Shown here piece after piece: positions 1-36,036 of a stretch of 36,036 nucleotides of DNA. The position numbers were made by a program, and so were the translations under genes. The notes beneath the pieces were generated by a model. It saw only the letters and a program-made list of their open reading frames with translations. It did no database searches and was not told where the DNA came from. This stretch comes from a virus. The stretch covers positions 1 to 36,036 of IMG/VR virus record IMGVR_UViG_3300037520_000368; one strand, given 5' to 3'. Each line of letters begins with the position of its first letter. Within the stretch, counting starts at the first letter, position 1.

Positions 1-1430
1 GTAATGTTGGTAGCGTAACTGAGACTAATAGTAGACCCGAGGACAGTGTTCTTGCCTCGGGCTTTGTTGGCTCGGTTGCGTCTTCTCGCACGGTCGCCCT
101 GACTGGGAGGTCTGCGACTGGCGCAGTCGGCTCCGTAGCGGTAGGCGCACGCACCGTCGCGCTTACTGGCGTTTCTGCTTCCGGCGCGGTTGGTAGCGTT
201 GCTGATTCCACTTCGGTTGCGCTTACCGGTGTCACAGCCGAAGGCGTTCTAGACGACGTTGACCCATTCCCGTTCCCGCTGATTTCGGGCCTTCATGCGG
301 ATGGCTATGCGGGCACGGTTGGTAACTCCCGCACTGTAGCAATCAGCGGCGTTTCTGCCGCTGGCGCTGTAGGCACTGTAGACCCCATCGTTAGCCAGAA
401 CGCAGACATCACAGGTGTCCAGGCCAACGGCGCGGTTGGCACCATCTCGATGGGCGCTCGCACTGTCGCGCTTACGGGCGTCAGTGCTTCGGGTCAGGTT
501 GGTACGGTAACGGAAACCAACAGTCCTACGGAAGACGGCGTTATTGCCTTTGGTTCTGTGGGTACGATGGGTGTCGGCCCGCACATCTTCGCTCTTACCG
601 GCGACGAGGCCCAAGGCACGGTCGGAACGGCCACTCCCAGTATTACCCTTGCGCTTACCGGCGTTGCGGCTACGGGCACGGCGGGCACCGCCTCGGTTGG
701 CCCGCGTAGTTTTGCGCTCACGGGTGTTTTGGCAAGTGGCCTGCTTAATAATGTAACGCCGGATACGGTCCGCAACGCCTCCGGTGTCAGCGCCGCCGCA
801 GCGGTGGGCACTGTTGTTGCCTCTGACACTCGGGACGAGGACAGCGTGCTTGCCACCGGCTCTGTTGGCTCGGTGGGGGCTACGACTTCGGCGGCACTGA
901 CCAGTGTTACCGCCTCTGGCGCGGTTGGTACAGTTTCTGTTGCTGAGCGGCAGATTCCCCTGACTGGGGACGACGCTTCTGGCGTGGTGGCTTCGGTCAC
1001 TACTTCTCGGGTTGTGGCCCTGACGGGTGTCACGGCGGCTGGGGCGGCGGGGTTGATTTCCCCTGCCGGTCAGCAAGCCCTTAGCGGTGTTTCTGCCGCA
1101 GGCGCAGTTGGCGATGTTACGGAAACCAACAACCCCACCGAAGACGGTGTGGTCGCCAATGGTCAGGTTGGCACTCCAGGCGTAAACGTCACGGTCGCGT
1201 TGACTGGAGTTTCTGCCGCTGGCACTCCCGGCGATGTCATATTCAATAAGATTGTGGCACTGACTGGTGTTGCGGCTTCTGGCGCAGTTGGCAGCGTCAG
1301 TGTAGCGGAGCGCCTAGTGGCAGTCACCGGTTGTCAAGCGATGGGTAATGTCGGAAACTTCGGAGTGTTCTACTGGAGTCTGATCGACAACGCGCAAAAT
1401 GCAAATTGGAATCTGGTAAACACGGAATAG
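1..1430 (+). CDS. Tail-associated tandem-repeat protein (5' end outside window)
   Basis: The frame is open from base 3 to the TAG at 1428-1430 with no stop, so the gene begins before the window; 475 residues are visible. The protein is built almost wholly of degenerate units of about 19-23 residues with the core ALTGVxAxGxVGxV, roughly 20 copies. Some units are longer and carry acidic inserts such as TETNSPTEDG. The C-terminus leaves the repeat and ends in a Trp-containing tail (FYWSLIDNAQNANW), a type of ending I recognise from phage tail-related proteins. There are no long hydrophobic segments or enzyme motifs. Such beta-prone Gly/Val/Thr repeats suit an extended virion appendage. The position directly before a tail fibre gene supports that; the function is inferred. 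The repeats differ at the DNA level, so the expansion is old. The stop is followed by GGAG, which serves the next gene. Confidence 0.75.
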   Translation, partial: NVGSVTETNSRPEDSVLASGFVGSVASSRTVALTGRSATGAVGSVAVGARTVALTGVSASGAVGSVADSTSVALTGVTAEGVLDDVDPFPFPLISGLHADGYAGTVGNSRTVAISGVSAAGAVGTVDPIVSQNADITGVQANGAVGTISMGARTVALTGVSASGQVGTVTETNSPTEDGVIAFGSVGTMGVGPHIFALTGDEAQGTVGTATPSITLALTGVAATGTAGTASVGPRSFALTGVLASGLLNNVTPDTVRNASGVSAAAAVGTVVASDTRDEDSVLATGSVGSVGATTSAALTSVTASGAVGTVSVAERQIPLTGDDASGVVASVTTSRVVALTGVTAAGAAGLISPAGQQALSGVSAAGAVGDVTETNNPTEDGVVANGQVGTPGVNVTVALTGVSAAGTPGDVIFNKIVALTGVAASGAVGSVSVAERLVAVTGCQAMGNVGNFGVFYWSLIDNAQNANWNLVNTE

Positions 1431-1439
1431 GAGCATTAA

Positions 1440-3827
1440 ATGCCCACCACTTATACCTCTCTCATCGGCTTGGCACTCCCCTCAACGGGCGAGTTGTCGG
1501 GCACTTGGGGCGCGACGGTCAACGACTTCATCACGCAATATGTTGATGCAGCAGTTGCCGGTGCCCAAACCATCAGCGGTTCTCAGACGGCTGTAACGCT
1601 GTCTGTCACCAACGGCACGTCGCTGTCTCAAGCGGGCTCAGGCTCGACTGGCTCCGCTCAGTACCACATCATCAACTGCACAGGCAACCCTGCCGGTGCG
1701 CTGACGGTGACGGTGCCAAGTTCTAGCCGGGCATATCTGGTACTGAACAACACCTCGACCAATCAGACGGTTACGGTCAAGGGCGCTGCGACAACCGGCG
1801 TGACGGTAGCGGCTGCTCGCGCTGCGCTGATTGCCTGGAACGGCACTGACTATGAGTTGGTCGCCACGGACGATGCGTCCAAGATGAACGGCGTCTTGGC
1901 TGCTGCCAACGGCGGCACCGGCCAGTCCTCCTACACCACGGGCGACATCCTGTTTGCGTCCGGCTCCACTACGCTGTCCAAGTTGGCAGATGTGGCCACG
2001 GGTAACGCGCTAATCTCCGGCGGTGTGGGTGTTGCGCCCTCCTACGGCAAGATTGGACTGACGACGCACGTTTCGGGCACTCTGCCTGTTGCCAACGGTG
2101 GTACCGGCCTAACTGGCGGCACTTCAGGCGGCGTGCTCTATTACTCTGCTGCGGGCACCCTGGCATCCTCTGGTGCATTGGCGGCAAGTTCTCTGGTGGT
2201 TGGTGGTGGTGCGGGCGTTGCTCCGTCTACGATCACAACCGGCACGGGGGTGGTTACGGCGCTCGGTGTAAACACGGGAACTGCGGGCGCGTTTGTTGTC
2301 AACGGCGGTGCGCTTGGCACCCCGTCTTCCGGCACGGTCACCAACCTGACCGGCACGGCCTCGATCAACATCAACGGTACGGTTGGCGCAACAACGGCTA
2401 ACACGGGCGCGTTCACTTCAATCACATCTACCAGCGCCTCCGGTATCTTGACCCGCGCAGCGGCCACCCAGGATGGGGTGGAGTTGATTGGTCGCGCAGG
2501 CGGCACTACGTCGCTGAAGGCAACCATCACGCCGACTACGTTGACGGCTTCGCGCACCTTCACGCTGCCTGACAATTCGGGCACGGTGCTGACAACGGGG
2601 GCTACGGTTACTGTGGCTCAGGGCGGTACAGGCCTGACCTCTACACCTGCTAACGGCGCATTGGACATCGGTAACGGCACAGGCTTCACGCGGGCTACTC
2701 TGACCGCAGGCTCTGGCGTCAGCATCAGCAACGGTTCAGGCTCCATCACCATCTCGGCTACGGGCTCGGGCGGTACGGTCACAGGCGTCACGGCCACCTC
2801 TCCGGTGGCGTCCAGCGGCGGCACTGCTCCGGTCATCAGCCTGAACTCGGCATACGGCGACACGCTGAACCCCTACGGCTCCAAGACGGCCAACTTCTTC
2901 CTGGCTGCGCCGAACGGCTCCGCAGGGGCGCCAACTTTCCGCGCCATCGTTGCGGCTGACATTCCCACGCTGAACCAGAACACGACAGGTACGGCATCCA
3001 ACGTCACCGGTACGGTGGCTGTGGCCAACGGGGGTACGGGATCGACCACCGCTTCCGGTGCGCGTACCAACCTGGGCGCGACGACGGTCGGCGCTAACCT
3101 CTTCACGCTGACCAACCCGAGCGCGGTGACTTTCCCCCGCTTTAACGCGGACAACACGGTCAGCGCCCTAGATGCAGCCACCTTCCGGTCTGCCATCGGC
3201 GCAGGTACGGGCAGCGGTACCGTCACTTCAGTTGCCACCTCCGGCTCTGTAAACGGTATTACGCTGACAGGCGGCACGATCACTTCCACAGGCACCATCA
3301 CTCTGGGCGGCACCCTCTCCGGCGTCAGCCTGACGACCCAGGTTACCGGCACGCTGCCGATTGCCAACGGCGGTACTGGCCAGACTTCTCTGACCGCCAA
3401 CCAAGCCCTGTTTGGTAACGGCACCAGCGGTGTAAACGCGTCTTCGCTGCTGCAAATTGTCGGCAGTTACATCCGCCCAACGGCCTACGCCGATACGGTG
3501 GTGGCGGCAGGCAACACGGGCACAGCCCTGACGCTGACTTGCACAAGCGGCAACGTTTTTACGGCAACCCTGACGGGCAATGCGACCATCACGCTGTCTT
3601 CGCCCGTTGCGTCTGGATCGTCAACTTCTCTCACCTTGATCTTGACGAACGACGGCACAGCCGGTAGAACTGTGGCCTGGGCGGGAGGCAGTTTTGTTTT
3701 CCCTGGCGGGGCAGCGTCCCTGTCTCGCACAACCACGGCAAACGCTACGGATGTCTGGGTTTTCTTCACCACGAACGGTGGAACGACGTGGTACGGCAAT
3801 ATTGCCATGAAAGATGTGAAGGCTTAA
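1440..3827 (+). CDS. Tail fibre-like protein with GGTG repeats
   Basis: This 795-residue protein starts at an ATG eight bases after AGGAG (1428-1432 region), just behind the repeat protein. The N-terminus ([20 protein letters not shown], continuing TWGATVND) resembles the attachment segment of many phage tail fibre proteins. The body is Gly/Thr/Ser/Ala-rich and carries at least five copies of an ANGGTG-type motif, often as [11 protein letters not shown], near residues 155, 220, 393, 528 and 643. The motif recurs in fibre-like phage proteins at the junctions of beta-structured segments. The C-terminal part (about residues 680-795) is a separate beta-rich segment ending in [13 protein letters not shown]. 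There are no transmembrane helices or catalytic motifs. Likely role: a trimeric fibre or distal tail component contacting the host surface, with the adhesin tip perhaps supplied by 5821-6807. Family-level identity is recognition by eye; the receptor is unknown. Confidence 0.8.
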
Positions 3828-3839
3828 TAGGAGCAAAAA

Positions 3840-4061
3840 ATGGCCCTGGATGCAAATCAGCAATTTCAAATGGACCTTGAGGCCGCCCGCCACGCCAATC
3901 AAATGGCCGTGCAGGCCAAGCAGGCAAAACTGGAAGCCGTGCGGCTTGCCAAGGAAACCCTGATCGAGAATGCCCGCAGCAAGCCTGTGGACACTCGTGA
4001 GGTTTCTGCGGCTGACATCACGGCTTTTGCTGCTGCCCTTGAGGCGTATGTAAACGCCTAA
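3840..4061 (+). CDS. Small alpha-helical protein, unknown function
   Basis: This 73-residue protein has an ATG preceded by TAGGAG (3827-3832) and an A-run. The sequence is rich in Ala, Gln, Lys and Glu and looks helical over residues 8-48, probably an amphipathic or coiled-coil helix, with a second short helix at 58-73. No Cys, no membrane segment and no motif I can name. Its TAA shares its last base with the ATG of the next gene (TAATG), so it is translationally coupled to the oxygenase. Its place between the fibre and the oxygenase cluster suggests a small tail-assembly or oligomerisation factor, but this is only context. Confidence 0.7.
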   Translation: MALDANQQFQMDLEAARHANQMAVQAKQAKLEAVRLAKETLIENARSKPVDTREVSAADITAFAAALEAYVNA

Positions 4062-4654
4062 TGGAAGGTTTTGCCTACTTCCCGGCTATCGTCTACAGAG
4101 ATGAGCGGCCCGACTTGGCTGAAAAGGTTCTGCCGACATGCATCCAATATCTGGATCAAGTTCGCAAGCCCGAGTGGCCGATGTCTCAGTCCGCCCATCT
4201 CGCGCACGACCCTGCTTTCAGGGAGGTGGCAGACTATCTCCTGCTGTCGGTTGTAGACCTGCTTCGCGGTCAGGGCTACGCAGTCGAGAAGTACGACTTC
4301 TACCTCTCCGGTCTTTGGGCGCAGGAGATCAATCGGGGCGGCGGCACCAACGTGCACGTCCACAAGAACAGCCAGATGTGCGGTTGGCTCTTCCTCGAAA
4401 CCCCGCAGGGCGGGGCGTATCCGATCTATCACGACACCCGCATGAACAAGTCCATGATCGAACTGGACTTCGTGCAGGGGGCAGAGGTCAGCAACGCCAC
4501 CAACACCATCCACTTCAACAACATGGTGCCCGGAACCGTGATGTTTGGAAACTCTTGGATGCAGCATCAACTGACCGGCAGCAACGCCGACACCCCGACG
4601 CGGTGCATTCACTTCATCGTGTCTCACAAGGAGCGCCCGTGCAGCATGTGCTGA
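4061..4654 (+). CDS. 2OG-Fe(II) oxygenase, first of three
   Basis: This 197-residue protein resembles the short 2-oxoglutarate/Fe(II)-dependent dioxygenases of phages (the 2OG-FeII_Oxy_5 type). These use O2 and 2-oxoglutarate to hydroxylate a substrate, releasing CO2 and succinate. The double-stranded beta-helix region runs from about residue 78 to 188. His99/His101 in NVHVHKN and His124-Asp125 in IYHDTR are candidate iron ligands, His169 in SWMQHQL is the likely distal His, and Arg181 would bind the 2OG carboxylate. A downstream TPTRCIHFIVSH segment fits the last strand. The start overlaps the preceding stop by one base, and the end overlaps the next oxygenase by 16 bases. Substrate is not known. 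Phage enzymes of this family are usually proposed to modify proteins or bases; the nearby fibre and adhesin genes make tail-protein hydroxylation a reasonable inference. Confidence 0.8.
   Translation: MEGFAYFPAIVYRDERPDLAEKVLPTCIQYLDQVRKPEWPMSQSAHLAHDPAFREVADYLLLSVVDLLRGQGYAVEKYDFYLSGLWAQEINRGGGTNVHVHKNSQMCGWLFLETPQGGAYPIYHDTRMNKSMIELDFVQGAEVSNATNTIHFNNMVPGTVMFGNSWMQHQLTGSNADTPTRCIHFIVSHKERPCSMC
4628..4641 (+). promoter_or_regulatory. Ribosome binding site deciding the GTG start at 4639
   Basis: AAGGAG at 4628-4633 is followed by a five-base spacer and GTG at 4639. It lies inside the end of the first oxygenase gene and is the only good Shine-Dalgarno sequence near the beginning of the recognisable oxygenase homology. 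It therefore fixes the start within a reading frame that stays open for about 500 bases upstream. Confidence 0.7.
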
Positions 4655-5220
4655 CTCCACACGGTACATATATAGAGCCGTTTGTTTGGTGGGACAACGG
4701 CTTTACGGAACAGGAACTGAACTGGCTCCAAGAGCAGGCCAAACGTGCAGAACAACGTGCTCCGGTTGGTGGCGATCCACCAGAGGAAGAACTTGTCAAA
4801 ATGCGCAGATCGCATGTGTCATGGCTTCAAAAGACGCCGGAAACGGCTTGGGTGTTTGAAAAGTTGGGGTACATTGCCTCTTCACTAAATGCCCAATATT
4901 ATCGATTTGACCTAACAGGTTTTGGTGAACCGTTTCAGTTGACCAACTACGATCAATCAGAACATGGGATGTACGGATGGCATCAGGATTACAACGGAAA
5001 GACCAGCCGCAAACTCAGTCTGGTGCTTCAGTTGACCGACCCGAGCCAGTACGAGGGGGGAAATCTTCAAGTTCATACTGGTATGCAGCCGCAAACCGTT
5101 CGCAAACAGCGGGGTCTGGTGGCAGCATTCCCTTCGTATGTACTCCACCAAGTAACGCCCGTGACAAGCGGTAACCGTCAGTCTCTCGTGGCTTGGGTAT
5201 CTGGCCCTGCATTCCGATGA
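4639..5220 (+). CDS. 2OG-Fe(II) oxygenase, second of three (prolyl-hydroxylase-like)
   Basis: The frame is open much further upstream, but that part only shadows the preceding oxygenase. I choose GTG 4639 because AAGGAG (4628-4633) lies five bases before it; GTG 4648 is an alternative. This gives 193 residues. It matches the PKHD/prolyl 4-hydroxylase type of 2OG oxygenase. The iron site is His115-x-Asp117 (GWHQDYNG) with His170 (SYVLHQVTPV), and Arg180 (GNRQSLVAWV) binds 2OG. The strand YEGGNLQVH and the LSLVLQLTDPSQYEGG block are typical of this family. All three ligands and the Arg are present, so it is probably active. It overlaps the previous gene by 16 bases and the next by four (ATGA). 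Substrate not deducible; a Pro/Gly-rich virion protein is one candidate. Confidence 0.85.
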   Translation: MQHVLTPHGTYIEPFVWWDNGFTEQELNWLQEQAKRAEQRAPVGGDPPEEELVKMRRSHVSWLQKTPETAWVFEKLGYIASSLNAQYYRFDLTGFGEPFQLTNYDQSEHGMYGWHQDYNGKTSRKLSLVLQLTDPSQYEGGNLQVHTGMQPQTVRKQRGLVAAFPSYVLHQVTPVTSGNRQSLVAWVSGPAFR

Positions 5221-5813
5221 ACGCCGAATACAAAGACTTCATTGCTGTTTACCGGGACGTGTACCCGGAAGGGTACTGCCAACACTTAATCAAAGAGTTT
5301 GATCGTCTGGTGGAGTCTGGTGCGGGCACAAACCGTCAGCGCGGAGAAGGCGCACCTAAGCATCGTAAAAACGACATGCAGTTGGGGTTGAACTTTGGAG
5401 TCCACACCGCTGCTGATTTTAACGGTGCCACGGCCACCCGCGTGTTTTTTGACGGCCTTCAACGGTGCTATGACGCTTATACGGAGCAGTTTTCTGTACT
5501 GAAGGATGGAAAAATTACCGGTACGGCAATGAAGATGCAGCGCACAGACCCTGGTGGTGGGTACCATGTGTGGCACGGCGAACAAGGTAACGGAGAGCAT
5601 GCTGACCGCGTGTTGGTATATATGCTTTACCTAAATACTCTTTCGACAGAAGAAGCCGGAGAAACCGAGTTTTTGTATCAACAGCGCAGGTTGCAACCTA
5701 CCGAAAACACGACGGTGCTCTGGCCTGCCGCATTTACACACGCCCATCGTGGCAACACAGTTTTTGGAGAGCGCAGCAAGTACATTGTGACTGGCTGGTT
5801 CTATTACGAGTGA
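5217..5813 (+). CDS. 2OG-Fe(II) oxygenase-like protein, third of three
   Basis: This 198-residue protein starts at ATG 5217, which overlaps the previous TGA (ATGA). The frame could also open at TTG 5193, but coupling at ATGA is more likely. The fold signature is that of phage 2OG-Fe(II) oxygenases: a helical N-terminal half, then YHVWHGEQ (His117/His120, Glu122), RVLVYMLYLN (131-140), GETEF (148-152), WPAAFTHAHRG (His175/His177) and KYIVTGWFYYE at the C-terminus. In most family members the first ligand pair is HxD; here the position reads WHGE, so Glu122 would stand in for Asp. That is either an active HxE variant or a changed activity. It is the last of three tandem oxygenases and lies seven bases before the adhesin gene. 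Its substrate is unknown. Confidence 0.75.
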   Translation: MNAEYKDFIAVYRDVYPEGYCQHLIKEFDRLVESGAGTNRQRGEGAPKHRKNDMQLGLNFGVHTAADFNGATATRVFFDGLQRCYDAYTEQFSVLKDGKITGTAMKMQRTDPGGGYHVWHGEQGNGEHADRVLVYMLYLNTLSTEEAGETEFLYQQRRLQPTENTTVLWPAAFTHAHRGNTVFGERSKYIVTGWFYYE

Positions 5814-5820
5814 GGTAATA

Positions 5821-6807
5821 ATGCCCGCAGGAACACCTAAAGTTACACTCATGGGCGGTAAAACAATTACCCCAGGGGGTTCTCAAACTTTTAATGTATC
5901 GGGCACTTGGACAGCGCCCAGCGGTATATCTAAAGCAAATATCACCGGTCGAGGTGGTTCTGGGAATCCAGGCAATGCAGGCAATTCAGGCAATGCCGGG
6001 AAAGGCGGAGCGGGGTTCCCAGGGGGCCAATCCTTACGTTATTGTTGGGATGGAACGTGCTATAACGTATTTATTATAAATTACGGTGGGGCCGGCGGCA
6101 ATAACAACAACAATGTGCCCGGCAATTCAGGAACTTCCGGGACTTCTGGTAATATTGGAACGGCCTCTTCTGGGCTTAGTCAAACTTTTCCCGCTGGAAA
6201 TGGCGGAAATGGTGGGAACGCCGGAACCGGCGGAAATCCTGGAAATAACGGCTGTTATGGGGGATGCGGATTTTTGTTTCAAGGTGGCGGCCCTTGTTGT
6301 GGTTCTTCCAGCGGCAATGGCGTTCCGGGGGGGGTTGGCGGCACTGGCGCAGGGTTTGGTGCTTCTAGTTCTAATCCTTCCTGCCCTTATAATAGATTTG
6401 GCGGTGGTGGCGGTGGTGGTGCCGGTACTTTTGGCTGTGGAAGCAGCGCAAATGCAAGGCCCGGCGGTTCTGGCGGGGCCTGTGCCGGTGGCAATGGGGG
6501 CTTTGGTGGCAATACTTTTTGTAACGGAGCAAGCGGCAACTCTGTTGGAAGTAGTTGTTGTACAAAGCGGGCCGGTGGAGGTGGAGGTGGAGGCGCAGGA
6601 AACACATCCCCTCAACCAAATCTAGGCGCCGGTGGCGGTGGTGGCGGCGGCGGGAGAGGTATTGCTGGAAATAGTGGTGGCGCTGGAAACCCAGGAAATC
6701 CAGGAACGACTAGCACAGTTAATTGTATAAGCGTTACTGGAGGTGCAAACTACCCAATTACGGTTGGCACCGGTGGACAAGTTGTTATTAGTTGGAATCC
6801 TCAATAA
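5821..6807 (+). CDS. Glycine-rich tail adhesin-like protein with 13 cysteines
   Basis: This 328-residue protein begins at an ATG behind GAGGT. A short beta-type N-terminal segment (GGSQTFNVSGTWTAPSG, residues 19-35) and a C-terminal strand (PITVGTGGQVVISW) enclose a core of Gly/Asn/Ser with runs of up to nine Gly. This fits the glycine-rich phage adhesins that form polyglycine-II-like sandwiches at fibre tips, so a receptor-binding tip is the best guess. There are collagen-like stretches (GNPGNAGNSGNAG, GAGNPGNPG). Unusually for this class there are 13 cysteines between about residues 75 and 305, several paired (WDGTC, GCYGGC, PCCG, SSCC). These may form disulfides or bind metal. Three oxygenase genes lie just upstream, and the Pro/Asn in the Gly repeats are plausible hydroxylation targets (inference). 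Confidence 0.75.
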   Translation: MPAGTPKVTLMGGKTITPGGSQTFNVSGTWTAPSGISKANITGRGGSGNPGNAGNSGNAGKGGAGFPGGQSLRYCWDGTCYNVFIINYGGAGGNNNNNVPGNSGTSGTSGNIGTASSGLSQTFPAGNGGNGGNAGTGGNPGNNGCYGGCGFLFQGGGPCCGSSSGNGVPGGVGGTGAGFGASSSNPSCPYNRFGGGGGGGAGTFGCGSSANARPGGSGGACAGGNGGFGGNTFCNGASGNSVGSSCCTKRAGGGGGGGAGNTSPQPNLGAGGGGGGGGRGIAGNSGGAGNPGNPGTTSTVNCISVTGGANYPITVGTGGQVVISWNPQ

Positions 6808-6809
6808 CT

Positions 6810-7283
6810 ATGGTTCATCCATGTAAAAATTTACCTCCAGAGGCGCGAAACCGCGCCCGTTCTATTACGGTCGGTACTGCTTTTGGGGGCACGTTGGAAG
6901 TTGGTATGCGTGATATTCGCGGCCAACATTTGTATGCAATCCTACAGCCGGTAGAAGCAATTGAGTTAATTCATCAACTTGCTGCGGCTGCTGGGTGTCA
7001 TATCCATCTCCAACCACGCAAAGATTTTGCAAGTTGGAGAAATTGGAAATACACAGAGGAAGAATTGGCTCATTATCGCGGACCTCAACATCTTCCTGGA
7101 GTTGGACATGCGCCGCATCCAAACGACATGGCGCCACTGCAAAACAAAGGTCAAGTGCTGCCCGCACCTGAACAACAGCCTGGACTTCAACCCGCTCTAA
7201 GGAGTGAATCAAATGAGCAAACTGTGGCAACTCAAAAAACTGTCGGACGGAAGCGCACTAAGCGAGCCGCAGCCGCTACCTGA
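6810..7283 (+). CDS. Hypothetical protein downstream of the adhesin
   Basis: I choose ATG 6810, two bases after the adhesin stop; a TTG at 6792 inside the adhesin gene is less likely. This gives 157 residues. The first 70 residues look folded (alternating strands, then VEAIELIHQLAAAAGCHIHL). The rest is polar and His/Pro/Gln-rich, and the C-terminus is basic (KTVGRKRTKRAAAAT). No domain is recognised and no membrane segment is present. The basic tail could bind nucleic acid, but nothing else supports that. The last 71 bases overlap the start of the next gene, a long overlap for this genome, and the basic tail falls within it. Confidence 0.6.
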   Translation: MVHPCKNLPPEARNRARSITVGTAFGGTLEVGMRDIRGQHLYAILQPVEAIELIHQLAAAAGCHIHLQPRKDFASWRNWKYTEEELAHYRGPQHLPGVGHAPHPNDMAPLQNKGQVLPAPEQQPGLQPALRSESNEQTVATQKTVGRKRTKRAAAAT

Positions 7284-7602
7284 GAACTGGGGGCCGATCT
7301 TCGGCCTTCACGGCTTCATCGACCAAATCGGTGACCTGTCGTGGTTGGGCGAAGCCTACAACGATCAGGGCTGGTTTGAGGTGGGTGATGCGCCTCCTGG
7401 CCCGGTTCCGTCTTCTGCTGCCGAACTTGCATGGGATCGGGCCAAAAAGATGTTGGCTGAGTCCGACTGGTCGATGCTTCCTGATGTGCCCATGACTTCG
7501 GGCGACAAGGCGCTGTGGATTGAGTATCGTCGCGGTTTGCGCGAGATTCGTCTTCAGCCTGGGTTCCCCGACAACATTCAGTGGCCCAAGGCCCCTGAGT
7601 GA
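7213..7602 (+). CDS. Phage tail assembly chaperone-like protein
   Basis: ATG 7213 has AAGGAG eight bases upstream (7199-7204); a GTG at 7204 lies inside that ribosome binding site and is rejected. The product has 129 residues. The C-terminal 60 residues match the pattern of phage tail assembly chaperone (Phage_tail_APC/Tfa-like) proteins: AWDRAKKMLAESDWSMLPD, then WIEYRRGLREI and a final WPKAPE. Members usually lie next to tail fibre or adhesin genes and are thought to help fibres fold or assemble; that fits here. The N-terminal 70 residues (LPENWGPIFGLHGF) are less conserved and may define the fibre partner. The stop overlaps the next start (GTGA). Confidence 0.85.
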   Translation: MSKLWQLKKLSDGSALSEPQPLPENWGPIFGLHGFIDQIGDLSWLGEAYNDQGWFEVGDAPPGPVPSSAAELAWDRAKKMLAESDWSMLPDVPMTSGDKALWIEYRRGLREIRLQPGFPDNIQWPKAPE

Positions 7603-7829
7603 ACAAGTACACGATCCGGTTCAACAAGTCACGCGGACAACCGGGTCGTGGCTCCATGCTCCATGTCTGGCGCGTGTTTGAGGGCAGCAAGGAAATCCTG
7701 GCCAAGCACGTCAGGATCGAAACCCGGTCATGGACTGAGTTGGACGCCAACGGGCAGGACTACAACATCGCGTGCCGTGGGCGCATGATGTTCTTTGAGG
7801 ACACCGACACGGTGGTGATTGTTGAGTAA
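7599..7829 (+). CDS. Small conserved-looking hypothetical protein
   Basis: This 76-residue protein starts at GTG 7599, coupled to the preceding stop in a GTGA overlap. It is basic at the N-terminus and beta-rich throughout (MLHVWRVFEGSKEI, TVVIVE at the end). It has one Cys, no membrane segment and no known motif. It probably forms a small beta domain. Its position between the tail chaperone and the membrane/lysis genes gives no firm clue to function. Confidence 0.65.
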   Translation: MNKYTIRFNKSRGQPGRGSMLHVWRVFEGSKEILAKHVRIETRSWTELDANGQDYNIACRGRMMFFEDTDTVVIVE

Positions 7830-7831
7830 TC

Positions 7832-8326
7832 ATGGAACCCATCACCGGCATCCTGGCGGCAGTATCCGCCGCTAATGCTGCGTTCGGAGCAGTAAAGAAA
7901 CTCGTCGCCACGGGCCGCGAGATTCAAGACGTTGCCGGTCAGATTGGTAAGTGGTACGGCGCCTTCGGGGACTTTAACCGCCTTGCCAATGAGAAGGCCA
8001 ATAAGAAGCCATCGGTCTTCAAGCGGCTGTTGCATGACGACAGCATCGAAAATGAAGCCTTGCAGATCACAATGCACAAGCAGGCGCTGATCAAGCAGGA
8101 GTACGAACTCAAGATTCTGATCGTCGCTCACTATGGTGAGAACGTGTACAACGAAATGATCATGGAGCGCATCCGACTGAAGAAGGAGCGCGAGAAGAAG
8201 GAGCGCGAGCACCGCCTGCGGCAGCAGGAGTTCATGCTCAACGCCAAGTACGGCGCAGCAATTGCCTTCGTAGCCGTCGCCCTGATTGGGGTGGGTTACT
8301 ATTTACTCGACAAGGTACAGCAATGA
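7832..8326 (+). CDS. Membrane-anchored coiled-coil protein
   Basis: This 164-residue protein has a hydrophobic N-terminal stretch (about 5-27), a helical middle, a highly charged helix (residues 110-133, RIRLKKEREKKEREHRLRQ) and one clear C-terminal transmembrane helix (about 141-159). A short tail (DKVQQ) follows. The C-terminal anchor is opposite to that of a classical inner-membrane spanin. Its stop is overlapped by the next gene's start (ATGA). It begins a run of four membrane or lysis genes, so a role in lysis timing or membrane association of the tail is possible, but the family is unknown to me. Confidence 0.65.
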   Translation: MEPITGILAAVSAANAAFGAVKKLVATGREIQDVAGQIGKWYGAFGDFNRLANEKANKKPSVFKRLLHDDSIENEALQITMHKQALIKQEYELKILIVAHYGENVYNEMIMERIRLKKEREKKEREHRLRQQEFMLNAKYGAAIAFVAVALIGVGYYLLDKVQQ

Positions 8327-8799
8327 GTTTCAGGAAGCCGCCGGAAGGCGCAAGCCGTTCAGAGAGGGAGGCCCATGTCAAGGCTCTTGCTGCGGTTTCT
8401 ATTAGCCTGCTTGCTCTACTCCTTGCTGTTACAAATTACTTTGCCGGAAGGAACTCCTCTGCGGTTCTCAACGGAACCATAGAGTCCAACAACCTGTGGG
8501 CGTGGTATCAGGCCAAGAATGTTCGGGCGACCATCTATGAGGTCACCAACAACGAGCAGAAGGCCACCAAGCAACGCGCCGACATGGACGAGATCATGGA
8601 AAAGGCCCGTGCGGCTGAAGCCAAGCGGGATGCCGCCAAGGCCAAGTCTTCCTACTACTCATACTCTGGTATGGCGCTGCAACTGGCCATCGTCCTGTCC
8701 TCTGCGGCCATCCTGGCCGTCACCCTGAGCCTGTTCTACGCCTCACTTGGCGTGGGGGCAGTCGGGGTGCTTCTGTTCTTCTTTGCTCTAGGAGCCTGA
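8323..8799 (+). CDS. Membrane protein resembling the DUF4337 family
   Basis: This 158-residue protein starts at an ATGA overlap with the previous gene. A hydrophobic helix lies at residues 21-40. Then comes NNLWAWYQAKNVRATIYE (56-73), close to the signature of DUF4337 proteins. A charged helix at 80-108 is followed by two hydrophobic helices (about 117-138 and 139-157). DUF4337 proteins are usually bacterial membrane proteins of unknown function; finding one in a phage lysis region is less common. It could be a holin accessory, a pinholin-like protein or a membrane-remodelling factor. The assignment rests on the WAWYQAK segment and the membrane layout. Confidence 0.6.
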   Translation: MSFRKPPEGASRSEREAHVKALAAVSISLLALLLAVTNYFAGRNSSAVLNGTIESNNLWAWYQAKNVRATIYEVTNNEQKATKQRADMDEIMEKARAAEAKRDAAKAKSSYYSYSGMALQLAIVLSSAAILAVTLSLFYASLGVGAVGVLLFFFALGA

Positions 8800-8800
8800 G

Positions 8801-9304
8801 ATGCTGTCGCTTCTTTCCACCCTTGGGGGCTTGCTGCTCTCGGGCCTGCCCAAATTGCTTGAGTATTTCCAGAACAAGGCAGACCAAGCCCATGAACTGC
8901 GTCTGGCTCAGGTGCAGACCGAACGCGAGTTGCAGTTGGCCGCAGCAGGCTTTGCCGCCCAGGCCCGGATGGAGGAGATTCGCACCGAGCAGGTGGCGAT
9001 GGAGACTGACGCTCGAATGACCGAGGCGGCGCTAAAGCACGATGAGAAAGTGCTAGAGAAGTCAAGCCGGTGGGTTGCGAACTACGTCGGCACCGTCAGA
9101 CCTACAGTTACTTACATCTTTGTGCTTGAGTTGGTCGCCATCAATGCATTCATGGCGTGGTATCTGTGGAACCATCCGAACTTGATTCAGAGCATGGATG
9201 ACATCATCAAGTATTCCGACCTGATTTTTTCGACCGATGAAATGGCTCTGCTCGGGGGAATTACTGGCTACTGGTTCGGATCGCGTGGGTGGGCTAAGAA
9301 GTGA
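8801..9304 (+). CDS. Holin, GTA-type 3TM family
   Basis: This 167-residue protein starts at ATG 8801, one base after the previous TGA, with GGAGCC upstream. It has an N-terminal hydrophobic amphipathic segment (about 4-23), a long charged coiled coil (24-90), then RPTVTYIFVLELVAINAF (100-117) starting a transmembrane helix to about 123. A final hydrophobic part contains GGITGYWFGSRGWAKK. The RP-start helix and the C-terminal GYWFGSR-W--K are typical of the 3TM holins first described in gene transfer agents. Holins oligomerise in the inner membrane and release the endolysin. The lysozyme gene follows directly in a GTGA overlap, supporting this call. Confidence 0.8.
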   Translation: MLSLLSTLGGLLLSGLPKLLEYFQNKADQAHELRLAQVQTERELQLAAAGFAAQARMEEIRTEQVAMETDARMTEAALKHDEKVLEKSSRWVANYVGTVRPTVTYIFVLELVAINAFMAWYLWNHPNLIQSMDDIIKYSDLIFSTDEMALLGGITGYWFGSRGWAKK

Positions 9305-9804
9305 AACTGAGCAAGGTGGGCGAGGCTCTCATGCACAAGTATGAGGGGTTTAGGAGTAAACCCTACCTTTGCCCTGCCCACATCTGGACGATTGGCTACG
9401 GCCATGTCCTGTACCAAGAGCAGATCAGGCTCCCGGTCATCCGCAAGGAAGGGTATACCGGGATGCTCCGCAATGAGTTCCCCCTGAAGCCGGAGGACAG
9501 CCGTGTCTGGACTAAGACGGAGATCGACGAACTATTCCACGCTGACGTCGTCACTTTTGAACGTGGTGTTCTTCGACTTGTTCCCGGCGTATCTGGCCGT
9601 CAAGGCGGCTTTGACGCTCTGGTCAGTTTTTCCTTTAATGCAGGGCTAGGCAACTTGCAGCGCAGCCAGATCAGGATGCGGGCCAACCGGGACGACTGGA
9701 ACGGAGCGGCAGACGCCTTCCGCCAGTGGACGATGGGCGGCGGCAAAGTCCTTCCGGGTCTGGTTAAACGCAGGGAAGCCGAGATTGCCCTTTTCCTGTC
9801 TTGA
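9301..9804 (+). CDS. Endolysin: GH24 phage lysozyme
   Basis: This 167-residue protein starts at GTG 9301 in a GTGA overlap with the holin. It is a glycoside hydrolase family 24 lysozyme, cutting the MurNAc-GlcNAc bond of peptidoglycan. The catalytic triad is visible as Glu15 (KYEGFRSKPY), Cys24 and Thr30 (WTIGYGH), exactly the E-x8-C-x5-T spacing known from P1-type lysozymes. The C-terminal half has LVSFSFNAGLGNL (about 109-121) and GLVKRREAEIALF, both standard for the fold. Length is normal for the family. There is no signal peptide or signal-anchor, so export should depend on the adjacent holin. Confidence 0.93.
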   Translation: MKLSKVGEALMHKYEGFRSKPYLCPAHIWTIGYGHVLYQEQIRLPVIRKEGYTGMLRNEFPLKPEDSRVWTKTEIDELFHADVVTFERGVLRLVPGVSGRQGGFDALVSFSFNAGLGNLQRSQIRMRANRDDWNGAADAFRQWTMGGGKVLPGLVKRREAEIALFLS

Positions 9805-9819
9805 CGGGAGAATACCGAT

Positions 9820-11676
9820 ATGCCGCTCAAGAAACTCACTCTCAAGCCCGGTGTAAACAAGGAGAACACCCGCTATACCAACGAGAACGGTTGGTATGAG
9901 TGCGACAAGGTGCGCTTCCGCCAAGGCACTCCCGAGAAGATTGGTGGATGGGCTCGCATCTCGGCAAGTACCTTCTTGGGGGTCTGTCGTTCCCTGTGGA
10001 ACTGGGTAACCCTGGGCAATCTGAACTTGATTGGCCTTGGTACCAACCTGAAGTTCTACATCGAGCGTGGCGGCGAATACTACGACGTGACACCGATACG
10101 CTCGACTGTCACGCTTGGACTTGACCCGTTTACAGGCAACGGCACCACGACTGTTACGGTCACGGCCACTGCAAACGGCACGGTTACCGGCGACTTCGTG
10201 ACCTTCAGCGGATCAACCGACACGCTTGGCCCGGGTGGTACTTCGCTGTTTAACGGCGAGTATCAGGTGACCGCTGCGGGGGTCAATTCATTCACCATCA
10301 CCACCTCTACGGCGGTTGCCGCTGGGAGTTACGGTGGCGCTGCGGTTGTCGCCGCCTATCAAGTCAACACGGGATCGGAATTTGTTGTTCCCTTGACTGG
10401 ATGGGGCGCCGGAACCTGGAGTTCTGGCACATGGGGTGTTGGCGGAACATCCAACACTTCTCTCCAACTGTGGAGCCAAAAGAACTGGGGCGAGGACTTG
10501 GTGTTTGGACCCCGTGGTGGCGGCATGTACTACTGGGATGCCACGACCGGCGTAACCACCCGTGGCGTCGATCTGTCTACCGTATCCGGCGCAAACGGTG
10601 TCCCGACCAAGCAAAACTTGGTCTTTGTGTCAGACATTAATCGATTCGTGTTTGCGATGGGCTGCAACGAGATCGGCTCTTCTGTTCTTGACCCGATGCT
10701 GATCCGTTGGTCTGATCAAGAGAGCGCGATTGACTGGACTCCGGCAGCGACTAATCAAGCAGGCAGTCTGCGCTTGTCTGACGGCAGCGAGATCATTGCA
10801 GCAGTGCAGGCCCGCCAGGAAATCGTGGTGTTTACAGACTCCGCCGTTTACTCCTTGCAGTATCTCGGCGCACCAGAAGTTTGGGGCGCTCAGACTTTGG
10901 GCAGCAACATCTCGATCCTGGGGCCGAATGCGGCAGCAATTGGTTCTGGCGTGATTTACTGGATGGGCGTGGACAAGTTCTACGCCTACGACGGTCGTGT
11001 GCAAACGCTTCCGTGCGACTTGCGTCGGCATATCTTCAGCGACTTCGACCAAGATCAAGCCGCTCAAGTGTTTGCCGGGACCAATGAAGGCTTCAATGAA
11101 GTCTGGTGGTTCTACTGTTCGGCAGGTTCTACATCCGTAGATCGGTACGTTGTTTTCAACTACCTTGAGAAGATTTGGTACTACGGCACGATGGCCCGGA
11201 CGGCATGGCTTGACTCTGGCCTGCGTGACTATCCGATGGCCGCGACGTATCTCGGCAACCTTGTAAACCATGAGCAGGGCGTGGACGACAACGCCACTGG
11301 TACGCCCGTGGCGATCAATGCCTACATCGAGTCTTCTGAGTTTGACATCGAAGACGGCCAGAACTTTGGCTTTGTGTGGCGGATGTTGCCGGACGTAACC
11401 TTCCAGGGGTCGACGGCTGCAAACCCGTCCTTGAACATGACGTTGATCCCCATGAAGGGGGCAGGCTCTGGGTTTAACGTGCCTCAATCTCATGGCGGAT
11501 CAAGCAGCGCAGCGGTCACGCGGTCAGCAACGGTGCCCATTGAGCAGTTCACCAACATCGTTTACATCCGGGTGCGTGGGCGTCAGTTGATTATGAAGGC
11601 CCAGTCCGACGCGCTTGGCGTGGCGTGGCAGTTGGGTTCTCCCCGTATCGACGTTCGGATGGATGGCCGCAGATGA
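9820..11676 (+). CDS. Phage structural protein, tail/stabilisation type
   Basis: This 618-residue protein starts at an ATG with GGGAG upstream. The N-terminal block (LKPGVNKENTRYTNENGWYE, then KVRFRQGTPEKIGGW) is characteristic of a widespread class of phage structural proteins annotated as tail or packaged-DNA stabilisation proteins. The remainder is beta-rich with repeated W-x-x-G and Y-Y-W-D elements (about residues 220-470), compatible with a beta-propeller-like fold as in P22 gp10-type connectors. An insert of Thr/Gly-rich sequence at about 95-180 looks like a separate Ig-like or surface domain. The stop overlaps the next start (ATGA). The exact position in the particle is inferred; a role at the head-tail junction or tail tube is likeliest. 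Confidence 0.75.
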   Translation: MPLKKLTLKPGVNKENTRYTNENGWYECDKVRFRQGTPEKIGGWARISASTFLGVCRSLWNWVTLGNLNLIGLGTNLKFYIERGGEYYDVTPIRSTVTLGLDPFTGNGTTTVTVTATANGTVTGDFVTFSGSTDTLGPGGTSLFNGEYQVTAAGVNSFTITTSTAVAAGSYGGAAVVAAYQVNTGSEFVVPLTGWGAGTWSSGTWGVGGTSNTSLQLWSQKNWGEDLVFGPRGGGMYYWDATTGVTTRGVDLSTVSGANGVPTKQNLVFVSDINRFVFAMGCNEIGSSVLDPMLIRWSDQESAIDWTPAATNQAGSLRLSDGSEIIAAVQARQEIVVFTDSAVYSLQYLGAPEVWGAQTLGSNISILGPNAAAIGSGVIYWMGVDKFYAYDGRVQTLPCDLRRHIFSDFDQDQAAQVFAGTNEGFNEVWWFYCSAGSTSVDRYVVFNYLEKIWYYGTMARTAWLDSGLRDYPMAATYLGNLVNHEQGVDDNATGTPVAINAYIESSEFDIEDGQNFGFVWRMLPDVTFQGSTAANPSLNMTLIPMKGAGSGFNVPQSHGGSSSAAVTRSATVPIEQFTNIVYIRVRGRQLIMKAQSDALGVAWQLGSPRIDVRMDGRR

Positions 11677-13040
11677 CACTGCTTGTCGAAAATGTCACCG
11701 TACCTGCGCCGCCCAATCTTCCCCTGGCACCGGGGGATTACGACTCTCGGTATCAGGAGCAGTTCAACAACGTCCTGCGTCTGTACTTCAACCGTTTAGA
11801 CGCAATACTGAGGGGTCTCGTGACTACAACCGTACCCATCCCAATCTCTATTGGCGGCACCAATACGGATGCCTTTGGGCGGCTGCGAGTCAGTCAGCCC
11901 TACACGCTCTTCGACAGCCAGAACCGCTACGCTGCGGACAATCAGTTCGACGTGGCCACGACCGGCACGGGCACAACATCCTTCCTGTCCAACGAAGCGG
12001 CAGTCAAGATGGAAGTTACCGGGGCTAGTGTCGGCTCGGTCCTGCGGCAGTCCTATCGCTCATTCCCGTATCAGCCAGGGAAGGGTCTGTTGGTGCTTGC
12101 CACCTTCGTGATGGACAGCAGCATGAGCCTGAACCTCACGCAGCGCGTGGGGTACTACAACGACCAGAACGGTGTGTTCTTCCAGCGCGTCGATGGGGTT
12201 TACTCTTTCGTCCTGCGCTCTTACGTCACAGGCTCTGTTTCCAATGTTCGGACGGTCAATCAGACAGACTGGAACGGCGACAAGTTGGACGGCACCGGGA
12301 ACTCTGGATACACACTTGATCCGTCCAAGGCTCAGATTCTGTGGATGGACTTTGAGTGGCTTGGCGTCGGATCGGTGCGGTGCGGTTTCATCATCAATGG
12401 CGAGTACATCGTCTGCCACACGTTTAACAACGCCAACGAGATCACTAATGTTTACATGACCACGGCAATTCTGCCGGTGCGTTATGAGATTGTGTCCACC
12501 ACCTCTGCCGTGGCGGCGTCTATGAAGGCTATCTGCTGCTCGGTTATCTCCGAGGGCGGGTTTGAGCAGACATCCATCGACCATGTGGCGCGACGCACCA
12601 CAGTCTTGGGGACTATTGGAACGACCTTCCTGCCTGTCGTTTCCATCCGGCTTGCCTCTGGACGCACGGGCGCGGTGGTGCTGCCCAACCGAGTGCAGGT
12701 TCTGCCCACGACCAGTCAGAACTATGAAGTGGCGTTGATCAAGAACCCCACCCTGACCGCCGCATCGTGGACGGCAGTGCCGACTGATTCCAACGTGGAG
12801 TTTGATGTAGCAGCCACGGCCACCACGGGAGGCTCCATAGTGCAAACGGACTATGTGACTTCAACCGGTTCAGGTGGTACGCAGGGTCTTAGCGCGGCCA
12901 CGGGCTACAACTTTGACTTGCAACTAGGCGCAACGATTGCCGGGGTCAGCGACATCTACACCGTTGCTGTCAGAACTGTCTCTGGCGCGACCACGGGTGA
13001 CGTGGTTGGATCGCTGTCCTTCTACGACCTGACGCAATAA
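11673..13040 (+). CDS. Virion structural protein with conserved FGRLRVS motif
   Basis: I choose ATG 11673, which overlaps the preceding TGA; the frame is open slightly further upstream but inside the previous gene. The product has 455 residues. After a Pro-rich N-terminus and a helical [20 protein letters not shown] segment comes [20 protein letters not shown] (about residues 68-87), a highly conserved block I recognise from structural proteins of environmental phages. The middle is a beta-sandwich-like domain; the last 100 residues form a second beta-rich part. No enzyme motif. It is coupled to the preceding structural gene, so both probably act in the same tail or connector assembly. Confidence 0.75.
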
Positions 13041-13044
13041 GATC

Positions 13045-16000
13045 ATGGCACGACTGTTTAACGAGCAGGAGTTTGAAGATTCGTTCAATGAGAACGATCT
13101 GCTGAACATCGTCGGCGGCGTCCCCGCACCAACTCCTGCACCCGCTCCCGCTCCGTTTAACTTCAAGGACTATATTTATCAGGGCGGGGCAGACGACACT
13201 GTCGCCACTCAGCGCGGCCTGGACTACATCCGCGAGCAAGGGCTTACTCCGCAGCAAGGTGTTGACCTGTTTAACACCAATCTCGGCACCAACTTCACGC
13301 TGGATGATTACTACCGGGCGACCGGGACACAACCGCCTGCTGCGCCTGTTGCTGCACCTGCGCCTTCACCTGCGCCTTCACCTGCGCCTGCACCCGCTCC
13401 GGCTCCTGCACCTGTTGCTGCTCCTGCCACAGTCTACGACCAACTTGAACAAGCGGGCCTGACAGAAGGGCCGGTAGAGCCGTTTGTCCCTGCGCCTGCT
13501 CCCGCTCCGGGGACGGCACCGGCTCCTGCGCCTGTGGCGGGTCCTGCTGATACTTGGGGCAAAGAATATGAGTCGCAACCGTTAGGCGACGGCAGTTATT
13601 CAATAAGTTCAATCCCAAACATTACTTTGCCTCCTGGGTTTAATTGGCAAGAATACGTCGATAAGAACCCGGACTTGAAGCAAGCGGGCATTGATACTCA
13701 AGCAGAGGCAGAGCGGCATTACCGTCTTTATGGTGTAAACGAAGGTCGTCAGGGAGTACCGGTTACGTCCCTGCAAGACGCCATCAACTTTGCCAAAACC
13801 AACATCACAAATCAGAATGCATTTGTTGATGCAGGCGAAGCGGGCCCACAGGGCGTTGCTCGGCAGATCGGCCAATACACCATTTCGCCCACTGGATACG
13901 GAACTGTTCAGGGTTACGACATTGCCGGGATAAGCGGGAAAACAGGTTCTGCCCTCCCATTTGCACCGGCAGGTACACCCTACGAGCAGATCGTAAGGAC
14001 GGACGCAAACGGCAACATCGTCGGTTATCAGATGAATCTGAAGACCGGTGGTGACAGTGGTTACTACGTTGATCTGGATGCTAAGGGCAATATCACCCGG
14101 ATTGACAACTACGATGAGTCTGAGAGTTGGCGCAAACCTGCCGCCATGTTTGCCACATTCCTTGGGGCGACGGTTGGTGTTCCGCAGATAGGGGCGTGGC
14201 TGTCTGGCGGTACGCTCGCAGCAAATTCCGCCGGAGCCGCTGCTCTTGGTGGCGCTGCTCTTGGTGGCGCAAACGCGGCTATTGCAGGGGCGGAAGGGGC
14301 AGACATCCTTAGAGCCGCAACGGTTGGGGCGGCGGCGGCTGGCGCTGGGCAATTTGCCGGTCAGTATGCTAATCAAGCAGTTAACAACCTTGGTCTCACG
14401 GGTACCGCAGCGGGCTCTGCTATTACGGGAGCCGCCACAGGTGCAGCGTCTGCATTGCCACAGGCAATTGCAACGGGGGACTTCTCTAACGTCTTCCAAC
14501 AGGCCGCACTTGGCGGAGCCTCGTCAGCGGCAGGCAGCGCCCTGTCATCTACGCTTTCTGAGTCCGGGTTCACTCCAAAACAAATTCAGGGCGCATTCAC
14601 GATTGCGGGGCAGTTGGCATCTGGGAATCTTGACCCCAGGACGCTCATTAGCGCCTTGGGTGATTTGAGCGGACACCCCGACGCCGATATTGCTGCCCGA
14701 GCAGCCCGCACCGGTCTTGCATTGAGCAAGGCAGACCTTAGCAATCCGGCATCCTTGAGTTCACTTCTTGGTGAATTGAACAGTCTTGCCAAAGCAGTTG
14801 ATGATAAAGGTATCAAGCGACTGCCCGGCACCGTTCAAGGACCGCAAGTTAAAGTTACGGGGGAGGACCTTACATCAGTCGGCGCAATAGACGAAGATGA
14901 ATTGGTCAACATCATTCGCAGCACAGAACTCCCCTCTGTATCCACGGGCGCGGGCACTGCTGGGACAGCAGGCACGACGGGAACGACAGGGCAGACCGCA
15001 GGCACTACGGGCCAGTTCTCTATCGGTAATCAACTTGGCACCGGCGCATACATCACACATGAAAATCAGGCCAGGGCAGCAAACTTGGTCAGCGACCTTG
15101 TAGATGTAAACAAACTTGATCGCGGCACGCTGTCGCGGATGGCAAGTTATATCTACCTGAATGATGAGCAAGGTCTGCGTGATGCTGTCAGCCAGTGGAT
15201 GAGCGGAAATACTGGCGGTGTTCTGCCGACCAGTACGAAACTGACCGCCGACCGTGTCGCTGATGCAAGTTACTTCACGGACGACCCAAACGCAGACATC
15301 TTTGCCACAAACAAGCCGCCTGGAACCCCGGGTGTCAACTATGAAGTGGGTTTCTCAGATGCCGGTGTGCCCGGCGCTTTGGGGCAGCGTGTTGGTGTCA
15401 CTGGCAAGTTCTTGCCAACTGGCGGAGCAGATACGGCAAATGCAGCAATTGATGCGCTTGGCGGAGGGACGGCTGCAACTGCATTTGTTGGGGGCATGGC
15501 TGAACTGGCCCAAGACATTAAGGGCGTCCACAACTGGCTAACCAATGCAGACCCCAACAGCAAAACCAACAGAATGCTGCGGGAGGCGGTTAGTGCTTCG
15601 GGAGACAGAGTCCCAGAAGATATTCAAAACCAGATAACAAACTGGTCACAAGGCGTACGTGACGCAAAAGGTTTTATAGATACTACAAAAGCCATATTTG
15701 GTGGTGCTGTAGATAACCCAAAGGGCGTTGGATTCTTAATACTAAAAGAGGGATTCCAAGAAGGTCCCCCTCTTGCTCTTGGTTTGGCCGCTAAGGGCGG
15801 CGCACTGGCGCTTAAATTTGGTAAAGAAATAGCCACAAAACTTGGCATAAGCGTCGATGCCGGTATAGATATTGCTGAAAATGCTGGGGCTAGTTGGTCA
15901 CAGGGATATTCAGAGCGCAGAGCAAACCTTGATTCGTTGGTAAAGTCGGGCAAAATGACCGAGGACCAAGCCGATCAGGAGGCTCGTCGGGCAGGTTCAA

Positions 16001-18129
16001 ATGCGCTTCTTAATGCTGCACTAACAACCTTTGGTGTGAGCAAGGCTGCGGGCGGCGATCCGGCAACGCAAACAATTATTCGCAAATCATTTACTGATGA
16101 TGCGGGAAATGCCACCGTATCAACTTCCACAGCCCTAAGCAATCTTGCAAAAACTGTCGGCAAAGAATTTGCGACCGAGACAACAGAGGGGTCGCTGACA
16201 AACATTGGCGTAACAGGTGCAGTCAAGGGTATTGGAAATGTTACGCTTGCAGACATCGGCCAAGATATTGCTGAGGGAGCCCAGGAGGGTGTAATTGGCG
16301 GCGGCGTTGCGGGCGGGTTGAATTTGCCTGGGACGGCAGGTGATATAGGCCGTTCTGTCACCGGTGGAGGCACGCCTCCCGGTGGCACGGCTCCGACCAC
16401 GCTCACAACCCCTGTTATTACAGGTCAAGGCGGACAAGTCTTGACCCTTGGGGACGTGCTTGGCACGCCTAGCACAACAGTTAAGACCGGATCGGCATTT
16501 GACCTCGGCGGCTTGGACAGCCAAACCATCATCAATGATTATGTAAACGAGGTTCTTGGTTCTGGTGCTCAATCGGTCACGATCAATCCTGACACAGTGA
16601 TTCTGTCTGGCACAGATTCCAACGGTAACTCCGTATCCCTGACGGCTGCGGACTTGGGATTGGGCCAGACTGTGACAGCAACGCCTGGGGCAACCGGCGC
16701 GACAGGAAAAACCGCCGCCCCCGCTCCAAGTCCTGCACCATCTCCCGCGCCTGCGCCGAGTCCGGCTCCTTCTCCTGCGCCTTCGCAAGCGCCGAGTCCT
16801 GCTCCCGCCCCGGCAACTGATGCCGCAAACGAAGCGGCGGTGTTTAATGCCGCCTCACAGGAAGGTGTAAACCTGCCAAGCGGTTGGTTTGGGATGTCTG
16901 GCGCAGAAAAAGCGAGTTGGCTCTCTCAAAACAATGTTTCGTCCGCAACCATTACAAAGGTGGCGGGCAGTGATGGATTGGCCGCTTTGAAGGCGGCGGG
17001 ATACGTTGATCTCACAACTGCCGCAGGGCCTGCTCCTGCTCCAGGGCCCGCACCCGCTCCTTCTCCGGCTCCTGCGCCTGAGCCTGCTCCGGCCCCGTCT
17101 CCGACGCCAAGTCCGGCTCCCGCGCCCACAGCAACACCTGCCCCGGCGCCTAGTACAGCCCCGTCTCCTGCGCCTAGCGTAGCACCTGCGCCTAGCGCAA
17201 CCCCGTCACCGGCTCCTTCTGTTGCGCCTAGTCCTGCACCAAGTCCTGCCCCGGCACCAAGTCCCGTTCCGGCGCCCAGTCCGGCGCCTTCTCCTGTCCC
17301 TGCGCCGAGCCCTGCACCTGCTCCGTCTCCGGCACCCGCCCCGAGTCCGACGCCTGCGCCCGCACCCAGTCCCGCTCCCGTCCCGTCTCCGGCACCTGAG
17401 CCATCTCCTGCACCAAGTCCGGTGCCTACACCTTCTCCTGCACCGGAGCCTAGCCCTGCTCCATCTCCCGCTCCCGAGCCAAGTCCTGCCCCGGTGCCTG
17501 CGCCTAGCCCCGCTCCGGCGCCAACGCCTACCCCAAGTCCTGCGCCTGAGCCATCTCCCGCGCCTGCTCCGGCGCCCGAGCCATCTCCGGCACCGACTCC
17601 TTCGCCCGCGCCGAGCCCCACGCCTAGCCCGACGCCTTCTCCGGCTCCGAGTCCTGCGCCTACGCCGAGTCCGGCACCGGCGCCTACGCCTACGCCTCCG
17701 GCGGAGTCTCCTACTCCTCCTGTGCCGCCACCACCACCTCCCCCGGTGCCGCCGACGCCTCCAAAGCCGCCGGTTAAACCTCCGGTGAGGCCACCTGTCA
17801 GGCCGACAGCAGCGCCTCGTCCAACTCCGCGCGCCATGCCTGCTCAGGCGGTCAGCCAACTTGCGCAACTGCCTGGATACGAAGCCTTTTATTACGGGGC
17901 ACTCAAGTATGGGCAGCCAGGAAAGCGGGCGCAGTCGATGGCCGAGGTCACCGATTTCCAAGGCCGCGCAGCAGCCGCACGGGATGCTATGGAACTTGCG
18001 CTAGAGGGGTCTGCGGACGAAAATGTGACGCAGGATGCCGTGGATCAAATCATTGCGATGTCGCAGGAAAATCCTGCTGCGACCATCGAAGAACTGATGC
18101 AAATCATTGAGGGCAGAAGAAATGGATGA
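13045..18129 (+). CDS. Giant Pro/Ala-rich virion-internal protein (1694 aa)
   Basis: This protein starts at ATG 13045, four bases after the previous stop. Low-complexity Ala/Pro segments occur near residues 30-37, 92-165 and 1225-1255 and most strikingly at about 1326-1590, where AP/SPAP units repeat. Between them lie [16 protein letters not shown] with [13 protein letters not shown] (about 198-238), a short module also seen in bacterial surface or secreted proteins. A Gly/Ala-rich hydrophobic region follows (about 365-500) that could cross or disrupt membranes, then a long helical and Gly-rich region (about 500-1200). A conserved-looking helical end (about 1590-1694, [15 protein letters not shown]) closes the protein. 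The size, hydrophobic core and place in a run of internal protein genes suggest an ejected or tape-measure-like virion protein. The family is not recognised. Confidence 0.65.
17023..17770 (+). repeat. Imperfect Ala-Pro/Ser-Pro codon repeat within the 1694-aa protein gene
   Basis: About 750 bases encode almost only Pro, Ala, Ser, Thr, Glu and Val, in units such as [10 protein letters not shown] and PEPSPAP, followed by a poly-Pro stretch and [14 protein letters not shown] at the end. Codons vary (ccg, cct, ccc, cca), so the DNA repeat is imperfect. The frame is intact throughout. Such segments form extended polyproline II linkers and change length easily by slippage. Confidence 0.9.
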
Positions 18130-18967
18130 CGATTTCGATTTTGATTTTTTTAATCCGGACGACACCGACATCCTTCCTGATGATGTAGGTCAAACAGGCA
18201 TTGACCCTACCAAGAGCGGCGGTAGTGGCGGGTTTGATCTGGCATCTATCATTAAAGCGTTTGGTGGTGGTGTCAAAGACGCCAGCGGAATTCTAAAGAC
18301 CTTCCTTAATCCAAAGGGAGATTTGGGCGGTCTGCCTCTCTTGGCGTTAGCAGCCCTTGGCAATAAGTCTGATTTCTTCAACGCGCCGGTAACTCGCGTA
18401 GGCTTCCAGGGCACGATCCCAAAGTACACGCTTGATCGGCAACAGACTCCGATTGCCCAGCAGCGTCCAGCAGGCTATCGTCCAGGCCAGGGTGGCATTA
18501 CATACTTCACGCCAAACCGGTTCATGCCTTTGGTTGCGCCACCTGATCCTGCATCCGGAGGCACAGGTGGCGGCACTTCTGGAGGCACAGGCGGTGGCAG
18601 TTCTGGGGGCACGGGCGGTGGCACGGTTGGAGATGTTGACAATGACTCCACCGTTATCCCCGCAGCAGCAGGCGGTCGAATGGTTGGCGGCCTGGAGATG
18701 CTTGCCAAGGGCCGATACCTTAAGGGGAACGGTGATGGGGTGTCGGATTCCATCCCTGCCGAGTTTGCCGGTTCCGGCCAAAAGGCCATGTTGGCAGATG
18801 GTGAGTTTGTGATCCCGGCCCGAGTGGTTTCGGAGATTGGCAACGGCTCCTCTGATGCTGGTGCTAGGAAACTCTATGCAATGCTTGACCGCATCGAGGC
18901 GCAGGCAAAGAAGGCCAAGCGCGGCAAGCCGTCCGGCGCTGACCGTGAACTGAACAAACTTGCTTAA
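18122..18967 (+). CDS. Virion-associated protein with GEFVIPA motif
   Basis: I choose ATG 18122, which overlaps the previous gene by eight bases; an earlier in-frame start at 18107 is possible. The product has 281 residues. The N-terminus is very acidic ([20 protein letters not shown]). A Gly/Thr/Ser linker at about 145-170 separates it from the conserved C-terminal part: [12 protein letters not shown], then [20 protein letters not shown] and a basic helix with AKKAKRGK. The GDGxSDSIPA...GEFVIPA block is common in phage proteins encoded among internal virion proteins. Its function is not known. It sits in the five-gene set from 13045 to 29081 that I take to be injected or internal proteins. 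Confidence 0.7.
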
Positions 18968-18976
18968 GGATCAATC

Positions 18977-19894
18977 ATGGCAACTAGCCTGACCAACATC
19001 TTTGGTTCCAACGCCGCCACTTCGTCGCCTTCCGGCACAACGGCAGGAAAGGTTTCGGGGCAAGAAGGAACTCTGTCTTCCTGGGCTGCGCCGTATGTGA
19101 CCTCTATGCTTGGCAAGGCTGAAGCCCTGACCGAGCAGCCGTATCAGGCTTACCAAGGACCGCTGACTGCCGGTCCTTCTTCGCTTCAGCAGCAATACTT
19201 TAGTGGTCTTGAGAAGATTGGATTCCCTGGGCAACTGGGGCAGTCGTTCACCTCTACCGGTGCGCCGACTATCCCGACGGCTTCGACCACAGGGCCTTCA
19301 CAGGCCACAGCGGCTGCATCTGGGATTGCGGGTCAGTACATGAATCCGTATCTCCAGAATGTGCTTCAGCCGCAACTGGAAGAGATGCGTCGTCAGGCAC
19401 AGATTCAGCAGATGCAGAACGCCTCTCGCATGGCTAAGGCTGGCGCGTTTGGCGGGGGCCGTCAGGCCATCATGGATGCAGAGTTGCAGCGTAACCTGAT
19501 GACGCAGATGGGCAGCACCATAGGTCAGGGCTATGCATCTGCTTATGACAAGGCGATGGATCAGTTCAACCGCGAGCAGGCCCAGGCTTCTGGTCTTGCA
19601 CAAATGCTTGAGCGAGGTGGTGCTGCTCAACGCGCCATTGAGGCAGAAGGTATCGCGGCAGACCTTGGCGAGTTCCAGCAGCAGCGGGATTATCCGTATA
19701 AGCAACTGCAATTCCAGCAGTCCATGCTTCAAAACATGCCGCTCATGGCGCAGAACGTTTCGTATCAGGAAGACAGCCCGTTTGTAAAGTTGCTTAATGC
19801 TGCCGGTGGGCTTGAGGCTCTTTACAAAGTTATGTTTCCGAATACTCCAGCACAGGCCCCTGCTCCGGCACCGGCTCCCGCTCCGAAACCCTAA
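18977..19894 (+). CDS. Internal virion protein-like, YMNPY/GAFGGGR type
   Basis: This 305-residue protein starts at an ATG six bases after AAGGA. The helical core includes YMNPYLQNVLQPQLEEMRRQ (about 115-134) and AKAGAFGGGRQAIMDAELQR (about 150-169), a conserved pair of blocks I associate with internal virion proteins of podovirus-like environmental phages. Gln-rich helices follow to about residue 265, and the last 25 residues are an Ala/Pro tail like those of neighbouring proteins. It is probably a structural or ejection protein located in the head or at the portal. There are no membrane segments or catalytic motifs. Confidence 0.7.
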   Translation: MATSLTNIFGSNAATSSPSGTTAGKVSGQEGTLSSWAAPYVTSMLGKAEALTEQPYQAYQGPLTAGPSSLQQQYFSGLEKIGFPGQLGQSFTSTGAPTIPTASTTGPSQATAAASGIAGQYMNPYLQNVLQPQLEEMRRQAQIQQMQNASRMAKAGAFGGGRQAIMDAELQRNLMTQMGSTIGQGYASAYDKAMDQFNREQAQASGLAQMLERGGAAQRAIEAEGIAADLGEFQQQRDYPYKQLQFQQSMLQNMPLMAQNVSYQEDSPFVKLLNAAGGLEALYKVMFPNTPAQAPAPAPAPAPKP

Positions 19895-19905
19895 AGAGAG
19901 TGCTC

Positions 19906-21279
19906 ATGGCTATGCAAGAACAGCAAACTCAAATCCCCGAGGCGCTTCTTGGAGCAATGATGCTCGGGCAGGCGGCGCAGTCCGGGCAGTTCCAACCCAC
20001 TACTCCTGACGGTACGCCTACCGTTGCTGCAAAACTGATGCAGCAGGCAACTGCCCCGATGATGGGGGTGGCTCAAGCGGCAGAGCAGGCTGGTCTTGCT
20101 GGGCAGATTGAAGCGATGCAAATGCAGAAAGCGCAACAAGCGCTGATGAACAATGCCATGCAGCGACAGCAAGTCGGTGGCTTGGAAGCGATGAGTCCGC
20201 CGATGGGCAACTATGCCTATGGCGGCATCGTTGGTTATGCCGGTGACGAAGAGAGTTTTGTAGTTGAGCCCGCCCAGGCTGGCTCTGCTGCACAACCCGC
20301 TCAGGTTAACGTAGGAGAAGAAACTCCCGAAGCGCAGTTCGCTCTTGGATTGGAGGCTCTCCGTCGCGCCCAGGGTCAGGAAGTCCCTAATCAGCGAATT
20401 CTTGATCGGCTTCAGCAAAGAGAACAAGCCCGTCAACAATTCCTTCAGGGAGAAGGAGTAAGCCCTAAATTTCTTGAGGAAGAGGCGGCCAAGATTCAAC
20501 AGCGCGGTGATGAGCAGGCTAAGTATTACGCTGACCTTGCCGCCGCCAAGAGGGCGCAGCAACAAGAAGATGCTCGCATGCAGTTCTTCCTGGGAGCGCG
20601 TGGTGCCCAGTTTGGCGAAGCCATGCGTACTGGAGCCGAGGCTGCTATCCGTGGCGAGAAGGCTACCGAGGCCGCTGTTGAACGGCTGAATGAATTGAGG
20701 TTTGACATCCAAAACCTAGCCGCCAAGGAGCGGCGTCTTTTGGATAAGGCTAGGTTTGACATCGCCAACGGCAAATTTGATAACGTAGATAAAGAACTGC
20801 AAGAAGCCGAGAAAACTCGTCAACAGCGCGAACTCAAGGAAGTTGACTTGCGCCGCCAGATGGCGATGGAGTACGGTCGCAGTGAGCGCGCGGCAGAGAC
20901 TGAAGAAACCCGTCGTCGCGGTCAGGACATGCGGCTCCAGGGTATCAGGGAAAGGCTTGAAAGGGCTCAGAGTACCGGCACTGCCAAAGGCGCTCGTGTC
21001 CAGAGGACGATAACCGGGCCAGATGGCGGAGTTGTTTTGATCATGTCTGATGGCACTCAGGTTGCCACAGGCATTACCTCCGGTGAATTCAACCGTACCG
21101 TTGCCCGTTTGATTACCGATATGGCTCGCCGCGATCCTGCATTTGCGGAGTTGCCGGAGGCCGAGAAGCGGACCAAGGCGCTTGAGCGTTTGACCGGAAG
21201 TCCTACCGGGGCTGCTCCGGCACCCGCTCCTGTTGCGGCACCGAGGGGGACAAGAGAGAATCCGATCAAACTCGATTAA
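19906..21279 (+). CDS. Coiled-coil virion-internal protein
   Basis: I choose ATG 19906, with AAAGAGAG ending five bases upstream; GTG 19900 overlaps that ribosome binding site. The product has 457 residues. The N-terminal 70 residues are Met/Gln/Ala-rich. NYAYGGIVGYAGD (about 101-113) is a glycine loop motif frequent in phage virion proteins of this type. Residues about 145-355 form long charged helices, probably a coiled coil. The end has a small beta part (GPDGGVVLIMSDGTQVATGI) and an Ala/Pro linker. The order of genes (18977, 19906, 21288) resembles the successive internal core proteins of podoviruses, and I infer the same role. No enzymatic motif is seen. Confidence 0.65.
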   Translation: MAMQEQQTQIPEALLGAMMLGQAAQSGQFQPTTPDGTPTVAAKLMQQATAPMMGVAQAAEQAGLAGQIEAMQMQKAQQALMNNAMQRQQVGGLEAMSPPMGNYAYGGIVGYAGDEESFVVEPAQAGSAAQPAQVNVGEETPEAQFALGLEALRRAQGQEVPNQRILDRLQQREQARQQFLQGEGVSPKFLEEEAAKIQQRGDEQAKYYADLAAAKRAQQQEDARMQFFLGARGAQFGEAMRTGAEAAIRGEKATEAAVERLNELRFDIQNLAAKERRLLDKARFDIANGKFDNVDKELQEAEKTRQQRELKEVDLRRQMAMEYGRSERAAETEETRRRGQDMRLQGIRERLERAQSTGTAKGARVQRTITGPDGGVVLIMSDGTQVATGITSGEFNRTVARLITDMARRDPAFAELPEAEKRTKALERLTGSPTGAAPAPAPVAAPRGTRENPIKLD

Positions 21280-21287
21280 GTTAAATC

Positions 21288-24200
21288 ATGCCGGTCTACC
21301 AATATAAAGGTCAGTACTACGAACTCTCGGAAACTGACCCGGCGGCAGCCAAGGCGAAAATCCTGTCTCACCTTGGTGAGCAAGCACCGGCAGCGCCCGT
21401 CAGTCCTCCTCAAACTCTTGCCGCACAGGCCGGGCTGGATCAGCGTCCGTCCACGCCTGCGGGCTTCATGCTCCGCCCTGAGTTCGTGGAGCAAGTCCGT
21501 TCGGAGTACGGCAACTTTCCTCCTGAGCAGCGCCGTGCCGCTTTGCAAGAAGCCTCTATGGGCCGTGGCGTCCGTGCGGATGCAGCCAAGAGAATCCTTG
21601 CCGACCTAGCCGTTGAGGATCAGCGCCGCCGTGAGGTGACCCAAGGCCGTGAGGGCCTGATGGGCATCCTAGCCGCCGCGCAGCAGCAACCTGCACCCCG
21701 TCAGCCTGCGGCACCAGCAGGTCCGGCTCCTCGTGTGCAGTTCCCTGATGTCTCCCCCACGATTGGGGACATCATGGACATGGTTCCTGAGCAGGAGCGC
21801 ATTCAGCGCCGTCTTGCCCAGGATGAAGCCGCCCGTACTTTGGAAGCGGCAGAGTCAAGCATCGAGGCCACCCGTGCCCGCGAGCAAGAGCGGATGGGTG
21901 GGCTTGAGCAAATTGGCAAGTCCTTTACTGAGGTTGGCATTCCGACCGCAGAGGCCGGCGCCCTTGGCCTTACCGCCGTCGCGCAACAGGCGCAGATGGC
22001 AAAGATTGGCGACCAACTCAAGGAACTGGAAGCCCAGGGTCAAGGCAATACGCCGCAGGCTGACCGGCTCCGCAAGGTGCTTGAGCACTACTCCAGTCGG
22101 CAACAGGTTTATCTCGGTGACCTTGCACAGACCCAGGCTAAGTTGAGCACTGCTCCGGTCTATCGCGGTGTCCGTGAACTGACTGAAGCCGAGACATTTA
22201 CCGACGCTGCCAAGGCGTTTGCCCGCAATCCGGTCAGCATCGTGGCAAACCTGACGGCGCAGTCCTTGCCGTCCATGCTGCCCGCTTTGGTGCTGGGCGT
22301 CATCAATCCCGCGTTGGGTGTTGCTGCTATGGGCGGCAGTTCCTACGGGGTTGAGTTTGGAAATGAACTGCTTGGCTTTGCCAGGGAGAAGGGGTTTGAC
22401 ACCACCGATCCCAAGCAGATGGCTCAGTTCATGCAGAACTCTGAACTGCTCCGTGAGGGCGTGAACCGCGCCGGGACGAAGGCCGGTATCGTTGCCGCCG
22501 GAGACATGCTGCTGACTGGCTTGGCCGCGAAGACGCTGGTGCCCAAGCGGATCACCGGGCCTGTTGCCAAGAACGTCACCAATGTCGGCGTCCAGATGGG
22601 CGTCCAAGGCGTTGGTGGTGCTGGTACAGAAGCCTTGGCTCAGTACGTCACCACAGGTGAGATCAAGCCCGGCGAGGTGGTGGCTGAAGCCGTTGGCGAA
22701 CTAGGTGGCGCTCCTGCTGAAGTGTTCACCCAAACCGCCCAGGCCCGTCGTGAGGCCCGCGCTGCTCAGGCCGCACAAGCCGCGCAGCCTCCGGCGCCTG
22801 CCGCTCCAGTTCCTCCCGCTCCAGTTCCTCCCGCTCCTGCCGCTCCCGCTGAACGGATTGAGCCGACCTTCGATGAGCGCGCTGTTCCTCCCGCTCCTGC
22901 CGAGCGAGTTGAGCCTACGCTTGAGGGCGCTCCCGTTCCTTCGCCTGCCGCGCAAACCATGCGTGAACAGCAGGACGCTATTGAGAAGATGGAGCGCGAG
23001 GCTCTGAAACTGGAGCCCGGTGAGCCGGTGCAGGAAGCGGCCAAGGATGCGCTTCAGATTGAACCAGAGCCGCCGCAGACTGAACTGCCCCGTCAGGCGG
23101 TCGTCGAGGTTCCGGTCGGTCAACTAAAACTGTCAGAGGATGTGCCCCAGTTCAAGATGGGTGCTGACAAGGCAGGCATCGTTGAGCCGCTGGGTGGCAA
23201 GTTTGAGCGCACGGGTGTTGCGCCTATTCAGGTGTGGCGCAGGAATGATGGCCGGATGGAGATCATCTCCGGTCGGCATCGCTTTGATCTTGCGAAGCGC
23301 AGTGGCGAGAAGACCATCCCGGCGCAGATTCACGATGAATCCAAGGGATTCACCCGTGACATGGCTGCTGTATTGGATGCGGAACTCAACATCCGTGACG
23401 GTCAAGGAAAGGTAAAGGACTATGTCAACTACTTCAAAGGCACAGGGCTCGACCGGGAAACGGCAAACGCACGAGGACTACTGGCAAGAGCGCCGGGCAA
23501 GCGGGCTTTCTCAATCGCAAATGACGGAAGTGATGAACTCATTACCGGTGTCCGTGCCGACCAAATCCCTGATGAGGCGGCGTACCTCATCGCAATCAAC
23601 GCGCCCGGCGATGCCCGGCTCCAAAGCGTAGGCATTAAGGCGATTGCTGATGGCAAGTCTGCTGCGACTGCCGTCAACATGATGCAGGCTGTTCGCGCCC
23701 TGGCTGGGGAAGCGGACACCACGACCGACATGTTTGGCTTTGACGACTCCGCCATAAAAGAGGCGGAGGAGATGGCCAAGATCGCCAGTCGCAAGCAGAA
23801 GGAAATCCAGACCCGTCTGTCTGCCATCTCTGGTGCGGCCCGCAATCCGCAGTTGGCTGCTTCCGAGGGTATCGACATCCGTGATCCCCAGGCTGTCAAC
23901 AACCGCATCAATGAACTGCGGCAGATGAAGGCGTCTTGGGACAACTGGTCTACCAATCCTCAACTGGTCGCTGAAGTTCGTGCCGAGCGTGGCGTTGCGC
24001 CCCCGGTGCTAACTACGCAGACTCCCGAAGAGTTGCGCGCCAAGGCCGAGCGTGAAGAGCGCGCCCGCAAGGAAGAGCAGGCCAAGCCTGCCGAGGTTCC
24101 GCCTGCTGAAGAGTTTGTGCTGACCGGCAGTGAGCGTGCTGCTGATGAGGCTGCGGCCCGTGGTCAGATGGAGTTGGCTCCTGCCGAAGAGAAGGCTGAA

Positions 24201-27200
24201 GCAAAGCCCGGTGAGGCGGTGGACGAGAACGACACCGGATTCCGTGGAGCCTCTGACGAAGAGGTGAGTGAAGTTGCTGGCGCCTTCAAGGATGCCAAGC
24301 AAAGCCAGGAAGATGAGCGGGAAACCCGAGTCTTTGATCCGCCTGCCAAGAATGAAGTTGTGCGGATTGAGGACAAGGTCCGTGTCTACACCAAGGATCG
24401 TGGCTACATGACCTTGGACGAAGCCAAGCAGGAAATTGCCAAGTGGCGGCAACACGCCTTTGAGCAGGGCGATACCGGCGTCAACGCCAACAAGGTTGTC
24501 CTATCTCTGTTTGACCTGACGGGCGAATGGAGCATGCCATGGGATGCGGCTGGGTATCAGGTCTTCCGGTTTGATATTCAGACCGACCCTGAGTACGGGG
24601 ATGTCAGCAAGTTTTCCGGTGACTTCTTCAACGACATCTTTGGCGCATTTGATGGTCAGGACATCTACGCAATCCTGGCCGCTTGCCCCTGCACTGACTT
24701 TGCTTCCAGTGGTGCCCGTCACTTTGCCGCGAAGGACGAGGATGGCCGCACGCTAGAGTCGGTCGAGTTGGTCCGTCAAACCTTGGCGACCATCGAATAC
24801 TTCAAGCCTTCCGTGTGGGCGATTGAGAACCCTGTCGGGCGGATTGAGAAACTGACCGGCCTGCCGCCCTGGAGGTCTTCGTGGAACCCGAATCACTTCG
24901 GTGATCCGTACACCAAGAAGACTCTGCTGTGGGGTCGGTTCAATGCCGACATGCCGATTGCCCCTGTCGAAGCGACAGAGGGATCGAAGATGCACCGCAT
25001 GTATGGCGGCAAGTCCAAGGCCACCAAGAATGCCCGCAGCGTAACGCCGGAAGGATTTGCCTACGCCTTCTTCATGGCGAACAACGCTGTGGACAACCCG
25101 GTGCTGGCGATCTCCAACAAGTATGACTTGATGGATCGTGCTGTCTTTGAGGAGGCGGTGAATGCGGGCATGACCTACGAGGAAATCTCGGAGGTGATTG
25201 ATGATCCGTATTACTTTGACAAGGACTACAAGCGGGCCGAGGCTGAACTGCGCGAGGCGATCAAGTCCGGCGGCAAGCCCAAGGAACAAACGCTGTTCAG
25301 CATTGAGCGCAATCTTCCTCCGCCCGAGTACGACTTCTCATCCCAGCAGCCTGTTGCGGGCGAGCAGTCCCGCTCTCCGTCGCTCAAGCGCAAGGTCAAG
25401 ACACTGAACCGTCAGCGCGAAGACAAGAAGATCACGCCAGAGAAGTTTGTTGAAGAGGTTGATGCTGCCGTCAAGGCTGATGAGGAAAGAAAATACTACA
25501 AGGCTACCGCCAAACGAGTGCGCGGCGCGGACTACATCCGTCAGCGTTTGCTTGAGGCCAAGCGTCGTGGCGAACTCTCTGAAGAGGGAGTAAATCTAGC
25601 AGAGTGGTTCATCCTTCAGAACGAGAATCTGGTGGGCGACCTGGGTGTTGCCATCAAGAGCCCAAAGAAAGGTGGCACCGCCGGTTTCTACGAATCTTCT
25701 CGGCGAATCATGGCGCTGATGAAGGAGTCTGGCAACGAAGCAACCATTGTTCACGAAATCCTGCATCACACTGAGCGGATGATGCCCGTGGAGATGCAAG
25801 ATGCCATCCGCAAAGAGTGGCTGCGCTCACTGGTCTCTGCTCAGAAGAAGGCCAAAACCCCGGAGGAGAAGTTCTTCTTCGAGGCGGTGATGAACCATCA
25901 CTTTGGTAGCGGCACCATTGGGGATTTGAAAGATGCTGCCGCGTTCACCTTGCGTCTGTCAAAGATGGGGCTTGACACTGGCCTGTATGACAGAAGTTAC
26001 CGCATCGCCATTGAGATGTTGCGTCGCGGCATGGTCAAGATGAGCGACTACCAGTTCGTCAACCCGTCAGAGTTTTGGGCAGTCAACGCATCAGAAATTG
26101 TGAAGGGGCGTTACGAAGCCATCCAGGGTGGATTGCTTGCGCGCATGAAGAACTGGCTCAAGGAACTGGGCCAGAAGATCAAAGGCATCTTTGGTCTGAA
26201 GTCTGATGCGCCGTTGATCAAAGCACTTAATAGTCTGAGCGAAGGCGACGGCAAGTTTGTCAGCAAGGACATGCTGTCTTCGCAGGAAGACTACTTGCAG
26301 ATTGGGAAAAACATTTACGGGCGCAAACCTCTTGCGGCCTGGACGATGCCCGATGAAACCAAGTTGGATGCTGACCTGATCTATCGGTTGCAGAACAAGC
26401 AGATCGACCTCAAGCGCGCTGTTGATGCAATTGATGAGGCGGCTGGTGGCATTGAGGATCGGTGGGACGCCTACCTGCAAGAAGAGTTGTATCACGGTCG
26501 CACGGCCAGGGAGACTGCAAACTTCCTGCGCGAAGAGGTTCGTCCTCTGCTAGAGGCAATGAACGATGAAGGCGTTTCTATCGCTGAAATTGATGATTAC
26601 CTGCACAACCGGTTTGCAGAAGAGCGCAACATCCAGATCGCCAAGATCAACCCGGCATATCCCAACGATGGAACGCCCGGCTCTGGCGGCTCTGGTATCG
26701 ACACGTCTGATGCCCAGGCTTACCTGAACAACCTGACGCCCGAGCAGCGCGCGAAGTATGAGCGGATTGCCAAGATGGTGGATAACATTACCAAGGGCAC
26801 CCGCGAGTATCTGGTGGACAGCGGACTTGAAGAGCGGTCAACAATTGATGCTTGGGAGAAGACATATCCTTCGTATGTCCCGCTGAATCGTGGCGATATT
26901 GAGTACACCACCACGATTAGCACGGGTACCGGGCAAGGCTATAGCGTTCGCGGACCGTCCTCTCGCCGTGCAACGGGCTCTCGCCGTACCGTTGTTGACA
27001 TCCTGCCCAACATCATCATGCAGCGCGAGCGCGCCATCGTGCGTGGCGAGAAGAACCGCGTATCGGTGGCAACGTATGGGTTGGCATTGCAAAACCCCAA
27101 CCCAGAGGTGTGGCTGGCGGTAAACCCACAAGCCAAAGAGTCCAAGAAAAAAGCGATCAATGAACTGATCAGCATGGGGCTAACCAAGCAAGACGCCGAA

Positions 27201-29081
27201 GGTCTGATGGAGGAGCCCACCGTTACTGTCGTTGACCCGTTGACGGGATTGGTAACCAAGCGGGTAAATCCTGCGCTGCGTGGCGCGGACAACGTGCTTG
27301 TGGCTCGGGTCAACGGCCAGGATCGTTACGTCTTCTTCAACACGCAAAATCCCCGTGCTGCGCGGATGGTTGCTTCGTTGAAGAACCTAGACGCCGACCA
27401 ATTGGGAACGGCCTTATCGTTGATTGCCACAGGAACTCGGTGGTTCGCCAGCGTCAACACGCAGTACAACCCAATCTTTGGGGTGTTTAACTTCTTCCGT
27501 GATTTCCAAGGTGCCGCCGTTCAGTTGTCGGGCACGCCGCTGGCAAATGAGAGAAAGAAGATTCTCTGGCCTTCGAACATCGCTGGGGCCATGTCCGGCA
27601 TTTACTCCACGCTTCGCAAGGAGCGCGCCGGGTTGCAGCCTGCCACCAAGCAGTGGGCCGATCTGTGGCAAGACTTCCAGGCTCAGGGTGGGCAGACGGG
27701 ATACCGCGACATGTTCAGCCGTTCGCAAGAACGTGCCACTGCGTTGCAGCGCGAGATCGACCGGATGAACCAAGGCGTGGTTCGTCGTGGGGGTAACGCA
27801 ATCTTTGGATGGCTTGCCGACTACAACGAAACCCTTGAGAACGCTGTTCGCTTGAGCGCATACAAGGCTGGTCTTGATGCGGGCATGAGCAAGGAGCGCG
27901 CGGCTAGTGTTGCCAAGAACTTGACGGTCAACTTCAACCGCAAAGGTCAGATTGGAGTGCAGGCAGGTGCGCTGTTTGCCTTCTTCAACTCTGCTGTTCA
28001 AGGTACAACCCGGCTGCTTCAGACTGTTGCCAAGATGGAGCGGCCTGGGGACATCAGAAGCCTGCGTCTGACGAAGGCCGGTAAAGTGGTGATCTATGGT
28101 GGCCTGCTGCTAGGAACCGCCCAGGCTATTGCCTTGGCCGCGATGGGATATGACGAGAACGAGCCGCCTGACTTTGTGAAGGATCGGAACCTCATCATTC
28201 CGCTTGGCGATGGCAAGTATTTGGCTTGGCCGCTGCCGCTGGGCTATCACGTTATCCCGGCTGTTGCTCGCATCCTGACAGAGTGGATGATTGCTGGCGG
28301 CAAAGACCCGGCCAAGCGAATTGCCCATCTTGCTGATGTGATTCTTGATGCCTTCAACCCAATTGGCAATGCGGGCTGGTCTGCTCAGTCGATTTCCCCG
28401 ACTGTTTTTGACCCCCTCGTTGCGCTGTTTGAGAACAAAGATTGGACCGGCAAGAAGATTGCAAAGGAAGATGTCAGCAAACTGGACCCAACTCCGGGGT
28501 ACACCCGCGCCAAGGAGAATGCTTCTTGGATCAGCCGTCAGTTGTCGTACTACCTGAACCTTGCTTCTGGTGGAGACAAGGATAAGCCTGGGGAGTTCAG
28601 TCCAACGCCGGATCAGATCGACTACTTGATTGGTCAAGTAACGGGTGGTTTGGGCCGAGAGATTCTTAAAGCGGCCAAGACCACAGAGGCAATGATCACG
28701 GGCGAGGAACTTGCGCCGTACAACATCCCGTTGGCAGGCCGTTTCTATGGCGACACCAAGGCGGGGTACGCAGAGTCGTCTCGGTTCTACAAGAACCTTG
28801 AGGAACTGAACATCCTTGAGAACCAACTCAAAGGTCGCCAGTCCCGCAAGGAATCGGTGACCGAGTTCGTCAAGGAGAATCCCAAGTTGCGGCTGGTGGA
28901 GTCAGCCCGGGAGACCGAACGCAACATCCGCGAACTTCGCAAGCAGCGTAATGATCTGGTTGAGAAGGGGGCTTCCCGTGAAGCGGTGAAGGCAAAGGAA
29001 AACCTGATAACCAACCAGATGAAACGGCTGAACGATCAGGTCAAGAAGTTAGAGGAAACCCCTAGGAAACCTGCAAACTAA
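21288..29081 (+). CDS. Giant polyvalent protein: ParB-like, C5-methyltransferase-like, metallopeptidase, LPD38
   Basis: A 2597-residue multidomain protein. Visible in order: a short N-terminal module (YQYKGQYYELSE); helices; hydrophobic Gly/Ala segments (about 308-365 and 405-475); an Ala/Pro linker (about 490-530); a ParB/DdrB-like domain (about 602-810, IISGRHRFDLAKRSG near 660); and a C5-cytosine methyltransferase-like domain (about 1065-1266). The latter has ACPCTDFASSG with the Pro-Cys motif near 1131, ENPVGR near 1180 and KKTLLWGRF near 1209. A zincin metallopeptidase follows (VHEILHH, His1489-Glu1490-His1493), then helices and a LPD38-like region (about 2160-2340, NLTVNFNRKGQIGVQAGALF, IIPLGDGKY), and a C-terminal coiled coil. 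This is the architecture of phage polyvalent proteins, proposed to be injected with DNA and to counter host defence. Activity is not proven, but the key residues are present. Confidence 0.85.
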   Translation: MPVYQYKGQYYELSETDPAAAKAKILSHLGEQAPAAPVSPPQTLAAQAGLDQRPSTPAGFMLRPEFVEQVRSEYGNFPPEQRRAALQEASMGRGVRADAAKRILADLAVEDQRRREVTQGREGLMGILAAAQQQPAPRQPAAPAGPAPRVQFPDVSPTIGDIMDMVPEQERIQRRLAQDEAARTLEAAESSIEATRAREQERMGGLEQIGKSFTEVGIPTAEAGALGLTAVAQQAQMAKIGDQLKELEAQGQGNTPQADRLRKVLEHYSSRQQVYLGDLAQTQAKLSTAPVYRGVRELTEAETFTDAAKAFARNPVSIVANLTAQSLPSMLPALVLGVINPALGVAAMGGSSYGVEFGNELLGFAREKGFDTTDPKQMAQFMQNSELLREGVNRAGTKAGIVAAGDMLLTGLAAKTLVPKRITGPVAKNVTNVGVQMGVQGVGGAGTEALAQYVTTGEIKPGEVVAEAVGELGGAPAEVFTQTAQARREARAAQAAQAAQPPAPAAPVPPAPVPPAPAAPAERIEPTFDERAVPPAPAERVEPTLEGAPVPSPAAQTMREQQDAIEKMEREALKLEPGEPVQEAAKDALQIEPEPPQTELPRQAVVEVPVGQLKLSEDVPQFKMGADKAGIVEPLGGKFERTGVAPIQVWRRNDGRMEIISGRHRFDLAKRSGEKTIPAQIHDESKGFTRDMAAVLDAELNIRDGQGKVKDYVNYFKGTGLDRETANARGLLARAPGKRAFSIANDGSDELITGVRADQIPDEAAYLIAINAPGDARLQSVGIKAIADGKSAATAVNMMQAVRALAGEADTTTDMFGFDDSAIKEAEEMAKIASRKQKEIQTRLSAISGAARNPQLAASEGIDIRDPQAVNNRINELRQMKASWDNWSTNPQLVAEVRAERGVAPPVLTTQTPEELRAKAEREERARKEEQAKPAEVPPAEEFVLTGSERAADEAAARGQMELAPAEEKAEAKPGEAVDENDTGFRGASDEEVSEVAGAFKDAKQSQEDERETRVFDPPAKNEVVRIEDKVRVYTKDRGYMTLDEAKQEIAKWRQHAFEQGDTGVNANKVVLSLFDLTGEWSMPWDAAGYQVFRFDIQTDPEYGDVSKFSGDFFNDIFGAFDGQDIYAILAACPCTDFASSGARHFAAKDEDGRTLESVELVRQTLATIEYFKPSVWAIENPVGRIEKLTGLPPWRSSWNPNHFGDPYTKKTLLWGRFNADMPIAPVEATEGSKMHRMYGGKSKATKNARSVTPEGFAYAFFMANNAVDNPVLAISNKYDLMDRAVFEEAVNAGMTYEEISEVIDDPYYFDKDYKRAEAELREAIKSGGKPKEQTLFSIERNLPPPEYDFSSQQPVAGEQSRSPSLKRKVKTLNRQREDKKITPEKFVEEVDAAVKADEERKYYKATAKRVRGADYIRQRLLEAKRRGELSEEGVNLAEWFILQNENLVGDLGVAIKSPKKGGTAGFYESSRRIMALMKESGNEATIVHEILHHTERMMPVEMQDAIRKEWLRSLVSAQKKAKTPEEKFFFEAVMNHHFGSGTIGDLKDAAAFTLRLSKMGLDTGLYDRSYRIAIEMLRRGMVKMSDYQFVNPSEFWAVNASEIVKGRYEAIQGGLLARMKNWLKELGQKIKGIFGLKSDAPLIKALNSLSEGDGKFVSKDMLSSQEDYLQIGKNIYGRKPLAAWTMPDETKLDADLIYRLQNKQIDLKRAVDAIDEAAGGIEDRWDAYLQEELYHGRTARETANFLREEVRPLLEAMNDEGVSIAEIDDYLHNRFAEERNIQIAKINPAYPNDGTPGSGGSGIDTSDAQAYLNNLTPEQRAKYERIAKMVDNITKGTREYLVDSGLEERSTIDAWEKTYPSYVPLNRGDIEYTTTISTGTGQGYSVRGPSSRRATGSRRTVVDILPNIIMQRERAIVRGEKNRVSVATYGLALQNPNPEVWLAVNPQAKESKKKAINELISMGLTKQDAEGLMEEPTVTVVDPLTGLVTKRVNPALRGADNVLVARVNGQDRYVFFNTQNPRAARMVASLKNLDADQLGTALSLIATGTRWFASVNTQYNPIFGVFNFFRDFQGAAVQLSGTPLANERKKILWPSNIAGAMSGIYSTLRKERAGLQPATKQWADLWQDFQAQGGQTGYRDMFSRSQERATALQREIDRMNQGVVRRGGNAIFGWLADYNETLENAVRLSAYKAGLDAGMSKERAASVAKNLTVNFNRKGQIGVQAGALFAFFNSAVQGTTRLLQTVAKMERPGDIRSLRLTKAGKVVIYGGLLLGTAQAIALAAMGYDENEPPDFVKDRNLIIPLGDGKYLAWPLPLGYHVIPAVARILTEWMIAGGKDPAKRIAHLADVILDAFNPIGNAGWSAQSISPTVFDPLVALFENKDWTGKKIAKEDVSKLDPTPGYTRAKENASWISRQLSYYLNLASGGDKDKPGEFSPTPDQIDYLIGQVTGGLGREILKAAKTTEAMITGEELAPYNIPLAGRFYGDTKAGYAESSRFYKNLEELNILENQLKGRQSRKESVTEFVKENPKLRLVESARETERNIRELRKQRNDLVEKGASREAVKAKENLITNQMKRLNDQVKKLEETPRKPAN

Positions 29082-29100
29082 TCATTTTATTGATTAGTTT
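29075..29100. terminator. Palindrome between convergent genes, likely bidirectional terminator
   Basis: AAACTAATCA (29075-29084) pairs perfectly with TGATTAGTTT (29091-29100) around a six-base loop, a 10-bp stem. The stop codon of the polyvalent protein (TAA, 29079-29081) and that of the leftward HNH gene (29094-29096) both lie inside the stem. U-tracts are short (TTTT rightward, TTT leftward) and the stem is AT-rich, so termination may be incomplete. Confidence 0.6.
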
Positions 29101-29357
29101 TGGTCCAAAAGTCGCCGGATGGTGTCATTGAGGACAATCTCTTCGGTCTTCTTGTAGACCGCCCAGATGCGTCTTTGACCGTGGATTCCGTTCAAAGACC
29201 CCTGGTGGCAGTCCTTGCATAGCGGTATGCACAGGTACTGGAGGTGCTGTTCTATGTGATGAGCGTCGCTCGGGCCGGGTTCGCCGCACACCCCGCAGGG
29301 TAGTTCCTTTACCCTGGCGAGGTGGCGGCGTTCGGCTGGGGTCAGTTTATTGTTCAC
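29094..29357 (-). CDS. HNH-type nuclease, Ref-like (RecA-dependent nuclease family)
   Basis: The frame is open to an ATG at 29426, but I choose GTG 29357 because a real short gene (29347-29523) occupies the upstream part and its end overlaps this start. The product has 87 residues. After the basic KLTPAERRHLARVKELP, the sequence reads CGVCGEPGPSDAHHIEQH, then IPLCKDCHQGS and GIHGQRRIW. This pattern of Cys pair, Asp-Ala-His-His, Cys pair-His and downstream His-Gly matches the zinc-bound HNH core of the Ref-type recombination-enhancing nuclease of phage P1. P1 Ref cuts DNA in a RecA-dependent way. A generic HNH or DUF968 protein is the alternative. It is the last gene of the leftward recombination operon. 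Confidence 0.75.
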   Translation of the reverse strand: MNNKLTPAERRHLARVKELPCGVCGEPGPSDAHHIEQHLQYLCIPLCKDCHQGSLNGIHGQRRIWAVYKKTEEIVLNDTIRRLLDQN

Positions 29358-29523
29358 TGTTCTCTGCGACCCAGACCAGAGTCTTATCCAACGCCTCTTT
29401 AATCTGAACAATGTGCGCGAGAACATCGTAGTTCTTGTGTAGCAACTTATCGTTGAGTTGTCTGAGGTGTTGGTCTACTTCCAGTAGATAAGCAGACCAG
29501 TCGTGTAGTTCATTCCTTTGCAC
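29347..29523 (-). CDS. 58-aa helical protein hidden by overlaps
   Basis: The start is GTG 29523 (GTGCAAAGG), overlapping the end of the upstream ribbon-helix-helix gene. AAAGGT lies eight bases before it. The stop TAA (29347-29349) overlaps the GTG start of the HNH gene. The product begins MQRNELHDWSAYLLEVDQHL and ends TLVWVAENSEQ. It is one amphipathic helix with regular Leu/Ile/Val spacing, probably a coiled coil. It fills what would otherwise be a 150-base gap in a tightly overlapping operon, and the heptad-like pattern supports real coding. Function unknown; it might partner the neighbouring nuclease or DNA-binding protein. Confidence 0.7.
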   Translation of the reverse strand: MQRNELHDWSAYLLEVDQHLRQLNDKLLHKNYDVLAHIVQIKEALDKTLVWVAENSEQ

Positions 29524-29821
29524 GGCGTTTACCTTTCGTGTTCTGAGGGACGATCATGGGCTCCACCAGTTGCGCGATGTAGTCGGCAAAACTCTGCCCC
29601 TCGATCCAAACGGACTTGCACCATTGGTCGTCCTTGAGGGCAGAGATCACATCTCGAACTGCTTTGTTGTAACCGCCGTTGAAGGAGTCGTCGCCCTCGA
29701 TGATGAGGGTGATGGCATCTCGCACCAGGGCTGATGCCTTGCGCTCTCCTGCTGCGGCCTTGAGTTTCTTGTATATCTCCTCGGGCAGATGCACCGAGTA
29801 CGGGATCAGGCGTTTGTCCAT
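29510..29821 (-). CDS. Ribbon-helix-helix-like DNA-binding protein
   Basis: This 103-residue protein starts at ATG 29821, overlapping the preceding gene by 16 bases, with AGGA upstream. The N-terminal 42 residues read RLIPYSVHLPEEIYKKLKAA, then GERKASALVRDAITLIIEG. This is one beta strand followed by two helices, the pattern of MetJ/Arc-type ribbon-helix-helix proteins, which bind operators as dimers through the strand. The C-terminal 60 residues (WCKSVWIEGQSFADYIAQLV) form a separate helical part and a basic tail (KGKRRAKE). A transcriptional regulator of the early operon or an antirepressor is possible. No operator is identified. Confidence 0.7.
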   Translation of the reverse strand: MDKRLIPYSVHLPEEIYKKLKAAAGERKASALVRDAITLIIEGDDSFNGGYNKAVRDVISALKDDQWCKSVWIEGQSFADYIAQLVEPMIVPQNTKGKRRAKE

Positions 29822-30222
29822 CTTTTGTATTCCTGTTCAATCGCAAACAACTCTTTGGCAGCCGCTGGCCGATCCTTGAGTTCTGTGCGTGAGTTGATTT
29901 GAAGCCTCTCCTTGAGCCACTCGATAACGCTGGCCTCTGTTGTGTCCAGAATCTGACCGGTCTCATACAGCCATTCGGCAAACCGATCATCCCGGCACAT
30001 GATGCCTGCTGCTCTGATGGGATCGCGGCCATGCTCGCGGTCACGGTTCATTGGCTTTTCCTCTTCGTTGAGCCGAACCATGACCACTTGATACCGTGCG
30101 CCCACGAAGTCGCGCATGAGTTTGACGGGAATCTCGTCCGGGTGGACGTTCAAGGTCAGGATGTATCCCGTCTTGTCTTGTTTGATGGCGACCTTGACGG
30201 CCTCAAACTGAAGGGTTTCCAT
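29806..30222 (-). CDS. Conserved-looking early protein, unknown function
   Basis: The start is ATG 30222, overlapping the previous stop (ATGA); GTG 30225 is a possible alternative. The product has 138 residues. The N-terminal half is beta-rich (GYILTLNVHPDEIPVKLMRD, then RYQVVMVRLNEEEKP), and the C-terminal half is helical (CRDDRFAEWLYETGQ, SVIEWLKERLQI). I recall this two-part pattern from early regions of environmental phages next to ssb and recombination genes, but no function is established. A role in the recombination or replication module is suggested by the operon only. Confidence 0.7.
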   Translation of the reverse strand: METLQFEAVKVAIKQDKTGYILTLNVHPDEIPVKLMRDFVGARYQVVMVRLNEEEKPMNRDREHGRDPIRAAGIMCRDDRFAEWLYETGQILDTTEASVIEWLKERLQINSRTELKDRPAAAKELFAIEQEYKRWTNA

Positions 30223-30746
30223 CACTTGCCGCCACCAAAGACCGCTACGCTGACCTTTGTTTCGGTCAACTTCTGTATTGCTTCAAGGGCAGCAGCCATG
30301 CGCTCGGCGTTCTCAATGGCTTTCATAAAGTCCGGCGTGGTCAGGATGTCTTGGGCCTTTCGGTACTTATCCTGCATCTGAAGGACTTCATTCTGAACCC
30401 GTTCACTAGCGGCCTTCATAGAACTCAAATCATTCTTGATTGCCCCTCGGAACTCGTTCAGGGTTTTCCTCAGATTGTCGATCGCGGCTTGTGCGCGTTG
30501 AGTTGATTCGACTGATGCAATTGTTGCTTCCATGCTCATCTTCCATTGTGAGAACAAGATCATTCGCTCTTCAATGTCATCTCTCTTGAGCGGTGTTGGA
30601 TCAAAAACTGCGTGTTCTCTGGTCGGTGCTTTTTTAAGCGATGCCAGGAACACCTGCTCAAGAGACAAACAAGAAGGTGCCATCTTGTCGAGTTTTGCGG
30701 ACAGGGTTTCTTCCTTCCCTGCCCACCACAGTTCACCGGCCTGCAC
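30222..30746 (-). CDS. Coiled-coil protein of the early operon
   Basis: I choose GTG 30746 because GAGGTGG ends six bases upstream; a TTG at 30752 is less likely. The product has 174 residues. The N-terminus (QAGELWWAGKEETL) is short and Trp-containing. Residues about 60-165 are charged helices with long heptad-like stretches (RAQAAIDNLRKTLNEFRGAI, KAASERVQNEVLQMQDKYRK). It ends KVSVAVFGGGK. A coiled-coil scaffold or DNA-associated protein is possible; no domain is recognised. The gene overlaps the previous one by 14 bases and the next start by one codon. Confidence 0.65.
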   Translation of the reverse strand: MQAGELWWAGKEETLSAKLDKMAPSCLSLEQVFLASLKKAPTREHAVFDPTPLKRDDIEERMILFSQWKMSMEATIASVESTQRAQAAIDNLRKTLNEFRGAIKNDLSSMKAASERVQNEVLQMQDKYRKAQDILTTPDFMKAIENAERMAAALEAIQKLTETKVSVAVFGGGK

Positions 30747-31017
30747 TTGCAACCACCTCGCAAGAGTTGGGGGAGATCGTTCCGCACACCAAAGTGCGCT
30801 GTTCCTGCACGTTGTCAGCCTTGTAACCAGAAAGTTTGTAGGCGATAGGCATGGCGTTCTTGAGAATGCCCATTGCCGTCATGCCGCCATCGTTTGCTTT
30901 GACAACCGCAGCATCGAAGGCTTCCGCAAACTCAGTAAGAAAAGTATCGGTGTCCAGGCAAGTTGTTTGAATAACAAAGTCGCCTGATCCATTGACATCA
31001 GAAAAAATGCGTACCAT
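30733..31017 (-). CDS. Small hypothetical protein downstream of ssb
   Basis: This 94-residue protein starts at ATG 31017 with a near-perfect ribosome binding site (AGGAGGT) four bases upstream, one of the strongest in the operon, suggesting high expression. It is mixed alpha/beta with three Cys, an acidic N-terminus and a helix at FLTEFAEAFDAAVVKAN. It has no membrane segment and no motif known to me. It follows ssb by eight bases and could be an accessory of single-strand DNA metabolism, by context only. Confidence 0.65.
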   Translation of the reverse strand: MVRIFSDVNGSGDFVIQTTCLDTDTFLTEFAEAFDAAVVKANDGGMTAMGILKNAMPIAYKLSGYKADNVQEQRTLVCGTISPNSCEVVASAGR

Positions 31018-31025
31018 GTGACCTC

Positions 31026-31397
31026 CTAGAAGGGGACATCAGAGTCGTCGTAGTCAGCCTTCTCTTCCTGCTTGGCAGGCTTAGGAGCGGCGTCCTGCTT
31101 GCGGCCCTGGAGCATCACGTCATTGACGCGAATCTCCATAGCCTTGCGCTCGTTGCCGTTCTTGTCGGTGTACTCGCGCTCGGTGATGTGCCCGACCACG
31201 GTGACGGCCTGACCCTTGACCAGATACTGATTCAGGGATTCGGCGCGCTTGCCGTAGATGGTGCAGTTCCACCAGATGGTGGGCTTGTCCTTTCCCTGGC
31301 TGTCGGCCACGGAGAAGACGCTGATGGAATCGCCGTTGTTAAGGTGCTTCAGTTCTGCATCTCGGCCCAGGGAGCCAGCGACTGTGATGGAGTTCAT
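31026..31397 (-). CDS. ssb: Single-stranded DNA-binding protein
   Basis: This 123-residue protein begins MNSITVAGSLGRDAELKHLN and has the OB-fold pattern of bacterial/phage SSB: a first strand with GSLGRD, SVFSVADS, WWNCTIYGKRAESLNQYLVK, and AVTVVGHITEREYTDKNGNE. The tail from about residue 100 is Lys/Ala/Pro-rich and ends in the acidic tip DDSDVPF, through which SSB recruits partner proteins. It protects ssDNA during replication and recombination. The ATG overlaps the stop of the annealing-protein gene (ATGA), so both are made together, a common phage pairing. Confidence 0.95.
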   Translation of the reverse strand: MNSITVAGSLGRDAELKHLNNGDSISVFSVADSQGKDKPTIWWNCTIYGKRAESLNQYLVKGQAVTVVGHITEREYTDKNGNERKAMEIRVNDVMLQGRKQDAAPKPAKQEEKADYDDSDVPF

Positions 31398-32116
31398 TCG
31401 GTTTCCTTTGCTGTGAATTTGGCTTTGGCTTCTTTGAACTTGTCGAGCAACTTGTCGTAGGCTGCTGCGTCAATTTCTTTTGCCTTGCTGAAGATGTCTG
31501 CGTTGGCCTTGAAGATCGACATCACCTGATCGGTAGAGGTGGCGGTTGACAGGGCGATGGTTGTCATGTCGTTGAGAACACCGAGCCAATCCTCGGGGTT
31601 GTCGTTGCCGCCGAGCATGGTGATCTTCATCTTCCAGTCTCGATCCTTGCCCTCGATGACCTGTGGCGTGACGCGCTCTACCTTGGGTTGAGGCTTTGGC
31701 TCAGGCTTAGGCTCGGGCTGGGCCTTGGGCTTCTCCTGCCTGTTGCCGTCTTCGTCAAGAGGGAGGTCTTCGCCTGCGTAGATATGCAAGCCCAGACCGT
31801 GACACGCGATAGCCTTGACCAAGCAACGCATCATGTTCTTGTTGATGAGGACAGCGTCAGGGTTCTTGGCCGCTTGGTTGCGGTGATCCATGACGGGCAG
31901 GTGCATCTTGATGGGCTTGCCGAAAGCGGTGACGGTGCAGGACACCATCATGCTTTCGCCAAACATCTCAGGCGCATGGAACTCCCAGTTCGCACTGGGG
32001 TCCGCGCGCATGAGTTGATCTACCGCCCACGACCATGAGAGGTAGGACAGGTTGCCCTTCTTCTCGATGTGCTTTGAGACATTTATTGCGGCCAGTGTTG
32101 CGAACTGGTTATCCAT
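31394..32116 (-). CDS. Single-strand annealing protein, DUF1071/Sak type
   Basis: This 240-residue protein resembles the DUF1071 family of phage single-strand annealing proteins. Signature blocks are HIEKKGNLSYLSWSWAVDQL (16-35), LPVMDHRN (73-80), INKNMMRCLVKAIACHGLGL (91-110) and HIYAGEDLP (111-119). A Lys/Pro/Glu hinge (KAQPEPKPEPKPQPK, about 131-145) leads to a helical C-terminal domain that may contact SSB. Such proteins anneal complementary strands during phage recombination and replication. The gene lies between a PD-(D/E)XK nuclease and ssb, the expected partners. Start ATG 32116 overlaps the previous stop (TAATG). Confidence 0.88.
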   Translation of the reverse strand: MDNQFATLAAINVSKHIEKKGNLSYLSWSWAVDQLMRADPSANWEFHAPEMFGESMMVSCTVTAFGKPIKMHLPVMDHRNQAAKNPDAVLINKNMMRCLVKAIACHGLGLHIYAGEDLPLDEDGNRQEKPKAQPEPKPEPKPQPKVERVTPQVIEGKDRDWKMKITMLGGNDNPEDWLGVLNDMTTIALSTATSTDQVMSIFKANADIFSKAKEIDAAAYDKLLDKFKEAKAKFTAKETE

Positions 32117-32478
32117 TAATTCTTCCTCTTGGTGATGACTGCCTTGCGGGCGGTTACATAGGAGACACCCGTGCGGCGGGCGATCTCAGCAATGGACAGG
32201 CTGCGGCTTTCCTTCAAACTGAGCAGGGCTTGCAGGGCATCACGACGCTCCTTCAGAGAAGTCTTGGGCTTCGCTGCCTTTGGCTTCTTGGCCTTCTTGA
32301 TGATCTCCTCAACCTTCTTAGATGCCTCCTCCTTGCTTACCGTCCGCTCACCAGTGATGATGTTCTGCTCGAAGCGTTGCTGGCGCAGGGCGTTCTGCAA
32401 CGACAACGCTCGCAGGCTGATGGCTTCCATCAGGAAAGGGAAGTCGGTTTCGGGGATGGAGAGATGGATCATGTTCAT
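32116..32478 (-). CDS. Helix-turn-helix protein
   Basis: The frame extends upstream to 32544, but ATG 32478 overlaps the stop of the nuclease gene and has AAGGAA five bases before it, so I start there (120 residues). The N-terminal 45 residues are helical (LMEAISLRALSLQNALRQQR). A Lys/Ala-rich basic linker follows (KKAKKPKAAKPKTSLKERRD). The C-terminus is a helix-turn-helix, SLSIAEIARRTGVSYVTARK, with the usual Ala-x3-Gly spacing. The protein probably binds DNA. It could regulate the early operon or assist recombination; its place between two recombination genes leaves both open. Confidence 0.75.
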   Translation of the reverse strand: MNMIHLSIPETDFPFLMEAISLRALSLQNALRQQRFEQNIITGERTVSKEEASKKVEEIIKKAKKPKAAKPKTSLKERRDALQALLSLKESRSLSIAEIARRTGVSYVTARKAVITKRKN

Positions 32479-33344
32479 GTTGATTCCTTGAGATAGTTTT
32501 GGTACTGAGAACAAAAGGCCGAGACTTGGCAGAATGATTCGCACCGAGTCCGACCGCCTTGGCGCACCTCGATAAAGTAGCCTTTACCTGGGTTTGCCTT
32601 TTCCGCTTCCTCCTGTGTCTCATGGACACTCTTGGCGCGTTTGCCGCCTTCTTTCATAACGGCATAGGTTGTGGGCTTCTCCCACATTTCTTCAGCGGTG
32701 CATTCAGGCATTCCTTCTCCTGAATGAATCGCAAAGAATGCTTCGTTGTGCAGGCGCAGCCGCTCGGCTACATACTGCTCACGCTGTTCATACGGCCACA
32801 GCGGGATCGAGATGACCGTGACCGGAGACTTGGGATAAGTGTCCTTGGTCTGTGCATCCCGGCGTGACCAGTCGCGGATGATGGCAACGATCTGCAAGGC
32901 TTTGACTGGCTGCTTCTTCACCCGCTCAAGCAACCATGCGTAGGTGTTGAGTTGGTTGTGCCAGTCCTGCTTCTCGTTCATCACGGCCCAGGCACCCGTG
33001 ACCTTGTAGTCGGAGATGATGGTGCCGTCTTCGTAGACTTCTTGCAGGTCGATAGCGCCGCTGACCTTCCATCCCTCGAACTCGGTGAAGATGCGCTCCT
33101 CCACGATATGGTGGGCGTCCTTGCCGTGCTCCAGAACATTGTGGACGGCAGAGCCGAAGAGCGACCAGACCATGTCTGATGCGTCTTCCTCAAGGTCGTC
33201 CCAATGCTTGCGCTTGAGGGCCACAATCCTGGGGCTGTTGAGGATTTCGGTGGCGCTGATCTGCGCGTCGCCCTTGCTGTACTGTGGGCGGCGGATCACA
33301 TTGACGAATGTGTCCGGCAGGTTGAAGTTGTTGGTGAGTTTCAT
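32475..33344 (-). CDS. PD-(D/E)XK nuclease, RecB/Cas4-like, with Cys cluster
   Basis: This 289-residue protein starts at ATG 33344 with AAAGGAC four bases upstream. RecB-family motifs are in order: GSAVHNVLEHG (His68), SGAIDLQEV (Asp99), ISDYKVTGAW (Asp112-Tyr-Lys114) and QLNTYAWLL (Gln131, Tyr135). These metal-binding and catalytic residues are intact. Cys215, Cys268, Cys272 and Cys278 (RCESFCQVSAFC) may hold an iron-sulfur cluster as in Cas4/AddB-type nucleases. The first Cys is in an unusual place, after rather than before the nuclease core. As first gene of the operon with an annealing protein and ssb, it is the likely exonuclease that makes single strands for recombination. Confidence 0.85.
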   Translation of the reverse strand: MKLTNNFNLPDTFVNVIRRPQYSKGDAQISATEILNSPRIVALKRKHWDDLEEDASDMVWSLFGSAVHNVLEHGKDAHHIVEERIFTEFEGWKVSGAIDLQEVYEDGTIISDYKVTGAWAVMNEKQDWHNQLNTYAWLLERVKKQPVKALQIVAIIRDWSRRDAQTKDTYPKSPVTVISIPLWPYEQREQYVAERLRLHNEAFFAIHSGEGMPECTAEEMWEKPTTYAVMKEGGKRAKSVHETQEEAEKANPGKGYFIEVRQGGRTRCESFCQVSAFCSQYQNYLKEST

Positions 33345-33371
33345 CGCGTCCTTTCAGGTAGGAGGGAGGTG

Positions 33372-33400
33372 ATCCTAACCGGTAGGTCTATGCCTGTCAA
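33372..33400 (-). promoter_or_regulatory. Leftward sigma70-type promoter for the early operon
   Basis: Read on the minus strand, TTGACA (33400-33395) is a consensus -35 box. It is followed after exactly 17 bases by TAGGAT (33377-33372), four of six matches to the -10 box. Transcription would start near 33365, about 20 bases before the nuclease ATG and its ribosome binding site. No other promoter of this quality is seen in the operon, which is otherwise a chain of overlapping genes. Confidence 0.75.
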
Positions 33401-33408
33401 CACCTTTG

Positions 33409-33417
33409 TGATATAAC
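33409..33417 (+). promoter_or_regulatory. Rightward extended -10 promoter for rusA
   Basis: TGATATAAC holds an extended -10 element (TG-n-TATAAC, five of six matches). There is no good -35 box 17 bases upstream. The predicted transcription start falls at about 33424, the A of the rusA start codon, so the mRNA could be leaderless or nearly so. It is back to back with the leftward promoter; the spacing could allow mutual regulation. Confidence 0.5.
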
Positions 33418-33423
33418 AGGTAC

Positions 33424-33768
33424 ATGGAATTTACGATGCCCTGGCCGCTGAAGGAACTGAGCCCGAACGCCCGTGTTCACTGGGCGCAGTTGGCGAAGGC
33501 GAAGAAGTCTTACCGGCAGGCTTGTGCCTGGACGGCTCTGAGCCAAGGGGCTAGGCCGATTGAAGCCAAGGGCTTGCATGTGACGCTGACCTTCTATCCG
33601 CCCAGCCGCAGGGCCATTGATCTGGACAACTGTCTGGCGCGCTTCAAGGCCGGGATAGACGGGCTGGTGGATGTCCTAAAGGTGGACGACAGCAAGTGGC
33701 GGATCACGATCCAGAAGGCCGAGGAAGTCGGGGGATTTGTCAAAGTCCAGATTGATCCTTTGCCTTGA
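33424..33768 (+). CDS. rusA: RusA-family Holliday junction resolvase
   Basis: This 114-residue protein has the RusA pattern: SPNARVHWAQLAKAKKSYR near the N-terminus, FYPPSRRAIDLDNCLARFK (57-75) with the acidic DLDN motif (Asp66, Asp68), GIDGLVDVLKVDDSKW (78-92) with Asp88/Asp89, and a final strand VGGFVKVQID. RusA dimers cut four-way junctions made by recombination; the Asp cluster binds the metal. Length is normal. It is read rightward, opposite to the rest of the recombination operon, from its own promoter, with no strong ribosome binding site (only AGGT). It is followed by a hairpin-rich 3' UTR and a strong terminator. Confidence 0.9.
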   Translation: MEFTMPWPLKELSPNARVHWAQLAKAKKSYRQACAWTALSQGARPIEAKGLHVTLTFYPPSRRAIDLDNCLARFKAGIDGLVDVLKVDDSKWRITIQKAEEVGGFVKVQIDPLP

Positions 33769-33798
33769 CCGGTGGAGGGCGGAGCAGGACAATGGGGG

Positions 33799-33843
33799 TA
33801 CGGCAGAGATGCCGTGGTTCAAGTTGTTCCTCCTCTCCTTGAA
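33799..33843 (+). other. Hairpins in the rusA 3' UTR
   Basis: Two hairpins lie between the rusA stop and its terminator. One has ACGGCA (33800-33805) paired with TGCCGT (33810-33815) around a GNRA-type GAGA loop. The other has TTCAAG (33818-33823) paired with CTTGAA (33838-33843) around a 14-base, pyrimidine-rich loop. With the terminator hairpin they make a compact three-hairpin tail of about 100 nt that could stabilise the mRNA or be cut out as a small RNA. Confidence 0.5.
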
Positions 33844-33854
33844 GTTGTGAGTTC

Positions 33855-33877
33855 CCCCGCTTCGGCGGGGTTTTTTT
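33855..33877 (+). terminator. Rho-independent terminator after rusA
   Basis: CCCCGC (33855-33860) and GCGGGG (33865-33870) enclose a TTCG tetraloop and are followed by seven T (33871-33877). This is a textbook strong intrinsic terminator for the rightward rusA transcript. Confidence 0.95.
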
Positions 33878-33884
33878 CGCCTGC

Positions 33885-33914
33885 TTGACACAGACTAGTA
33901 GTGCTTGGTACATT
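33885..33914 (+). promoter_or_regulatory. Sigma70-type promoter of the pseudoknot RNA
   Basis: TTGACA (33885-33890) is a consensus -35 box, followed after 18 bases by TACATT (33909-33914), four of six matches to -10. The start would be near 33920. It begins eight bases after the T-run of the rusA terminator, so the following RNA appears to be a separate transcription unit. GGTA-CATT-TACC (33907-33918) is a small inverted repeat over the -10 box and might be an operator. Confidence 0.65.
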
Positions 33915-33919
33915 TACCG

Positions 33920-34038
33920 TACTGCACGAGTGGCATCGAGCAGGAAGAACCGCTAGATCAGACTCCGACCCCGTATGGGGTTCCATCCTGCCACTACAGG
34001 ATGCGATGCCACCGGGGTCTGTTCTAGCGGTTTTTTTT
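33920..34038 (+). ncRNA. Structured small RNA with a pseudoknot and built-in terminator
   Basis: About 118 nt with its own promoter and T8 end and no credible ORF. Nested fold: 33948-33957 (AACCGCTAGA) pairs with 34023-34032 (TCTAGCGGTT), 10 bp. After a one-by-one mismatch, 33959-33967 pairs with 34013-34021, 9 bp with one G-U. Inside are hairpins 33968-33981 (ACCCC/GGGGT, four-base loop) and 33984-34003 (CATCCTG/CAGGATG, six-base loop). The remaining internal segment, 34004-34012 (CGATGCCAC), is a perfect 9-bp complement of 33930-33938 (GTGGCATCG), upstream of the outer helix. This forms a pseudoknot abutting both the second hairpin and the inner helix. Almost every base from 33948 to 34032 is used. 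The outer helix plus T8 (34031-34038) doubles as terminator. The strand order differs from HDV-like ribozymes. Family and function unknown. Confidence 0.75.
34023..34038 (+). terminator. Terminator arm of the pseudoknot RNA
   Basis: TCTAGCGG with a run of eight T (34031-34038) forms the 3' side of the long-range 10-bp helix whose 5' side is 33948-33957. The loop of this terminator is the whole internal fold, so termination may depend on how the RNA folds. Confidence 0.75.
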
Positions 34039-34098
34039 CGCCCGTACTCCGCACGATAGCAAGCACTCAAACCTTGGTGGCGCGGAAGGGAAGAGGGA

Positions 34099-34430
34099 CA
34101 CGGTATGCAACCGTGGGTTTAGTGAAGGTGTTAGCAAAGGCTGATTTGCCTGCCGGAACGTGCAGATTCCACCGTCGCCAAGTGGAACTCCCTGGAGGTG
34201 GCTCCTCCCTTGCGGTTCAAAACGCAAGCCGACAGCAGTTAAATGGTAAGCCGGAGATCAGCACCGGCCACCTTCACTAAGCCCACGGGCTAGGGGGCAG
34301 TTCCCGAACAATCCGTGCGGCTGGTCGTATCGTCAAGCCGGGGGCATACGGTTCAAATCCGTAGCATGACGATCCCTTCGGGGGGTGACGCCTGATCCCT
34401 TCCTACCTCCCATCGTGGGGGTAGGGGGGT
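34099..34430 (+). ncRNA. Large structured RNA candidate with a 20-bp long-range helix
   Basis: There is no credible ORF. 34111-34130 pairs with 34269-34288 over 20 bp with a single G-U. Inside are hairpins GCAAA/TTTGC (34134-34149), CTGC/GCAG (34150-34165), TTCCAC/GTGGAA (34167-34187), GGAGG/CCTCC (34194-34208), CTTGCG/CGCAAG (34209-34228, loop GTTCAAAA) and GCCGG/CCGGC (34250-34268). The helix end CCGTG (34111-34115) can instead pair with CACGG at 34099-34103, and CACGG at 34284-34288 can pair with CCGTG at 34313-34317, so two folds compete. The 3' part has a T-arm-like hairpin and a strong stem (34402-34425). No good promoter is seen; the 5' end is uncertain and the 3' end may reach the terminator at 34486. 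I found no match to tmRNA, RNase P RNA or intron cores by eye. Confidence 0.6.
34329..34373 (+). other. tRNA T-arm/acceptor look-alike
   Basis: TACGG (34347-34351), TTCAAAT (34352-34358) and CCGTA (34359-34363) form a five-bp stem with a seven-base T-loop exactly as in tRNA. The following GCATGAC (34364-34370) pairs with GTCAAGC (34332-34338) except for one A-A mismatch, and ATC/GAT extends the stem outward. The eight bases between (34339-34346) are too few for D and anticodon arms and there is no CCA. It is a tRNA-like minihelix, not a normal tRNA gene. Confidence 0.5.
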
Positions 34431-34462
34431 CTTTGGGTGATAAATACTAAATATATGGGATT

Positions 34463-34486
34463 GGCCCCTTTTGACGGGGCCTTTTT
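34463..34486 (+). terminator. Rho-independent terminator at the end of the RNA island
   Basis: GGCCCC (34463-34468) pairs with GGGGCC (34476-34481) around a seven-base loop and is followed by five T (34482-34486). It works rightward only; on the other strand the stem is followed by AATCCC. The T-run touches the stop codon of the leftward gene ending at 34486, so it insulates that gene from rightward transcripts. Confidence 0.85.
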
Positions 34487-34749
34487 CATGCCGCCGGGCG
34501 TTGGCCTTCTACGGCCTTTGGCGGGACATCTTGCGGGGCGAACAGTCGTCCTTCCTTACCGCACGGCCCACGGGTTCGGTTGTCGATGCAGGTTCCGATC
34601 CCCTTGCTGGCGGTGAATGGATTGACGGCGCATCGCATGACCAATGCGCCCGAGTACAGGCGAGGACGGTCGACGCTCGGTCGGTAATGTTTGCACTGCT
34701 TACAGAGTTCACGATCCTTGTCCCATGTGTACTGCGGGAGTTTGAACAT
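34486..34749 (-). CDS. Small Cys-rich protein, possible zinc-binding
   Basis: This 87-residue protein starts at ATG 34749, with AAGGA nine bases upstream inside the preceding gene. Cys residues are arranged as CKQCKHY (16-22), RCAVNPF (about 39-45), GTCIDNRTRGPCGKEG (about 52-67), a pattern typical of small phage zinc-binding proteins, perhaps one site from the first pair and the last two Cys. No enzyme motif. It overlaps the preceding gene by 41 bases. It is the last gene of this leftward cluster. Confidence 0.7.
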   Translation of the reverse strand: MFKLPQYTWDKDRELCKQCKHYRPSVDRPRLYSGALVMRCAVNPFTASKGIGTCIDNRTRGPCGKEGRLFAPQDVPPKAVEGQRPAA

Positions 34750-34981
34750 CCTGTTGATCCTTGATCTGCTGCTCTAGTTGCTTGACTCGTTCGTAGGCGC
34801 ACATGTAGTGCTCTGGCCCGTGCGCCCAACAGTCGTGGTGGTGACTGCCGATCTGGTTGATGTAGTCGGTGATCTCTTTGGCCAGTCTGTCCCCGTCCAG
34901 GGTGAGACGGCCTTCGGGCGTGACGGTATCAACTCTACGCAAGAGTGCATGGCATCGCATGAGGAGGGTGATGTGTTTCAT
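34709..34981 (-). CDS. Small hypothetical protein with His/Cys segment
   Basis: This 90-residue protein starts at ATG 34981 in an ATGA overlap with the preceding gene. The N-terminal half is helical with basic residues. The middle has GSHHHDCWAHGPEHYMCAYE (about 45-64), rich in possible metal ligands, and a polar helix follows (RVKQLEQQIKDQQD). The last 41 bases overlap the next gene in another frame. A zinc-binding fold is possible; function unknown. Confidence 0.65.
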   Translation of the reverse strand: MKHITLLMRCHALLRRVDTVTPEGRLTLDGDRLAKEITDYINQIGSHHHDCWAHGPEHYMCAYERVKQLEQQIKDQQDVQTPAVHMGQGS

Positions 34982-35493
34982 GCTTTCTTTCTTGATGATG
35001 ATTTGACATTTGCCCAGTTGAAAGACGCGGACATGAGTTCGTTGAAGTCAAACTTCACTCCGAAGCATCCCCGGTAGGTGGTGTTCTCGTTGTCCACAGC
35101 CCAGACCGAGTTGTCGTAGATGTAGACGGCCACGGGGGCTTTTATATTCCCTGCAAGGAATGCCTTGCCTGTGGGCGTGACGCGCCACACGCCTGACCTG
35201 GGAGCCAGGGGTTCGATCATTCCCCAGTGACTCAGCAGGGCGTAGGTCTTAGACCGCAGCATCCACCTCGGCCCCTGCTTTTGGACATCAACCCAGCCGC
35301 TCTCGCCGCCGTGGTCTGAAATCCACTTGATGGACAGAGCCAGGGACTGGTTCAGTTTGATCCGGTAGACCTTGCCAAACTTGTCGCAGACTGGGCAGTC
35401 GCCACCCTCACCTTCGATGGTGTGCTTCCACTCATGCCGCAGTTTCTGCAACGGGTCGTCGAAGAAGTCGGGGGTGTCGGTGTTCCTCTTCAT
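34978..35493 (-). CDS. Phage protein with Cys pair and winged-helix-like segment
   Basis: This 171-residue protein starts at ATG 35493 with AAGGAGAT five bases upstream, a strong ribosome binding site. The N-terminus has EGGDCPVCDKFGKVYRIKLN (about 30-49), a Cys-x2-Cys knuckle. The middle, SKTYALLSHWGMIEPLAPRS followed by GVWRVTPTGKAFL, reads like the recognition helix and wing of a winged helix domain. I have seen proteins of this pattern in environmental phage genomes without an assigned role. DNA binding is a fair inference. It overlaps the upstream gene by 62 bases and is coupled to the downstream one. Confidence 0.7.
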   Translation of the reverse strand: MKRNTDTPDFFDDPLQKLRHEWKHTIEGEGGDCPVCDKFGKVYRIKLNQSLALSIKWISDHGGESGWVDVQKQGPRWMLRSKTYALLSHWGMIEPLAPRSGVWRVTPTGKAFLAGNIKAPVAVYIYDNSVWAVDNENTTYRGCFGVKFDFNELMSASFNWANVKSSSRKKA

Positions 35494-35623
35494 CTTGATC
35501 TCCTTGTGGATTTACGGGGACAAATTGCAACATGCAGAACCGGCAGGCCCACAGGACGGGCTTCTTGGTTTCCATGTCGTAGTACATGTCAACCTTGCGG
35601 TGCTCGCAGGGTTCTTTCTTCAT
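35432..35623 (-). CDS. Small zinc-ribbon-like protein
   Basis: The frame is open to 35677, but ATG 35623 overlaps the preceding stop (ATGA) and has AGGAAG six bases upstream, so I start there (63 residues). CEHRKVDMYYDMETKKPVLW with ACRFCMLQFVP forms a Cys-x-His...Cys-x2-Cys pattern with the W-x-C-x2-C-x3-F ending of small phage zinc ribbons. The C-terminal 25 residues are charged and lie in the 62-base overlap with the next gene. It probably binds one zinc ion; target unknown. Confidence 0.7.
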   Translation of the reverse strand: MKKEPCEHRKVDMYYDMETKKPVLWACRFCMLQFVPVNPQGDQDEEEHRHPRLLRRPVAETAA

Positions 35624-35817
35624 ACGATCTTCCTGGGTCGCAGGTAGGCAAGGCTCAGGGCGTGTACCGCTTGCCAAAGATGTTCGATGTCTTCTTCACG
35701 TATCGTTGCCCCCCCATTGGCGTGTGTCTCGTTGAGCAGGCAGCAAGTGATGTGATGAAGCGCGTCAACCATGAGTACATCCGGGTCTTCGATTCGTCTG
35801 CTTGATTGATCGCTCAT
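35620..35817 (-). CDS. Small helical hypothetical protein
   Basis: This 65-residue protein starts at ATG 35817 and overlaps both neighbours by four bases (ATGA at each end). The sequence is mainly helical (VLMVDALHHITCCLLNETHA, EDIEHLWQAVHALSLAYL) with a Cys-Cys pair and a basic end. No motif is recognised. The four-base overlaps on both sides support real, coupled translation. Confidence 0.65.
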   Translation of the reverse strand: MSDQSSRRIEDPDVLMVDALHHITCCLLNETHANGGATIREEDIEHLWQAVHALSLAYLRPRKIV

Positions 35818-36036
35818 GGTTCGAGTCCTTTCTCTTCCATCTTGTCGCGCAGGTAGTCGGCAACTTCGTAGCCACCTGCTTCATCTATTTCTTCTGCCAG
35901 TGTCCGGGTGACTTGCGGCCCGTGGTGTTCGAGGACGAAGTCCAGCAGCATGCTGATGGCCGTGTTGTCGGCGCAGTACCGTTCGTCCATCTTCGCGTTT
36001 AGTTCATCGATGTTTTCCTTGAGTTTGGTGATCAAG
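35814..36036 (-). CDS. Acidic helical protein, 5' end outside window
   Basis: The minus-strand frame is open to the window edge; a TTG at 36035 is not a convincing start, so the gene probably begins beyond. The 73 or so visible residues are charged and helical (LKENIDELNAKMDERY, LAEEIDEAGGYEVADYLRDK) and end KGLEP. No motif known. The stop overlaps the next start (ATGA). Confidence 0.6.
   Translation of the reverse strand, partial: LITKLKENIDELNAKMDERYCADNTAISMLLDFVLEHHGPQVTRTLAEEIDEAGGYEVADYLRDKMEEKGLEP

Follow-up and report, generated by a model that had tools for sequence, protein, structure and literature searches.

HDV-like ribozymes have a 7-bp helix at the 5′ end that crosses a long closing helix enclosing a hairpin (P1, P2, and P3, respectively), and the packaging RNA of phage phi29 is a compact molecule of ~120 nt whose complementary loop varies between phages. 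GOLLD and ROOL are orphan structured phage RNAs, often found beside tRNA islands, that contain pseudoknots and kissing loops and in which covarying pairs turned out to be intermolecular (PMC12286853). In phage HK022, putRNA is a folded RNA at or near the start of an early transcript (PMC9378689). Here, we describe a small RNA of ~115 nt encoded on the plus strand (33920-34038) near one end, the phage early region, of a 36,036-nt stretch of viral DNA (IMG/VR record IMGVR_UViG_3300037520_000368; hereafter, the window). Judged from its sequence and that of its relatives, it is probably a structural phage RNA coupled to a larger partner.

The elements of the small RNA follow one another in the order P0 (with PKa in its loop), P1a, P2a, P3, P4, PKb, P2b, P1b, and U-run (Table 1). 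A preliminary description, made from this one sequence, had proposed a consensus −35 element, a T8 run, an outer and an inner helix, two hairpins, and a pseudoknot; each of these was found where it had been placed, and what that description had overlooked was the P0 hairpin, the tertiary pair 33929/33982, and the larger RNA downstream. The pseudoknot itself had to be redrawn. The 9-bp pairing originally proposed is present in the window, where GTGGCATCG (33930-33938) can pair with CGATGCCAC (34004-34012), but evolution backs 7 bp of it (33930-33936/34006-34012). The two extra pairs of the window (33937-33938/34004-34005) compete with the conserved P0 inner stem (33927-33928/33937-33938), whose pair 33928/33937 closes the kissing loop. 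At the level of the family, the pseudoknot is a 7-bp kissing pairing of the P0 loop with 34006-34012, together with the tertiary pair 33929/33982.

Table 1. Features of the small RNA locus and its surroundings in the window
Feature	Position	Strand	Comment
289-aa protein ORF	32475-33344	−	Related to a family with a PD-(D/E)XK nuclease match
RusA-like ORF	33424-33768	+	Our own reading; no Pfam match
Intrinsic terminator (predicted)	33855-33877	+	CCCCGCTTCGGCGGGG followed by T7; directly upstream of the unit
Sigma70-type promoter (predicted)	33885-33914	+	TTGACA 33885-33890, 18-nt spacer, TACATT 33909-33914, extended TG; 10/12
P0 5′ hairpin	33922-33943	+	Outer stem 33922-33925/33940-33943, inner stem 33927-33928/33937-33938, 8-nt loop 33929-33936
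Tertiary-pair base	33929	+	First P0 loop base; pairs with 33982, directly 3′ of P3
PKa, kissing loop strand	33930-33936	+	Pairs with 34006-34012
P1 5′ strand	33948-33957	+	Pairs with 34023-34032 (10 bp); outer helix and candidate terminator stem
P2 5′ strand	33959-33967	+	Pairs with 34013-34021 (9 bp); inner helix
P3 hairpin	33968-33981	+	ACCCC-GTAT-GGGGT
P4 hairpin	33984-34003	+	Sequence and length variable
PKb	34006-34012	+	Partner of the kissing loop; abuts the P2 3′ strand
P2 and P1 3′ strands	34013-34032	+	
T8 run	34031-34038	+	3′ end of the small RNA
Larger structured non-coding RNA	34042-34440	+	Boundaries approximate; conserved in relatives
5′ domain of the larger RNA	~34042-34090	+	H-type pseudoknot
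Variable hairpin module in the larger RNA	34115-34284	+	Closing helix 34115-34130/34269-34284
Terminator 3′ of the larger RNA (predicted)	34463-34486	+	
ORF bounding the non-coding stretch	34486-34749	−	

The nested fold of the window sequence, with the pseudoknot left out, had an energy of −64.7 kcal/mol compared with −34.5 ± 3.5 for shuffled sequences (z −8.5). In 125 of 20,000 mononucleotide shuffles (0.6%), the 5′ arm still had a perfect 9-bp complement elsewhere in the sequence; thus, the pseudoknot of one sequence alone is only moderately unlikely to be a chance match, and it is through comparative evidence, from covariation, that the pseudoknot was confirmed.

To assemble relatives, we used a nuclease protein query, sequence patterns, and a covariance model. 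The query fetched 72 loci, and in the nine that were read where blastn had aligned the small-RNA stretch, the small RNA was kept in eight, while the ninth (L010) holds another folded RNA. A first pattern, which fixed only P2 and P3 sequences, returned at least 119 stretches from viral contigs; at least 96 of the 143 distinct pattern windows in all collections had the complement of the pseudoknot partner and a T-run, and all of these were viral. The covariance model (R1), built without the pseudoknot, yielded an alignment of 89 members (A2). At least five T's were demanded when members were selected, and the pseudoknot was named in neither search pattern nor model. Weaker relatives in the R1 search (E about 1e-6 to 1e-2) have another sequence and one inner hairpin instead of two, and a second pattern taken from their P1/P2 internal loop, again without naming the pseudoknot, returned at least 120 stretches. 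A 7-nt loop strand with a perfect 7/7 Watson-Crick partner next to P2b was present in 119 of the 124 distinct matches listed, compared with a chance expectation that we estimate at ~8% for the positions searched. The T-run-positive matches listed (n = 114) carried 41 distinct loop 7-mers; some second-pattern matches, such as L268, look like chance. Taken together, there are at least ~200 distinct members in two subfamilies. In the first viral pattern scan and the 89-member alignment, there was one copy per locus. By eye, further sequence types with a similar layout lie between a promoter and the larger RNA in L010/L230, L233, and L244.

The small RNA is phage-specific. Among 84,980 bacterial and archaeal genomes, none of 38 pattern matches passed the test for pseudoknot and T-run, and plasmids gave no match. 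Model R1 likewise had no match in 399 genomes of one bacterial order, a search run without a positive control. No cultured phage was found among the relatives, the only phage records being two derived from metagenomes (Manatee Spring).

We scored all column pairs of the 89-member alignment by APC-corrected G-tests, using as a null the substitutions replayed at random places on a FastTree tree. Against this tree-based null, the two top covarying pairs of the whole RNA were pseudoknot pairs, columns 36/134 and 34/136; columns 36/134 were AU in 31 members, GC in 26, CG in 17, and UA in 12, with 3 mismatches. A third pseudoknot pair (columns 33/137), the P0 pairs at columns 22/47 and 28/37, and columns 29/94 also lay above every null score. 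Columns 29/94 correspond to the tertiary pair 33929/33982, which was 92% paired (UA 38, CG 22, AU 15, GC 2). For the full structure, 95.9% of cells in the 89 members were paired compared with 79.5% when shuffled and 35-51% with shifted partners, and there were 679 double changes compared with 193 when shuffled. It had been stated beforehand that helices not preserved by compensating changes in relatives, above all the pseudoknot, would speak against the fold; instead, the pseudoknot was paired in 99.0% of cells, with double changes in five of its seven pairs. P1 and P2 together were 99.2% paired, with double changes in 11 of 19 pairs; P4 was 90% paired, with double changes in all seven; and the outer and inner stems of P0 were paired in 82% and 91% of cells, respectively, with changes on both sides in all pairs. 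Covariation was thus seen in every helix save P3, which hardly varies, in part because its sequence was specified in the search pattern. P2 contained exactly one G·U pair, at either of two adjacent positions (33963-33964 in the window), in 88 of 89 members (CU in 51, UC in 37); this single pair may prevent P2a from pairing wrongly with the GGGGU in P3.

These data bear directly on whether the element is a chance fold around an ordinary terminator, or else a protein-coding stretch, a reading that the comparative data have already refuted and that we now find hardly credible. It could draw on the 0.6% of shuffles with a 9-bp match and on a reverse-strand ORF that recurs in 45 loci. Apart from the covariation, member lengths fall into all three residue classes modulo 3, and stops interrupt all six frames in most members; we rejected protein coding on these grounds.

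The small RNA appears to have its own promoter and terminator, as the preliminary description had held. A sigma70 promoter match of at least 8/12 was present in 86 of 89 members, whereas shuffled controls mostly reached 6-8, and the −10 element mostly ends 4-10 nt upstream of P0 in these members. The U-run was near-universal in the alignment, for which at least five T's had been a selection requirement. P1 with its immediately adjoining T8 forms a plausible terminator stem; it went unflagged by a simple terminator scan because that scan permits short loops only. It is from such sequence signals that promoter use, termination, and readthrough, and likewise the abundance of the small RNA, are inferred. 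Alternative helices, by which the outer helix would act as an RNA-only attenuator, found no support: none of the top-ranked pairs in the 89-member alignment formed a covarying antiterminator helix. For this reason, and because a non-coding RNA lies downstream, a riboswitch or RNA-only attenuator was rejected.

The larger RNA starts a few bases past the U-run, and by its sequence the small RNA is the first half of what looks like a two-RNA unit. A larger RNA is present downstream in nearly all loci: of ~97 downstream segments, 84 were linked by similarity, and most of the others formed small recurring groups. The larger RNA has several subtypes. In 107 sequences, its 5′ pseudoknot (loop-to-strand) and a hairpin covary, examples of covarying strands being CTCCGC/GCGGAAG, CTCCA/TGGAA, and TGACT/AGTCA. 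The hairpin module at 34115-34284 is missing in some relatives and lies elsewhere in others; variable hairpin modules (e.g., GATGGTG...GCCGGAGATCAGCACCGGCCACCATC) were seen inside the larger RNA or between the two RNAs (L060, L133), and also in L142. In L228 (MW202545; 100.1 bits) and L167 (94.6 bits), the larger RNA is the Rfam family Betaproteobacteria-1 (RF02932). The subtype in the window matched neither RF02932 (cut-off 49.4 bits) nor other Rfam families. Betaproteobacteria-1 was above cut-off in 4 of the 399 genomes of one bacterial order, presumably Burkholderiales to judge from the centre genome, an Alcaligenaceae bacterium. Upstream of these bacterial copies, no small RNA of this kind was evident, which suggests that the larger RNA can exist without it. 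Because RF02932 occurs there, our guess is a Burkholderiales-type host. There is little room for a promoter of its own between the two RNAs, and the larger RNA is therefore most likely made by readthrough.

In relatives, the loop of the small RNA is complementary not only to its own partner strand but also to a 7-mer ~4-7 nt upstream of the larger RNA. The mean pairing score at this second site was 4.99 compared with 4.19 ± 0.09 when loops were shuffled between loci, a shuffle that models relatedness incompletely. The positions of the second site cluster, and the sense control was flat. The excess persisted with one sequence per distinct loop (none of 300 shuffles reached it, in five draws) and without the GTGGAA loops, and exact 7/7 second sites with different loops were found in L104, L142, L257, L357, L046, L296, and L024. 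In the window, the second site pairs weakly, and a score of at least 6 is reached by only 30 of 97 members; therefore, it supports coupling in the family and not for the window phage. Tentatively, the two RNAs could form a switch in which the hypervariable loop either closes its own pseudoknot or docks on the partner copy before the larger RNA made by readthrough. If this were so, mutual regulation or assembly at an early stage of infection would be achieved by two RNAs that bring no protein of their own.

The same observations could be read in terms of a cis-acting leader, the main rival explanation, which we regard as doubtful. The small RNA would then control whether the larger RNA is synthesized, either as a regulated terminator or by binding polymerase in a put-like manner; the pseudoknot, formed before P2 and P1, would time termination, and the larger RNA might feed back via the loop-complementary site. 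Consistent with such a role, the small RNA begins at the expected transcription start and ends in P1 and the U-run, after which comes an apparently promoterless larger RNA; one kind of larger RNA is preceded by small RNAs that share a topology but belong to different sequence families; and the loop is complementary, in relatives, to the beginning of that RNA. However, an antiterminator helix is missing from the top-ranked covarying pairs, and P1 and P2 are very stable without the pseudoknot. Moreover, the second loop partner lies past the termination point and so cannot act in the first pass on the same molecule.

Covariation is blind to whether pairing occurs within a molecule or between molecules. 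Fully pairing 7-nt loops are typical of kissing complexes, and the loops of the small RNA pair over all 7 nt and stay perfectly complementary while being hypervariable. The loops could pair between molecules, giving dimers or rings like those of the phi29 packaging RNA or cages like those of GOLLD and ROOL, possibly with the larger RNA as well. We consider this unlikely and keep it in play because covariation cannot separate the two cases and because it was between molecules that covarying positions of GOLLD and ROOL were found to pair (PMC12286853). Against it, the lengths permit an intramolecular fold, with a median linker of 3 nt and, by our estimate, the hairpin and pseudoknot lying beside P1 and P2. 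Moreover, no packaging gene constantly adjoined the small RNA across the loci compared.

The genomic surroundings were examined for further clues. In the window, the non-coding stretch spans from the RusA-like ORF to the ORF at 34486-34749 and holds the predicted terminator, the promoter, the small RNA, and its T8; the terminator at 33855-33877 would insulate the unit against transcription from upstream. A further small RNA could lie between the RusA-like gene and this terminator (33795-33877, plus strand), where there is a C/U-rich TCCTCCTCTCC stretch with its own promoter-like site (33765-33793); L010 has similar sequence, and Rfam shows a faint similarity to Betaproteobacteria toxic sRNA and to anti-hemB. 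Elsewhere in the window are very long ORFs at 21288-29081 (2597 aa) and 13045-18129 (1694 aa), the second of which has long Pro-Ala-Ser repeats. Neither ARAGORN nor Rfam found a tRNA or tmRNA in the window, and we rejected a tRNA/tmRNA reading of a T-arm-like hairpin at ~34346-34374, for which both were empty and whose motif is lost in relatives. Of 60 loci scanned, 6 contained tRNA genes, as did MW202545 (L014, L016, L084, L092, L093, L144, and L228), and these genes always lay just upstream of the small RNA and on the same strand. Across the loci compared, the small RNA borders modules for replication and recombination. No protein family constantly adjoined it; its neighbors, in varying order, are resolvase-like, nuclease, primase-like, helicase, and PAPS-reductase-like or 2OG oxygenase genes.

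Because of this position among replication and recombination genes, and because the small RNA is transcribed toward a conserved G-rich stretch downstream, we weighed a replication origin with a priming transcript of the ColE1 RNA II type, in which the folds would serve primer formation. This appears very unlikely: there is no GC-skew turning point at the small-RNA locus in the window, the compensatory changes within the small RNA are explained by RNA folding, and the U-run would halt most primers.

The explanation of the whole that we favor, with modest confidence, is a terminated structural small RNA that leads a two-RNA unit. Host polymerase would recognize the sigma70-type promoter and transcribe the unit early; it would mostly stop at P1 and the U-run, releasing a stable small RNA, and some readthrough would give the larger RNA. 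The small RNA would work as a structural RNA and not through a coded protein, and it may bind a host component, or its 5′ loop may dock, in cis or in trans, at the site that precedes the larger RNA. It is short, has an apparent promoter and terminator of its own, and contains a complementary pairing that varies freely, which makes compensatory-mutation tests easy.

When compared with known systems, the small RNA in the window had no match at gathering score among the 4227 families of Rfam 15, and none was found in 13 related loci, where tRNA and RF02932 were detected and neither overlapped the small RNA. Relaxed matches (MIR3712, asX2, Betaproteobacteria toxic sRNA, anti-hemB, and RsmY) were far below their cut-offs, at chance level, and were dismissed. 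These searches agree with the initial view that the RNA was undescribed, and we found no described match in the part of the literature that was covered; candidate structured RNAs of viruses and phages were reportedly catalogued in 2023. Its topology had also been said to differ from HDV and ToxI-type RNAs, and this was borne out. The 7-bp pairing, closing helix, and hairpin resemble P1, P2, and P3 of HDV-like ribozymes, but the 5′ strand of the small RNA sits in a hairpin loop, and PKb joins the P2 3′ strand directly, with no P4 or J4/2 strand with the catalytic C; together with the empty Rfam search, this led us to reject an HDV-like ribozyme. A ToxI-like type III antitoxin was rejected as there is neither a constant adjacent endoRNase toxin gene nor tandem ~35-nt pseudoknot repeats. 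In the phi29 packaging RNA, two hairpin loops pair between molecules to form a ring on the portal, whereas in the small RNA one loop pairs with a junction strand; this different pairing and the lack of an Rfam match speak against membership. The putRNA of HK022 has ~70 nt and two stem-loops without a terminator and acts in cis on polymerase, at the beta′ zinc-binding domain, to pass terminators, and the small RNA does not belong with it, as its fold differs, with a kissing pseudoknot and an end in P1 and the U-run.

RF02932 comes into the comparison through its position, as it follows the small RNA as its partner in MW202545/L228 and L167; it corresponds to the larger partner and not to the small RNA itself, which is thereby linked to a larger-RNA family that includes an orphan Rfam entry. 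More generally, Rfam lacks families of virus-specific RNAs that do not occur in the bacterial genomes searched. In its place and make-up, the small RNA most recalls, by analogy, the orphan RNAs of tRNA islands, GOLLD and ROOL, as it too is an orphan phage RNA with a kissing pseudoknot and in some loci has tRNA genes just upstream; the window itself lacks a tRNA. Covariance models for GOLLD and ROOL gave no match in the window and 13 related loci, so membership was rejected, and the dimensions differ: GOLLD and ROOL are 600-800 nt long, whereas here a small terminated RNA of ~115 nt precedes an RNA of ~250-450 nt. We regard the small RNA as an RNA family new to Rfam and to the literature covered; the wider class, orphan structured RNAs that phages carry close to tRNA islands, was already known. 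GOLLD and ROOL have been a long-standing puzzle, beside which the small RNA stands as a smaller and very widespread phage RNA whose fold is resolved to single pairs.
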